DNA of 56,794 nucleotides from Sulfuricurvum sp. (GTDB taxonomy: Bacteria; Campylobacterota; Campylobacteria; Campylobacterales; Sulfurimonadaceae), in NCBI GenBank assembly GCA_030692765.1, contig JAUYUB010000025.1, positions 1 through 56,794 on the forward strand, given 5' to 3'. The translations under genes were made by a program, and so were the position numbers. Below are positions 1 through 56,794 of this stretch, piece after piece. The stretch's first letter is position 1. The number at the start of each line of letters is the position of its first letter. The notes beneath the pieces are model-generated. The model saw only the letters and a program-made list of their open reading frames with translations, had not been told where the DNA came from and did no database searches.

Positions 1-14
1 TTCGCTTCTGAGTG

Positions 15-131
15 CTCAGGTGGCTATAGAGAGGGGGAAACGCCCGGTCCCATTCCGAACCCGGAAGCTAAGACCCTCTTCGCTCATAATACTGCATCTT
101 TCAGGTGTGGAAACGTAGGTCGCCGCCTGGC
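15..131 (+). rRNA. rrf: 5S ribosomal RNA
   Basis: The stretch holds the conserved 5S core: GAAACGCCCGGTCCCATTCC near 38-57, the GAACCCGGAAGCTAAG block just after it, and the GGAAACGTAGGTCGCCGCC end near 109-127. The ends CAGG (17-20) and CCTG (126-129) can pair as helix I. It is probably the last gene of an rRNA operon whose 23S lies before the window. A T-rich tract follows at about 149-160. Exact ends are estimated to a few bases. Confidence 0.9.
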
Positions 132-193
132 CTCAGATTTACAATCCCCTTCTTCTTTTTATTATTTCCCTTTCTTTAATCACACTAACTTGA

Positions 194-199
194 TATAAT
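194..199 (+). promoter_or_regulatory. -10 box, predicted leaderless start for the GNAT gene
   Basis: A perfect TATAAT ends six bases before the ATG at 206. With a normal 6-7 base gap, transcription would begin at or next to the A of the start codon. No Shine-Dalgarno sequence lies upstream. Confidence 0.55.
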
Positions 200-205
200 C
201 CTTTT

Positions 206-706
206 ATGAATACAACCTTATTTTTTCTCAGATCATCCGAACAAAAAATTGCACATAATATGTTTCCATATGCTTTATCTATGGATAGTAATACAGATAT
301 TTATACGATTGCATATGGCCTTAAAAACACAGACTTAGGTGTTTATTCACTAACGAATAATATTGTATCTGGCGCTGCATGGATACGTTTATTTAATGAG
401 TCACATTGTGCTGCTGCTTATGTTGATAATGTTACACCTGTACTCATATTAGGTATTCTTCCTGATATGAGGGGCAATGGTATTGGAACATTGATAATGA
501 ATCAGTTATTACAAGAGGCAGCTGTCATATATGATCAGATAAGTGTTTTATCCAATAAAGACTCTAAAAATTTTTACCAGAAATTAGATTTTTTTTCTTT
601 AGATGATTCAGACTCAAAAGATGTTTTTATAATGGTTAAGCAGCTTGAAAAAAAAGCAGTAGTACGGCCAACGGATGGATATGATCCGCGGCGTTGGATG
701 GATTAG
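206..706 (+). CDS. GNAT-family N-acetyltransferase
   Basis: A 166-residue protein with the acetyl-CoA-binding motif of GNAT enzymes: a beta strand (LILGILPD, about 80-87) followed by RGNGIG (89-94) and a helix. GNAT proteins move an acetyl group from acetyl-CoA to an amine; the substrate here is unknown. After the fold there is a charged tail ending in YDPRRWMD, which I believe recurs in epsilonproteobacterial relatives but could not check. The start codon sits six bases after a TATAAT, so the mRNA is probably leaderless. The stop overlaps the stop of convergent purL by three bases. Confidence 0.75.
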
Positions 707-2916
707 AGATCGCCCTCTATGACTTGTTTAAAGGTGTTGTAATACACTGATTGCATATCGGCTAGTTTGATGGTGACATCATTTACTGTAAAGGTATCTC
801 CACCTACGGTCCCAATTTTCTGAGACTTAAGGTCACCCAGCATTGCTTCAAAAGCAGCGCAATTTTCAGGAGCTACTTCGATGATTGCTCTGGACATACT
901 TTCTGCAAATATATCGCGCGTATCTGTAATGTTGATGTTTGCCTTTAATCCTTTACCGCTTACACATGCCATTTTTGCGAGTGCTATTGCAGCACCGCCG
1001 GCGCTACAATCTTTTGCAGATGCTAATAGCCCTTTTTTATTGGCTTCAATGACGAGATTCCATAATGCACGTTCTGCATCATAGCTAATGCTTGGGATAC
1101 TTCCTGCAACGGTTGCGTAAAGCTCTTTCATGTAAAGAGATCCTCCAAACTCGCTTTTGGTGTCACCGATAAGATAAAGGGTGTTGCCGTCTTTTTGGAA
1201 TGTTGAGAGTAGAACTTTGTGTTGATCTTCATTGACACCTACCATTGCGATTGCGGGTGTTGGGAATACTGATTTACCGTTTGTCTCATTGTATAGGGAT
1301 ACATTTCCACCAATGACAGGGGTATTGAGCTCAAGACAGGCTTCTTTGATACCAAGACACCCTTGGGCAAATTGCCACATGACCTCTGGGTTCTCAGGAT
1401 TACCGTAGTTGAGACAGTCTGTGATCGCTTTTGGTGTTGCTCCGCTCATGGCTACGTTACGACCGCTCTCTATTACAGCTGCAGCAGCTCCGGCTTTTGG
1501 ATCGATGTAGCAGTATCGTACGTTACAATCCGCACTCATTGCTAAGGCTACCCCTGTTTCTTTGATACGAATGACAGAAGCATCGAGTTCGCCGCCTTTT
1601 TTAACGGTGCTAGCTTGTACCATAGAATCGTATTGCTGATAAATCCACCCTTTGTCAACTATTTCCATGGATGATATGAGTTTTTCAAAGGCAGTTTGAT
1701 TGTCAATAGCGTCAAAGTTCGCCAAAGTTACATTTGCAATTGCATCTAAATAGGTTGGACGGCTCATTGGACGGTCCAAAATAGGTGCTTCTTCACTTAC
1801 TGGATCAACAGGAACATCAGCACATTTTTCGCCGTGCCAGAAGAGCTCCATATTTCCCGTTGCGGTGACTTCTCCGATTACTGCACAATCAAGATCCCAT
1901 TTCTCGAATATATCGATGATGGCTTGCTCTGTTCCTTTACGCGCACAGATAAGCATACGTTCTTGGGACTCGGAAAGCATAAATTCATATGGTGTCATTC
2001 CCTCTTCACGTGCTGGAACACGATCTAGATGCATGATCATACCGCTTCCTGATCGTCCTGCCATTTCAAAAGAACTTGACGTTAGACCTGCTGCACCCAT
2101 ATCCTGAATTCCGACAACGTAATCGGTTTTGAAGAGTTCTAAACATGCTTCAAGGAGTAGTTTTTCTGTGAACGGATCACCGACTTGGACAGTTGGGCGT
2201 AGGCTTTTAGAGGCTTCGGTAAAGCTGTCAGAACTCATGACGGCACCGCCAAGACCATCACGGCCTGTTTTTGACCCTACATAGATAACTGGATTACCGA
2301 TTCCCTCAGCACGACCATAAAAGATTTCATCTGTTTTTGCAAGACCTAGTGTAAATGCATTGACGAGAATATTACCATTGTAGCACTCATCAAAACTGGT
2401 TTCTCCACCAATCGTTGGGACTCCCATACAGTTGCCGTATCCACCAATACCGGCAACGACACCGCGCACTAAATAACGCTGATGAGCGCTTACATCGTCT
2501 TTGTTGAGAACATTTCCAAAACGTAATGCATTGAGGTTGGCGATGGGGCGCGCACCCATGGTAAATACGTCGCGCATTATCCCGCCAACGCCTGTTGCCG
2601 CACCCTGATAAGGTTCTATGAAACTTGGATGGTTATGGCTTTCCATTTTAAAAACTGCCGCATAGCCGCCACCGATATCGATGACACCAGCATTTTCACC
2701 AGGACCTTGGATAACCCATGGTGCTTTGGTTGGGAAACCATTAAGGTGTCTTTTTGAGGATTTATAACTGCAGTGCTCACTCCACATTGCTGAAAAAATT
2801 CCGATTTCAACGAGGTTTGGCTCACGTCCGAGGATTTTTTTGATATGGTCGTAATCTCCCAGTGAGAGCTTATGCTGTTTTAGGACTTTTTCGATGTCTG
2901 GAAGGGGGGTGCTCAC
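703..2916 (-). CDS. purL: Phosphoribosylformylglycinamidine synthase subunit PurL
   Basis: PurL catalyses the ATP-dependent amidation of FGAR to FGAM in purine synthesis. At 737 residues this is the short form, which works as a complex with PurQ (glutaminase) and PurS; neither is in this window. Family motifs are clear: WSEHCS at residues 45-50, GPGENAG near 71-77, then the KMESHNHPS metal and nucleotide site and the GVGGIMRD glycine-rich loop. The start is GTG with AAGGAA eight bases upstream and a TATAAT -10 at 2949-2954. The gene stands alone, convergent with the GNAT gene. Confidence 0.97.
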
Positions 2917-2948
2917 TGCAAATTCCTTAAAATAATAGTTGTATCGCG

Positions 2949-2954
2949 ATTATA
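2949..2954 (-). promoter_or_regulatory. purL -10 box
   Basis: TATAAT on the minus strand, 32 bases before the purL GTG, leaving room for the AAGGAA ribosome-binding site. No convincing -35 is visible. Confidence 0.5.
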
Positions 2955-2971
2955 CCAAAAGGGGTCAGTCT

Positions 2972-2987
2972 CCTCTCTTAAAAGAGG
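2972..2987 (-). terminator. Weak hairpin after the EAL-HDOD gene
   Basis: CCTCT, a six-base loop, then AGAGG, just past the stop of the minus-strand EAL-HDOD gene. The stem is short and has no T-run directly behind it, so termination is only possible. Confidence 0.3.
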
Positions 2988-2999
2988 GATTAAATTAGT

Positions 3000-4238
3000 T
3001 TAAAATTGGTTTTGAAGCATCGTATCAAAGGCGTTTACTTTTTCCATTGCCGCAGCGATGAGTGTATCCATCTGATTGGTGTCAATATGATAGCGCTCAA
3101 TAAAGGGTTTGATGGAATCATAATCCATATTTTCGATATGACGCGTTACGGTTAGCAATTGTCCCCATTTTCCCTGAGCTTCAAACATTGCCTCTTCAAT
3201 TTCCTCGGATACATGAAGTTTGTGTAGAAATTCACGGTGATCAACATTTAACAAAAGATGTATCAGTGAAAGCATTCCGACCAAGTAAGCAGTATCCAAT
3301 TCATCTCGTGTGCAGGAAGGGGAGCTCAATTTCAGGAGACCAGTGATGATTTCTGTGCGATTTATTACCATGAGCAGAAGGGGATGTTTGCTTTTTAAAT
3401 CCGCTTTGTTGGAGACGAGCATCAAAAGCAGCCAATTACTCAAGGCTTTACGTCCAACAAGGGTGATCACCTGGCGTATGGACTTGATAGAGGTAGAAAA
3501 CGAAAAGAATGAAGAGTTGATAAACTGCATCAGTTGAAGTAACAGGGCATGATTTTGTTCCAAGGTTTTAACAATTTCAGAAATATCTGCATCGTTGCGC
3601 AGTTGATTCCATACTGCTAAAACTTGTTCCTGAGGCATAGAGAGTGATTCATTTTCAATTGTATGAGGACGTTTAATATAATAGCCTTGAAAATAATCAG
3701 TCCCATAGTTTTTATATTTTTCAAAAGTTTCATTTGTCTCGACTTTGAAGGCGATGAGTTTTTGGTTAAATTTCTTTAATTGTTCGTAGGGATATTTGCG
3801 AGGTTCTTCTAAATTTCGAAGAGCATCAATACGTATGTAATCCAGGCATGGGTGAAGTGCTTCAATCTGAGCAAGTGTTTTTGCATCTAAGACACAGCTG
3901 TTTACACCAAACCGATACCCCTCATTGTGTAACCGTTTGAGTATCTCTGCTAATTCCGGATGAAAAAAGGAAGATTCCAAGATCATAAGAACAAAATGTT
4001 CTTTTGGGATGGTTGTGAGGATCGAACTTTTTAAAAACTCAATATCTGTTTTTAAAAATCCTAAGTAGCCACTCAGAACATTGTCCAGCCCAAAGGTATT
4101 CAGAATACGTTCTAAAACGGATGCGGTAATGGAAATATCGGAAGGATCAGCGTTTACTGCATCATCGCGAAAAAGGATATCATAGCCGATGATCGTATAA
4201 GTTGAATCACAAATGGGTTGGCGTCCGATTAAACTCAT
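3000..4238 (-). CDS. EAL-HDOD signalling protein (YuxH family)
   Basis: A 412-residue protein that starts with the signature GRQPI and an EAL-like domain (about 1-200), followed by an HDOD domain (about 205-395, with QFINSSFF and IRQVITLVG). The EAL motif is replaced by YDILFR and the usual metal-binding residues are not seen, so it is unlikely to degrade cyclic-di-GMP. Relatives act as adaptors in motility or stress signalling. The start is fixed by TAAGGAG before the ATG. It lies nine bases downstream of greA and is probably co-transcribed with it. Confidence 0.85.
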   Translation of the reverse strand: MSLIGRQPICDSTYTIIGYDILFRDDAVNADPSDISITASVLERILNTFGLDNVLSGYLGFLKTDIEFLKSSILTTIPKEHFVLMILESSFFHPELAEILKRLHNEGYRFGVNSCVLDAKTLAQIEALHPCLDYIRIDALRNLEEPRKYPYEQLKKFNQKLIAFKVETNETFEKYKNYGTDYFQGYYIKRPHTIENESLSMPQEQVLAVWNQLRNDADISEIVKTLEQNHALLLQLMQFINSSFFSFSTSIKSIRQVITLVGRKALSNWLLLMLVSNKADLKSKHPLLLMVINRTEIITGLLKLSSPSCTRDELDTAYLVGMLSLIHLLLNVDHREFLHKLHVSEEIEEAMFEAQGKWGQLLTVTRHIENMDYDSIKPFIERYHIDTNQMDTLIAAAMEKVNAFDTMLQNQF

Positions 4239-4247
4239 GAAAACTCC

Positions 4248-4775
4248 TTAATGAAATCCATAGTTTGCGACACTTCGATGATTTTTTTTGAGGGAATAAA
4301 CATCAATGTAAGTGATGGAATCTACTTCGTAACTTTTTTTTCCGCTGGGTAAAACAACCGTAAATTCGTCTGCTTTAGCTTTGCCAAAGAGGGCACGAGC
4401 GAGTGGAGAGTGGACGGAAATAAGACCATTCTCAGGTTCGCTCTCCAGTGTCCCGCATATCGTATAGGTAAATGATTCATCACTGTCTTGATCGGTGATT
4501 TCTATAGTAGCTCCAAAATGTGCACGGCTATGATCCAGTGTTGAGGGATCGATCATTTGTGCTTTTTGAATTATGGAATTGAGATAAAAAAGACGTTTGT
4601 CAATGTGGCGTAGTTTCTCTTTGGCTGCGTGATATTCGGCATTCTCACTGCGATCACCCAGCTCTGCCGCACGTTGTTTCTCTTGATTCACTTTTGGCTT
4701 TTCGACATCTTTGAGGTACTTAAACTCTTTTAGCAGTTCATCGTATCCTTTTGGAGTCATGGGCTCAACGGACAT
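4248..4775 (-). CDS. greA: Transcription elongation factor GreA
   Basis: Gre factors enter the RNA polymerase secondary channel and stimulate cleavage of backtracked RNA. The protein has the N-terminal coiled coil with the acidic tip (AAELGDRSENAEYHAAKEK, about residues 35-53) and the C-terminal FKBP-like domain (SPLARALFGK). At 175 residues it is slightly longer than typical GreA (about 160). I chose the ATG at 4775 (MSVEPMTPKGYDEL) over an upstream TTG at 4787 that would overlap the preceding gene. It lies one base after the upstream small gene, so translation may be coupled. Confidence 0.93.
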   Translation of the reverse strand: MSVEPMTPKGYDELLKEFKYLKDVEKPKVNQEKQRAAELGDRSENAEYHAAKEKLRHIDKRLFYLNSIIQKAQMIDPSTLDHSRAHFGATIEITDQDSDESFTYTICGTLESEPENGLISVHSPLARALFGKAKADEFTVVLPSGKKSYEVDSITYIDVYSLKKNHRSVANYGFH

Positions 4776-4776
4776 A

Positions 4777-5103
4777 TTATTTATCAAAACCTAAAATGTA
4801 ATAGGTTGGTTTATCTTGAACTTTTTGAATGTCAACTTTGAATTTTTCACAAAAATGGTTGATTTTTTCTCTCGCTTCAGACTTGCTGATATCGCTTGTT
4901 GCGTCAACTTTTATTTTAAAATAGTCATTGCTATTGGATAGTGCTACGTACGATTCGCAGGTTTTAAGGGTTTCATGTAAATCCATAATATGCTTGATGA
5001 TTTTTTCATATCCGCGGGTATTTTTTTCGATATTCTCTAATTGCACCAAAAGTGCTTCGTTGGCGATGAGGCCTAATTGATTTAAAACTGCGTCGTGGGT
5101 CAT
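4777..5103 (-). CDS. Conserved hypothetical protein upstream of greA
   Basis: A 108-residue soluble, mostly helical protein with no signal peptide or membrane segment. I do not recognise a family. The C-terminal half has an alternating charged pattern that ends in YYILGFDK. It is the first gene of a probable operon with greA and the EAL-HDOD gene, with GAAGGAAC ten bases before the ATG. Its place immediately before greA hints at a related role in transcription or RNA, but this is only positional. Confidence 0.65.
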   Translation of the reverse strand: MTHDAVLNQLGLIANEALLVQLENIEKNTRGYEKIIKHIMDLHETLKTCESYVALSNSNDYFKIKVDATSDISKSEAREKINHFCEKFKVDIQKVQDKPTYYILGFDK

Positions 5104-5164
5104 AACTAAAAGTTCCTTCTCATAAAATAGTATGATTATTCTACCATAGTAAGGAGGAATAGAC

Positions 5165-5170
5165 TATAAT
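5165..5170 (+). promoter_or_regulatory. -10 box, predicted leaderless start for rnr
   Basis: TATAAT ends six bases before the rnr ATG. An AAGGAGG lies upstream of this box at 5151-5157, so it would not be in an mRNA made from this promoter. Confidence 0.5.
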
Positions 5171-5176
5171 ATCTTT

Positions 5177-7126
5177 ATGAAATCACTCCTAATTCGTCTT
5201 ACACATGGTCTTTATGATCAAGATATCACCTCAGAAGAGCGCGAGCTGGTTGCTCAATGGCACAGTATGAATTTATTGACGTTCATTGATCATAAATATC
5301 AATTTTCATCTCAGTATCGAGCGGGGATTGTCAGTTTGGCGCAAACCTCTGGAGCATATCTGCAGACGATTGGTGAAAGTATACGCGATCATTTTATTGA
5401 TGTGTCTCATCTTATGGGTGCTAAAAATGGGGATCTTGTCATCGCTCAGAGGCTGTTAGGCAAACGAGGAGGTCCCAGTGCAAAGGTGGTACTCGTAGTT
5501 GGACGCAGCGAGACCTTTGGTGTTGCCTTATTGGTTGCGCAAAACGGTACGTTGGTGCTGCAAGATATCCGTACCCAGCAGTCAATAGGGCTGTCGCTGG
5601 TTGATTTGCCCGAAGCACGCGAGGGATCGGTGTACCAAATTAACAATCAGACCAATACGCTTATGGCGTATTTAGGAAATCTTAGCGATCCAAAAGTGGA
5701 TGAAAAAATTGTCCTCGCTTTATACAATAAACACGATGAATTCGAATTAGAAATACTTGAAATGGCGGCTTCGTTTCCCAAAATCGTTGATGCATCTTTG
5801 TATCCCGATCGTCGTGATCTGCGTCATCTTCCCTTTTGTACCATTGATCCTGTTACTGCCAAAGACTATGATGATGCTATCTGTTATATCCCGCAAACCA
5901 ATACGCTGTACGTAGCGATCGCTGATGTCAGCGAATACGTAAAACCGTTTGGTGCTATTGATGCGGAAGCGATTTATCGCAGTTTTTCCATCTATCTGCC
6001 TCATCGATCTATTCCTATGCTACCACGAGAGTTGAGTGAGACATTGTGCTCGCTTCAGCCATTGGTGGATCGTTTGGCCTATACCTTTGAGATGAAGATC
6101 AATCCATCAACGTATGAAGTAGATTCATTTGAATTGTATGAATCAATCATCCATTCCCACCGCCGTTTTACCTATGAAGATATTGATGCCTTTTTAGACG
6201 GCAATCTTCAAGCAAGCAACGAAAAAGAAGCGCTAACTTTGGCGTATATTCCTGCACTCAATGAACTTACGGGGAAACTGCGTGATGAGCGGTATAAAAA
6301 AGGGTACCATTTTCGCTCTAGCGAATTGGAAATGCGTATTGACGACGAGGGTAACATCACCAAAACCGAATTTGCCGTTGAAACACCGTCTCATGGTTTG
6401 ATCGAGGACTGTATGTTGTTGGCGAACAAAGCGGCGGCTTCGATGTATGAACGGGGTGTTTTTCGTATTCATGAGTCACCCAGTGCACTGAAGCTTCAGT
6501 CACTTTATCAGGAATTAGCGAGTATCGGTATTTTTGTGGAGTTCCAAGGTTCGATCAAAGAGACGATCACGGCTATCCAAGCCGAAGCCGAGAAACGAGA
6601 ACTGGTTAGCGAAGTGGACACGTTGATTATCCGTGCACAGATGCAGGCGCGCTATGCTCCGTATAATCTAGGACACTTCGGATTAGGGTTCGATCACTAT
6701 ACGCACTTCACTTCTCCTATTCGTCGATACAGCGATCTTATCGTACACCGATTGCTCAAAGCGATCAAAGCAGGAGATACCGAAGAAGGTTCTTATGTAT
6801 TGCGAAATATTGAATCATTGTGTACCTCTATCAGCGAAAAAGAGCGTGAAGCCAGTGACATAGAGATCCGTTTCCAAGAGCGTAAATTTGCACGCTGGGC
6901 GCATACGGTCATCGGCCAAACCTTCAAAGCACGTGTCATGCGTGCAGAAGATCAGATCGTGGCAGAGATTCATGATGTGGTAACGGGAGCCAAGGTAAAT
7001 GTTACAACACAATTTGGTCTTATGCTTTTTGACGATATCGTTGTCAAAATTGAAACGTCCAATCTGGCGACGGCAAAAATTACGGGCTCTTTTGTAAGCC
7101 GAGTGGAAAAGGAAACGGATGAATAG
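5177..7126 (+). CDS. rnr: Ribonuclease R family exoribonuclease (RNB domain)
   Basis: A 3'-5' processive exoribonuclease that degrades structured RNA. Cold-shock-like RNA-binding segments occupy roughly residues 60-200, the RNB catalytic domain follows with DPVTAKDYDDA at 224-234 (its aspartates bind the catalytic Mg2+), and an S1-like domain closes the protein (about 570-640). At 649 residues it is shorter than E. coli RNase R (about 810) because the N-terminal helix-turn-helix and basic tail are missing or short, as is usual in epsilonproteobacteria. It overlaps holA by eight bases, so the two are likely co-transcribed. The start codon lies six bases after a -10 box. Confidence 0.93.
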   Translation: MKSLLIRLTHGLYDQDITSEERELVAQWHSMNLLTFIDHKYQFSSQYRAGIVSLAQTSGAYLQTIGESIRDHFIDVSHLMGAKNGDLVIAQRLLGKRGGPSAKVVLVVGRSETFGVALLVAQNGTLVLQDIRTQQSIGLSLVDLPEAREGSVYQINNQTNTLMAYLGNLSDPKVDEKIVLALYNKHDEFELEILEMAASFPKIVDASLYPDRRDLRHLPFCTIDPVTAKDYDDAICYIPQTNTLYVAIADVSEYVKPFGAIDAEAIYRSFSIYLPHRSIPMLPRELSETLCSLQPLVDRLAYTFEMKINPSTYEVDSFELYESIIHSHRRFTYEDIDAFLDGNLQASNEKEALTLAYIPALNELTGKLRDERYKKGYHFRSSELEMRIDDEGNITKTEFAVETPSHGLIEDCMLLANKAAASMYERGVFRIHESPSALKLQSLYQELASIGIFVEFQGSIKETITAIQAEAEKRELVSEVDTLIIRAQMQARYAPYNLGHFGLGFDHYTHFTSPIRRYSDLIVHRLLKAIKAGDTEEGSYVLRNIESLCTSISEKEREASDIEIRFQERKFARWAHTVIGQTFKARVMRAEDQIVAEIHDVVTGAKVNVTTQFGLMLFDDIVVKIETSNLATAKITGSFVSRVEKETDE

Positions 7127-8084
7127 ACAGGAACTCGATCGTCATCTGCAAAACAACTCTGCTCCGCGCGCTATGGCACTTTTTGGTGAAAGTCATTTTT
7201 TAATAGAGCGTTATGCCCAAAAGTTGGCGCAAATCGAGGGGGCTTCGGTTTTGAGTCTTTATCATGATGAATACGATTTTAATATTGCAAAAGCCCATCT
7301 TTCACAAGGGTCGTTGTTTGGGGATCAAAATCTACTGATTGTTAAGCATGAGAAAAAGCTTCCCAAAGCGGAGCTGGACACCCTTGTAGCACTTGTTGGG
7401 AAAAATGAGGACAATACCTTTATTTATTGTTACATGGGAGAGGATGTCAAGGGGGCGGATATAGCGTTTAAAGGTGCCCATACAGGATCGGTACGCTTTT
7501 TTAATCCGTATGCCAATGAAGCAAAAGCCATTATTTTGCAAGAGGCAAAGGAAATTTCTCTTCAGCTTGACCCGCCAGCGGCTTTTCATCTTTTGGAAAT
7601 GCAGAATAATGATCTGTCACTAGCATGCAATGAACTCTCAAAGCTTTTTATTTTGAATAAGCCCATTACCATCAAAGAGATTGATGAACAAGTATTTGGT
7701 CTCAGTGAAATAAAAATTGATCAATTCATCACGCAAGTTATCGAAAAAAGAGAATTTCTCCCTTCTTTGCGTCATTTACTCGAATCGGGAGAAGATGAGA
7801 TTCGGCTTTTGACGGGTATCAGTGCTTTTTTGACACAATTGTATTTATTTAATACGGCGATCAAAATTCATGGAATTGCGGATTCAGCACTTGTGCTTGG
7901 ATATAAGCTTCCCGGATTTATTGAAAAAGAGCGAGCGGCACTTTCGATTAAAATCACGCAGGAAGCCTATAAAAAAGGGTTAAACCTCTTGCTGGATACC
8001 GAATTAAAAATGAAAGCAGTCGGTTCTCCGGATCAAGAAGCGCTGTTACTCTCTTCACTGCTAAAGCTACAAAGTATGCTATAA
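7119..8084 (+). CDS. holA: DNA polymerase III subunit delta
   Basis: HolA is the clamp-loader wrench that opens the sliding clamp. The 321-residue length fits, and the layout matches: a degenerate AAA+ N-terminal domain (MALFGESHFLIERYA in the Walker A position, about 19-33) followed by helical domains with the collar at the C terminus. Sequence conservation is low, as is normal for HolA. The start overlaps the end of rnr by eight bases. A perfect palindrome at 8151-8168 follows the stop. Confidence 0.85.
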   Translation: MNRQELDRHLQNNSAPRAMALFGESHFLIERYAQKLAQIEGASVLSLYHDEYDFNIAKAHLSQGSLFGDQNLLIVKHEKKLPKAELDTLVALVGKNEDNTFIYCYMGEDVKGADIAFKGAHTGSVRFFNPYANEAKAIILQEAKEISLQLDPPAAFHLLEMQNNDLSLACNELSKLFILNKPITIKEIDEQVFGLSEIKIDQFITQVIEKREFLPSLRHLLESGEDEIRLLTGISAFLTQLYLFNTAIKIHGIADSALVLGYKLPGFIEKERAALSIKITQEAYKKGLNLLLDTELKMKAVGSPDQEALLLSSLLKLQSML

Positions 8085-8150
8085 AATACGCAATCAAAAC
8101 AAAGTTCTGATTACTGCGTTAACACTGTGTTCTCTTCGGCAGAGTGCCCA

Positions 8151-8168
8151 AGGACACTGTAGTGTCCT
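8151..8168. terminator. Perfect palindrome between holA and rpsF
   Basis: AGGACACT-GT-AGTGTCCT is an exact 8-bp inverted repeat. It follows holA but has no T-run. A TATAAT (8168-8173) overlaps its right arm, so it could equally be an operator for a promoter reading towards rpsF. Confidence 0.4.
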
Positions 8169-8203
8169 ATAATAACTAAAACATAAATTAAGCATAATTT
8201 TAG

Positions 8204-8209
8204 TATAAT
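8204..8209 (+). promoter_or_regulatory. rpsF operon -10 box
   Basis: TATAAT in an AT-rich stretch, 83 bases before the rpsF ATG. A second TATAAT lies at 8168-8173. No clear -35 is visible, as is common for Campylobacterota sigma-70 promoters. Confidence 0.5.
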
Positions 8210-8292
8210 CCGCGCGGTCCTTGCTCTTTGCAACACGACTGTCGTGCTGTATAACAACCATAAGGGGCGAACACCATAAGGAGACATACGCT

Positions 8293-8676
8293 ATGAGACA
8301 TTACGAAAACTTAGTAATCGTAAAACCAACTCTAACTGAAGAAGAAATCAAAAACACTATCGCAACCGTCGAAGAGTTTATCACATCAAACGGTGGTGAA
8401 ATCATTGCACGTGACGCGATGGGTATGAAAAAATTGGCTTACCCGATCGAGAAAAACGCTCGTGGTTATTTTTACGTTATGTATTACAAAATTGCACCTT
8501 CTGCAATTAGTGAAATTGAGCGTCGTTTCCGTATTAACGAGGAAATTTTACGTTTCGTTACTATGAAGTACGATACAAAGCGTGAGATCAAAGCATGGAA
8601 CGATATGGTTGAAAAAACCAAAAAAGTCGCTCCTGCAGCTGTTGTTGCTGAGAAAACAGAAGAAGTAGCTTCTTAA
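8293..8676 (+). CDS. rpsF: 30S ribosomal protein S6
   Basis: S6 binds 16S rRNA as a pair with S18, whose gene is two places downstream. The 127-residue protein starts with MRHYENLVIVKPTL and keeps the RNP-like strand GYFYVMYY. A low-complexity Ala/Val/Lys/Glu tail follows residue 105. I placed the start at the ATG preceded by AAGGAG with nine bases spacing, not at in-frame codons further upstream. It is the first gene of the rpsF-ssb-rpsR operon. Confidence 0.97.
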   Translation: MRHYENLVIVKPTLTEEEIKNTIATVEEFITSNGGEIIARDAMGMKKLAYPIEKNARGYFYVMYYKIAPSAISEIERRFRINEEILRFVTMKYDTKREIKAWNDMVEKTKKVAPAAVVAEKTEEVAS

Positions 8677-8692
8677 GCCCAAAGGAAAGCAC

Positions 8693-9205
8693 ATGTTTAA
8701 TAAAGTAATTTTGGTTGGAAATTTAACGCGCGATATCGAGCTTCGATACTCGCAAAACGGCTCTGCGATTGCAAACACTGCTATCGCTACAAGCCGTAAG
8801 TTTACTGTGAACGGCGAGAAAAAAGAAGAGACATGTTTTGTTGACATCACTTTTTTCGGACGTTCAGGTGAGGTTGCCAATCAATACCTTCGCAAGGGTT
8901 CTAAAATCCTTGTAGAGGGAAGATTACAGTTTGAGCAATGGGTTGACAAGACAAGCGGACAAAAGCGCTCTAAACACTCCGTTATCGTTGAAACGATGCA
9001 AATGCTCGATTCACGCGGCGGTGAAGCTTCTCAGGGTGGCTATAATGAATACAGCGATGCCGGAAGTAGTCAAGGCGGGGGTTATGATGCTCCACAGCCA
9101 AAAGCGTACAACCAAGCTCCTGCATACAGCAAGCCATCTCCGGTAAGAATGCCGGAAAACAATCTTCCTGAGATTGATATTAACGAAGACGAAATTCCGT
9201 TTTAA
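8693..9205 (+). CDS. ssb: Single-stranded DNA-binding protein
   Basis: SSB coats single-stranded DNA and recruits replication and repair proteins. The N-terminal OB fold (about 1-105) begins MFNKVILVGNLTRDIELRY. It is followed by a Gly/Gln/Tyr/Pro-rich disordered linker and the conserved acidic tip (EDEIPF) that binds partner proteins. Its length of 170 residues is normal. The AAAGGAAA ribosome-binding site lies in the 16-base gap after rpsF. Confidence 0.97.
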   Translation: MFNKVILVGNLTRDIELRYSQNGSAIANTAIATSRKFTVNGEKKEETCFVDITFFGRSGEVANQYLRKGSKILVEGRLQFEQWVDKTSGQKRSKHSVIVETMQMLDSRGGEASQGGYNEYSDAGSSQGGGYDAPQPKAYNQAPAYSKPSPVRMPENNLPEIDINEDEIPF

Positions 9206-9226
9206 CGAAAGCACAAGGATAGAACC

Positions 9227-9487
9227 ATGTCAGAAAAAAGAAAATACAAAAAGAGATTTTGCAAATATTGCGAACAAAAAGTAGATTTCATTGATTATAA
9301 AGATGTATCATCATTGAAATATTCGCTCTCTGAGCGTTTTAAAATCATGCCACGTCGTCTTACAGGTAACTGTAAGCGTCACCAGGACATGGTTACCATT
9401 TCAATCAAGCAGTCTCGTGCTGCTGCATTGATCCCGTACACTGTTTCACGTAAAGTGATCGCAGGTGCGTCTTTCGAAGAGCGTTAA
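9227..9487 (+). CDS. rpsR: 30S ribosomal protein S18
   Basis: An 86-residue basic protein with the S18 signature ([21 protein letters not shown]) and the typical TGNCKRHQ core. Two cysteines near the N terminus (CKYC) resemble half of a zinc-binding site; the second pair is missing, which is common. It is the last gene of the rpsF-ssb-rpsR operon. Its final codons form the left arm of a terminator hairpin (9477-9495). Confidence 0.97.
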
Positions 9488-9495
9488 TCGCTCTT
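9477..9495 (+). terminator. Terminator hairpin overlapping the rpsR stop
   Basis: AAGAGCG, loop TTAAT, CGCTCTT, then TCTT. The loop contains the rpsR stop codon. Confidence 0.65.
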
Positions 9496-9496
9496 T

Positions 9497-9515
9497 CTTC
9501 CCTGCTTTAGGGAAG
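9497..9515 (+). terminator. Second terminator hairpin after rpsR
   Basis: CTTCCCT, loop GCTTT, AGGGAAG, then TTT. It follows the first hairpin by one base, making a tandem terminator. Confidence 0.65.
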
Positions 9516-9626
9516 TTTAACTTCTTGCGTATTCCTTAATTTAAAATAAAAATACTTTCCACTACACAGATCATAATCATGAAATTAATTCAGCCATGAC
9601 TTTGGTGATATTTACTAAGTTTTTTC

Positions 9627-9655
9627 TTGCTCTACCCTATCATTAATGCTAAAAT
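9627..9655 (+). promoter_or_regulatory. Promoter of the MASE3-GGDEF-EAL gene, predicted leaderless
   Basis: TTGCTC (9627-9632), 17 bases, TAAAAT (9650-9655), then six bases to the ATG at 9662. No ribosome-binding site is visible before the start. Confidence 0.45.
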
Positions 9656-9661
9656 GCTTGT

Positions 9662-12193
9662 ATGATATCTTTAAAACCAAAATATATTCATTCGAGTAAT
9701 CAAAATGCATTCCGTAAAATGATGCCTATTGTTGCAGCATTGACGATTCTTTTTATAATTATTACAGTGAGTCCTTTTCTTTATGCGATTAATGGCTACA
9801 AGGACTACTTACCGCTACACTCGCTGCTCGAAGCTATTGCTATTGTTGTTGCGATGCAAGTGGCGGGACTTGGGTGGAGTGCTTTTAGTCATAAAATACC
9901 TGGCAATATCGTATTTCTTGCCTCGATATTTTTTGGTGTGGCCATACTCGATTTCTCTCATCTTCTTTCCTATACAGGTATGCCAGACTACGTGACACCA
10001 AGCGGCCCAGATAAAGGAATTTATTTTTGGCTGCTTGCCCGTTTGCTTTTGGCTGTTGGCCTTTTGATTTTTACTATCTCTACATTACGCTTATTGGTTT
10101 CTAAAACTTCTCAATATCTCTTGCTCACATCCATATTCATTTTGATTGGTTTCATGCATTGGCTGATATTGTTTCATCAGGAGTTATTCCCACCTATGTT
10201 TATCATTGGAGAGGGGTTGACTGCACTAAAAACAAATACAGAATATGCCATCATTGCACTTAATGTAATCACGGCGGTTATGCTATGGCGACGCATGTAT
10301 CAGCCTCAGTCTTATGATATTATGGCGATGTTTTCTGCAGTGTGCATTATGGCAATGGGCGAATTATTCTTCACCTTTTATGCTGATCTTACAGATATAT
10401 ACAATATCTCTGGTCATATTTATAAAGTCATTGCATATCTGTTTATTTATCGCGCAATTTTTGTTACCACTGTTCAAAAACCTTTTGAAGAATTAACTAA
10501 AATACAAAAACAGTTACATGATAAAAACCGTCTGCTTGACAGTATCGTCAACAATATTCCCCATATGATTTTTCTCAAACATGCTTCAGATTTATGCTAT
10601 GCTTTATTCAATAAAGCTGGTGAAGAATTAACGGGCATTAGCCAAAGCAAATTGTTAAATCATAGTGATTATGAATTTTATCCAAAAGAGCAAGCAGACT
10701 TTTTTATCCAAAAAGATCGTGAGACGTTACGCAATGGTATCATTGTCGATATACCTAATGAGCCGATTGATACACCTCATGGTACGCGTATCCTGCATAC
10801 AAAAAAGATTCCGATCAAAGATGAATATGGCCAGCTACAATATCTTTTGGGAATTTCAGAAGATATCACTGATAGAAAGAATACTGAAGCACACATTAGG
10901 TACCTAGCCCATTACGATCAATTAACCGGCTTGCCCAATCGTGTCATGCTTAATGACCGGGTTACCTACCTTCTGAGTGTGGCACAACGTACCAATGAGC
11001 CTTTAGCGGTCATGTTTCTGGATCTTGATCATTTTAAAAACATCAACGATACCTTAGGACATACTATTGGCGATTATGTTCTAATAGAAATGGCAAAACG
11101 AATCAAGGAAACCATTCGAGATGAAGACACCGTAGCACGTTTGGGTGGTGATGAGTTTATTATGCTTTTTCCTAATAGCGACTCAAATGCGGCTATGCAT
11201 ATTGCCACAAAATTGATTACAGAAATTTCAAGAATCTCTATTGTTGAGCATCATGAGCTTACAATAACCCCTTCAATCGGTATTGCGATCTATCCCAATG
11301 ATGGTGAAAATTTTGAAACTCTATTCAAAAATGCCGATACTGCCATGTACAGAGTCAAGAATGACAGCCGTAATAATTTTCATTTCTTTACCCAAGAGAT
11401 GCAGTTAAATTTAGCTCGTAACCTGCAGCTGGAGAATGCACTGCGCCATGCGCTAGAACGTAATGAACTAGAAGTACATTACCAACCACAAATTGCTATT
11501 GAAGATGGCCGCATTATTGGAGCGGAAGCTCTATTAAGATGGCATCATCCCGAATTAGGGATGATATCTCCTGCCGAATTCATTCCAATAGCCGAAAGTA
11601 GTGGTCAAATCATTGCGATTGGGGAGTGGGTTTTGCGTACTGCGATTCAACAAACAAAGACGTGGATGACTAGCGGATTTAATCCTATGATAATCGCAAT
11701 AAATTTATCTGCAATACAATTTCGACAGAATAATTTACTTAGCCTGGTCACAGATATTCTAGAGGAAGCGCAACTGCCATCCGAATATCTAGAATTAGAA
11801 CTGACAGAAGCCGTTACGATGCATGATCCAAAATCTGCGATTGATATCATGAACAAATTTCATGAACAAGGTATCCGCATGTCCATCGATGACTTCGGTA
11901 CAGGCTATTCATCCCTAAGCTATCTGAAGCAGTTCAAAGTATACAAACTGAAAATTGATCAATCGTTCATTCGTGATATTTCTGACGATCCTGATGACCG
12001 AGCTATCGTCAGTGCCATCATTGATATGGCTCATAACCTGGGATTGCAAACAATAGCAGAGGGAGTGGAGACTGCCGAACAGTTAGCATTTCTACGTCTT
12101 CACGGATGTAATGAAGTGCAAGGATATTATTTCAGCAAGCCGCTTCCCGCAGCGGAGTTTAAACAGTTCTTACATGCAACGCAAGAGCGTTAA
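9662..12193 (+). CDS. MASE3-PAS-GGDEF-EAL cyclic-di-GMP protein
   Basis: An 843-residue membrane sensor. A MASE3-like domain of about eight membrane helices fills residues 20-275, a PAS domain follows (about 285-405), then GGDEF with an intact RLGGDEF near residue 493 and EAL with an intact EALLRWH near 621 plus DDFGTGYSSL. Both catalytic signatures are complete, so it may make and break cyclic-di-GMP; the net activity cannot be told from sequence. MASE3 ligands are unknown. It is a single gene with its own promoter and a predicted leaderless start. Confidence 0.9.
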   Translation: MISLKPKYIHSSNQNAFRKMMPIVAALTILFIIITVSPFLYAINGYKDYLPLHSLLEAIAIVVAMQVAGLGWSAFSHKIPGNIVFLASIFFGVAILDFSHLLSYTGMPDYVTPSGPDKGIYFWLLARLLLAVGLLIFTISTLRLLVSKTSQYLLLTSIFILIGFMHWLILFHQELFPPMFIIGEGLTALKTNTEYAIIALNVITAVMLWRRMYQPQSYDIMAMFSAVCIMAMGELFFTFYADLTDIYNISGHIYKVIAYLFIYRAIFVTTVQKPFEELTKIQKQLHDKNRLLDSIVNNIPHMIFLKHASDLCYALFNKAGEELTGISQSKLLNHSDYEFYPKEQADFFIQKDRETLRNGIIVDIPNEPIDTPHGTRILHTKKIPIKDEYGQLQYLLGISEDITDRKNTEAHIRYLAHYDQLTGLPNRVMLNDRVTYLLSVAQRTNEPLAVMFLDLDHFKNINDTLGHTIGDYVLIEMAKRIKETIRDEDTVARLGGDEFIMLFPNSDSNAAMHIATKLITEISRISIVEHHELTITPSIGIAIYPNDGENFETLFKNADTAMYRVKNDSRNNFHFFTQEMQLNLARNLQLENALRHALERNELEVHYQPQIAIEDGRIIGAEALLRWHHPELGMISPAEFIPIAESSGQIIAIGEWVLRTAIQQTKTWMTSGFNPMIIAINLSAIQFRQNNLLSLVTDILEEAQLPSEYLELELTEAVTMHDPKSAIDIMNKFHEQGIRMSIDDFGTGYSSLSYLKQFKVYKLKIDQSFIRDISDDPDDRAIVSAIIDMAHNLGLQTIAEGVETAEQLAFLRLHGCNEVQGYYFSKPLPAAEFKQFLHATQER

Positions 12194-12376
12194 TCACTCT
12201 TTTGCCGGTAAACCTTCTTCTATCACCTCTCCAGTTTCACAAATTAAAATCCATTCTTCTCTTTTAACAAAATAATCCTGTTGTACTTTTTGAAGGAATA
12301 CTTTTTGCTTTGTATTGATTATGATTAAATTACTACGCAAACTTTTTCGCAGACGCTCTTCGATGCGATCTTGTGA
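12194..12376 (-). pseudogene. Possible gene remnant, about 60 codons without a good start
   Basis: A minus-strand frame is open from a TAA at 12377-12379 down to a TGA at 12194-12196. It reads like real protein (for example EEWILICETGEVIEEGLPAKE near its end) but has no ATG; the best start is a TTG at 12338-12340, giving 48 residues, and no ribosome-binding site precedes it. The stop abuts the stop of the MASE3 gene. I do not recognise a family. It may be the C-terminal relic of a lost gene. Confidence 0.35.
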
Positions 12377-12440
12377 TTATTACATTACCAATTTAAAGTA
12401 TCATAGCGGAGAATAAAAAGGGGAATTAAGGGAAGGGGTT

Positions 12441-12462
12441 CTTTGCACTTTTTAGTGCAAAG
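12441..12462. terminator. Hairpin after murA
   Basis: CTTTGCACT, loop TTTT, AGTGCAAAG: a perfect 9-bp stem immediately after the murA stop. There is no close T-run on the minus side (a TTTTT begins about 25 bases later), so efficiency is uncertain. Confidence 0.6.
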
Positions 12463-12463
12463 A

Positions 12464-13732
12464 TTATTCTTTTAAACGCTCGATTTTAGCACCCAGTGCG
12501 AGAAGCTTTTGTTCTAGATTTTCATATCCGCGATCAAGATGGTAGATACGGTGAACGTTGGTTGTTCCTTCTGCTGCCATTGCCGCGAGAACAAGGGCGC
12601 TTGATGCACGTAAATCGGTTGCCATTACATCTGCTCCAAAGAGAGGGGATTCTCCGATGACGGTTGCTGTATGACCGTTTAGGCGAATATCTGCACCAAG
12701 ACGCTGAAGCTCACTGACGTGCATAAAGCGATTTTCAAACAGGCGTTCTTCGATGATACTCGTCCCCTTTGCCAGTGTTGCCAGCGCTAAAAACTGTGCT
12801 TGCATATCAGTTGGGAATGCAGGGTATTCTTGGGTGATAATGTCTACGTGCTTGAGCTCTTTTGCCGGATGAATCGTCATGGTCATATTGGCGATGTCAC
12901 AATCAACCTTACATCCCATTTGTTCCAGCTTGGCAGTGACGGCATCGAGGTGATCGGGACGTACTTTTTCCAGTGTGATTGTGGAGTTGGTGATCGCTCC
13001 TGCACACAAATAAGTACCCGCTTCAATACGATCGGGGATGATCTCAAAATCAACCATATCGATGGTTTTCCCACCTGTTCCTATTATCGTAAGTTCTGAA
13101 GTTCCGATTCCCGAGATGTCGATACCGCTGTCGCGTAAGATCTCACACAGTTGTACCACTTCAGGTTCTTTGGCGCAGTTGACGAGAACCGTTTTACCAT
13201 GAGCCAGTGCTGCTGCCATGACGATATTTGCAGTACCTGTGACGGTAATTTTATCGAAAATGATGTGAGCGCCTTGGAGTCCTTTTGGTGCTACGGCATT
13301 GACATAACCTGCATGAATGGTAATCTCTGCACCCATTTGCTCGAGTGCTTTGAGGTGTAAATCGATAGGACGCTGTCCAATTGCACATCCGCCCGGAAGT
13401 GAGACTTCACAATGTCCAAAACGTGCAAGAAGTGGTCCAAGAACAAGGATTGATGCACGCATAGTTTTAACAATATCATAGTTTGCCATGGTGTGATTGA
13501 CGGTTGAAGTATCGAGCTCTAAAACGTGATTTTTTAACGTTTGCGTAGCTCCAAGATTCTCTAAAAGTTTCAGAAGTGTTTTAATATCTGCTACTTCCGG
13601 TGTATTGGTCAAAGTGACCTTGTTGTGTGCTAGAAGGGTTAAAGTAATGAGAGGTAATGCTGCATTCTTTGCTCCTGAAATAGTAACGGTTCCGCTAAGC
13701 TTGGTAGGGCCTTGAATACGTAAATAGTCCAT
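12464..13732 (-). CDS. murA: UDP-N-acetylglucosamine 1-carboxyvinyltransferase
   Basis: MurA transfers enolpyruvate from PEP to UDP-GlcNAc, the first committed step of peptidoglycan synthesis, in the cytoplasm. The 422-residue length is standard. Lys22 in SGAKNA and the catalytic Cys116 in [13 protein letters not shown] are present; with Cys rather than Asp the enzyme should be of the fosfomycin-sensitive type. A TATAAT at 13759-13764 precedes the ATG, and a strong hairpin follows the stop. Confidence 0.97.
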
Positions 13733-13758
13733 AAAATTCCCAAATAATAAAGTGTGTT

Positions 13759-13791
13759 ATTATAAGCTAATCTTGTTTAAAATGGTATAAT
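13759..13791. promoter_or_regulatory. Divergent -10 boxes between murA and the next gene
   Basis: TATAAT on the minus strand at 13759-13764 faces murA, and TATAAT on the plus strand at 13786-13791 faces the gene at 13822. The 89-base gap therefore serves both. Confidence 0.5.
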
Positions 13792-13821
13792 TTGACAACT
13801 TAAGAAAAACAAGGAATCTTC

Positions 13822-14265
13822 GTGAGCTCAGCACTTGATCGTTTGAAAAATCTGACTGCACAGATCTCCAGTTATGAACTCGAGCGCAAGAATAATCTTA
13901 AAGCGCTAGAGGTACTTTATGTGTCGTTGGGTATTGACAAGAAAGTGGCACTTTTTAATGACTTGTTTGAGTTTAAAGCGATTAATCTTTCTGGAATTTC
14001 ACTGTCAGATGATAGCTTGGGTACGATTAAAGAGGGAAAGTACGCACAGGTTATCAGTATTTTGTATGATAATACAGCAAAAGTAAAAAATAAAAACATC
14101 TCTCTGGCCTATTTCGGACGTGTAGAAAAGGTGAGTCCGCAGTTAAAATGCGATATCATCGCCTTTGTTTTGGCTTGGCGTTTTGAGAAAAGTTTCCGTA
14201 CGTTAGAACACTATCATAATCTGATGGGGCAGTTGAAAACATTACCGCGCGGGGATGTATGCTGA
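13822..14265 (+). CDS. Conserved hypothetical protein before the exonuclease gene
   Basis: A 147-residue soluble protein starting with GTG behind AAGGAATC. No membrane segments or known motifs are visible; the C-terminal half is helical and basic. I do not recognise the family. It overlaps the DnaQ-like exonuclease gene by seven bases and shares its promoter at 13786-13791, so the two probably act together, but no function can be given. Confidence 0.65.
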   Translation: MSSALDRLKNLTAQISSYELERKNNLKALEVLYVSLGIDKKVALFNDLFEFKAINLSGISLSDDSLGTIKEGKYAQVISILYDNTAKVKNKNISLAYFGRVEKVSPQLKCDIIAFVLAWRFEKSFRTLEHYHNLMGQLKTLPRGDVC

Positions 14266-14963
14266 TTTTTTTTGATACGGAAACAACCGGACTGGAAGTG
14301 AATGACCGCCTTTGTTCGATTGGTTTGATCGAGGGGAATGAGGTACATTATGAGCTCATTAATCCGCTGAAAAAAGTCCCCCCAAGTGCGAGTGCCATAC
14401 ATCATATCACCAACGAGATGCTCAGAGAGGCACCTGCATTTTCAACTTCTAAAAGCTATGAGAAGCTGATTGAATTGAATAATCCAGAAACGGTCATTGT
14501 TTCTCATAATGCTCCATTTGATTTGGCAATGTTGCAAAAAGAGGGGATCGCATGGCAGGGACGTGTCATTGATACCCTCAAATGTTCCAAGGCATTAATG
14601 GATGATTTAGAAGGATATTCATTGCAGTTTTTGCGGTATGAACTAAGACTGTATCGTCATGAAGCTGAATTTTTTAGCGATTATGGCATTGATATCGTTC
14701 CTCATCATCCGGTGAGTGACGCACTTCATGCAAAAATGATTTATGAATATTTATTGGATTTAACAGATGAAGAGACATTGATCGGAATTTCTAAAAGTCA
14801 TGTATTATTGACGCGCTTACCTTTTGGAAAATACGCCAAAAAGCGTATTGAGGAAATTGCACTCAAAGATGCTGCATATTTGAAGTGGATGCTGGAGAGT
14901 CTGATGGATATGGATGAGGATCTACGCTATAGCATTGAACATCATCTGCGAGGTCCGCTGTAA
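14259..14963 (+). CDS. DnaQ-like 3'-5' exonuclease with an ExoX-type C-terminal domain
   Basis: A 234-residue DEDDh exonuclease. FDTETTG (residues 5-11) supplies the first two acidic metal ligands, SHNAPFDLAML near 85-95 the third, and HHPVSDALHAK near 149-159 the catalytic His and final Asp. After residue 180 there is a second module, LPFGKYAKKRIEEIA...YLKWML, like the C terminus of exonuclease X (DUF3820-like). This separates it from the plain DNA polymerase III epsilon subunit and suggests a repair nuclease. The start overlaps the upstream hypothetical gene. Confidence 0.85.
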   Translation: MLIFFDTETTGLEVNDRLCSIGLIEGNEVHYELINPLKKVPPSASAIHHITNEMLREAPAFSTSKSYEKLIELNNPETVIVSHNAPFDLAMLQKEGIAWQGRVIDTLKCSKALMDDLEGYSLQFLRYELRLYRHEAEFFSDYGIDIVPHHPVSDALHAKMIYEYLLDLTDEETLIGISKSHVLLTRLPFGKYAKKRIEEIALKDAAYLKWMLESLMDMDEDLRYSIEHHLRGPL

Positions 14964-15012
14964 GGTATAATGAAAAATCTATGTTAAAATACTAAAAAAT
15001 AATGGAGGTCTC

Positions 15013-15396
15013 ATGAAAGTAGCAGTTGCATGTGAGTCTCCATTATTACAACGTTCATTGGAACTTTTTTTGGAAGGACGTTTAAGCTCACAGCGCCACT
15101 GTGATATTGTAGTGCGGGATCGTGAAGTATACAATGACGAGCACCTCTGTTTACTTATTGGGACATCCGAGAATGCTGATTTGCAAAAACCGTTTTCTAA
15201 AGCGCAGTTGTTTCATGCACTTGGACAAAAACTGGAGATTGTTAAGCAGGAGATAGCGCCCAGTGCCTCATCTCTTCTAATGGATGAAGAAGAAGCCCAA
15301 GTGAGTTTTGACATACTGGAACGCCATATTGAAAAATTAACGCGAGAGTATCAAGCCAATATTTTTAAAGCAGTTCGGGCATTTTATGAAAAGTGA
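15013..15396 (+). CDS. Conserved hypothetical protein before rsmD
   Basis: A 127-residue soluble protein with ATGGAGG before the ATG. The N terminus (MKVAVACESPLLQRSLELFL) resembles a receiver-like alpha/beta start, and the C-terminal third is helical and charged. I do not recognise a named family. It overlaps rsmD by 11 bases, so the two genes are translationally linked; this may mean a role in ribosome assembly, which is only inference. Confidence 0.65.
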   Translation: MKVAVACESPLLQRSLELFLEGRLSSQRHCDIVVRDREVYNDEHLCLLIGTSENADLQKPFSKAQLFHALGQKLEIVKQEIAPSASSLLMDEEEAQVSFDILERHIEKLTREYQANIFKAVRAFYEK

Positions 15397-15973
15397 TACG
15401 GTTTTAACAAAGCGGATTGTTGCTGGAAAATATAAAGGAAAAACACTCAAACTTCCTTCAAAAGAGACAACCCGAAGCTCAAAAGCGATTGTTCTGGAAT
15501 CTTTTTTTAATACACTGCAATTTGATATTATTGATTCAGTCTTGGTAGAAGTATTTTCAGGAAGTGGTTCAATAGGATTGGAAGCGCTCAGTCGCGGAGC
15601 CAAGAAAATCATCTTTATGGAAAAAGATCGCGATGCCATTAAAGCCCTTCGCAGTAACATTAATCAAACGGATAAGAACGCGTGTGAAGTCTATGAAGGT
15701 GACAGTTTTACCAATATCACGCAGGTCATAAAACGGCTTGCATCTTTAGGCGATAGTGCCTTTATCTATGTCGATCCCCCTTTTTCATTTCGAGAAGGGA
15801 TGGAAGATATTTATGAGAAGATGCTGCAGATGATCGCTTCTTTGCCTTTGAATGTGGTTCAACTTATTACCATTGAGCATATGAGTACGTTAGAGCTCCC
15901 CGATTCCATAGGTGAATTTAACCGTATTAAGTCCAAACGCTTTGGAAAAACTTCCCTTACCTATTACGCCTGA
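15386..15973 (+). CDS. rsmD: 16S rRNA (guanine(966)-N2)-methyltransferase
   Basis: RsmD methylates G966 of 16S rRNA in the assembling small subunit. The 195-residue protein has the expected N-terminal GKYKGKTLKLP and a Rossmann SAM site (VEVFSGSGSIGLEALSRGA). The catalytic motif is DPPF in YVDPPFSF, near residues 130-137. The start codon lies inside the upstream gene. It is not obviously linked to the flagellar genes that follow, which have their own sigma-54 promoter. Confidence 0.92.
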   Translation: MKSDTVLTKRIVAGKYKGKTLKLPSKETTRSSKAIVLESFFNTLQFDIIDSVLVEVFSGSGSIGLEALSRGAKKIIFMEKDRDAIKALRSNINQTDKNACEVYEGDSFTNITQVIKRLASLGDSAFIYVDPPFSFREGMEDIYEKMLQMIASLPLNVVQLITIEHMSTLELPDSIGEFNRIKSKRFGKTSLTYYA

Positions 15974-15999
15974 TTTTCCTCTCTTAATCCTTTAAAACA

Positions 16000-16015
16000 T
16001 GGAACAATGTTTGCT
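16000..16015 (+). promoter_or_regulatory. Sigma-54 (RpoN) promoter upstream of flgI
   Basis: TGGAAC-AATGT-TTGCT matches the sigma-54 consensus TGGCAC-N5-TTGCW with exact GG-to-GC spacing (10 bases between). It lies 29 bases before the flgI ATG, giving a start site about 17 bases upstream. RpoN drives rod, hook and basal-body genes in Campylobacter and Helicobacter. Confidence 0.75.
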
Positions 16016-16043
16016 GTATCCTTGCATATAGCAAAGGATACCG

Positions 16044-17090
16044 ATGAAATTACTGGCTCTTTTTTTCCTCTTATTTAGCTCATTACACGCAACACGTATT
16101 AGTGAAGTGGCCAATATTGTGGGTGTTCGTGACAATCAGATTATCGGTTATTCGTTGGTAGTGGGTTTGAAAAAAACCGGTGACGGTACGACTTCTAAAT
16201 TTACTCTTCAATCGATCGCCAATATGCTCAAAGCGATGAACATCGATATGAATCCTGTTGACATTAAATCCAAAAACGTTGCAGCGGTTGTCGTAACTGC
16301 TAAATTTGCTCCGTTTGCTCGCCAAGGTGATGCGTTTGATGTTACGGTTTCTTCGATCGGTGATGCGAAATCGCTTGAGGGTGGAACGCTATTGATGACC
16401 CCTCTTAAAGGGGTGGATGGGAAGATTTACGCACTGGCACAAGGTGCTGTGAGCATTGGTGGAAAAAATGAAAAAGGGGCAGGAGCTGAATCGCATCCTA
16501 CTGCCGGAATGGTGTATGGGGGCGGTTTGGTAGAGCGTGAAATAGCGCAAGATCTTGCCCATCAGGAGAGTGCAACGCTTTCACTTAAAACATCCAACTT
16601 TGCTAATGCGGTAGCGATTCAAAATGCGGTCAATGCGCGTTTTAATACAGAAATAGCGACCGCATTGGATTCACGTACCATTTTGCTTAAGCGCCCAACC
16701 AATAAGAGTATGGTGGAGTTTATTGCTGAGGTTGAGAACCTTTCTATCAATTATGCGTTAGAACAAAAAATTATCATCAATGAGCGTACGGGTACGATAA
16801 TTGCTGGTGTAGATATAGAGATCAAACCTGTCGTGATCACGCAAGGTGATATTACGGTTAAGATTCTTGCGCAAGATACGGTCTCAAAACCAAATGGAAG
16901 CGTTGCAATGGATCCATCCCTTGTCATTGGGCTTAATGAAAATGAAGTTTATACCCAAAAGGGGACAACGACCGTGGCTAATATCGTCCGCTCTTTACAA
17001 AAATTGGGAGCCAGTCCGAAAGCCATGATCTCGATTTTACAGGCAATGAAAAGTGCCGGTGCTATTTCGGTTGAGTTGGAAGTCATATGA
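16044..17090 (+). CDS. flgI: Flagellar P-ring protein FlgI
   Basis: FlgI forms the P-ring, the bushing around the flagellar rod in the peptidoglycan layer. The 348-residue protein has a short signal peptide (cleavage probably after SSLHA, residue 16) and the family start TRISEVANIVGVRDNQIIGYS, followed by GYSLVVGLKKTGDGT. The C-terminal segment has the usual LQAMKSAGAI. It opens the flgI-flgJ-flgM-flgN-flgK cluster and follows a good sigma-54 promoter. It overlaps flgJ by four bases. Confidence 0.97.
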   Translation: MKLLALFFLLFSSLHATRISEVANIVGVRDNQIIGYSLVVGLKKTGDGTTSKFTLQSIANMLKAMNIDMNPVDIKSKNVAAVVVTAKFAPFARQGDAFDVTVSSIGDAKSLEGGTLLMTPLKGVDGKIYALAQGAVSIGGKNEKGAGAESHPTAGMVYGGGLVEREIAQDLAHQESATLSLKTSNFANAVAIQNAVNARFNTEIATALDSRTILLKRPTNKSMVEFIAEVENLSINYALEQKIIINERTGTIIAGVDIEIKPVVITQGDITVKILAQDTVSKPNGSVAMDPSLVIGLNENEVYTQKGTTTVANIVRSLQKLGASPKAMISILQAMKSAGAISVELEVI

Positions 17091-17374
17091 TGGATATTTC
17101 AAATGTCAATACGCATAAAGTACTTCCATCCATCGGGTCAAGAGATGGGGATAAGGTCCTTCGGGAAAAGACCGATCAGTTTGAATCAATTATTGTTAAA
17201 ATGATGCTGGATGAGGCGATGAAAGATGAAAAAAACCTTTTCAATACGAATGATCCGGGGGATAAAATTTTTAAATCGATGTATCGCGAAGAGCTATCCA
17301 ATGCGAGTGCAGGAGGATTTGGATTTTCTCAAATGCTTTTTGAACACCTGACTCAAAAAGAGGTGAAACATTAA
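17087..17374 (+). CDS. flgJ: Rod-binding protein, FlgJ N-terminal domain only
   Basis: A 95-residue protein matching the rod-cap half of FlgJ (FESIIVKMMLDEAMKDE and the C-terminal YREELSNASAGGFGFSQML). The peptidoglycan hydrolase domain of enterobacterial FlgJ is absent, as is normal in Campylobacterota; a separate lytic enzyme must open the wall. It starts ATGATG, overlapping the flgI stop. The stop codon TAA lies inside the -35 of the sigma-28 promoter of flgM. Confidence 0.85.
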   Translation: MMDISNVNTHKVLPSIGSRDGDKVLREKTDQFESIIVKMMLDEAMKDEKNLFNTNDPGDKIFKSMYREELSNASAGGFGFSQMLFEHLTQKEVKH

Positions 17375-17398
17375 ATTTTTCGCAACTTTTGCCGATAT
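17372..17398 (+). promoter_or_regulatory. Sigma-28 (FliA) promoter upstream of flgM
   Basis: TAAA (17372-17375), exactly 15 bases, GCCGATAT (17391-17398) matches the sigma-28 consensus TAAA-N15-GCCGATAA in all but one base of the -10. It is 42 bases before the flgM ATG and overlaps the flgJ stop codon. Confidence 0.75.
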
Positions 17399-17439
17399 GA
17401 TAAATAGACATCATAAACGTAAAAAAATAAGGATTTAAC

Positions 17440-17646
17440 ATGATTTCAAGCGTTAACGGCTCTCTCATTCGAGGAGCTTATCCGGAAACAACATTAAAAA
17501 GTAAAGAGCAGGAAAAATCGGCTCAAACGGTTACAAAGCAAGGTGATACAAGCCGAATCGATGAGCTTAAAGCTTCTATCGAAAAAGGGGAGTATCGGGT
17601 GGATATAGAAGCGTTAGCTAAGCGTATTGCGCACGAGCTAACCTGA
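17440..17646 (+). CDS. flgM: Anti-sigma-28 factor FlgM
   Basis: FlgM binds and blocks sigma-28 until the hook is complete, in many bacteria by being secreted. The 68-residue length and the C-terminal SRIDELKASIEKGEY...LAKRIAHEL fit the family. The N-terminal 30 residues are low-complexity and presumably disordered. The start is preceded by AAGGATTTAAC. A near-consensus sigma-28 promoter directly upstream means FlgM would be made by the sigma factor it inhibits, a known feedback. Confidence 0.85.
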   Translation: MISSVNGSLIRGAYPETTLKSKEQEKSAQTVTKQGDTSRIDELKASIEKGEYRVDIEALAKRIAHELT

Positions 17647-17660
17647 ATCTTTAGGAGTTT

Positions 17661-18092
17661 ATGATGTTGTCTTTCCAATTACAAGGCGCGATCAAAGAGC
17701 TAGATACTTTGATCGCACTCTCGCTAGAAGATATTGAAAATATAAAAGAAGCCAAACATAATCCTCAGTTTGACAGGCTCTCAATAAAAGAAGAAAAAAT
17801 TAAAAGTTTTGAACATAAGAAAGCGATGATTGATCATGAGATTTCGAAATTGATGACACAAGAGCCTATTAAACCTTTAAGCGAACTTTTGGACGAAGAA
17901 CAACATCAACAACTGGAAACCCTTAAATTACGCCTGAGTACACTTCGTACGGTCAATCAGCAGTATGCGAAAATGGTTTTGAGTGTAGGAGCATTTTTTA
18001 ATACGCTTCTAGAACGCATAATGCCTACGCAGATGCACGGTTATCAAAGTGTGGCAACAAGAGATTCTGCATTTTTGGAAGTGAGAGCATAA
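17661..18092 (+). CDS. FlgN-like flagellar export chaperone
   Basis: A 143-residue, almost wholly helical protein between flgM and flgK, the usual place for FlgN, the chaperone of the hook-associated proteins FlgK and FlgL. Primary sequence conservation in FlgN is poor; the assignment rests on size, coiled-coil character and position. The start is ATG with AGGAGTTT upstream (ATGATG, either possible). It ends two bases before flgK. Confidence 0.7.
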   Translation: MMLSFQLQGAIKELDTLIALSLEDIENIKEAKHNPQFDRLSIKEEKIKSFEHKKAMIDHEISKLMTQEPIKPLSELLDEEQHQQLETLKLRLSTLRTVNQQYAKMVLSVGAFFNTLLERIMPTQMHGYQSVATRDSAFLEVRA

Positions 18093-18093
18093 G

Positions 18094-19968
18094 ATGGCAT
18101 CTATATTTAATGCACTTCATATCGGTTACAGTGGGCTTAACGCAGCTCAAGTCGGTATTGATACTACGGGTCATAATATCGCCAATGCTGAAACTGAAGG
18201 CTATACTCGTCAAAGAGTAGTTACCTCTGAAGCCACTCCGGTAGCTATTACTCCAGGTGCCAGAGGCAATGGGACAAAAATTTCTGAAATCATTCGTGTA
18301 TTTGATTCATTTGTCAATAATCGCTACAGTGCAACGGCACAAAGCAAAGAGTATTCGGACACGCTTAAAAAAAATCTGGAAGAGTTGTCAACCTATTTTC
18401 CTGATATTGATAATGTCGGTATTAAAGAAGATTTGAAAAATTATTTTGATTTGTGGCAATCGCTTGCATCAAATCCAAGTAATACGGCAGTAAAGGTTGC
18501 ATTGGCGCAGCAAGCGCAGACGTTAACGCAACATATTTCGCAGACACAAGCAAAAATCGAAGCTTTGCAACAATCAACGGACGATCAACTTTTGGCAAAT
18601 GTTGAAGAGGTCAATCGCATAGGTGCGCAGATTGCGAATTTGAATGCGGCGATAGATACAGCAGAAAGCGACGGTGTCAGTAATGCCAATGATTTACGGG
18701 ATCAACGTGAAATGCTTTCGATGTCATTGAATAAACTAATCGGTGCTACGGTATTTTCTGGAAACTTACGAACTAATATGCCGGTTGACAGTAACATAGC
18801 AACTAAGACGGGAAGCTATACGATACAAGTGGGCGGATTTAACGTTGTTGATGGCTCCTTTTTTCACCCTATCGGTATCGATGCTAAAAGCAATGCGGGA
18901 CAATTTAATGATATCTATTATGAGCGTCAAGACGGGGTGAAGTTTCCATTTGCTGATAAAATAACCGGCGGAAAAATTGGGGCGTTGATAGAGCTACGAG
19001 GTAGTTTGATAGGTGCTGACGGTAAGTTTAAAGATGGACTTTTGAATGAAACCATGAAAACATTTGACGTGTTTTCAAAAGGATTGATAGAAGGTACTAA
19101 CAATCTTTATGCACAAGCAGCCACGGGTTCGATGCAATCCAATGCGTTGTCTTTTAGCGACAATCAATCATTACTCAGCACGGATGAAAATTTCAAATCA
19201 GGAACCTTTGATCTTGTAGCGTATGATATCAATGGAAATGAAGTCGCCCGTAGAAGTGTAACTATCAATACGAGTACGGTTATTGCCAATGCGAGTGCAA
19301 CAAATTTATTGAGTGATGGTGTTACGCCAAATAGTATTGCGCAGCAGTTGCAAGCGCAAAAAGACGATACCGGCGATAACAATGCTCTCAATGACATTGA
19401 TGATATGATTACGGCTACCTTTGCAAAGCCAAGTAACATCTTTGGCCTTTCGATGAAAGGCAATTATGCTTCTGCCGGATTCACTTTTTCGATTGAAGAC
19501 CATGGTACTAATTTTGCAGGTGTTACAGGGATAAACCGATTTTTTGACGGAAATAATGCTAAAAATATAGAGTTGAGTGCCCCTTTGAAAACGAATGCAT
19601 CTGATATTCGTGCATTTAAAGCTCCATCTTTTGGGGATAACCAAACAGCATTGGATATGGTGCAACTCCAATTTTCTTCTTTTGATTTTATAGAGGGCTA
19701 TAATAAATCAGTATCCACTACAATCTATGGTTATTTTGATCTGGCAGTTACGCGAGTAGGAACACGAACCAATTCAGTTATTGCTGCCAATGATACGATA
19801 ACCGCACAATTCAATGCTATCAAGCAAGAACATGATTCTATAAGCAAGGTAAGTATTGATGAAGAGATGGCCAATCTTATCCGTTATCAAACTTCATACG
19901 GTGCCGCTGCAAAAGTTATTACTACGATCGATCAGATGATGGTGACCCTTTTAGGACTAAAGCAGTAA
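18094..19968 (+). CDS. flgK: Flagellar hook-associated protein FlgK (HAP1)
   Basis: FlgK joins the hook to the filament. The 624-residue protein has the conserved N-terminal helix (LHIGYSGLNAAQVGIDTTGHNIANAET, residues 8-34, with TEGYTRQR after it) and a C-terminal helical segment with DEEMANLIRYQTSYGAAAKVI. These ends pack against neighbouring subunits; the middle, rich in Asn, Ser and Thr, is surface-exposed and variable. It is probably read both from the sigma-54 promoter at flgI and from the sigma-28 promoter at flgM. Confidence 0.96.
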   Translation: MASIFNALHIGYSGLNAAQVGIDTTGHNIANAETEGYTRQRVVTSEATPVAITPGARGNGTKISEIIRVFDSFVNNRYSATAQSKEYSDTLKKNLEELSTYFPDIDNVGIKEDLKNYFDLWQSLASNPSNTAVKVALAQQAQTLTQHISQTQAKIEALQQSTDDQLLANVEEVNRIGAQIANLNAAIDTAESDGVSNANDLRDQREMLSMSLNKLIGATVFSGNLRTNMPVDSNIATKTGSYTIQVGGFNVVDGSFFHPIGIDAKSNAGQFNDIYYERQDGVKFPFADKITGGKIGALIELRGSLIGADGKFKDGLLNETMKTFDVFSKGLIEGTNNLYAQAATGSMQSNALSFSDNQSLLSTDENFKSGTFDLVAYDINGNEVARRSVTINTSTVIANASATNLLSDGVTPNSIAQQLQAQKDDTGDNNALNDIDDMITATFAKPSNIFGLSMKGNYASAGFTFSIEDHGTNFAGVTGINRFFDGNNAKNIELSAPLKTNASDIRAFKAPSFGDNQTALDMVQLQFSSFDFIEGYNKSVSTTIYGYFDLAVTRVGTRTNSVIAANDTITAQFNAIKQEHDSISKVSIDEEMANLIRYQTSYGAAAKVITTIDQMMVTLLGLKQ

Positions 19969-20762
19969 TGTTCTATGCCAGTGTCGTCCTGCTTGCAGGC
20001 GTCATCCTTTTATCTTTATTTGGCACTTACTTTTATCCGTTAGACCCCTCTCATCTTGATAAAAACAGTATATTACTTCCCCCTTCCTATAATCATTGGT
20101 TTGGTACTGATCGGTTGGGGCGTGATCTTTTTGCCCGCCTTATCGAAGGGGGGAAGGTCTCTTTGATTATCGGTTTTGTGAGTGCATTGCTGTCAACGTT
20201 TATTGGTCTTTTGTATGGCGTTAGTGCGGCATTGCTTCGGGGTGGTTTTGATAAGCTTTTTATAGTGGTTGTGGACTTATTTTTAACCTTTCCAACCCTC
20301 TTTTTACTCCTTACGCTTGTAAGCTACGTCAATGCCTCTGTATGGGTATTGATACTTATTATATCGATCACGGGATGGATGGGGACAGCGCGCCTTATAC
20401 GCTCAGAGAGTTTTGCCATTGCCTCGAAGCCATTTATCCGTATTTTACATATAGGCAATGTGCATCCTTTTAAAATCATATTTAAATATTATGCACCACT
20501 GCTTGCACCTATCGTATTGATCAGTTTTACTTTTGGTGTAGGTGGGGCGATTTTAGCGGAATCTGGGCTTTCGTTTTTGGGGCTTGGGATTGTTGCCCCA
20601 CAGATGAGCTGGGGAAGTATTCTCAGTACCGGAAAAGAGGTGATTGATATTGCGTGGTGGGTGAGTTTCTTCCCAGGTTTGATGATTTTTATTGTGACAT
20701 TTTCGCTGATGAATATTTCTAATACTTTACAAGCACGTTTGAATCAAAAAGAGGTACAGTAA
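19968..20762 (+). CDS. Orphan OppC/DppC-like ABC transporter permease
   Basis: A 264-residue inner-membrane protein with about six membrane helices. It carries the DppC-type N-terminal HWFGTDRLGRDLFARLI (about residues 44-60) and the conserved permease loop GLSFLGLGIVAPQMSWG near 193-210. Such permeases normally pair with an OppB-type partner, ATPases and a binding protein; none is next to it. The start codon shares a base with the flgK stop (TAATG), so it is translated with the flagellar cluster. Whether partners are encoded elsewhere cannot be seen. Confidence 0.88.
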   Translation: MFYASVVLLAGVILLSLFGTYFYPLDPSHLDKNSILLPPSYNHWFGTDRLGRDLFARLIEGGKVSLIIGFVSALLSTFIGLLYGVSAALLRGGFDKLFIVVVDLFLTFPTLFLLLTLVSYVNASVWVLILIISITGWMGTARLIRSESFAIASKPFIRILHIGNVHPFKIIFKYYAPLLAPIVLISFTFGVGGAILAESGLSFLGLGIVAPQMSWGSILSTGKEVIDIAWWVSFFPGLMIFIVTFSLMNISNTLQARLNQKEVQ

Positions 20763-21076
20763 GTTTTGTTGATATATTTTTAGAAAAGCCTTGAAATTTG
20801 AAGAAGACTGTCTGGAAATGAAAATCGATTCTCACGTAGTACTTTGCTATTGATTAAAATGGAGTAATGAAAAAAACGAGTGGATGAAATCCTCAGAAAA
20901 ATACAACCCGACAGCCTTCTTAACTACCCCACGCTTGCTACCTGACACAAAAAATGGACATTATCATTCCAATGTATCTAATCGAAACATTATAAGCTGT
21001 ACCTTAAAAAGATGTGCTACATCAGGTAGTATTTAATTAGATAGTTTAAACAAATGAGTTATACTGAAGAAAAATC
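20763..21076. other. 314-base gap with no gene identified
   Basis: No convincing gene. One plus-strand frame is nearly open across the gap, broken by a TGA near 20856, and includes a 50-codon stretch from an ATG at 20884 to a TAA at 21034-21036 that I do not recognise. An inverted repeat, CTACCTGA (20938-20945) and TCAGGTAG (21022-21029), and a small hairpin GATGT-GCT-ACATC (about 21011-21023) are present. TATACT at 21060-21065 is a possible -10 for the next gene. Confidence 0.5.
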
Positions 21077-23089
21077 ATGGTTGCCGCTATGTCCTTCCAA
21101 TATTCTTACAATTTTTTGCAACTTATTTCTGATCATCTATCGGATATGTTATGGGTAAAAAATACGAAAGGCGAATATCTTTTTGCGAACAAAGCTATCT
21201 GCGATAATCTTCTGATGGCAAATAATACAGAAGAACCTATCGGAAAAACCGATATCTTTTTTGCGTTGCGTGAGCGAGAAAAACATTCTGAAGATCCTGC
21301 ATGGCATACCTTCGGTGAACTCTGTTTCAACTCTGATGAAGAGGTATTGCGACAAATGAAGCCGATGCAGTTTGAAGAGTTTGGAAACATTCGGGGTGAA
21401 TTAGTCTACCTTGATGTTCATAAAGCACCGTTCTATGACAATGATGGAAATTTAATCGGCATTATCGGCAGCGGTAGAGACATTACCCATCAAAAACATT
21501 TAGAACGCGAGCGGGCAACAACATCGAGGCTGATTGAAAGCGGTCCGGTTGTCGTATTTGAATGGAGTGGTGAGCCCGGATGGCCGATTTTGTATGTCTC
21601 TTCCAACATCGAAGCGGTTTTGGGTATCAAGCAAGACAAACTCATCTCATCTCAAAAACATTTTTCCGATTTTATCCATCCCGATGATATCCAGAGGGTA
21701 GTTTCAGAAGTTAACGATTACTTTTCATCTAAAACACCCATGTTCGTCCAAGAGTATCGACTGCTCAATGAAAACAAAGCGATTGTTTGGATTAAAGATT
21801 TTACCGTTGTCGAATACAATGAGAATGATGTTACTAGGACGATCAAAGGGTACATTATTGACAACACAACAGAAAAATTGGCCGATGAGCGTGCATCACA
21901 TTTTACCTATTACGATCACTTGACAGGACTGCCAAACCGTCTAAAGATGATTGAGGATATGAAACAAACCCCACCTGTAGGGTGCGCTATTTTTAATATC
22001 GACAGTTTTCGGGAGATCAACGACTTCTTTGGTGTCACAAACGGTGATGAATTACTCATCCAGTTGGCAGAAGAATCAAAAAAAAGATGCTTTCCAACGT
22101 ATCGAATCGGAGGAGATGAATTTGCGATTCTTTTTCACAAACCGATCAGTGAATCGGCACTTAAAGAGCTGATTGAGACTATTTTAAACGATATTGACTC
22201 CGTTACCTTCAGTGTGGCGGGAGAAAAAGTAAAAGTCCGTTTTCGTGTCGGGATTGCGTTAGGAAACAAAAAATTATTAACGCGCGCCGATATTGCATTG
22301 CACCGTGCAAAAGAGAAAAAAATCTCTTACGCTCTTTATGAATCCAATGAAAATATCGAAGATAAATACCAAAAAAACATTCAAATGGCCTCATGCATTC
22401 ATCGTGCACTCAGTGAGAATCGAATTGTATGCGTGTATCAACCGATTGTCAATGTTGAAGATCATAAGACCTATAAATACGAGACGTTGGTACGGATGAT
22501 CGATGATGAGGGGAAAGTTATTCTCCCGCTTGACTTTTTATCGATTGCCAAGAAAACTCAACTCTATTCCAAAATCACCCAAAGCGTTATTCATCAAGCG
22601 TGCAGCGCTTTTGAAAATCGTTCAGAGCTGTTTTCAGTGAACCTTTCGATCGATGATATTGAAAATCCCTACACCGTCCAAGAAATCGTTAAAACGATTA
22701 TCCGTACTCAAACGGCAAACCGTATCGTTTTTGAGATACTTGAATCTGAAGGGATTGAAAACTATGAATCAGTCATCCAGTTTGCAACGCAAGTACGTGC
22801 CTTAGGGGCAAAAATTGCCATCGATGATTTCGGGACCGGATATTCAAATTTTGAACACATTTTACGACTAAATATCGATTTTATTAAAATTGACGGTTCG
22901 TTGATTCAAGGAATCGCAAACAATAAACGCCATCAAATCATCGTCGAAACAATTGTCCAATTTGCTCATAAAATGGGAGCAGAAATCATCGCAGAATTTG
23001 TAAGTGATGAAGAGATTTTCAATGTGATCAAAAAAATGGGGATCGAATACTCTCAAGGCTACTTTACGGGAAAACCGGTAGAACTTTAA
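21077..23089 (+). CDS. PAS-PAS-GGDEF-EAL cyclic-di-GMP protein
   Basis: A 670-residue soluble protein. Two PAS domains (about 10-140 and 145-275) precede a GGDEF domain with RIGGDEFAILF near residue 343 and an EAL domain from about 420. The EAL triplet is ETL (YKYETLVRM, about 467-475), while DDFGTGYSNF and DFIKIDG are kept, so the domain may still be active or may only bind the nucleotide. No membrane segment is visible, so it is cytoplasmic. The start is ATG at 21077 or 21089. A C-terminal fragment of a close paralogue lies downstream. Confidence 0.88.
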   Translation: MVAAMSFQYSYNFLQLISDHLSDMLWVKNTKGEYLFANKAICDNLLMANNTEEPIGKTDIFFALREREKHSEDPAWHTFGELCFNSDEEVLRQMKPMQFEEFGNIRGELVYLDVHKAPFYDNDGNLIGIIGSGRDITHQKHLERERATTSRLIESGPVVVFEWSGEPGWPILYVSSNIEAVLGIKQDKLISSQKHFSDFIHPDDIQRVVSEVNDYFSSKTPMFVQEYRLLNENKAIVWIKDFTVVEYNENDVTRTIKGYIIDNTTEKLADERASHFTYYDHLTGLPNRLKMIEDMKQTPPVGCAIFNIDSFREINDFFGVTNGDELLIQLAEESKKRCFPTYRIGGDEFAILFHKPISESALKELIETILNDIDSVTFSVAGEKVKVRFRVGIALGNKKLLTRADIALHRAKEKKISYALYESNENIEDKYQKNIQMASCIHRALSENRIVCVYQPIVNVEDHKTYKYETLVRMIDDEGKVILPLDFLSIAKKTQLYSKITQSVIHQACSAFENRSELFSVNLSIDDIENPYTVQEIVKTIIRTQTANRIVFEILESEGIENYESVIQFATQVRALGAKIAIDDFGTGYSNFEHILRLNIDFIKIDGSLIQGIANNKRHQIIVETIVQFAHKMGAEIIAEFVSDEEIFNVIKKMGIEYSQGYFTGKPVEL

Positions 23090-23327
23090 TACAATATGGT
23101 TTCGAGTTCTAAAAAGTCGATTATCTAACGTTCAAGCTAATGTGATTGCTTGAAGCGAGAAATACTTTCCGCCGAAACCTTTTGCCATAGTATCCTCATA
23201 AAATTATTATTGGAATTATACATTAATAAGTGAAAATTATTAGATTAATACAGACTAGTGCATGTATTTGAGCGATATATTATTTAAGCAAAGTTTAAAA
23301 TAGATAGGGGAAAAAACCCATTTGTAG

Positions 23328-23528
23328 GTTTACACCCTAATACGTGGGATTAGTGTTAACCCGCGCCATCGTATCATTGTTGAAACTATTATTGATTTTT
23401 CTCAAAAAATTGGTGTAAAAACAATTGCTGAATTTGTCAGTGATGAGAATACTTACGATATGATCAAGAAATTGGGAATAGACTATTCACAGGGATATTT
23501 TAGGGGGAAACCGATTCCCCTTGACTGA
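23328..23528 (+). pseudogene. C-terminal remnant of an EAL-domain gene
   Basis: An open stretch of about 66 codons ending in TGA, with no start codon and a TAG just before it, encodes RIIVETIIDFSQKIGVKTIA and then the IAEFVSDE and YSQGYFRGKP motifs. It aligns without gaps to the end of the intact PAS-GGDEF-EAL protein just upstream, where the matching segment begins QIIVETIVQFAHKMGAEIIA. It is therefore the tail of a second copy whose front has been lost. The 240 bases before it hold no recognisable rest of the gene. Confidence 0.8.
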
Positions 23529-23541
23529 GAGATGGGGTGAA

Positions 23542-23745
23542 TTATCGTTGTTTTAACATGGCCTCTGCATTTGTCATTGCATAGGGCCAGGGTAGGTCGA
23601 CAGAATCACAGGATGTTTCCAAACACTCCCCGCAGCCTTTTCCAATATCCGCTTTTTCTTTGATCACTTCAGGGTCATTTCCGTATTTTTCGATGAGATC
23701 GGCAATATCGTCCAAGGTGACATTTTGACAGATACAGACCATCAT
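23542..23745 (-). CDS. BFD-like [2Fe-2S] protein
   Basis: A 67-residue protein with the bacterioferritin-associated ferredoxin pattern: C4-x-C6 in CICQNVT and C38-x-x-C41 in GKGCGEC, which would bind a [2Fe-2S] cluster. An additional Cys46 follows. Such domains pass electrons to bacterioferritin or form part of larger redox enzymes. The start overlaps the stop of the glutathionylspermidine-synthase-like gene by four bases, so it is the third gene of that operon. No bacterioferritin gene is nearby. Confidence 0.75.
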   Translation of the reverse strand: MMVCICQNVTLDDIADLIEKYGNDPEVIKEKADIGKGCGECLETSCDSVDLPWPYAMTNAEAMLKQR

Positions 23746-24920
23746 CGCAGAACATGCCCCACAAATTTTGACATGTTATTGAGGATTTTACTGCCGCGTC
23801 TAAATCCTAAGCCACAAGCTTCGTAGGCGAAGAAAACACCGGCTTGATAACTGTTCCCCTGAGCGTCTTTTGAAAGTTCGACGTACTCTTGGTAAATCGC
23901 TTTAAAATTACCGTAGGGTCCGTCATTTTCTTCAATCATGTTGCCTGACGCATCTAGGATACGAATATTTGCACCTTCGCGACCGAATACTCTTTTTTCA
24001 ACACACGCAGTACCTTTCAACGGCTCAAACGATGTTTTAAGAAGATATGGAGAGTCAGGGAAAAGATCGCAGAGTATTTTGAGCATCCCTTTGGATTGAA
24101 AGAGCAGGGTATAGGCTGGATTTAAAATAATCGCTTTTTGATTGTTGATAATGGAGCTTAATAAACCAGCGAGTTCAGGTTCGTCAATGGCAATGTCTTC
24201 CCATGGAAACAGTTTAAACCAGTATTCATAAGGGTTGTCGTCACTGTCATATATCCCCTCATCATCAAATTTGACACCACCCATAGCCTCAAAGCCTGTT
24301 TCAAATCCCGTATCAATTGCCATTTGTTGAAGTAATCGAACCGTTTGTTCTTCCTCGACGTTATCGTTGATAGAGCTAAAGAGTATTTTCCACCCGTCGT
24401 AGTGTTCATCAAAGGTCTCGGTATCGTCAAAGAGAGTGACAAGTCTACGAAAGTTATCACTGATCGCTTCATACACGTTGTTAAACTGACGTTCTTCATC
24501 CATTTTGTTGTGCTTGAGAATCGCCCATTGCAAGATAGCGGTTTCAAAGAGCGAAGTTGGGGTATCGGCGTTGAACTCGATAAGCTTGATCGGTTTACCG
24601 TCAATACCTCCTGCGAGATCAAATCGGCCATACAAATGCCAATGAACATCATTCTCCCAGCTTTTTTTAATCAATTCAATAAGGTTAAAAGGAATTCCAA
24701 GTTCAAAAAAGAGATTGTTGTCAATTACATGTTGTGCCGCAGTGGCATACATATCATACAGCTCGTTTACGGCCTCATAATAGGCCTCTGCTTCTTGATC
24801 GCTTACGAGAACGAGTTCATCTGCTACATATTTGGTTTGATCGCTGTCGGTGTGCCAATGAAATCCTATTTGTTCCAGGACATTGTCGTTGATTGGTTGA
24901 ATTTTTTGAAGAGTGACCAC
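23742..24920 (-). CDS. Glutathionylspermidine synthase family protein (YgiC/YjfC-like)
   Basis: A 392-residue ATP-grasp ligase of the glutathionylspermidine synthase C-terminal family. Typical blocks are YGRFDLAGG, KLIEFNADTPTSLFE and the late KRVFGREGANIRI (ATP-binding). These free-standing proteins lack the amidase half of true glutathionylspermidine synthetase, and their real substrate is uncertain; they are thought to ligate a peptide or amine. The start is GTG with GGAGG upstream. It lies between a UPF0323-type lipoprotein and a BFD-like gene. Confidence 0.88.
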   Translation of the reverse strand: MVTLQKIQPINDNVLEQIGFHWHTDSDQTKYVADELVLVSDQEAEAYYEAVNELYDMYATAAQHVIDNNLFFELGIPFNLIELIKKSWENDVHWHLYGRFDLAGGIDGKPIKLIEFNADTPTSLFETAILQWAILKHNKMDEERQFNNVYEAISDNFRRLVTLFDDTETFDEHYDGWKILFSSINDNVEEEQTVRLLQQMAIDTGFETGFEAMGGVKFDDEGIYDSDDNPYEYWFKLFPWEDIAIDEPELAGLLSSIINNQKAIILNPAYTLLFQSKGMLKILCDLFPDSPYLLKTSFEPLKGTACVEKRVFGREGANIRILDASGNMIEENDGPYGNFKAIYQEYVELSKDAQGNSYQAGVFFAYEACGLGFRRGSKILNNMSKFVGHVLR

Positions 24921-24922
24921 TA

Positions 24923-25504
24923 TCAGCCTCCAAAGCTGCTAGATGAACCGCTGCTTCTTGAGCTTGATCCGCCAAAAAAGCTTTTTTTAGGACTTCCTGA
25001 AGTTGCTTTACTTCCACTTTGGTTGGCAGAGCGGTGATAAGCAGATTTATTGGAAGCATCCTGATTTTTACGGAAGTTGGAATTGTTCATGAGGGCATTC
25101 CCAATCATATTACCGAGTAATGCTCCCCCTGCTGCTGCGAGAATGGTTCCTCCAAGACCCATCCCCTCGCTACGTGGCTCCGAGTTGAGTTCGGATTTAC
25201 CTTCCTGCATTTTTTTGTACTCTTGGTCGGCCATTGCTTTGAGTTCAGCTTCGCTCATGACACGTTCATGTACCGTACCATTTTCATCAGTTTCATGGAT
25301 AATCGCACGACTTGGTCCTGTTGTAGGCATCTCTTCGATGACAACGTATTTCCCGTTTGGCTGTTGCTCTACAACGAGAAATTTATTGGGTGCTTCGGCA
25401 TTTTGATTTTCCTCTTGCGAGCTTTGACATCCGCTAAGGGCACTTAAGACGGCCAAACCCGCTGTACCCATGATGACGTGTTTCGCGCTAATGTTATGTT
25501 TCAT
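24923..25504 (-). CDS. UPF0323-type lipoprotein
   Basis: A 193-residue secreted lipoprotein. The signal peptide ends in a lipobox, ALSGC (Cys26 when counted from MKHNISAKH), and the mature protein finishes with a Ser/Gly/Arg-rich tail. I placed the start at the ATG at 25504 because it gives a normal signal peptide and is preceded by AGGAGAATTACA. The same pairing of a small lipoprotein with a YgiC-like ligase is seen as YgiB-YgiC in Escherichia coli. Function unknown. Confidence 0.8.
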   Translation of the reverse strand: MKHNISAKHVIMGTAGLAVLSALSGCQSSQEENQNAEAPNKFLVVEQQPNGKYVVIEEMPTTGPSRAIIHETDENGTVHERVMSEAELKAMADQEYKKMQEGKSELNSEPRSEGMGLGGTILAAAGGALLGNMIGNALMNNSNFRKNQDASNKSAYHRSANQSGSKATSGSPKKSFFGGSSSRSSGSSSSFGG

Positions 25505-25514
25505 TGTAATTCTC

Positions 25515-25943
25515 CTATCGTAGTTGTTTGTATTGGGTGGAAGTGAGTTTGAAAATTTTTGAAGAAGCGCGTTCATGTAAGCCGTGAGAATCTTCTATGA
25601 TGAGATCGCTGTGTTGTTCACAAAAATCTCGATTAAAGTGTTTCCCACTTTCATTTGCCGAAGTGGAATAGAGCCATCCATAACGCTCCAGTAGTCGTGC
25701 ATGTCGTGATCCTCCGACATAGCGGAGTGCTTGATTTTTGATGACAAAAGTGGTTTTACGTGCATGACGAACCCAAGTCCGATGCTTGAGAGGGATACGG
25801 GTATGCTGTGTCATCTGTTTAAAGGTAGAGAATACTTTTAGGAATGGTTTATTTTCTGGGCGCCCTTTTGTATGGGCAAGAAGCGATTCATCTTGAGAAA
25901 GAAATCCGACCGTAGTGTCGGTTTGTGCTAAGATGAGGTGCAT
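25515..25943 (-). CDS. Short Sua5/YciO/YrdC-family protein
   Basis: A 142-residue protein with hallmarks of threonylcarbamoyl-AMP synthases: LAQTDTTVGFLS at the N terminus (the PTDT region) and STSANESGK near 92-100. Sua5 proteins make threonylcarbamoyl-AMP for tRNA t6A37. The usual domain is about 190 residues; I believe epsilonproteobacteria often have this short form, so it need not be broken. It lies four bases after carB. Whether it alone supplies t6A cannot be judged. Confidence 0.75.
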   Translation of the reverse strand: MHLILAQTDTTVGFLSQDESLLAHTKGRPENKPFLKVFSTFKQMTQHTRIPLKHRTWVRHARKTTFVIKNQALRYVGGSRHARLLERYGWLYSTSANESGKHFNRDFCEQHSDLIIEDSHGLHERASSKIFKLTSTQYKQLR

Positions 25944-25947
25944 TGGC

Positions 25948-28900
25948 TTATTGGATCAGATAATCTTGTAATGCTTGAGGCTTCATCCATGTATCATCAT
26001 GCATTTGTGCCATAGCTTCAATAGCAGCACGTGCGGCACTGAGGGTTGTGAAATACGGGATACCCATGCGTAAGACGATCTGACGGATTTGTTCTGCATC
26101 TTTTTTAGCCGTTTGGTTATCGGAGGTATTGATGGCCAAAGCGATCTCTCCGTTTTTCATGATATCCTCAATACTTGGACGACCTTCAGAAATTTTGAGT
26201 ACTTTTTCGCATGCGATACCCGCATCTGCAATGATTTTTTGCGTTCCACCGGTGGCTACAAGGGTAAATCCTTGTGTGGTTAATCCACGTGCAATTTCAA
26301 CCGCATGTTTTTTATCGGCATCGATAAAGGAGAGGAAACAGGTCCCTGATGTCGGGATTTTATTTCCGGCAGCGAGTTGGCTTTTCGCAAAACTTACCCC
26401 AAAGTTTTGGCTGATCCCCATAACTTCACCTGTGGATTTCATCTCAGGAGAGAGGACCAAATCGGCACCGTAGAGTTTATTGAATGGGAATACCGCTTCT
26501 TTAATGGCAACGTGCCCTTTTAGACGAGGCTTGAGTAATCCGTCTTCTTCCATGACTACGTCATAGTTATCATAATATTTGAGTGCATTGCGAAGGGTAT
26601 CTCCCAACATGACACGTGTAGCGATTTTAGCCAATGGCATTCCTGTGGCTTTTGATACAAAAGGGACCGTACGTGATGCTCTTGGGTTGACTTCAATAAG
26701 ATAGATCTCATTTTGATAGATAGCGTACTGAATGTTAAGCATACCGATGACACCCAGACCCAATGCGATTGTCTTGGTTTGCTGTTCCACTTGCTTTTGC
26801 AACTCTTTGCTCAAACTAACTGGAGGGAGAGAACATGCACTGTCCCCTGAGTGAATACCCGCCTCTTCGATATGCTGCATAACCGAACCGATATAGACAT
26901 CTGTTCCATCACAAATCGCATCAACATCAAGCTCAACCGCTTGATCAAGGAATTTATCCACCAATACAGGGGAATCATTACTTACTGATACGGCAACTTC
27001 CATGTAGGTACGAAGATCGTATTCATTGTAAACGATACGCATTGCACGTCCGCCCAGAACGTAAGATGGACGTACCAAGACAGGATAACCCAAGGTCTTA
27101 GCAACGGCAAATGCTTGCTCTTTGGTCATCGCAATACCGTTTTCTGGCTGCTTAAGACCTTGTTCAACGACAAATGCGGAGAATTTTTCACGATTTTCAG
27201 CAAGATCAATAACCGCAGCAGATGTTCCGGCAATAATAGCCCCCATCTCTTCCAAAGCATTGGCCAGCTTCAACGGTGTTTGACCGCCGAAATGAACGAT
27301 AATACCGTTTGGCTGTTCTTCTTCAACCACAGCACGTACGTGTTCAAAATCAATAGGTTCAAAGTAGAGGACATCAGAGGTATCATAGTCAGTAGAAACG
27401 GTTTCAGGGTTACAGTTGTACATGATTGTCTCGATACCCATCTCTTTGAGCGCAAATGCAGCATGAACACAACAGTAGTCAAACTCGATCCCCTGACCGA
27501 TACGATTAGGACCGCCACCTAGAATAAGTACTTTTTTCTTATCACTTTTACGCGGGGCTTGCAGTCCAAGCCGAGAAATATTGGTAGTTGAATACAAATA
27601 CGGTGTCAGTGCTCCAAATTCTGCGGCACAAGTATCAACCTCATTGTATTCAAAAGCGATTTGCAGTTGTTTTCGTGCAGCGTATACGTCATTTTCTTTT
27701 GCATTTCCACCATTTTGTGTAATGATTCGAGCGATATTTTTATCGGAAAAGCCTTCTGTTTTAAGACGTCTTAATTGGTTTTCATCTTTGAGCGTTGCAG
27801 CGGTAATCAGAGATTCTTGAGCCACAAGCTCCTCCAACTGCGTCAGGAACCATGGATCGATCTTTGAAAGTTCAAAGATATCGCTTTGGCTTAGACCCAT
27901 TCTAAATCCTTGGGCAACGTAGAGAATGCGCTCCGCATTGGGACGGCGGATTTCATGTTTGACAAACTCTAAATCACCTGCAATCGGATCAAAACCGCTT
28001 AAACCTGTTTCAAGAGAGCAGAGTGCCTTTTGAACGGATTCTTTGAAGGTACGTCCGATGGCCATTACTTCACCGACCGATTTCATGCTCGTAGTAAGGG
28101 TCGATTCTGCTTCCGGGAATTTTTCAAAGGTAAAGCGGGGGATTTTGGTGACGACATAGTCAATGACCGGTTCAAAGCTCGCCGGAGTCCCGGTAATGTC
28201 ATTGGTCAGTTCATCAAGGGTAAAGCCAACCGCGAGCATGGTCGCAATTTTTGCAATCGGATAGCCCGTAGCTTTGGATGCGAGTGCGGATGAACGCGAA
28301 ACGCGAGGGTTCATTTCAATAACGATCATGCGTCCGGTTTTTGGGTCAACGGAGAATTGTACGTTTGATCCGCCCGTATCGACGCCTACTTCACGCAAGA
28401 TGGCAAAAGAGGCGTCACGCATGCGCTGATATTCTTTGTCCGTAAGGGTCAACGCTGGGGCTACGGTGATGGAATCACCGGTATGAACACCCATAGGGTC
28501 GAAGTTTTCGATGGAACAAATAATGATGCAGTTGTCGTTACGATCACGGATGACTTCCATCTCATATTCTTTCCATCCAAGAAGAGATTCTTCGATCAAA
28601 ATTTCGGTAACCGGACTTTCGTCAAGTCCGCGTTGTGCAAGCATTTTGAACTCATCGATGTTATACGCAACACCGCTTCCTCCACCTGCTAAGGTGTAAG
28701 AAGCACGAATAATAAGAGGAAACCCAATGGTATTAGCGGCATTAAGTGCTTCGTCCATATTGTAAGCATATTGAGAGATTGGAAGGTCCATCCCTATTTT
28801 GATCATGCACTCTTTGAAGGCTTGGCGGTCTTCTCCTTTTTTAATGGCAGCAGGACTGGCACCTAAAAACTCAACGCCCTCAAGCATACCTGCTTCGTAC

Positions 28901-29205
28901 ATTAACATAGCGGCATTAAGTGCTGTTTGTCCACCCATGGTCGGCAATACTGCATCGACGTTTTCTTGTTTGATAATCTGGGCAATAATTTCAGGTTTGA
29001 TTGGTTCGATATAGGTACGATCTGCAAATTCAGGATCGGTCATAATGGTTGCTGGATTGGAGTTGATCAAGACAACGCGATAGCCTAACTCTTTAAGCGT
29101 TTTGACCGCTTGTGTTCCAGAGTAGTCAAACTCACACGCCTGACCGATGACAATGGGGCCTGATCCAATAAGGAGTATGGTTTTGATGTCGTCGCGTTTT
29201 GGCAT
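25948..29205 (-). CDS. carB: Carbamoyl-phosphate synthase large subunit
   Basis: CarB makes carbamoyl phosphate from ammonia (delivered by CarA), bicarbonate and two ATP, feeding arginine and pyrimidine synthesis. The 1085-residue length is complete. Two homologous ATP-grasp halves are visible, each opening with a nucleotide-loop motif ([20 protein letters not shown] near residue 11 and [20 protein letters not shown] near 560). The C-terminal allosteric domain follows from about 940. TATAAT at 29236-29241 and GAGGG before the ATG define its start. carA is not in the window. Confidence 0.98.
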
Positions 29206-29235
29206 TAATGTCCCTCATAATCAATAAATTTGCTA

Positions 29236-29241
29236 ATTATA
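29236..29241 (-). promoter_or_regulatory. carB -10 box
   Basis: TATAAT on the minus strand, 30 bases before the carB ATG, in the 59-base gap after mreC. Confidence 0.5.
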
Positions 29242-29264
29242 GGGCGAAAGCACTTAAAATCGGA

Positions 29265-30026
29265 TTATCTTACCTTGGCGATAATGTGAAAATAGGCGGG
29301 TTTTTTTGCGTAAAAATAGGGCTCTACTACGGCGCTTTGATAACCGCTGGCACGTGAGATAGAAATGACTTTTCCCACTTGCAAGCCTGAAAGAAATATT
29401 TGGTCCAGTCCAGAGGTCGTTACTTCATCTCCGATGGAAATCGGGACCCATGTCGGGATAAAATCGACGACCAGCTTACGCTCATTGTTTCCTCGCACAA
29501 TTCCGGGAGCCATAGATTTTCCTACTGAAACAGCATAAGTACTTTTAACATCTCCGTTGAGCAATGCCATGGGGCGGTTATGGTTAGAAACCACAATGCC
29601 TGCGGCATATCCCCGATACAAAAGACCGTAAACCTGCTTGGGATCAAAATGATCCATTTCGATCCACAGTTTATGCGGGTCTCCCATACGGACGTAGGAG
29701 ATACTGCGTACCAGTTCAATCGAGGGGAGGGTTTTTATCGAACTGTTTTGTTCGCGTAGTATATTGCTGTACTCATCTGCAACTTGATGCATGGTCAAGA
29801 GTTCACGCTCATAATAGCGATTCTCACGCTGCAATCGAATAATGGTCTCTTTTTGATTGAAATGTTCTGTCAGTGTTTGGTTAAAACTGTGAATTTGATT
29901 CAGATAGACGAGTTTGATGGATTGGGATAGTTTTAAAAAAGGAGATTGGAGAAACGGGCTGAAATAGAGAGCTCCGCTCACGCATCCTGCAAAGAAAAGT
30001 GTGAGCGAGATATGCTGTTTATTCAT
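29265..30026 (-). CDS. mreC: Rod shape-determining protein MreC
   Basis: MreC is a bitopic inner-membrane protein linking cytoplasmic MreB filaments to the periplasmic wall-synthesis enzymes. The 253-residue protein has one N-terminal membrane helix (about 6-25), a coiled coil (about 45-95, FNQKETIIRLQRENRYYEREL) and a C-terminal beta-rich domain with GDEVTTSGLDQIFLSGLQVG. I chose the ATG at 30026 over an upstream TTG. It overlaps the end of mreB by eight bases. Confidence 0.92.
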   Translation of the reverse strand: MNKQHISLTLFFAGCVSGALYFSPFLQSPFLKLSQSIKLVYLNQIHSFNQTLTEHFNQKETIIRLQRENRYYERELLTMHQVADEYSNILREQNSSIKTLPSIELVRSISYVRMGDPHKLWIEMDHFDPKQVYGLLYRGYAAGIVVSNHNRPMALLNGDVKSTYAVSVGKSMAPGIVRGNNERKLVVDFIPTWVPISIGDEVTTSGLDQIFLSGLQVGKVISISRASGYQSAVVEPYFYAKKPAYFHIIAKVR

Positions 30027-31056
30027 TATCAAAAAGTTCGTGAAGCTGATCGATTTCTTCTAAAGCGCGTCCGGTTCCGCGAGCAACACATAAAAGCGGC
30101 TCATCGGCTACGTAGACAGGGATCTTGATGGTTTCTGAGAGGAACTTATCCAGCTGACGGATTAAGGCTCCGCCACCTGTCAAGATAACACCGTTATTGA
30201 CAATGTCACCTGCAAGATCAGGAGGCATGTTTTCCAGTACATCACGGACCGCTTCTAAAATTTCTTTAAGAGGATCACGCATCGCTTCACGTGCATCTTC
30301 ACTGCTGAGTTCCAGTGAGGTTAATAGACCCTCAACCTGATCACGGCCGTTAACGATCATTTTGAGCTCTTGCGCTAAGGGCATCGCAGTACCGATGTTG
30401 ATTTTAATGTCTTCAGCGATACGCTCACCGATGAGAAGATTGTATTTACGTTTAACGTAATCCATGATTGCGCGGTCGATTTTATCACCTGCGACACGTA
30501 TTGATCGGCACAGTACCAAACCGCCCAATGAGATAACACCGATTTCAGTAGTTCCCCCTCCGATATCAACGATGATATTCCCTTTTGGTTCACGAATATC
30601 AATTCCCGCTCCAATAGCCGCAGCCATAGGCTCATCGATAAGATAGACTTCACGTGCACCGGCACTCATAGCAGATTCACGTACCGCTTTACGTTCGACC
30701 TGTGTCAAACCGTAAGGGATACAAATGATGATACGAGGGCTAATGAGGCTGCTTCGTCCATGCGCTTTTTCGATAAATTTACGGATCATTTTTTCGGTCA
30801 TGTCAAAGTCAGCGATAACCCCGTCTTTCATAGGACGGATTGCTTTGATGTTTCCTGGAGTCTTACCTACCATCTCTTTAGCTTCGCTACCTACTGCCAA
30901 GATTCTTTGTACGCCATTTTTTTCCGTTTTTACCGCAACAACAGAGGGCTCATTGATGACAATCCCTTTTCCTTTTACGATGACGAGGGTATTGGCGGTC
31001 CCCAAATCGATGGAGAGATCATTGGAAAACATACCGATAAATTTATTAAATAACAT
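30019..31056 (-). CDS. mreB: Rod shape-determining protein MreB
   Basis: The bacterial actin that positions wall synthesis. At 345 residues it is full length, with the phosphate loops of the actin fold: SIDLGTANTLV near 15-25, DIGGGTTEIGVISLGG in the middle and TGGGALI near 290. The start follows clpX with a nine-base gap. The order clpX-mreB-mreC is conserved in Campylobacterota. Confidence 0.98.
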   Translation of the reverse strand: MLFNKFIGMFSNDLSIDLGTANTLVIVKGKGIVINEPSVVAVKTEKNGVQRILAVGSEAKEMVGKTPGNIKAIRPMKDGVIADFDMTEKMIRKFIEKAHGRSSLISPRIIICIPYGLTQVERKAVRESAMSAGAREVYLIDEPMAAAIGAGIDIREPKGNIIVDIGGGTTEIGVISLGGLVLCRSIRVAGDKIDRAIMDYVKRKYNLLIGERIAEDIKINIGTAMPLAQELKMIVNGRDQVEGLLTSLELSSEDAREAMRDPLKEILEAVRDVLENMPPDLAGDIVNNGVILTGGGALIRQLDKFLSETIKIPVYVADEPLLCVARGTGRALEEIDQLHELFDNE

Positions 31057-31065
31057 TATTGTGTC

Positions 31066-32298
31066 CTATGCGCTTTTTTTAGCAGTTTTTTTGATATACA
31101 CGGGCTTGCTTGCTTCTTCAACCACTTCTTTGGTGATGAGGACTTCGTATCCAGGGTATTCCGGAAGTTCATACATAATATCACCCATGATTTCTTCCAA
31201 AATTGCACGTAATCCGCGCGCTCCTGTTTTACGGGCCAGGGCTTTTGCTCCGATAGCATTGAGGGCTTCTTTTTCAAAAGAGAGTTCGACATCATCAATA
31301 GCAAACAGTTTTGTGTATTGTTTAATCAATGAATTTTTAGGTTCAGTGAGGATACGAACCATCTCTTCCTCAGTGATTTTGTTGAGGGATGCAATAATAG
31401 GAAGACGTCCAATAAGCTCCGGGATGAGTCCATAGCTGACCAAATCATCCGGTTCAACGTTCTCAAAACTGTCATCAATCTCTGTCGTTGAACGTTTATC
31501 ATGGCCAAAGCCCATAATATTGTTTCCGCGTTTGCGCTCCAATATTTGGCCAAGACCGTCAAAGGCTCCGCCGCAGATAAAGAGAATACCTGAAGTATCC
31601 ATTTGGATAAAATCTTGATTGGGGTGTTTACGCCCCCCCTTGGGAGGAATATTGACAACTGCCCCTTCAATAATTTTCAAAAGAGCTTGTTGTACACCTT
31701 CCCCGGAGACGTCGCGAGTAATAGAACGGTTCTCACTCATACGGGAAATTTTATCGATCTCATCAATAAAGACGATTCCCTGCTGTGCCCGTTCAATATC
31801 TCCATCTGCTGCTTGTAAAAGTTTTGTGAGGATATTTTCAACGTCTTCCCCTACGTATCCGGCTTCTGTGAGGCTTGTTGCATCCGCAATGGCGATGGGG
31901 ACATTGAGGACACGTGCAATGGTTTGAGCCATAAGGGTTTTACCACTTCCTGTTGGACCTATGAGAAGAACATTGGATTTCGCAATCTCCGTCTCATCTT
32001 CAACCAAATGGCGTTTGAATATACGTTTGTAGTGGTTATAGACAGCCACGGACAATAGTTTTCGTGCACGCTCCTGCCCAATAATGTACTGTCCCAAAAA
32101 GAGATTGAGTTCTTTTGGTGTAAGCAATTGGGTTGCAGCCGTATTGGATGTTTCGGATGCGGCTGTTTCACTGTCTCCAAACATAATTTTATAGGCTGAA
32201 AACACACAATTTTTACAAATGTAGACTGCTGTTCCAGCAATCAGCGGGTTGTGTTCGCTCTCTTCGGCTTCACAAAAGCTACAATGGCGATGAATCAT
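31066..32298 (-). CDS. clpX: ATP-dependent Clp protease ATP-binding subunit ClpX
   Basis: ClpX unfolds substrates and feeds them to ClpP. The 410-residue protein begins with the C4 zinc-binding domain (Cys6, 9, 28, 31). Walker A is GPTGSGKT at 114-121 and Walker B is VFIDEIDK near 176. The IGF loop that docks ClpP appears as IMGFGHD, near residue 264-270, so the central IGF tripeptide is MGF. The start overlaps the lpxA stop by four bases (ATGA). clpP is not in the window. Confidence 0.97.
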
Positions 32299-33080
32299 CC
32301 TTGACTCCTTTCATAGGGGATACCCCGTTTGGTATTGATAATAAACGTACACATATTTTTGACATATTCACTGGAAATACTTTTCAAGAGGGCAGTCGCA
32401 ACCTCTTGTAACGGTTTGCCTGATTCAAACAGTTCACGGTAAGCACTTCGAAGGGCATCGATATCTTCACGTTCAACGCTTCGGCGAAGTCCGTTTAGAT
32501 TAAGCCCTCTTAAGACGGCACGATTCCCCTCAACCAGACAATAAGGAGGGACATCTTGGGAGAGTGCGGAAGCACCTGCTACCATGGCATAGTCACCGAT
32601 TTTGACAAACTGGTGAACCGGTGTCATACCACCGATTACAGCATGATTCCCCATTTCTACATGTCCTGCCAACGTCGCTGCATTGGCTAAAATACAGTTA
32701 TTCCCAATGATGACATCATGTCCCAAATGTACATATCCCATAAATAGATTATGATTTCCGACAACGGTTTTTCCACCGCCGCCTGCAGTTCCAGGATTAA
32801 AAAGGGTGAATTCACGTATGGTGTTGTGATCACCAATGATCAACTCAACTTCTTCACCATTGTATTTGAGGTCTTGAGGAATCGACCCTAAAACAGCATG
32901 AGAAAAAATCGTATTGTGCTCACCGATTGTCGTATTGCCGTAGATGCAAGCACCTTGAGCGATTTTAGTCCCTTTGCCTATTTTAGACTTGCCTGAGATA
33001 AAACAAAAAGCACCAATTTCAACATCGTCGGCAATGATCGCACCTTCTTCAATAATGGCATATGTAGAGATTAAACTCAT
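32295..33080 (-). CDS. lpxA: Acyl-ACP--UDP-N-acetylglucosamine O-acyltransferase
   Basis: LpxA adds a 3-hydroxyacyl chain to UDP-GlcNAc, the first step of lipid A synthesis. The 261-residue protein is a left-handed beta helix of hexapeptide repeats (for example [20 protein letters not shown]) followed by a helical C terminus. The catalytic histidine lies in [11 protein letters not shown], near residue 120. It sits between fabZ, which dehydrates the same hydroxyacyl-ACP pool, and clpX, with six bases after fabZ. Confidence 0.97.
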
Positions 33081-33086
33081 CGGGAC

Positions 33087-33530
33087 CTACTTGTCTACGA
33101 TCATGGCTTTGAGCTCGGCTTCGGAAACAAGTGCATCATCTACGTAGGCTTTTCCTTCTAATACCCAGATAGACCCTTTATGCTTGACTACTTTCATACG
33201 GTATTCAAGACGGTCTCCCGGACGGACAGGTGCACGAAATTTTGCGCCGTCAATGCTCATAAAATAAACAACTTTATTTGCTGCTTCTTCTTCGGTCATC
33301 TCCATGCTTTGAAATGCCAAGATCCCGCCAGCTTGAGCCATCCCCTCTAGTATCATGACACCTGGATAGATAGGGTGACCTGGGAAATGTCCCTCAAATA
33401 TTTGCTCACCGATAGTGACGTTTTTGAATCCAATAAGAGATTCATTAGGGATAATCTCTGTTACTCTGTCAACAAGAAGAAATGGAAAACGGTGTGGTAA
33501 AATTTTTTGTATTTGAATAACATCCATCAT
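33087..33530 (-). CDS. fabZ: 3-hydroxyacyl-ACP dehydratase FabZ
   Basis: FabZ dehydrates 3-hydroxyacyl-ACP in fatty acid elongation. The 147-residue hot-dog fold protein has the catalytic histidine in [11 protein letters not shown] and the catalytic glutamate in [12 protein letters not shown] chose the ATG at 33530 ([17 protein letters not shown]), preceded by AAGG, over an upstream GTG. It is the fatty acid side of the fabZ-lpxA pair, which competes for the lipid A precursor. Confidence 0.96.
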
Positions 33531-33581
33531 ATGCAAGAACACCTTGGTAAAATTAAGTCGTTTATTTTAGCGTAAAAACGG

Positions 33582-34664
33582 TTAATTGATAATTATAAGT
33601 TGTTCTCTTGTGTCATCATAGGTTTTTGTCTCTAAGGTCAGAGTGATTTTGGAAGTGGGAATTTCATCAATAACGATGATGGCAGAGGTATTCAATGGAT
33701 TTGAAACGAGCTGTGCACGCAAGGCCGTTTCGGTTTCAACACTAGGGGCACTAAACATTAGTTCTTGGGTATTTTTATAGTTTGATGCGGTGAGGGTATT
33801 AAACGTTTCGATGGTGATAAAACGGACCTCTTCGCGATTGAGAAAATGTTGACCATTAAGTTCAAACTCGATTTTTCCTTCTGCCCGTGTGCGGTTGATC
33901 GTTGAGTAGATCAGTGGGTAGGAGGGGATGATTTTGCCATCCGTTTTTACCGTTGCACGCATCAGTCGATAGTTTAAAAAACGCTCACGTATGATTTTAT
34001 AGGGGATATTTGCATCTTCAAGATCCATGCGTTTGGAATAGAGTTCAAGACGTTCTTCAATGGAAGCAGGAAGGATTTGTTTGCATAGGGGAGAAAACAT
34101 CTCATCCATCAATTTATGCTGTTGATCACGCTGCATTGTGAGCCCAAAAATGCATCCGCAGTAGTCTTGACGGTAGAGCTGTTCGGTCTTACTCACACGG
34201 CTTTGATCGTTGGTGCCTCCGTTTTTACGGTAATCAAATGCGATGAATTCGACACCGTGGGATGCATGAAACGCATCGCCGGATTTTTTGAGCTGATCTT
34301 GGGATTTTTGAGGACTGACGAGCAAGGTTGTGGTCATAGACGTTTCGCCCAATTCCAACGCTTTATGGGCGCTTACTTCAAATCGGCGGTCAAAGCACAC
34401 TTCGCAACGTGCTCCTTTTTCAGGCTCTTTTTCAAGCCCTCGTACCGCATCCATCCAATCTTCAAAATCGTATTGCCCTTCGATGAGCTCAATCCCCAAT
34501 TTTTTACAGCTACGCTCTACGTCCAAAAGACGCAGTTGATATTCGCTGTAGGGATGGATATTGGGATCATAGAAGAAGCCTGTCAGCTTTTCAGTAGGGT
34601 ACTCCTGCTGCAACTTTTCCATAAAAAAATGGGAATCAACGCTGCAGCAGATGTGGACGAGCAT
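33582..34664 (-). CDS. queH: Epoxyqueuosine reductase QueH (DUF208)
   Basis: QueH performs the last step of queuosine formation on tRNA, the same reaction as the unrelated cobalamin-dependent QueG. The N-terminal 175 residues hold its ligands: Cys6-Cys7 in HICCSVDS, Cys87/Cys90 in CEVCFDRR and Cys169/Cys171 in DYCGC, which bind iron-sulfur and other metal sites. A further 185 residues of unknown role follow, a longer C terminus than in many QueH proteins. It starts four bases after the cyclophilin gene. Confidence 0.9.
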   Translation of the reverse strand: MLVHICCSVDSHFFMEKLQQEYPTEKLTGFFYDPNIHPYSEYQLRLLDVERSCKKLGIELIEGQYDFEDWMDAVRGLEKEPEKGARCEVCFDRRFEVSAHKALELGETSMTTTLLVSPQKSQDQLKKSGDAFHASHGVEFIAFDYRKNGGTNDQSRVSKTEQLYRQDYCGCIFGLTMQRDQQHKLMDEMFSPLCKQILPASIEERLELYSKRMDLEDANIPYKIIRERFLNYRLMRATVKTDGKIIPSYPLIYSTINRTRAEGKIEFELNGQHFLNREEVRFITIETFNTLTASNYKNTQELMFSAPSVETETALRAQLVSNPLNTSAIIVIDEIPTSKITLTLETKTYDDTREQLIIIN

Positions 34665-34668
34665 AAAT

Positions 34669-35175
34669 TTAGTTCTTCTCAGCCAAGATTTCTACTTTTT
34701 CGATAACGTCACGCATAGCGATACTGTCAAGAACGCCCATAGATTCAGCATCATCTGACTCGATTCCGCCAAATACAGTGTGAACGCCATCAAGGTGTGG
34801 AGTGCTTGCAAAACAGATGAAAAACTGGCTTCCGCCTGTGTTTGGTCCAGCATGTGCCATTGATAATGTGCCCTTGAGGTGACGGTGCTTGTTGAGAGAT
34901 GTCTCACATGGGATAGCCCATCCTGGTCCACCGGTACCTGTACCGGTAGGACAACCGCCTTGTGCCATGAATCCTGGGATTACACGGTGGAAATTAAGGC
35001 CGTTATAATAACCATCGTTAACTAGTGCTGCAAAGTTTGCAACCGTGTTAGGTGTTTCGTCATTATAAAGTTTAATCCACATAACCCCTTTTGAAGTGGT
35101 CATTTTTGCCCATTGGTAGCTTGCCATCTCTTCAGAAGTGACATCGTAAGTTTTGAGTTCTTTGCGTCCGAACAT
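34669..35175 (-). CDS. Peptidyl-prolyl cis-trans isomerase, cyclophilin type
   Basis: A 168-residue single-domain cyclophilin that speeds proline isomerisation. The active-site stretch is clear: FHRVIPGFMAQGG with the catalytic Arg, LSMAHAGPNTGGSQFFI, and HLDGVHTVFG. There is no signal peptide, so it is cytoplasmic. A TATAAT at 35204-35209 precedes the gene, which then leads into queH, fabZ, lpxA, clpX and mreB-mreC. Confidence 0.95.
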   Translation of the reverse strand: MFGRKELKTYDVTSEEMASYQWAKMTTSKGVMWIKLYNDETPNTVANFAALVNDGYYNGLNFHRVIPGFMAQGGCPTGTGTGGPGWAIPCETSLNKHRHLKGTLSMAHAGPNTGGSQFFICFASTPHLDGVHTVFGGIESDDAESMGVLDSIAMRDVIEKVEILAEKN

Positions 35176-35203
35176 GAGTTAATCCTTGAGGGAAGTTTTT
35201 GCA

Positions 35204-35209
35204 ATTATA
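35204..35209 (-). promoter_or_regulatory. -10 box of the cyclophilin-queH gene run
   Basis: TATAAT on the minus strand, 28 bases before the cyclophilin ATG. It may drive the minus-strand run towards carB. Confidence 0.5.
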
Positions 35210-35268
35210 GTCGCTTTTTCTTAAGTGAATTAAAGCTACTTAATTATAATGCTAAAAACTTAAGACAT

Positions 35269-35709
35269 TTACCATGATTTATAAGGTAAAAATTTACCAT
35301 TCATAGTGATTACGACTCTGTCTCCCAAAGGATTTTCTTCTTTAGCTATGTCCATTGAAAAATCAATGGCGCTCATGATTCCATCGCCAAATTTTTCACC
35401 AATAATCTCTTTTATGGTTTCGCCATAAACACCTATCGCTTCGTAAAAACGGTAGATTAGTGGGTCGGTTGGTATGATTTTGTCCCAAGTTTTAATAGGA
35501 TACTCTTGTAAAGTCTCAGCAACCTCGGCGGATAATCCAAGAAGATCGCACAGTTTTTCTGCTGGTTCTTTTTTAAGACTGTTCATCCCAAGACATGCTG
35601 AGGTTAGAAAGACTGGTCCAAGTGAGACTTTTTTTGCAATCTCTTCCCAGCTTAAACCAGAGCTTTTTTTAGCGGCTAAAATCTCTTCAGTCATCTCGAT
35701 CTTTTTCAT
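35269..35709 (-). CDS. cynS: Cyanate hydratase (cyanase)
   Basis: Cyanase converts cyanate and bicarbonate to ammonia and CO2 in the cytoplasm. The 146-residue protein is slightly shorter than the E. coli enzyme (156). The active-site triad is intact as Arg87, Glu90 and Ser113, each exactly nine positions before E. coli Arg96, Glu99 and Ser122. No cynR, cynT or transporter lies beside it. Cyanate use as a nitrogen source, or detoxification, is the likely purpose. Confidence 0.95.
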   Translation of the reverse strand: MKKIEMTEEILAAKKSSGLSWEEIAKKVSLGPVFLTSACLGMNSLKKEPAEKLCDLLGLSAEVAETLQEYPIKTWDKIIPTDPLIYRFYEAIGVYGETIKEIIGEKFGDGIMSAIDFSMDIAKEENPLGDRVVITMNGKFLPYKSW

Positions 35710-35796
35710 AAGACTGTTCCCTTTCTGTACTTTAAAATATCCGCAATATGAAGTTCATAGATAAAACGTCATTAGGTACATGAACGCCAATTTGAA

Positions 35797-35810
35797 ATCA
35801 CAGTTGTGAT
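35797..35810. promoter_or_regulatory. Palindrome between cynS and the DUF485-actP operon
   Basis: ATCACA-GT-TGTGAT is a perfect 6-bp inverted repeat in the 180-base divergent gap, 87 bases before cynS and 80 before the DUF485 gene. It could be an operator for either side. It resembles a CRP half-site in reversed order, but I make no regulator claim. Confidence 0.35.
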
Positions 35811-35889
35811 GAAGTATTATTTCATACAGCCAAGTTTTTTAATCCTATAAATTGGATAATATTTAATCACATTAGTCTAAGGATATTGA

Positions 35890-36210
35890 ATGATGAAACA
35901 AGAAATATTTGATCGTATTAAAAACGATCCAAATTATGCTTTATTGGTACAAAAACGTAGCCGTTTTGGATGGCAGCTTAGCTTTATTATGCTGTTTATT
36001 TATTTTGGATTTGTATTGTTAATCGCATTTAATCCTACATTTTTAGCACAACCCCTTTGCCCAAAGAGCGTTGTTACAGTGGGAATACCGTTGGGTCTTG
36101 GGGTGATTATAAGTGCCTTTGTTTTGACAGGTATCTATGTTTGGCGGGCAAATCGCGAATTTGATGAATTGACTCAAAAAATCAAAACCAATGCAAAAGA
36201 GGTAGCATGA
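35890..36210 (+). CDS. DUF485 membrane protein, partner of ActP
   Basis: A 106-residue protein with two membrane helices (about 31-50 and 63-85) and the family motif [23 protein letters not shown]485 proteins (YjcH-like) sit next to acetate symporters of the ActP type, as here, where the stop overlaps the actP start by four bases. Its role, assumed to be an accessory subunit, is not settled. A run AAGGATATTGA precedes the ATG. Confidence 0.88.
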
Positions 36211-37868
36211 GGGCGCCACTCTTTTTATTATTGGGATGTATTGGATTGTATGCGAGTGAAGCACTGGGTGGCGTAGTAGAAAAACAGCCTCTGAATATGG
36301 AAGCCATCAGTATGTTTTTGACTTTTGTGGTTGCCACATTGGGAATTACGTATTGGGCGGCGAAACGAACTCGCAATACGAAAGACTTTTATACGGCTGG
36401 CGGCGGTATCACCGGTTTTCAAAATGGTATGGCGATTGCGGGGGACTATATGTCTGCCGCATCGTTTTTGGGTATCTCGGCATTGGTGTATACCAAAGGA
36501 TATGATGGGCTTATTTACTCTATCGGATTTTTAGTAGGTTGGCCGATTATTTTATTTTTGATCGCTGAGCCATTGCGTAATTTGGGAAAATACACGTTCG
36601 CCGATGTTGCATCGTATCGCTTGAAACAATTACCGATTCGTACCCTTGCTGCCTTTGGTTCGATTGCCACGGTTATTTTGTATCTGATTGCCCAGATGGT
36701 AGGTGCGGGGAAGTTGATACAGTTGTTGTTTGGTTTGGAGTATGAGGTTGCGGTTATCCTCGTGGGGGTGCTGATGGTTTTATATGTCACATTCGGCGGT
36801 ATGTTGGCGACGACATGGGTACAGATTATCAAAGCATTTTTGTTGCTTTCTGGTGCTACGTTTATGGCGATTGCCGTAATGGCACAGTATAACTTCAATT
36901 TCGAAACGTTATTCGCCAAAGCCATAGAGATCAAAGGATCAAAAATTATGGCTCCGGGTGCACTGATCAGTGATCCTGTGTCTGCGTTATCGCTGGGAAT
37001 CGCATTGATGTTTGGTACTGCGGGATTGCCTCATATTCTTATGCGATTTTTTACGGTACGTGATGCAAAAGAGGCGCGCAAGTCCGTTTTTTATGCGACA
37101 GGTTTCATCGGATATTTTTATATTTTGACGTTTATTATCGGCTTTGGCGCGATTGTGATGGTGTATGGCAATCCGCTGTATCTGGATATGGCGAAACAAG
37201 CCATCGATGGCGGATCTCCGATTTTAGGCGGGGATAACATGGCGGCGATTCATCTCTCTCATGCTGTGGGAGGGGATTGGTTTTTGGGCTTTATCTCTGC
37301 GGTAGCATTTGCGACGATATTGGCCGTTGTTTCAGGGCTCACTCTCGCAGGTGCATCGGCTATCTCTCATGATATTTATACGAGTGTAATATGTGATGGG
37401 CATTCAGATGGAAAAAAAGAGATGAAAGTCAGCAAAATAGCGACGATTGTCCTTGGGGCACTGGCAATTTATTTGGGGATTACCTTTGAAGATCAAAACA
37501 TTGCTTTTATGGTGGGATTGGCATTTGCCATTGCCGCCAGTGCTAATTTCCCTATTTTATTTTTATCGATGTTTTGGTCTCGTCTTACGACGCGTGGAGC
37601 ATTGATTGGCGGAATTTTAGGACTCTCAACCGCGATTTTTTTAGTGATCTTGGGACCTACTGTTTGGGTTGATGTTTTGGGCAACGTTGATCCTGTTTTT
37701 CCATACAAATATCCGGCATTGTTTTCGGTGAGCATGGCATTTGTCAGTATTTGGTTTTTTTCCATTACCGATAAGAGTGAGCGTGCCGTGAGAGAACATG
37801 ATGCATTTGAGGCACAGTTTATACGCAGTCAAACGGGTATTGGTGCTGAGGGGGCCAATGAACATTAA
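36207..37868 (+). CDS. actP: Cation/acetate symporter ActP
   Basis: A 553-residue sodium:solute symporter with about 13 membrane helices, preceded by a cleavable signal-like N terminus. Conserved stretches are [32 protein letters not shown] and [14 protein letters not shown]. It should bring acetate and small carboxylates into the cell. It is the middle gene of DUF485-actP-acs, so imported acetate can be activated at once by the acetyl-CoA synthetase encoded downstream. Confidence 0.95.
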
Positions 37869-37933
37869 CTTTTCAAGGAAAGTTTGACTTTGGCTTCGCT
37901 ACAATCTCCTAAAGTTAGTTTTAAAGAGTATTC

Positions 37934-39892
37934 ATGAGCGAAGTAAAAAAACCTGTTTTTCAACCAAACCCCCAGTTCGCGGCAACGGCACGCATTAAAA
38001 ATATGGATGAGTATCTGGCCTTACAAAAAATGGCCGAGGAAGATTACGAGGGCTTCTGGGATAAATTTGCCAAAGAGAAGATTGATTGGATTAAGCCTTA
38101 TACGCAAGTTCTCGATGAGAGTGATACTCCCTTTTGCAAATGGTTTGTCAATGGTAAACTCAATGTTACTCATCAATGTATCGATCGTCATCTAGCTACC
38201 CGCAAAGATAAAGCAGCGATTATTTTTGAAGGGGATCGTGGCGATAAACAAACGATTACCTATCTTGAGCTCTCTCACAGTGTCAATAAATTCGCTAATC
38301 TTCTTAAAAATGATTTTGGGGTCAAAAAGGGTGATCGTGTGGTCATCTACATGCCGATGATTCCCGAAGCTGCGTACGCGATGCTAGCATGTGCTCGCAT
38401 CGGTGCGATTCACTCGATTGTATTTGGCGGATTTTCTTCTGAGGCACTCAAAGATCGTATTGAGGATGCTGATGCAAAGGTTGTGATCACTGCTGATGGT
38501 GCGTTCCGTAAAGGCAAGCCGTACATGCTTAAGAGTGTTGTCGATGAAGCATTAAGCCAAAAGTCCCCTGTTCAAAAAGTATTGGTCGTACAGCGAAACA
38601 ATGAAGAGATTACCTGGATAGCGGGACGTGATTACTCGTATAATGAACTAATCAAAAATCAGTCAAATGAATGTGAAGCTGAAGTGATGGATTCAGAAGA
38701 TCCACTTTTCTTGCTGTATACGTCAGGTTCTACGGGAAAGCCAAAAGGGGTTCAGCACAACACTGCAGGCTATATTCTCTGGGCTCAGATGACGATGGAA
38801 TGGGTTTTTGATGTCAAAGAGAATGATATCTACTGGTGTACAGCGGACATCGGATGGATTACAGGTCATACCTATATCGTGTACGGACCTCTTGCAATGG
38901 GGGCGACAACCGTGATGTTTGAGGGTGTTCCTACCTATCCCGATGCCGGACGTCCGTGGAAAATGGTCGAAGAGTACAAAATAAACCAGTTCTATACCGC
39001 ACCAACGGCGATTCGTGTTTTGCACAAAACGGGCGAAAATGAACCCGCTAAATACGATCTTAGCAGCCTAAAAGTGCTAGGAACCGTTGGTGAGCCGATC
39101 GATCCTCCGGCGTGGAAATGGTATTATGAGGCAGTTGGCGGCAGTAAATGCGCCATTGTCGATACGTATTGGCAAACTGAGACGGGGGGACATATTATCT
39201 CACCTCTGCCAGGTGCGACACCGATGAAACCGGGCTGTGCTACGTTCCCTCTTCCAGGTATTATGGGAGAGATACTGGACCCACAAACGGGTCAAAAAGT
39301 AGGATTGGGAGAGAGTGGATATATGTGTATCACTAGGCCTTGGCCCGCTATGATTCGTGGTGTTTGGGGTGATCCTCAGCGTTTTGTGAAAGCGTATTTT
39401 GGTGATATCAAAAAAGAAGGCAAAGCAGTTTATTTCACGGGTGATGGGGCACATTATGATGAGGATGGATACATCACCATCACGGGCCGCACGGATGATG
39501 TTATCAATGTATCGGGTCACCGTTTGGGTACGGCAGAGGTTGAAGCGGCCTGCGCAAAACATCCTAATGTTGCAGAAGTAGCCGTTGTCGGAAAACCGCA
39601 CGCACTCAAAGGCGAGGGTATTTTTGCTTACATCATGATGAAAGACGAAGTTCCTTTTGGTGAAGAGATAGAAATGGCCAAAGAGATCAATAAAGTCATT
39701 ATTCAAGAGATCGGGAATTTTGCCACCTGTGATGACATCGTATTTGTTCCTGGCTTGCCAAAAACCCGTTCGGGCAAGATCATGCGCCGTATCTTGCGCT
39801 CGATTGCCAAAGGTGAAGCCATTACTCAAGACATCTCGACTCTTGAAGATCCGAGTATCGTGGCAACGATTGAGGCGAAAGTAAAAGGCTAG
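37934..39892 (+). CDS. acs: Acetyl-CoA synthetase
   Basis: Acs activates acetate with ATP to acetyl-AMP, then to acetyl-CoA. The 652-residue length is standard. The adenylate-forming signature [11 protein letters not shown] (about 263-273) and the C-terminal catalytic Lys615 in [10 protein letters not shown] are intact; this lysine is the acetylation site that inactivates the enzyme in other bacteria. [10 protein letters not shown] near 415 lies in the acetate pocket. It follows actP by 65 bases, so it may be co-transcribed or have its own promoter. Confidence 0.98.
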
Positions 39893-39954
39893 TTTTCTTT
39901 AAATTTCTCTGCCATACGTTATACTTACAAATAACCTTTAACTAATGGATATTC

Positions 39955-40677
39955 ATGAGATATAAAATTGGACATTTTCAAAACAGCATTTCGTCATTGG
40001 AGCTAAAAGAGAGAACTCTTTACCAAAATACGTTGATTTTGGGAGAAGAGGGATCAGGGAAAACGCATTTAGCGAATAAGATACGTCATTATGTGATGGA
40101 AAACAATATTCCGACGTTGTATATAGATTTTTCAGATCCCTCTATTGAAAAGATTGAAGAAAAATTCAAAGATTCGGATACGTTTTTTTACCTGCGTTTT
40201 GAGGAAACGGATGAGTTTGAAGCCTCTTTGGATAAAGCTATTGAAGAGCGCCGCAACATTTATATGGCGGCTAACCCATCGTACTTTGCAAACAAGCGTA
40301 ATGTCAAAAGTAAGCTTTCCCGCATGATACAAAAACATGAGTTGTTGGATAATTATTACTATTTCTTTCACGAAATCGAGAGTTTGAATGGATTTTATAC
40401 AAAGTTCGAAGACTTTTTGTATTACATTTTCGATCTGATCAATGTTAAAAAATTTGGATTTACGTTTTTGGCACAGCCTAATGAGATTTTTGAAGATTCC
40501 CGTATCAAGCTTTTGTTTACATTCCTTTATTTGGGACGCTGCTCTCACGCTCACTATTACAATACATCTGTATTGCGCAGTTTAAAAACAAATACGTTCT
40601 TTTATCAGTATCGTACAGATAGCCGCTCATTGTTGTTTAACCAAATAGAAAGCGACATTGCAATTATTGACGCCTAA
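39955..40677 (+). CDS. P-loop ATPase-like protein of unknown function
   Basis: A 240-residue soluble protein with a Walker A motif, GEEGSGKTH (about residues 29-37), and a possible Walker B, YYYFFHEIE (about 135-143), in which the acidic pair is HE rather than DE. The fold looks like a single AAA/HerA-type nucleotide-binding domain. I do not recognise a named family. It lies between acs and an EamA exporter on the same strand. TATACT about 30 bases upstream is a possible -10. Confidence 0.65.
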   Translation: MRYKIGHFQNSISSLELKERTLYQNTLILGEEGSGKTHLANKIRHYVMENNIPTLYIDFSDPSIEKIEEKFKDSDTFFYLRFEETDEFEASLDKAIEERRNIYMAANPSYFANKRNVKSKLSRMIQKHELLDNYYYFFHEIESLNGFYTKFEDFLYYIFDLINVKKFGFTFLAQPNEIFEDSRIKLLFTFLYLGRCSHAHYYNTSVLRSLKTNTFFYQYRTDSRSLLFNQIESDIAIIDA

Positions 40678-40686
40678 GGCTTTCTC

Positions 40687-41550
40687 TTGAATCCTCTTGC
40701 ATTGTGGATGCTTTTTTCTATGATGTTGTGGGGCGCTGGTTGGCCTGTTTTGAAAATTCTCTCCGATAGTGTTTCGTGGGAAGTGGCGACTTTCTGGCGA
40801 TTAGCATTGATGTCTCTTGCCTATCTTCCCATTTTATGGTGGAATAAAAAACCCTTGTACTTAGTCAGATCTGCATGGCCTACGGTTGCATTTAGCGGGT
40901 TTTTGTATGCGCTGTTTATGGTTCTCTCATTTTTAGGAGTCCAAGTAGCCACTGCGGGAGCAGGGGGAATGATCATCACTACGCTCAGCCCAGTTCTCAT
41001 CGTATTGATTACGATTGTTTTTACTGGTTTTCGTCCCTCAAAGCAACATATAGTTGGATTAGGTTTGGGCTTGATAGGCGGTATGGTCATGGTCGAACTT
41101 TGGGATGGGACTATCTTGACCAATATGGGAAATCTTATTTTTATCCTTTCTGCATTGACGTGGAGTATTTTAAGTGTATTAGCACAGCACTCACGCCAAT
41201 ATGTTGATCCGATACGCTACAGCTTTTTTCTGGGCTTGATTGCAATATTTTGTATGTTTATCATCGCTTATGGGCATGGGATACTTAGTGTATTTGATCA
41301 GGGATTGGACTTTTGGGGTGCATTACTGTATTTATCCGTTATGACCCAGACAGTAGCAACAACAATTTATTTTGTGGCATCTGGAAAAATGGGATCGGCA
41401 AAGGCTGGATCGTACATGCTGTTAGTCCCGCTATTCGCTCTTATAAGCAGTTATATAATACTAGGAGAGGTTCCTTCTGTTGCATTGGTTACGGGTGGGG
41501 TTTTGAGCATTGTGGCTGTCTATTGGATCAATCAGGCAAAAACTGCCTGA
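40687..41550 (+). CDS. EamA/DMT-family transporter
   Basis: A 287-residue inner-membrane protein with ten membrane helices in two repeated halves, as in drug/metabolite exporters. WGAGWPVLKILSDSVSWEVATFWR at the N terminus and AGGMIITTLSPVLIV are typical EamA blocks. The start is TTG with TAAGG upstream, nine bases after the P-loop gene. The paralogue at 52592-53476 shares the same layout (WGIAWTAGKVAAEHSNAEVAAFWR). Substrate unknown. The last codons form a hairpin. Confidence 0.85.
   Translation: MNPLALWMLFSMMLWGAGWPVLKILSDSVSWEVATFWRLALMSLAYLPILWWNKKPLYLVRSAWPTVAFSGFLYALFMVLSFLGVQVATAGAGGMIITTLSPVLIVLITIVFTGFRPSKQHIVGLGLGLIGGMVMVELWDGTILTNMGNLIFILSALTWSILSVLAQHSRQYVDPIRYSFFLGLIAIFCMFIIAYGHGILSVFDQGLDFWGALLYLSVMTQTVATTIYFVASGKMGSAKAGSYMLLVPLFALISSYIILGEVPSVALVTGGVLSIVAVYWINQAKTA
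41532..41550. terminator. Hairpin at the end of the EamA gene
   Basis: TCAGGCA, loop AAAAC, TGCCTGA, ending on the stop codon. The convergent chemoreceptor gene ends 14 bases later. A T-run is missing on both sides. Confidence 0.4.
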
Positions 41551-41564
41551 GTGGATACCATTTG

Positions 41565-43016
41565 TTAGGTTGGATTGGCCTCTACGACCATTTTTTCCAA
41601 TAATTCAAACAGTAATATACTGTTTTGCTCCATCAACTGCATATTTTTCACAATTGAGTCTTTCGTTTTGACGTTTTTACAATCTTTTCGTGTTACGCAC
41701 TCGACCGTTTCGGTAATGAGACTATGAATAGCTTTGTGTGGAGTTTCTAGCATTTTATAAGCTTGAGTATTGGCAAATGACTCTTTCCCTTCTCCTTCAT
41801 AGTACCACGTGTTCATACGGCAATGGTGATGGTCTGATCCAGAAGAAGTAGATTCATCATTTTGGTGGATGATAGTGGCATAGGTATCATGCTTATAGAT
41901 AATATGATCCACTTTTACAAGTGCTGCAAAGAGTGAATCGTTGATGTATTTAGCCATTTTTGCCGAACCATAAGCAGTATTAGAAAAGTTTCTTAAGACC
42001 TTTTCAAACTCATACACATCTGTTCTGGATTTTTGTGCAATCTCACTGATAGTCTCAGAGTTGCCCTGGATGTCATTGGCTTCTTGCTGAAGAGTGTTTA
42101 GGGTGATTGAGATCTCTTGAGTCGCTTTTTGGGTACGCTCTGCAAGTTTACGTACTTCGTCGGCAACAACGGCAAAACCACGACCATGGTCTCCTGCCCG
42201 TGCGGCTTCGATAGCGGCATTAAGGGCCAGAAGATTGGTTTGATCCGCGATGTCTTTGATAAGATTGGCAACAGTGCTAATCTCATTGGTTCGTTGGCTC
42301 AAAGAGGTGATTGCTTCGCTTGAGCTAGAAATTAATTCCATAAGATTTTCCAAATTGGAAACAATACTTGTGACGCTGGATTGACTTTTAGTGACCTCTT
42401 GGGCCGTTTTTGAGGAAGAACTATTAATCTCTTTGGAGAGATCGCAGTTTTTTTGAATGTCATTTTGAATAGTAGCCAAAGAGATGGAAATCCCACCGCT
42501 TGTTTTTTCAAATTCATGGGCCAGATCACTGCCCAGTTTCCCTTTGAATGATAATGCGATATTATCAATGGCTTTGTTGAACACACTTCCAATTGTGGAG
42601 AAGTCTCCTTTGTAGCCCTCTTTGAAAAGAATACGGTTCATTTTTCCTTGATTGGCTGCGTCCAGAGAAGCGTGTATGTCTCTCATCATTTGCTCTACTT
42701 GATCTAGGAGATCATTGATACTCCATGCAACCCCTTGTAGAATATGGGTATCAGAGATATGCGTAATACGCTCTGAGAGATTTCCGGCGGATGCTTTTAG
42801 GAGAACATCGCGTATTTGGCGTACGAGGGTATCGTTGAATATTTTTTCGCATGCTTCATCGTCTTGTGGGATAAAAAGACCTCCAACAGCCGCTACGAAA
42901 ACAATGCCGGCAGGTATAAAAGCATCTAAAGTCGCCAAATAAAGTGCGGTTCCAATTGCAAGAATGAGGTAAAAAAGGCTCTTTTTATTGCTGAAGAGAG
43001 AGGACGAATTCGTCAT
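41565..43016 (-). CDS. Chemoreceptor with C-terminal CZB zinc-binding domain (CetA-like)
   Basis: A 483-residue methyl-accepting chemotaxis protein. Two close membrane helices near residues 12-50 are separated by only a short loop, so there is no periplasmic sensor domain. A HAMP-like stretch and the signalling hairpin follow ([31 protein letters not shown], about residues 275-305), and a CZB domain closes it ([11 protein letters not shown] and later HKAIHSL). The start at 43016 has AAGGAG seven bases upstream. It overlaps the PAS gene by 32 bases, so the two make a split energy-taxis receptor like Campylobacter CetA/CetB. Confidence 0.88.
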
Positions 43017-43494
43017 AGGTAACTCCTTGTTCATTTAATACGGTGTTGAGTAAGTTTAGAGATGCATCCATACCGCCCGTTTTTTCTGCGGCTAGAAGCT
43101 GTGTGTAAATTCCCGGCATAACATCTAGAGCTTTTTGGCTTGGCTTGCGTCGTACGGAGTGAAAATCCCGGATCGTTCCATTGGTGTTGAGTGTTGCGGT
43201 GGCATTGGCAAATACCCAGTAGTACGAGCCATCTTTACACATGTTCTTGACGTAAGCAAATATCTCTTCTTTCTTTTGAAGACGATCCCATAAAAGCTTG
43301 AAGACAATCTTAGGCATATCAGGATGACGTAAAATGGAGTGTGGTGCGCCTAAGAGTTCACTTTCCTCATATCCTGATATATTGATAAACGTTTTATTGC
43401 CGTAAATGATCTTACCGCGTGCATCGGTTTTAGAAACAATAAAATCATTATCGTTTAAAAATTTTTGATTTTTATTGGGTGTAGGGTGTTGCAT
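42985..43494 (-). CDS. PAS-domain sensor protein (CetB/Aer-like)
   Basis: A 169-residue cytoplasmic protein with one PAS domain (about 15-125): [40 protein letters not shown] and [15 protein letters not shown] are the blocks of the Aer-type PAS that binds FAD. No membrane segment. The C-terminal 45 residues are helical. Directly upstream of and overlapping the chemoreceptor gene, it is the sensing half of a bipartite receptor. TATAAT at 43551-43556 on the minus strand is the probable -10. Confidence 0.85.
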
Positions 43495-43589
43495 GTTAAT
43501 TTCTTTCAGGAGTTTATAGATTAATAGTTTTAATTATTAACTTTGTACGTATTATAGGCTAATGTCGCCTAATATAAACTATTAACAGA

Positions 43590-43595
43590 TATAAT
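43590..43595 (+). promoter_or_regulatory. yebC -10 box
   Basis: TATAAT on the plus strand, 31 bases before the ATG at 43626. The minus-strand TATAAT at 43551-43556 faces the PAS gene, so the gap is a divergent promoter region. Confidence 0.5.
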
Positions 43596-43625
43596 ACGGG
43601 AAAAATTTTCATGTGGAGTTTGTGT

Positions 43626-44333
43626 ATGGGTAGAGCGTTTGAGTACCGAAAAGCAGCTAAAGAGAAACGATGGGGCAATATGTCCCGTATATTTCCGAAA
43701 CTGGGTAAGATCATTACGATGGCAGCCAAGGAGGGTGGTCCTGATGCGGACATGAATCCGAAGCTTCGTAGTGCGATTTTAACGGCAAAAGCGCAAAACA
43801 TGCCAAAAGATAATATAGATGCTGCGATCAAGCGTGCGTCGGGCAAAGATGCTGTGTCACTTGCTGAGATGAACATCGAGGGCAAAGGGCCTCATGGTGT
43901 TTTGTTTTTCGTCGAGTGTGCAACGGATAACAATGCCCGTACTATTTCGAATATTCGAACTATTTTTGGTCGTTCAAAAGGGGAGACCCTCAACAACGGC
44001 TCGTTAGAGTTTATGTTCAGCCGCAAAGCGGTTTTCCGTTTTCCAAAACCCGATATGGACCTCGATGAGCTCGAGTTTGCCCTTATCGATGCAGGGATTG
44101 AGAGTTTGGAAGAAGAAGAGGGTGAAGTAAGTGTGTACGGTGAGTATACCGCATTTGGTTCTCTCTCTGCTGCACTTGAAGAGCTTGGGATTGTCCCTGA
44201 AACGTCTGCATTGGAACGTATTTCCAATTCCCCAATAGAATTTACCGATGAACAAATCGCTGATACTGAAAAACTCATTGACAAGCTCGAAGACGACGAA
44301 GACGTTCAAGCTGTTTACACCAATATGGGTTAA
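43626..44333 (+). CDS. YebC/PmpR-family regulatory protein
   Basis: A 235-residue member of the YebC/TACO1 family. It starts [20 protein letters not shown] and contains the [20 protein letters not shown] block. Family members were named as transcription regulators and more recently shown to ease translation at proline stretches. I placed the start at 43626, which has GGAG seven bases upstream and is the normal family start (MGRAFEYRK). A REP-like repeat follows the stop. Confidence 0.93.
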
Positions 44334-44355
44334 TATACTTTAGTTTCCGTTTTTC

Positions 44356-44410
44356 GTTCGTGGTGAGCCTGTCGAACCATGAATTGCCCTTCGACAAGCT
44401 CAGGGCGAAC
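44356..44410. repeat. REP-like palindromic repeat
   Basis: Two arms, one starting GTTCGTGGTGAGCCTGTCG and the other the reverse complement of GTTCGCCCTGAGCTTGTCG, form a 55-base imperfect palindrome between yebC and a convergent MFS gene. The CCTTCGACAAGCTCAGG core is one I recall as recurrent in many bacterial genomes, so this is probably one copy of a dispersed element. It may also act as a hairpin between the two convergent genes. Confidence 0.7.
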
Positions 44411-44417
44411 TGAGTGA

Positions 44418-45632
44418 CTAATCTGCAAGTCGCCGTGCGGCGACCATTCCCCCCACTAACATCATAATCGTAAATCCTATCAATACCGAAAATCCATACG
44501 CTTCCAAAATTACCGCGCCCGGAATTGCAAAGAACAACCCAATAGACGTAATATTAGATTGCAACGCGAGATAGACGGGACGTAAATGTTCCGGTGCGAT
44601 GATGAGGATGTTATTTGAAAATGCCAAACGCATTCCATCCATCCCCGCACCTAACAAAAAGAACAGCAACGCATAGTGCCACAGCTGGGTTGAATAAAGT
44701 ACGAGAACATTGGCACTGATGTAGGCCATGAATGAAACAGTGATGATGAGCCGTACTTTGCCTGATGCGGAGAGTTTTCCCCACAATAGGTTACTGAGCA
44801 TTCCTCCAATGACTTGCGCGGTGAGCAAGTAGCCGACTTGAACACCGCCAAGATGCAATACGGATTGGGCATGAAGAATAATAAAAGGGAGTGAAAACAG
44901 GTGACTGTAGGCAAGTAAATAGGTACGGATTTGGCGTCTAAGCTGTCCGTCACTGCGCAAAAGTGAAAAAGAATTTCGTAGAAAGATTTGAAAATGCTGC
45001 TCTTTGACGGCAATGTTCTCTTTTGTAGGTTCTTGGATAAGGGCATAGGGGATGACACCTAACAGCATGACAAATGCGCTGAACATAAATAAGTAGGAAA
45101 AGCTGTAGGGTGCAGGGGTGTACTCTAAAATCATACCGGCACTCACACCACTGATGAGTGCCCCGACACCTGCCGCAAATTGACGCTGTGCAAATACCCG
45201 TCCGCGATAGCGATGGGAGAAGACTTTGCCCAATATCTCATTGAAATAGATTGAGCCAAATCCTGCGGCAAACGAAAAAACAAACAGCCCGATGCCAATA
45301 CACCATAACACATAATCATGATTAGTCGTACCAAACACATAGATCCCGACACCGATTCCAAACCAGGATAGAAAGCGTGCCAAGAAGACAAAACGAAGAT
45401 AGGGCATGACGCGCGTGTAGCTTTGAGCGCTGAATGCGGCAAAAAGCTGTACGATGATAGCACCCCCTTTGAGTAATGAAGAGAGCAGTCCAATAATCAG
45501 TGAGCTTGCTCCAAAAAAATGCAAAATCAGAGGTAAGATGATGGCAGGTTCGGCGATCGTTGTTGTTATGGAGAGAAAAAAACCGTGTGTGACCGCTTTT
45601 ATCCTAGAGGATTTGGAATCAATAAGAGACAT
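44418..45632 (-). CDS. Major facilitator superfamily transporter
   Basis: A 404-residue protein with about 12 membrane helices. RGRVFAQRQFAAGVGALISG near residue 142-160 corresponds to the cytoplasmic loop-2/3 region of MFS carriers. No substrate-specific motif was found. The start codon shares bases with the stop of the lytic transglycosylase gene upstream, so the run 47520-44418 is one operon of MFS, transglycosylase, MFS. It ends near the REP-like repeat. Confidence 0.8.
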   Translation of the reverse strand: MSLIDSKSSRIKAVTHGFFLSITTTIAEPAIILPLILHFFGASSLIIGLLSSLLKGGAIIVQLFAAFSAQSYTRVMPYLRFVFLARFLSWFGIGVGIYVFGTTNHDYVLWCIGIGLFVFSFAAGFGSIYFNEILGKVFSHRYRGRVFAQRQFAAGVGALISGVSAGMILEYTPAPYSFSYLFMFSAFVMLLGVIPYALIQEPTKENIAVKEQHFQIFLRNSFSLLRSDGQLRRQIRTYLLAYSHLFSLPFIILHAQSVLHLGGVQVGYLLTAQVIGGMLSNLLWGKLSASGKVRLIITVSFMAYISANVLVLYSTQLWHYALLFFLLGAGMDGMRLAFSNNILIIAPEHLRPVYLALQSNITSIGLFFAIPGAVILEAYGFSVLIGFTIMMLVGGMVAARRLAD

Positions 45633-46288
45633 CAGGGTGTATCACTGTCCGATTTTGTATGATGTATCGCGGCATCCAACAAAAGTGTTTTTGCAAAATG
45701 GTTTCGTGTCCCTTTTGGAAACTCAGGGTCTTTGATCAAAACAGAGATTTTTTTACTGCCGTTTTTGCGGATCAGACGCTGAAGTTTGAGTTCTCCCATG
45801 CCATAGGCGAAATCAACGAGATACCACTCTTTAAAAATGCTTTTGAGGTCTTTGATGTAGCGAATAGCCGCATCAGTGGAGAGGCAGACATCGGTACGTT
45901 CATCATTACCTTTTTCGATTTTTAATCCATAGGTGCGGCCGGATTGTGCCATAAATTGCCACAGTCCAGCAGTACCATGTCCGTATACATCGGGTCTAAA
46001 GTTGGACTCGCAATAAGGGATGAGCGAAAAGAAGAGGGGGATTCCAGCCTCTTCAAACTTTTTTGCAATTTTTTGATGCTCTTCTTTGGTGTTTTTATAT
46101 CGGCTATAAAGTCCCTTGTATCCTGTCTTGTAGTCTTCGTTTATATTTGAGAGGGAGTGTATATCAGCCAAAGATTCAGGAGATCCTATAGACGAAAGTG
46201 ATTTATTGATCGCAGATTCAGATGGCTGTGCATGTGTGTAGGTCACTCCTAAGCATACGAGTATTAGAACCGTTCGTAATGTATTCAT
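45632..46288 (-). CDS. Secreted lytic transglycosylase (SLT/GH23)
   Basis: A 218-residue periplasmic enzyme that cleaves the glycan strands of peptidoglycan. A signal peptide (about 1-20, ending THA) precedes an SLT domain with the catalytic glutamate in YCESNF (about 91-96) and the conserved GTAGLWQFM (about 105-113) and FAYGMGE. LysM repeats, found in MltD-type proteins, are absent. It lies between two MFS genes and overlaps both by one base or more. Confidence 0.85.
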   Translation of the reverse strand: MNTLRTVLILVCLGVTYTHAQPSESAINKSLSSIGSPESLADIHSLSNINEDYKTGYKGLYSRYKNTKEEHQKIAKKFEEAGIPLFFSLIPYCESNFRPDVYGHGTAGLWQFMAQSGRTYGLKIEKGNDERTDVCLSTDAAIRYIKDLKSIFKEWYLVDFAYGMGELKLQRLIRKNGSKKISVLIKDPEFPKGTRNHFAKTLLLDAAIHHTKSDSDTP

Positions 46289-47520
46289 TAGGCTTCGATG
46301 TAATCCAGATCTTTGTGAAAGGTCTCACGGGTGAAATACAGCGCTATGAGTGCGAGAGTAAAACAAACCGAGCCAACGATGGCCGCAGAGGCAAGAAAGC
46401 CGTAATCTCCTTTGAGTGCCATAAAGGATAACGTAATCGGCACGACGGCACCGCGAACGAAATTAGGTACGGTAGTCGCAACAGTCGCACGTATATTGGT
46501 ACCAAACTGTTCTGCCGCCATCGTGATGAACAAGGCCCAATAACCGCAAAATACTCCAAGAGCAAAGCATGACCAATAGAAGTCCTGGACCGCAGCACCT
46601 TTGAGCGTGTACATCCAGGCAACGCTAAACAGTGATAGGAGCAAAAAGAAGGTAAACGCTTTTTTACGGCTTTTGAGCTTTTGTGAGAGGTAACCGCTGG
46701 CAAAATCACCGACCGAGAGACCGATGTAGCAGTACATCAATGCCTGACCTGCCGTTACTTCTCCAGCGATTTCTAGAGACTTGGCGAACTCTGGGGAGAA
46801 CATGACGAGGATTCCGACAACATACCAAAGAGGAATCCCGATTGCGATGGCTTTGAGGTATTTTCCCAAAAGACGTTTGTGGGTAAAGAGGGAGAGAAAA
46901 TCACCGCGGTGGATATTCTCGCTCAAGTTATGTTCGAACATACCTGATTCACGGACTTTTAGGCGAAGTAAAAGGAGAGAAAAACCTAAGATTCCACCCA
47001 AGATGTACGCTGTTCGCCAATCGAAGTGTTGGGAGACGATATTGGCCGCTACAACCCCTAGTACTCCAACAGCTGCGATGGTCATAATTCCATACCCACG
47101 CAGATGTTTTGGAAGGATTTCGGCAACGAGCGTGACTCCCGCTCCCAGTTCTCCCGCCAAACCGATTCCGGCGATAAAACGAAGTGCGGCATATTGCTCT
47201 ACATTGGTGACAAAGGCATTAAGAAAATTGGCAACAGAGTAGAGGATAATAGAGGCAAACAAAACCGAAAGACGTCCCTTTTTATCGCCCAGAATTCCCC
47301 ATAAAATGCCGCCGATGAGCATACCGAACATTTGCATGTTCAAAATGGTCGTTCCCCATGACGTCACCTGTTCAGGATTGAGGCCAAGTTCGGTAAGACT
47401 CGCGACACGGACAACGCCAAATAAAATCAAATCATAAATGTCAACAAAATAGCCCATCGCGATAACGATGACGGGAAGCGTTAAGACTTGGCGGATGATA
47501 GCAAGAGATGAGGTTGGCAT
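46288..47520 (-). CDS. MFS transporter, sugar/metabolite porter type
   Basis: A 410-residue inner-membrane carrier with 12 predicted helices. MGYFVDIYDLILFGVV at the first helix and GILWGILGDKKGRLSVLF (the family motif A, GxLaDrxGrk) are clear, as is LAGELGAGVTLVAEILPKHLRGYG in helix 4-5, typical of the metabolite:H+ symporter group. I placed the start at 47520 (MPTSSLAIIRQ, with GGAG upstream), not at an earlier in-frame codon. Its substrate is not known. It leads the operon with the transglycosylase. Confidence 0.82.
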   Translation of the reverse strand: MPTSSLAIIRQVLTLPVIVIAMGYFVDIYDLILFGVVRVASLTELGLNPEQVTSWGTTILNMQMFGMLIGGILWGILGDKKGRLSVLFASIILYSVANFLNAFVTNVEQYAALRFIAGIGLAGELGAGVTLVAEILPKHLRGYGIMTIAAVGVLGVVAANIVSQHFDWRTAYILGGILGFSLLLLRLKVRESGMFEHNLSENIHRGDFLSLFTHKRLLGKYLKAIAIGIPLWYVVGILVMFSPEFAKSLEIAGEVTAGQALMYCYIGLSVGDFASGYLSQKLKSRKKAFTFFLLLSLFSVAWMYTLKGAAVQDFYWSCFALGVFCGYWALFITMAAEQFGTNIRATVATTVPNFVRGAVVPITLSFMALKGDYGFLASAAIVGSVCFTLALIALYFTRETFHKDLDYIEA

Positions 47521-47619
47521 TAAAACTCCATAAAAAATGTTTTTTATTATATAGGGTTTGTGCTTAGGAGAGCTTATAAGTGCTGATGTGTCATAGTTAC
47601 GCCATAACAAGGAGTCCTA

Positions 47620-48150
47620 ATGGCCGCTGGATCGACGATTTGCAAAGCACAGCTAAGTATGGCGGATATGGATCGTAACTATTACGAAACGCATGAGATC
47701 ACCATTGCACAACACCCCTCCGAGACACAACAGCGTCTGATGATCCGTCTTGTTGCCTTTGCGCTCAATGCGGCAGACAGGCTGACAATCTGTAAGGGGA
47801 TCGGGGGAGAGGATGAAGAGCCTGAGCTGTGGGAAAAAAACTATGGCGGCGACATCGAACTGTGGATTGACTTGGGACAAGTAGATGAGAAGCGGTTGCG
47901 CAAGGCGTGCGGCAGAGCTGATAAAGTGATCGTCTATACCTACAATACCAAAAGTGCAGAGGCATGGTGGAGACAAAACAGCACAATATACGCACGATTT
48001 AAAAATCTAAGCGTAAGACATTTGCATGCTGAGGGAATCGAAAAACTGTGTGCCAGGACGATGCGGCTACAATGTAATATCAGTGATGGCGAACTGACAA
48101 TGCACAGTGATCTTGGCGATGTGGCTGTCCGCCAAGAAATATGGCAATAA
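47620..48150 (+). CDS. yaeQ: YaeQ family protein
   Basis: A 176-residue protein that matches YaeQ closely: ADMDRNYYETHEITIAQHPSET, RLMIRLVAFALNAA, and the GDIELWIDLGQVDEKRLRKA core. YaeQ has a PD-(D/E)xK nuclease-like fold, but its physiological role is not settled. It has AAGGAG before the ATG. It is mostly reported from Gammaproteobacteria, so a transfer is possible; no base-composition break was measured. Confidence 0.9.
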   Translation: MAAGSTICKAQLSMADMDRNYYETHEITIAQHPSETQQRLMIRLVAFALNAADRLTICKGIGGEDEEPELWEKNYGGDIELWIDLGQVDEKRLRKACGRADKVIVYTYNTKSAEAWWRQNSTIYARFKNLSVRHLHAEGIEKLCARTMRLQCNISDGELTMHSDLGDVAVRQEIWQ

Positions 48151-48228
48151 AATTATTCTAACAAGGATGAAATTTTTTAAGGAATTTTATTATAATATAT
48201 TTAAACATATTTAATTAGGAATAAATTA

Positions 48229-48483
48229 ATGCTGCAGGATATACAAAGAGAAATTATTCGTTTTGCTATTGATTTGGGGATTGACAGTGTCAATACTTAT
48301 GGAGGGTACAAAAGGGATTTGATCGTTAAAATGATGACAAAGAATAAAGCAAATGTTCTAGATATACGAAAACATTCGCTAGCAGCAGGGGCTAAAGAAG
48401 TAATTATCAAAGAGAAATTGGATACTGCGCAATATGAAATCTTTTGTGTAACAGCGAATGATGGAGTCTATAGTCTACGATGA
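48229..48483 (+). CDS. Small protein, tandem paralogue A
   Basis: An 84-residue soluble protein with no signal or membrane segment and no family I recognise. It aligns without gaps to the next gene over its whole length, at roughly half of all positions. Shared blocks are IIRxAxD, TYxGYKxDLxV, IRK, KEVxIKE and QYEIxC, the last with a conserved cysteine. The start is supported by AGGA eight bases before the ATG and a TATAAT further up. Confidence 0.7.
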   Translation: MLQDIQREIIRFAIDLGIDSVNTYGGYKRDLIVKMMTKNKANVLDIRKHSLAAGAKEVIIKEKLDTAQYEIFCVTANDGVYSLR

Positions 48484-48511
48484 TTGTGGAGACATAGATA
48501 TCACTTTTTGC

Positions 48512-48517
48512 TATAAT
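48512..48517 (+). promoter_or_regulatory. -10 box before tandem paralogue B
   Basis: TATAAT 43 bases before the ATG at 48561, in the gap between the two paralogues, so B can be expressed separately from A. Confidence 0.45.
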
Positions 48518-48560
48518 AAAAATATTGAATGTATTTTGGTTTTTTAAAGAAGGGATTGCC

Positions 48561-48875
48561 ATGCAAGAAGAACGGAAAAACATCATCCGATATGCACTCG
48601 ATTATAACATTATAGATGTCCATACTTATCCCGGGTACAAAGGTGATTTGGTTGTGCGAATCACGGTAAAAGAGAAAGATGCAATGCTTGCAATACGCAA
48701 ACAAGCCCTTTTTCTAGGGATAAAGGAAGTCGTTATTAAAGAAAATAAAGATGTTGTACAGTATGAGATATATTGCATTAGTGAAGATGAAGGTGCTTAT
48801 CATATAAAAGACAAGGACGCATTAGAGGATATTCACGCTAAACACATCAAAGATGTATGGAATGAGCAAGACTAA
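48561..48875 (+). CDS. Small protein, tandem paralogue B
   Basis: A 104-residue relative of the preceding gene, with about 21 additional acidic and basic residues at the C terminus (from DKDALEDIHA). The core keeps TYPGYKGDLVV, IRKQAL, KEVVIKENKD and QYEIYC. I placed the start at the ATG at 48561, with AAGAAGGG before it. Tandem duplication followed by divergence is clear; the function is not. The stop overlaps the convergent methyltransferase gene by four bases. Confidence 0.7.
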   Translation: MQEERKNIIRYALDYNIIDVHTYPGYKGDLVVRITVKEKDAMLAIRKQALFLGIKEVVIKENKDVVQYEIYCISEDEGAYHIKDKDALEDIHAKHIKDVWNEQD

Positions 48876-49807
48876 GAGATGGAATGAATCTTAGTCCCGG
48901 TTAAAAACACATAGTCTTTGCCCGTGAGGGTGACACGAAACTTTTTTTGTTGTAAATATTTTTTGCAGTAGTAAACATCTTTGTATAACAGCGTCATCTC
49001 TGAATAGGGATAATTAGGCGCTTTTGCTCCATAAATCATCTCCCCTCCCATCCATCGACAGTTTGGAAAACCTAAGATCAGGGCACCGTTTGGTGTCAGA
49101 TACTCCTGAACGAGTTGCATAAACAGCGGTTTGAACTCAATACCGGGGCTTTGCAGTGTCCCGATCGTGATGATGAGATCAAAACGCCCCAGTTCCAGGG
49201 AAGTAAGCTCATTGATATCGTGCACATGAAACGTCGCGTTCCCCTCGTCAAAGCGTTCGCGTGCCTGCGCTATTGCTGAGCGAGAGTGATCGATACCTAC
49301 GAACTCAATATCACTATATTCTTCGCTTGAGAGTATGGTGCGTATGAGATCAAACTCATCTCCCGTATTGATCCCCAAATTTAAAATCCGTTTTCTTGTC
49401 CCCACTTTAACATTGCGTAAGGCGCGCAGATACGGAGAGAGAAATGCAGGTTCTTCATTTTTATGAATAGCGGCAAAGCGTGATTCTACGCCGTATTTTT
49501 CCTCTTTGGCCTCACTGTGGTGAAATGAGTCGCCCAGATCGAGTTTTTCATAGGTGATTTGTATAGTATTCTCAGAAATAATCTTGGGGGTTAGCATACG
49601 GCAAAAAAGTATCTCTCCAAGATCACTCCATGCTTTGTAACTGCGATAGACATAGGTAATATTATCAACGAATACAGACTCTCCGGCATAGCTTCCGCGA
49701 CCGATATCGGGATTGAGAACTTCAAAGCTTAGGGTAGTGTTTTCTTTAAGTGTTTCATGCGCCCATGCGAGGATATCACTAAGAGGTTGGGAGGTGAAGG
49801 TTTTCAT
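48872..49807 (-). CDS. Class I SAM-dependent methyltransferase
   Basis: A 311-residue protein with a Rossmann methyltransferase core from about residue 135: RILNLGINTGDE (the SAM-binding loop, NLGxxxG), EFVGIDHSRSAIAQAR and DLIITIGTLQSPG. The first 130 residues are a separate N-terminal part with no known motif. The substrate is unknown. The start has no ribosome-binding site but a TAAAAT at 49814-49819 ends six bases before the ATG, so the mRNA is probably leaderless. Confidence 0.8.
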   Translation of the reverse strand: MKTFTSQPLSDILAWAHETLKENTTLSFEVLNPDIGRGSYAGESVFVDNITYVYRSYKAWSDLGEILFCRMLTPKIISENTIQITYEKLDLGDSFHHSEAKEEKYGVESRFAAIHKNEEPAFLSPYLRALRNVKVGTRKRILNLGINTGDEFDLIRTILSSEEYSDIEFVGIDHSRSAIAQARERFDEGNATFHVHDINELTSLELGRFDLIITIGTLQSPGIEFKPLFMQLVQEYLTPNGALILGFPNCRWMGGEMIYGAKAPNYPYSEMTLLYKDVYYCKKYLQQKKFRVTLTGKDYVFLTGTKIHSIS

Positions 49808-49813
49808 GGTGCG

Positions 49814-49819
49814 ATTTTA
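49814..49819 (-). promoter_or_regulatory. -10 box, predicted leaderless start for the methyltransferase
   Basis: TAAAAT on the minus strand, preceded by ATGA and followed by six bases (CGCACC) before the ATG. No Shine-Dalgarno sequence is present. Confidence 0.4.
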
Positions 49820-49878
49820 TCATAGAGGAGAACGATTGTTGCTTGTTATGCTTATTAAACCAACAGTAGGAATTTGTC

Positions 49879-50427
49879 ATGAATGTAGCTTCTGTTTCCA
49901 ATATTTCCACGAGTACAGCCTCTGCTGCTTCTAAAGATGAGAGTGTTTCTCAAAAATATGTGGCACTTATTGCCGAGCTATATGGGGTACAACTGCATGA
50001 AACGAGGGATGAGATCAATGCCAAAGATGGTGAACTAAAACAATTTAGAGAGGATTTGACAACGAAAGGTGCGGCTGTTTTTCTAAAAGAGCTGGATGAA
50101 GAAAAAATTGAAGTACTGGTTGAAGAGTATCGCCAAAAACTCCTCAAAGATAAAGAGAAGAATCCCGAACAACCGATGGATATTAACCAAATGGTGAGTA
50201 ATTTTCGAAAACAGCTCCTCGAAGAGTTGATGGAAGCGCAAAAAGCGCAACGGGAAAACAAGCCGACACAGAGTACGGCACTAATGAGCAGCGACATCTT
50301 CGAACGCATCAAAACCGCTCAAAGTGATGAGAAAATATCAGGCTTGGCAGACATTGGATTTTTAGAACAGATGTTGAGTTCTTCCAACACTGAAGCCAAA
50401 CAAAAAGACTTAGACAGGCTCTTTTAA
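49879..50427 (+). CDS. Hypothetical coiled-coil protein
   Basis: A 182-residue, highly charged, mainly helical protein with a Ser/Ala/Thr-rich start (residues 1-20). The central part (about 45-130) is Glu/Lys-rich and probably forms a coiled coil. There is no signal peptide. The low-complexity N terminus is of a type seen in flagellar export substrates, but no flagellar promoter is visible and I do not assign it. It has AGGAATTTGTC before the ATG and is divergent from the methyltransferase. Confidence 0.6.
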   Translation: MNVASVSNISTSTASAASKDESVSQKYVALIAELYGVQLHETRDEINAKDGELKQFREDLTTKGAAVFLKELDEEKIEVLVEEYRQKLLKDKEKNPEQPMDINQMVSNFRKQLLEELMEAQKAQRENKPTQSTALMSSDIFERIKTAQSDEKISGLADIGFLEQMLSSSNTEAKQKDLDRLF

Positions 50428-50515
50428 AGTGACTCTCTATTTGGAAAATTTACCGTGATTTTGATTTATGATCTAGTGAAGAATGAGGCATTTATGATGG
50501 TGGGAGAAATATATT

Positions 50516-50956
50516 ATGAATAAAAAACAATTAGCCAGTAAATTAATGTTGATAGGAGGGTTGGTTGAAATCCTTCTTGGAATTCTTCACTTTATTTGGC
50601 CATTTCAGCTTATAAAAACGGGTGAGTATGTACATTTGTCAGCGGATTACATGAATTTACTTTTTCTGAGTTCACTCTCAATAGGTCTTTGTCTCAGTGC
50701 TTTTGGATTATTGTCTATCTATTTTTCAAAAAGGTTGCTTTTTGATGAGAGAAGCGCATGGATTTATGGAATTTCACAAGGGTTAATATGGGAAATTAGA
50801 ACATTGCTTGAGCTAATACTTCCTGTTAAAATACCTTTATTATTTATCTCAAATCCGACGATATTAATCCTTCCATTAGCTTTTTTGCTTGGATTGCTTT
50901 TTTTAGTCCCTCTTTGGACGGTTAAAGAAAATTTTATGCATAGCGAGAAAAAATGA
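50516..50956 (+). CDS. Four-helix membrane protein of unknown function
   Basis: A 146-residue membrane protein with four predicted helices (about 10-30, 46-68, 82-100 and 110-135) and the motif LVEILLGILHFIWP in the first. It resembles small DoxX/DUF-type integral proteins, but I do not recognise the family. It overlaps the next gene (DUF3995) by four bases, so the pair probably forms one membrane unit. Confidence 0.65.
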   Translation: MNKKQLASKLMLIGGLVEILLGILHFIWPFQLIKTGEYVHLSADYMNLLFLSSLSIGLCLSAFGLLSIYFSKRLLFDERSAWIYGISQGLIWEIRTLLELILPVKIPLLFISNPTILILPLAFLLGLLFLVPLWTVKENFMHSEKK

Positions 50957-51378
50957 GCGTTATAACCATTCTTGCAATTTTAGCATTAATCCTGATCGGA
51001 TTACTCCATTTTTATTTGGCATTTGGCGGAGTGATTGGTATCGATATAGCCATTCCGACAGAGGATGATAAACCATTATTTAATCCCGGAAAAGTTGCAA
51101 CAGTGATCGTAGGGATAGTTTTGTTCGGTTTTGCTTTTGTTGCCTATATGCTCTACTTTTATGATTTATCCTCGTCGTACTATCGGGATTATTTCATCAT
51201 TAGCGGGTGGATACTATCGGGGATATTTACACTTCGAGGGATCGGTGAGTTTAATGCAGTCGGTTTGTTCAAAAAAATAAAATCATCAAAATTTGCATAT
51301 TTTGATACCCGTTTTTACACCCCGTTCGCATTATCTATGGGATTGGTTTTCGCTGTTTTAGCGTATAGGGTAGCATGA
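50953..51378 (+). CDS. DUF3995-like membrane protein
   Basis: A 141-residue protein with four membrane helices. LLHFYLAFGG near residues 18-27 and the P/NPG stretch (IPTEDDKPLFNPGKVATVIVG) match DUF3995. No function is known for this domain. The start overlaps the preceding membrane protein, with which it forms a two-gene unit. A hairpin follows at 51396-51423, before the convergent mdaB-like gene. Confidence 0.75.
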   Translation: MSVITILAILALILIGLLHFYLAFGGVIGIDIAIPTEDDKPLFNPGKVATVIVGIVLFGFAFVAYMLYFYDLSSSYYRDYFIISGWILSGIFTLRGIGEFNAVGLFKKIKSSKFAYFDTRFYTPFALSMGLVFAVLAYRVA

Positions 51379-51395
51379 ACTCAATCTGGTGTATT

Positions 51396-51423
51396 CGCCG
51401 CCGCTAGTGATAACGCGGTGGCG
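51396..51423 (+). terminator. GC-rich hairpin between convergent genes
   Basis: CGCCGCCGC, loop TAGTGATAAC, GCGGTGGCG: nine pairs with one G-T. A run of six T lies at 51436-51441, about 12 bases after the stem, so termination on the plus strand is likely but not textbook. Confidence 0.55.
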
Positions 51424-51439
51424 ATGATTGTCGGATTTT

Positions 51440-52030
51440 TTATTTGAGAGTATGTTCCAAATGTTTGTGTAATTTTTTAAATGCATCATTGATATCAAAT
51501 TCTGATTTATAGATATCATGAACCGCATAACTCGCATAGGGTACAGCACCGCAAAATTGGAAAGTTTTATGAAGAGCGACATTGGCCTCATCCAAACTCA
51601 ATCCGTCAAAAAAACCTTTTGGATTATCAAATTCACTCTCAGGGCAGTTGTAGGTAAAACTGAGCATATAACGCTTCTCTCCCATTAATCCGCCGCTTCC
51701 GTAGACCTTGGATGGATCGTCCTTGCTTCTTCCGTCACTGACATAGGTTACGGTGTTAACCCCTCCTGAAAAAATATCATCGATGTATTTTTTACCTAGC
51801 CATGGCAATCCCATCCAATAAACTGGAGATTGGACAAAAAAGAGGTCAGCCCATTTGAATTTTTCCAGCTCCTGGGCAACATCATATCCATCTTCAATGG
51901 TTGTCTCTTGTATCTCATATCCATTGTTGCTAAAGAAAATTTTTGCCTCACTCAGTAGGTCTCTGGTCAGGTTTCCATTCGCAAACCCTTCATATTTTTG
52001 ATGCAGGTTTAATAGTAATACACGTTTCAC
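51440..52030 (-). CDS. MdaB-like NAD(P)H quinone oxidoreductase
   Basis: A 196-residue flavodoxin-fold enzyme of the MdaB/NQO family, which reduces quinones by two electrons and so avoids semiquinone radicals. FFVQSPVYWMGLPWLGKKYID (about 63-83) is the characteristic FAD/quinone-site stretch, followed by YGSGGLMGEKRYMLS. I placed the start at GTG 52030, with AAAGGAG five bases upstream. It is divergent from the HxlR regulator, which probably controls it. Confidence 0.88.
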   Translation of the reverse strand: MKRVLLLNLHQKYEGFANGNLTRDLLSEAKIFFSNNGYEIQETTIEDGYDVAQELEKFKWADLFFVQSPVYWMGLPWLGKKYIDDIFSGGVNTVTYVSDGRSKDDPSKVYGSGGLMGEKRYMLSFTYNCPESEFDNPKGFFDGLSLDEANVALHKTFQFCGAVPYASYAVHDIYKSEFDINDAFKKLHKHLEHTLK

Positions 52031-52060
52031 AAACACTCCTTTAAGATTATATTAGGTGAT

Positions 52061-52089
52061 ATTTTATAGAATACAGTATTTAATGTCAA
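52061..52089 (-). promoter_or_regulatory. mdaB-like gene promoter
   Basis: TTGACA (52084-52089), 17 bases, TAAAAT (52061-52066), giving a start about 20 bases before the GTG. A second TATAAT lies at 52046-52051. The -35 end is two bases from the direct repeats in front of hxlR. Confidence 0.6.
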
Positions 52090-52091
52090 GA

Positions 52092-52130
52092 ACATACTAA
52101 AAAGTACCATACATACTAAAAGGTAACCAT
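52092..52130. promoter_or_regulatory. Tandem repeat, likely HxlR operator
   Basis: ACATACTAAAAAGTACCAT (52092-52110) is repeated at once as ACATACTAAAAGGTAACCAT (52111-52130), ending three bases before the HxlR ATG. Each copy contains a TACT...(A/G)GTA dyad of the kind bound by HxlR-family regulators. The position between both divergent starts fits control of both genes. Confidence 0.6.
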
Positions 52131-52133
52131 AAA

Positions 52134-52481
52134 ATGATTCAATCCCCTTTTAATTGCCATTTTGAACTAACCATCGAACTGATTGGGGGAAAATGGAAAG
52201 GACTTATATTGTGGTATTTGCACGATAAAAAGGTGTTGCGTAACGGTGAAATGTTACGCCTAATTCCAAAAATCACCCAAAAAATGCTTACGCAACAACT
52301 TCGTGATTTAGAGAATAATGGTTTAATCCGTCGCGTGATCTACGAGCAAGTACCACCCAAAGTAGAGTACAGCCTCACATCTCATGGTGAGGCGCTCTGC
52401 CCGATTCTGGATATGATGCACTCGTGGGGAATTGATTATACTCGGGATAAAAATATTGTTCTTGCGTGCAGCAACCATTAA
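52134..52481 (+). CDS. HxlR-family transcriptional regulator
   Basis: A 115-residue winged-helix protein of the HxlR family: CHFELTIELIGGKWKGLILWYL near residues 8-29, then ITQKMLTQQLRDLENNGLIRR and VEYSLTSHGEAL. Members often sense electrophiles or thiol stress and repress an adjacent reductase gene. Cys8, beside the family's conserved redox cysteine position, and Cys85 (ALCPIL) are candidates for sensing. It is divergent from the MdaB-like gene, with tandem repeats just before its ATG. Confidence 0.9.
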   Translation: MIQSPFNCHFELTIELIGGKWKGLILWYLHDKKVLRNGEMLRLIPKITQKMLTQQLRDLENNGLIRRVIYEQVPPKVEYSLTSHGEALCPILDMMHSWGIDYTRDKNIVLACSNH

Positions 52482-52482
52482 T

Positions 52483-52599
52483 ATGACATCCGCATTTGAA
52501 GGTGCCATACTGTCCGCAAAAGTGACGGGAGAGCCGCAGGACTATGTCGATTTGATTGAGATGCTGATAGAGTATATCGGAGGCTTTAAAAATGGATGA
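52483..52599 (+). pseudogene. C-terminal remnant of a TetR-family regulator
   Basis: A 38-codon frame, ATG to TGA, encodes FEGAILSAKVTGEPQDYVDL and then a helical tail. This is the pattern that closes TetR-type regulators (a glycine-turn helix of the ligand domain). The DNA-binding half and most of the ligand domain are missing. It starts one base after the HxlR stop and overlaps the EamA start by eight bases. It may be translated as a leader for the EamA gene; a functional regulator is unlikely. Confidence 0.5.
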
Positions 52600-53476
52600 T
52601 ACAAAAAATACAACGAAGTATTATATAGGTATGGTTATCGCGATGCTCTTTTGGGGTATTGCGTGGACGGCGGGCAAGGTTGCGGCAGAACATTCCAATG
52701 CCGAGGTAGCCGCTTTTTGGCGCTATGCGATCTCGTTTATTAGCATTATTCCTGTTATCTGGTATCTCAAAACGCCGCTGAAGAGCGATAGAATAGGGTT
52801 TATGTACATGCTTGCTAGCGGTGTGCTCACTTCCCTATTTAACTATCTGTTTTTTGCAGCGCTCAGTCATGGGCAGGCGGGGTATGGCGGTACGATGGTT
52901 ACGGCACTTTCACCACTGTTTACCTACGTGATGTCAATAGCTATTTTTGGTACGCGTGTTTCCATAGGACAGGTTATGGCGCTGTCGGTAGGGGTTCTCG
53001 GAGCACTTATACTTTTACGGGTGCCGTATGAAGGATTCGGATTTCTGAATATAGAGAGCTCTTATTTTCTGGGATGTGCCGTGGTGTGGTCGATTATCAC
53101 CATCATTGCCCAAAAAGGGATGCGTAGAGCCGATCCAATGTTTTATACCCTTGTCGTTTTCGCAATAACGGGGTTTATTAACATGCTTTTTGCCCTGCCA
53201 TACCATCCGTTTGACTTCGCTGCCTATGACGCCGTATTCTGGAGCGTGATATTTTTTATTGGAGTAGTTCCGGGGACATTCGGTATGGCGATTTTTTTTA
53301 TCTCAGCGAGCAAGGTCGGAGCACACAGGACTGCTGTATTTATGTTTATCGTCCCTGTCGGTGCGTTGCTCTCCAGTTGGATCGTCTATGGCGAGGGATT
53401 GGCCCTTTCGACGCTGTTCGGATGTCTCTGTGCATTTGTGGCGGTGCTTTTGTTTAATATGAAGAAGTCATATTGA
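52592..53476 (+). CDS. EamA/DMT-family transporter (second copy)
   Basis: A 294-residue exporter-type membrane protein with ten helices, paralogous to the one at 40687. WGIAWTAGKVAAEHSNAEVAAFWR in helices 1-2 and the second-half VFMFIVPVGALLSSWIVYGE are EamA blocks. It overlaps the TetR-like remnant. The ATG is preceded by GGAGG. Neighbouring reductase and tautomerase genes suggest export of a toxic small molecule, but no substrate is known. Confidence 0.85.
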   Translation: MDDTKNTTKYYIGMVIAMLFWGIAWTAGKVAAEHSNAEVAAFWRYAISFISIIPVIWYLKTPLKSDRIGFMYMLASGVLTSLFNYLFFAALSHGQAGYGGTMVTALSPLFTYVMSIAIFGTRVSIGQVMALSVGVLGALILLRVPYEGFGFLNIESSYFLGCAVVWSIITIIAQKGMRRADPMFYTLVVFAITGFINMLFALPYHPFDFAAYDAVFWSVIFFIGVVPGTFGMAIFFISASKVGAHRTAVFMFIVPVGALLSSWIVYGEGLALSTLFGCLCAFVAVLLFNMKKSY

Positions 53477-53513
53477 TTTACAAAGTTTTGAAAAAAAATA
53501 AAAAGGAAAGTCT

Positions 53514-53714
53514 ATGCCGTTTGTGAATGTAAAAATAACCAAAGAGGGAACAACTAGAGAACAAAAAGCTCAGATAGTTGCTGAAATTACTGATACATTG
53601 GTGCGTGTCTTAGGTAAGAAGCCTGAACATACACATATCGTTATAGAAGAAATCGAGTTAGAAAACTGGGGATTTGGCGGCATACTAACCGATGAATATA
53701 GAGCGAAAAGCTGA
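53514..53714 (+). CDS. 4-oxalocrotonate tautomerase family protein
   Basis: A 66-residue tautomerase. After removal of the initiator Met, Pro is the first residue (MPFVNVKITKEG), which serves as the catalytic base in this family. The trimer or hexamer would convert enol and keto forms of small acids. The C-terminal ENWGFGG is also typical. AAGGAAAG precedes the ATG. It is not in a catabolic operon, so the substrate is uncertain. Confidence 0.9.
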   Translation: MPFVNVKITKEGTTREQKAQIVAEITDTLVRVLGKKPEHTHIVIEEIELENWGFGGILTDEYRAKS

Positions 53715-53887
53715 ATATTCAACGATAAGCTATATCTCTGATTTATTTTTACACCTCATACCGTATTAGATTCATCTGACCCCCTTTTACGGTACGATAT
53801 ACTTACTAAACACATAGAAGTGCGAAACGGTATAATGGACAGAGAAATGATTCAGTCGATGTGCCAATATCAGAAAGAAGCAGAGGT

Positions 53888-54370
53888 ATGATGAAAAAAA
53901 CTATCATTGTTCGAGCGAAAAAAGATCAATCGGATGCTATTGCCGTATTAGTCGGCGAACTGTTACAAGAGATTATGGATCGTATCGGTATCGACGTGTT
54001 TCATTTTGATCTCAAAGACACAAAAGAACGTTTGGATGATTTTATCGAACACGAGAAAAACTTTGTATTTCTCGCTCAAGACAATGAAAACGGTGAAGTA
54101 GTCGGTTTTGTAACGGTCTATGAAGGATTTGCCCTTTATGCCGAGGGGGCTTTCGGAACTATGGCAGAACTCTATGTCTGCCCATCGTATCGTTCACAAG
54201 GTATCGGTAAAATACTGATACAGTCGGTCAAAGATTTCGCTGATAAGAGAGGCTGGAAGCGTCTCGAAGTCACCACTCCACCACTGCCACAGTTTGATGC
54301 GACTTTATCGTTTTATGAGCGAGCAGGGTTTGAAATCTCCGGTGGACGAAAGTTAAAGAGGGTTTTGTGA
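53888..54370 (+). CDS. GNAT-family N-acetyltransferase
   Basis: A 160-residue GNAT enzyme with the acetyl-CoA loop RSQGIGKILI near residue 106-115 and an upstream AELYVCPSYRS strand. The end (LSFYERAGFEISGGRK) is typical. The start is ATG at 53888 or 53891; a short in-frame-shifted ORF ends in the TGA of ATGATGA, so coupled translation is possible. It is followed one base later by a transglutaminase-like gene. Substrate unknown. Confidence 0.8.
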   Translation: MMKKTIIVRAKKDQSDAIAVLVGELLQEIMDRIGIDVFHFDLKDTKERLDDFIEHEKNFVFLAQDNENGEVVGFVTVYEGFALYAEGAFGTMAELYVCPSYRSQGIGKILIQSVKDFADKRGWKRLEVTTPPLPQFDATLSFYERAGFEISGGRKLKRVL

Positions 54371-54371
54371 A

Positions 54372-54941
54372 ATGGATGAGTATTTAGAATCCACCGAGAT
54401 TATTGATTATACCCATCCAAATGTTGCGGCTAAAGCGCGTGAATTAGCTCAGGGGTGTAGTAACGATGCAGAGATCGCGAAGCACTGTTTTGAATTTGTC
54501 CGTGACGTAATACGCCACACTGGTGATGCAGGCGAGGGGATTACGACATGCAGTGCAAGCGAAGTTCTCGAACAGAGGACGGGATGGTGCTATGCCAAAA
54601 GCCATTTACTCGCGGCACTTCTGCGTGCCAACGGAATACCTACGGCATTGTGCTATCAACGGCTAAACTGTTCAGAGTATCCTGATGGAGGCTATTGTCT
54701 GCATGGACTCAATGCTGTGTATCTCAAAGATTTCGGCTGGTATCGAATCGATGCACGGGGGAATAAAGCGGGAGTAGATGCACAGTTTGATCCGCCGTAT
54801 GAAAAACTCGCATTTGAACTGGGGAAGAATGAATACAATCTACCAGAGTTATATGCTGAACCTCTTGATGTTGTAGTTAAAGCATTAAAAACTCGTATTA
54901 ATTATGGAGAAATGGTCGGAAATTTTCCTGATATAAAATGA
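54372..54941 (+). CDS. Transglutaminase-like (cysteine peptidase fold) protein
   Basis: A 189-residue cytoplasmic protein with the transglutaminase catalytic triad Cys73 (RTGWCYAKSHLLAALLRANG), His111 (YCLHGLNAVYL) and Asp127 (YRIDARGN). Members act as peptidases, amidases or cross-linking enzymes. No signal peptide is visible. It starts one base after the GNAT gene, so the two probably form an operon, perhaps a peptide-modifying pair. The target is unknown. Confidence 0.88.
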   Translation: MDEYLESTEIIDYTHPNVAAKARELAQGCSNDAEIAKHCFEFVRDVIRHTGDAGEGITTCSASEVLEQRTGWCYAKSHLLAALLRANGIPTALCYQRLNCSEYPDGGYCLHGLNAVYLKDFGWYRIDARGNKAGVDAQFDPPYEKLAFELGKNEYNLPELYAEPLDVVVKALKTRINYGEMVGNFPDIK

Positions 54942-54968
54942 TAATAAGAAGCGTTCAAAAGGAGTCAA

Positions 54969-55379
54969 ATGAACATTAACTACAAAATTAATCCAACACT
55001 CTCTACGGAAGAGTTCATCAAGATTCTTAACCGTTCAACTCTCGGCGAGCGTAGACCTGTTGATGATTTAGAATGCATCGAGGGTATGATCAAAAATGCT
55101 GACATTATTGTCACCGCAGTCATAGAGGATAAGATTGTAGGAGTAGCACGAGCAGTCACAGACTTTAGTTATTGCTGCTATTTGTCGGATTTGGCAGTAG
55201 ATGCTGATTTCCAACATCACGGAATCGGCAAAATGCTCATTAGAAAAATGAGGGAGCAACTAGGTTCTAAATGCAAAATTATTTTACTCTCTGCTCCCTC
55301 GGCGGTCGAGTATTATCCGAAAATCGGTTTTACGCAACATTCGTCAGCATGGGTATTGGACAGTTCTAAAGAACTGTAA
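54969..55379 (+). CDS. GNAT-family N-acetyltransferase
   Basis: A 136-residue single-domain GNAT protein. The acetyl-CoA motif is HHGIGKMLI near 87-95, after the strand SDLAVDADFQ, and the C-terminal YPKIGFTQH follows. It is the third GNAT in the window and the second in this cluster. AGGAGTCAA precedes the ATG. Its stop overlaps the stop of the convergent arylamine N-acetyltransferase by 14 bases. Confidence 0.82.
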   Translation: MNINYKINPTLSTEEFIKILNRSTLGERRPVDDLECIEGMIKNADIIVTAVIEDKIVGVARAVTDFSYCCYLSDLAVDADFQHHGIGKMLIRKMREQLGSKCKIILLSAPSAVEYYPKIGFTQHSSAWVLDSSKEL

Positions 55380-56112
55380 AGTGTTCTCTAAAGGCAGTGG
55401 GATAGTTGACAGTAGATATGGTTGTAATCCCATTTTCGATGATTTTGAGGCTATCGTCAACTAAGATTTTTCGTCCATTGTGGGTTTGCATAACCGCGAG
55501 TTTTTTTTGAGTGAAAATGGTATCGGGATGTGTTGCATTGAAATGATTAGCAAGGCTAAATTCAATCCATTCTTGCGGGACAAGGGCAAAGCCGTATTGA
55601 GGTTCCCACTCATTTTGCACAAGGCCATTCAGGACGTATTCGCCATTCATGAGTTCTACACGAAATGAGTCTCCGTTTTGTACCGTCACGTTTGTATCTG
55701 TAACTTCCAAAGGTTCTCGTATGCCATATCCTCCAAACCCTGTGTCACACAAATATTCTTTCCCCTCGATGGTGACAATCACGACCATATGGGTTTTAGG
55801 ACGACGGGTAGGGTAGAACATTGGACGTGCCCCTGCAAAATACCACTCGAATCCAATAGCGGTGAGTGCCATAGTAAACAAACCGTTTACTTCGTAACAA
55901 TACCCCCCACGTTTATTGGTCACAATTTTGGTGTAAATATCTTCGGGAATGAGTGATGGAATACGACCGGCTTGGACTTCGGTATTTTCAAAGGGTACGG
56001 ATTTCAGCTGTGCAGACATGAGCGCTGTGAGGGTTGAGAGATCGCAATGTGTTTCACCATTGTGTCCGATACGATTGAGATAATCTGTGAGGGAGAAATT
56101 GGATGAGGTCAT
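55366..56112 (-). CDS. Arylamine N-acetyltransferase
   Basis: A 248-residue NAT enzyme, which moves acetyl from acetyl-CoA to arylamines and hydrazines. The catalytic triad is intact: Cys72 in RGGYCYEVN, His108 in KTHMVV and Asp123 in LCDTGFGGYG. I chose the start at 56112 (MTSSNFSLTDYLNRIG), preceded by AAGGATAAAA, over an upstream ATG. It stands alone on the minus strand, within the accessory cluster. Confidence 0.9.
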   Translation of the reverse strand: MTSSNFSLTDYLNRIGHNGETHCDLSTLTALMSAQLKSVPFENTEVQAGRIPSLIPEDIYTKIVTNKRGGYCYEVNGLFTMALTAIGFEWYFAGARPMFYPTRRPKTHMVVIVTIEGKEYLCDTGFGGYGIREPLEVTDTNVTVQNGDSFRVELMNGEYVLNGLVQNEWEPQYGFALVPQEWIEFSLANHFNATHPDTIFTQKKLAVMQTHNGRKILVDDSLKIIENGITTISTVNYPTAFREHFTVL

Positions 56113-56274
56113 TTTTATCCTTGGTATACTGGATGTAAGTATAGCTTTTTTGGATACCATTTATAATAATGATCAAAAATATTAAGAATATCTACGAGTT
56201 GATTGTTGCTAGATTACACGATTACTACACACACATAGTGTTAATATTCAACATCTTAAAATAAAAGGGTTAAC

Positions 56275-56511
56275 ATGAAAAAGAATAAAATAGCGATGCT
56301 CGTATTAGGTACAGCGTTGGCAACGGGTTATGCAGCAGCGGCTGAGTCATCAAGTGCAAAATGTGCTGCAGGAAAATGCGGTAGTAAAAAAACAGAAAAA
56401 CCAGCCGATGCAAAATGTGGTAGTGAAAAAGCTGCAAAACCAGCCGATGCAAAATGTGGTAGTGAAAAGACTGCAAAACCAGCTGATGCTAAATGTGGTA
56501 GCAAAAAATAA
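56275..56511 (+). CDS. Bufferin-like cysteine-repeat precursor peptide
   Basis: A 78-residue secreted peptide. A signal peptide (about 1-23, ending YAAAAE) precedes a low-complexity mature part with five cysteines at 30, 35, 48, 61 and 74. From residue 34 the pattern KCGS(K/E)KxxKPADA repeats with a period of 13 residues (39 bases in the DNA). Cysteine-repeat peptides directly before a DUF692/MNIO gene are substrates for Cys modification to metal-binding groups, as in bufferins and HvfA; copper handling is the reported function there. AGGG precedes the ATG. The next gene is such an enzyme. Confidence 0.75.
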   Translation: MKKNKIAMLVLGTALATGYAAAAESSSAKCAAGKCGSKKTEKPADAKCGSEKAAKPADAKCGSEKTAKPADAKCGSKK

Positions 56512-56529
56512 GGTTTAATGGAGATGATT

Positions 56530-56772
56530 ATGAGTGGGTTGTGTGGGTGTGGTCTTGGTCTTAGAAGTGAATTTTTGGAAAGTATCCTTGATTCATCCAA
56601 TAAGGTAGACTTTTTTGAGGTAACCCCTGAAAATTGGATTACCACACCAACAAAACATCTTCGTACTTTTGAGAAAGTTCTTGAGCGCTTCCCTGTGGTG
56701 GCGCACGGAGTTTCTCTCTCTATTGGTTCAGATTTTTCTCTTGATACGCACTTTTTGAAAAAAATCAAATAG
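56530..56772 (+). pseudogene. MNIO (DUF692) maturase gene start, with in-frame stops
   Basis: The first 80 residues of a multinuclear non-heme iron oxidase. CGLGLRSEF, then FFEVTPENWI (with a metal-ligand glutamate) and AHGVSLSIGS (with a metal-ligand histidine) follow the family order. A TAG at 56770-56772 stops it; the next codons read FLDRY, as the family would, then a second TAG (56788-56790) and the window ends. A normal enzyme has about 280 residues. I start it at the ATG at 56530, which has GGAG six bases upstream; an ATG at 56518 is also in frame. Sequencing error, decay and truncation by the window cannot be separated here. Confidence 0.7.
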
Positions 56773-56794
56773 TTTTTGGACAGATATTAGATTA

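Follow-up and report, generated by a model that had tools for sequence, protein, structure and literature searches.

Precursor peptides with KCG repeats have been assigned to the Buf_EGKCG/oxazolin or 'Lys-Cys' captophorin group (PMC12452194, PMC13097082), in which an MNIO enzyme and its DUF2063 partner convert Cys residues to copper-binding 5-thiooxazoles (PMC12452194, PMC13097082, PMC13419390). HvfB activity requires this partner (PMC13419390), and oxazolin precursors without an MNIO were called rare in a 2025 survey (PMC12452194). Here, we analysed a 56,794-nucleotide stretch of Sulfuricurvum sp. DNA (hereafter, the window), which corresponds to contig C4 in a genome of 28 contigs and whose last base is also the last base of the contig. 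Our preferred reading, to which we give a probability of about 0.6, is that a second and divergent hvf-type operon begins at the right end of the window (hvfA2-hvfB2 and following genes), that the Cys residues of its precursor would be oxidised by the MNIO and its partner into a copper-binding product, and that the two in-frame TAGs in hvfB2 are more likely contig-end errors.

The precursor peptide hvfA2 and its family

The right end of the window contains the following features:

55366-56160, minus strand: arylamine N-acetyltransferase-type gene (PF00797), divergent from hvfA2, present in 21 of 41 genus genomes
56275-56511, plus strand: hvfA2, a secreted-type Cys-repeat precursor peptide of 78 aa with five Cys (ORF; NF050137 over cut-off; homologous to genus HvfA peptides)
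56275-56343, plus strand: signal-peptide-like start MKKNKIAMLVLGTALATGYAAAA of hvfA2 (from the sequence and alignment with HvfA-type peptide starts; cleavage site judged by eye)
56373-56508, plus strand: tandem repeat of 39 bp or 13 residues, KCGS(K/E)KxxKPADA, 3.5 copies (Tandem Repeats Finder; residue positions)
56520-56523, plus strand: GGAG between the two ORFs, likely the ribosome-binding site of the MNIO gene
56530-56794, plus strand: hvfB2, encoding the N-terminal part of an MNIO (DUF692/HvfB-type), truncated where the contig stops
56770-56772, plus strand: first in-frame TAG of the MNIO frame
56788-56790, plus strand: second in-frame TAG, six codons after the first

The Cys repeat of exact 13-residue period behind a signal-like start, as described in the initial annotation, was confirmed. 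Indeed, the Cys residues of hvfA2 occupy positions 30, 35, 48, 61 and 74, the last four being exactly 13 residues apart in the units KCGSKKTEKPADA, KCGSEKAAKPADA, KCGSEKTAKPADA and KCGSKK, and the period is real and also a DNA repeat, since Tandem Repeats Finder returned a period of 39 with 87% matches. The motifs are AKCGS with one Cys per unit and one GKCG; the first is KCA, with Ala after Cys, and the spacer Pro stands one position outside the five-residue motif. EGKCG repeats of 17 residues are absent, and a second precursor type in the survey is also without 17-residue repeats (PMC12452194). Note that the MNIO-linked peptides of the order vary widely.

Comparison with known HvfA precursors, which the initial annotation had proposed, gave a match over the cut-off for the HvfA-family domain (NCBIfam NF050137; 22.5 bits, cut-off 19.5), and hvfA2 is thus of the HvfA/oxazolin (Lys-Cys) type and not a bufferin proper. 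It matched neither the HvfA equivalog NF050188 nor, in Pfam, DUF2282. The earlier label naming HvfA and bufferins together was partly right, and was too loose in that bufferins proper (DUF2282, Buf_6/12Cys) form separate groups of precursors. The proline-alanine spacer, taken at first for unfamiliar, did not turn out to be unique, because six loci from another family of the same order (L142, L143, L147, L148, L151 and L152) encode secreted-type peptides with exactly this KPADAKCG string, and KAADAKCG spacers are common in the genus. A scan of viral contigs returned no KPADAKCG.

The hvfB2 fragment and its in-frame stops

The MNIO start directly downstream was likewise borne out: exactly 18 bases, the GGAG among them, separate the hvfA2 stop from the ATG at 56530, and the fragment scored 82 bits against Pfam PF05114 (MNIO, formerly DUF692; cut-off 25), covering the first 82 of 263 positions, and 87 bits, as a fragment, against the NCBIfam HvfB model, while its residues 6-80 are similar to PDB 3bww. 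A promoter scan found no promoter. The frame is, however, not open to the window edge, a point missed in the initial annotation: it runs for 80 codons, after which both TAGs come in the final 25 bases before the contig end. Owing to these stops and the contig end, hvfB2 has no complete open frame with all metal ligands. Reading TAG as a sense codon was ruled out, given that 7 of the 32 window ORFs of at least 200 aa end in TAG, which makes it an ordinary stop here. The 80 codons are free of stops and frameshifts and keep GCGLGLR, PENW and HGVSLSIG, and their divergence from relatives (dN 0.40-0.52, with dS saturated or at least 1.8) indicates that constraint acted on hvfB2 through most of its past. 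In addition, the residues around the stops (K-x-FLDRY-x-I, with FLDRY between the two TAGs) still fit the MNIO family, and Lys occurs at the TAG sites in some relatives.

Both ends of every contig in the assembly were compared with one another, and eleven end pairs proved to overlap end to end, though imperfectly: the overlaps span 46-675 bases and are 82-96% identical. These mismatches lie mostly at third codon positions and are thus largely strain variants; errors at contig ends as the explanation of all of them were ruled out, only some ends being error-like. The end-to-end overlaps, which include C5s/C17e, C16e/C18e and C25e/C28e, indicate that this assembly (G000) mixes strain variants. 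At the left edge, positions 1-141 of the window match the beginning of C18 base for base and nearly all of them recur in C23, so this edge is a repeat. Among the error-like ends, four substitutions in seven bases create a TAA in contig end C7s where the overlapping C8s has sense codons, which is a likely precedent, in the same assembly, for a false stop near a contig end; the end of C13 carries several replacements where C9 matches a genus relative. The window end (56794) had no overlapping partner among the compared ends, hence no independent sequence at the stops. Altogether, sequence errors at the contig end are the more likely source of the hvfB2 TAGs and are favoured over a true lesion, a preference that is unproven and draws on one precedent in the assembly.

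A complete operon on C13 and the standing of the window copy

The initial annotation had placed the rest of the operon outside the window, which holds in so far as the window ends with its contig; however, no remainder was found elsewhere in the assembly. PF05114 profile and DNA searches of the genome returned no other piece of hvfB2, which ruled out a continuation of this MNIO on another contig, and the rest of hvfB2, hvfC2 and hvfX2 were not found in a genome rated 99.9% complete. A DUF2063 partner had also been expected nearby; the window contig ends before any such gene could appear, and the only DUF2063 gene found, together with the only complete MNIO, belongs to a separate operon. A copper-responsive regulator, likewise suggested in the initial annotation, was not noticed among the genes examined. 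This operon, a complete hvfA-hvfB-hvfC-hvfX set, lies on the minus strand of C13 in the same genome:

C13 2456-2193, minus strand: HvfA-like peptide
C13 2180-1359, minus strand: MNIO (hvfB), complete frame
C13 1362-664, minus strand: HvfC, with DUF2063 and NGO1945_C
C13 662-243, minus strand: HvfX/DoxX, over the NCBIfam cut-off

Among the 41 genus genomes searched, the C13-type locus is present in five other genomes, whereas a second copy like that of the window was found in none of the others. The peptide-MNIO arrangement is not due to chance, since it recurs on C13 and in these relatives. The window MNIO fragment is only 54% identical to that of C13 and, in a tree of 33 MNIO N-termini, falls outside the genus clade (80 residues did not resolve its exact place), which rules out a recent duplication of the C13 operon. 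A scan of genome contigs for close relatives of the fragment gave one distant match, and plasmid MNIO matches all remained below 60% identity. The window copy is, as read from these comparisons, the putative start of a divergent second hvf-type operon that is unique among the 41 genus genomes.

This uniqueness, the position of the fragment outside the genus clade and the window end without an overlapping partner could point to a chimeric or misbinned contig end carrying a locus foreign to this genome. We hold this to be extremely improbable, because 20 other genus genomes contain relatives of the adjoining N-acetyltransferase gene, up to 81% identical, because the last kilobase (G+C 0.394) is close in composition to the whole window (0.417), and because the closest relative of hvfA2 within the order belongs to the same genus. 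A more serious competitor, although still rather unlikely, is real decay, in which hvfB2 would survive in this strain as a pseudogene remnant, with hvfA2 on its way to loss or matured in trans by HvfBC of C13. Two in-frame TAGs, and an operon remainder missing from a nearly complete assembly, speak for it, as does the survey, in which precursor genes separated from MNIO genes are described and another locus is proposed to mature them (PMC12452194). Against decay, the first 80 codons show no damage, both stops are confined to the extreme contig end, and a false stop was seen at another contig end of the assembly (C7s).

The second-operon reading is supported because hvfA2 and hvfB2 pass their family cut-offs, because the gene order matches hvfABCX on C13 and in the five other genus genomes, and because the 80 codons keep their motifs and show the dN and dS values given above. 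The artefact interpretation of the TAGs is supported because both lie in the last 25 bases, Lys is often found there in relatives and FLDRY fits, and because of the C7s TAA facing C8s sense codons. Counting against this reading are the presence of two stops rather than one, the lack of an overlapping partner at the window end, the prevalence of strain variation among contig-end mismatches, the missing hvfB2 remainder, hvfC2 and hvfX2, and the unmatched HvfA equivalog. From the described families, we infer that the hvfA2 peptide would be made with a Sec-type signal, that the MNIO iron enzyme and a DUF2063 partner would oxidise its KCG cysteines, with 5-thiooxazoles as the most likely result, and that the oxidised product may be exported and bind copper; the family chemistry (PMC13097082, PMC13419390) supports such oxidation. 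Should the lesion be real, maturation of hvfA2 in trans by the intact HvfB/HvfC of C13 would still be possible. Two unlike HvfA-type precursors and one intact HvfBC pair in a single genome offer a natural test of how loose substrate choice is.

HvfA-like peptides without MNIO and comparison with known systems

Among 399 genomes of the order, an HvfA-like peptide was found in 49 (E <=0.01), and in 36 of these 49 the window MNIO fragment had no match. Within these 36, PF05114 exceeded its cut-off in one (G421) and in none of the other 35, and PF09836 (DUF2063) in none. We read 27 loci from 26 of the 36 genomes, and all 27 encode Cys-repeat peptides whose starts resemble signal peptides; of 12 peptides tested, 9 passed the HvfA-domain cut-off. 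Of the 27 loci, 17 include a DoxX gene in the stretch read (two DoxX proteins were tested and scored 123-125 bits, with an HvfX cut-off of 80), and a gluconate-2-dehydrogenase-3-like gene with an RR-type start occurs together with a GMC oxidoreductase in 17 of 27, the frequent order being peptide, DoxX, subunit 3, GMC. Where a peptide-bearing genome lacks an MNIO, the subunit-3 family is usually present (9 of 10), versus 5 of 38 with MNIO, a difference that kinship could partly explain, and in some of these nine the gene does not adjoin the peptide. KCG peptides beside this pair, often with HvfX/DoxX, were seen in loci L137-L144, L147-L149, L151-L154, L158 and L160, and some of these loci also have a response regulator and a histidine kinase. 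L157 holds two Cys-rich peptides of secreted type in tandem (5343-5813 and 5974-6360), one with many CDYKKKCDKSKK repeats, in a genome with no PF05114 match. No paper was returned by one literature search that combined DoxX with GMC oxidoreductase and Campylobacter. These MNIO-free neighbourhoods are more unusual than the window locus and deserve their own look.

Such loci bear on how hvfA2 itself might act. It is conceivable, albeit highly improbable, that hvfA2 works unoxidised, its secreted thiols binding metal directly and the adjoining MNIO not being needed: in the order, 35 genomes encode HvfA-like peptides, some with KPADAKCG, but no MNIO over the cut-off, and DUF2063 is over its cut-off in 0 of the 36 tested genomes, whereas here the MNIO starts 18 bases after hvfA2 and the genome keeps an intact HvfB and HvfC. 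For the order at large, a speculative and improbable idea is that HvfA-type KCG peptides function without MNIO and DUF2063, a peptide-HvfX-gluconate-dehydrogenase-3-GMC operon replacing the MNIO pair; the thiols would then stay unmodified or be oxidised by a flavoenzyme. If this were true, hvfA2 and its broken MNIO neighbour would represent a stage between the two conditions. The dehydrogenase-3/GMC pair may also be an ordinary sugar-acid dehydrogenase and a mere neighbour.

Compared with these same-order HvfX/GMC loci (L142, L148 and others), the window shares a secreted-type KCG peptide and, in six of them, the identical spacer, but their genomes are without MNIO or DUF2063 over the cut-off, unlike the window genome. 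With bufferins, the likeness extends to a secreted Cys peptide with MNIO, DUF2063 and DoxX genes, although hvfA2 has KCG repeats and not the Cys pattern of Buf1 (DUF2282) or Buf2 (Buf_6/12Cys). The Lys-Cys captophorins fontiphorin and gonophorin (PMC13097082) have Lys-Cys-Gly beside an MNIO, as in the window; FonBC tolerated Ala after Cys, as found in the KCA of hvfA2, and accepted no Pro inside the five-residue motif (PMC13097082), the Pro of hvfA2 being one position outside. In the Haemophilus influenzae hvf operon (HvfA-HvfB-HvfC-HvfX, oxazolin; PMC12452194, PMC13419390), paired AEGKCGEGKCG motifs contrast with the AKCGS units of hvfA2, and at the window locus the MNIO is stopped and cut and partner genes are not seen. 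However, a signal-like start, repeated KCG and an MNIO directly downstream are shared with the H. influenzae operon, and the C13 copy has all four of its genes in the same order.
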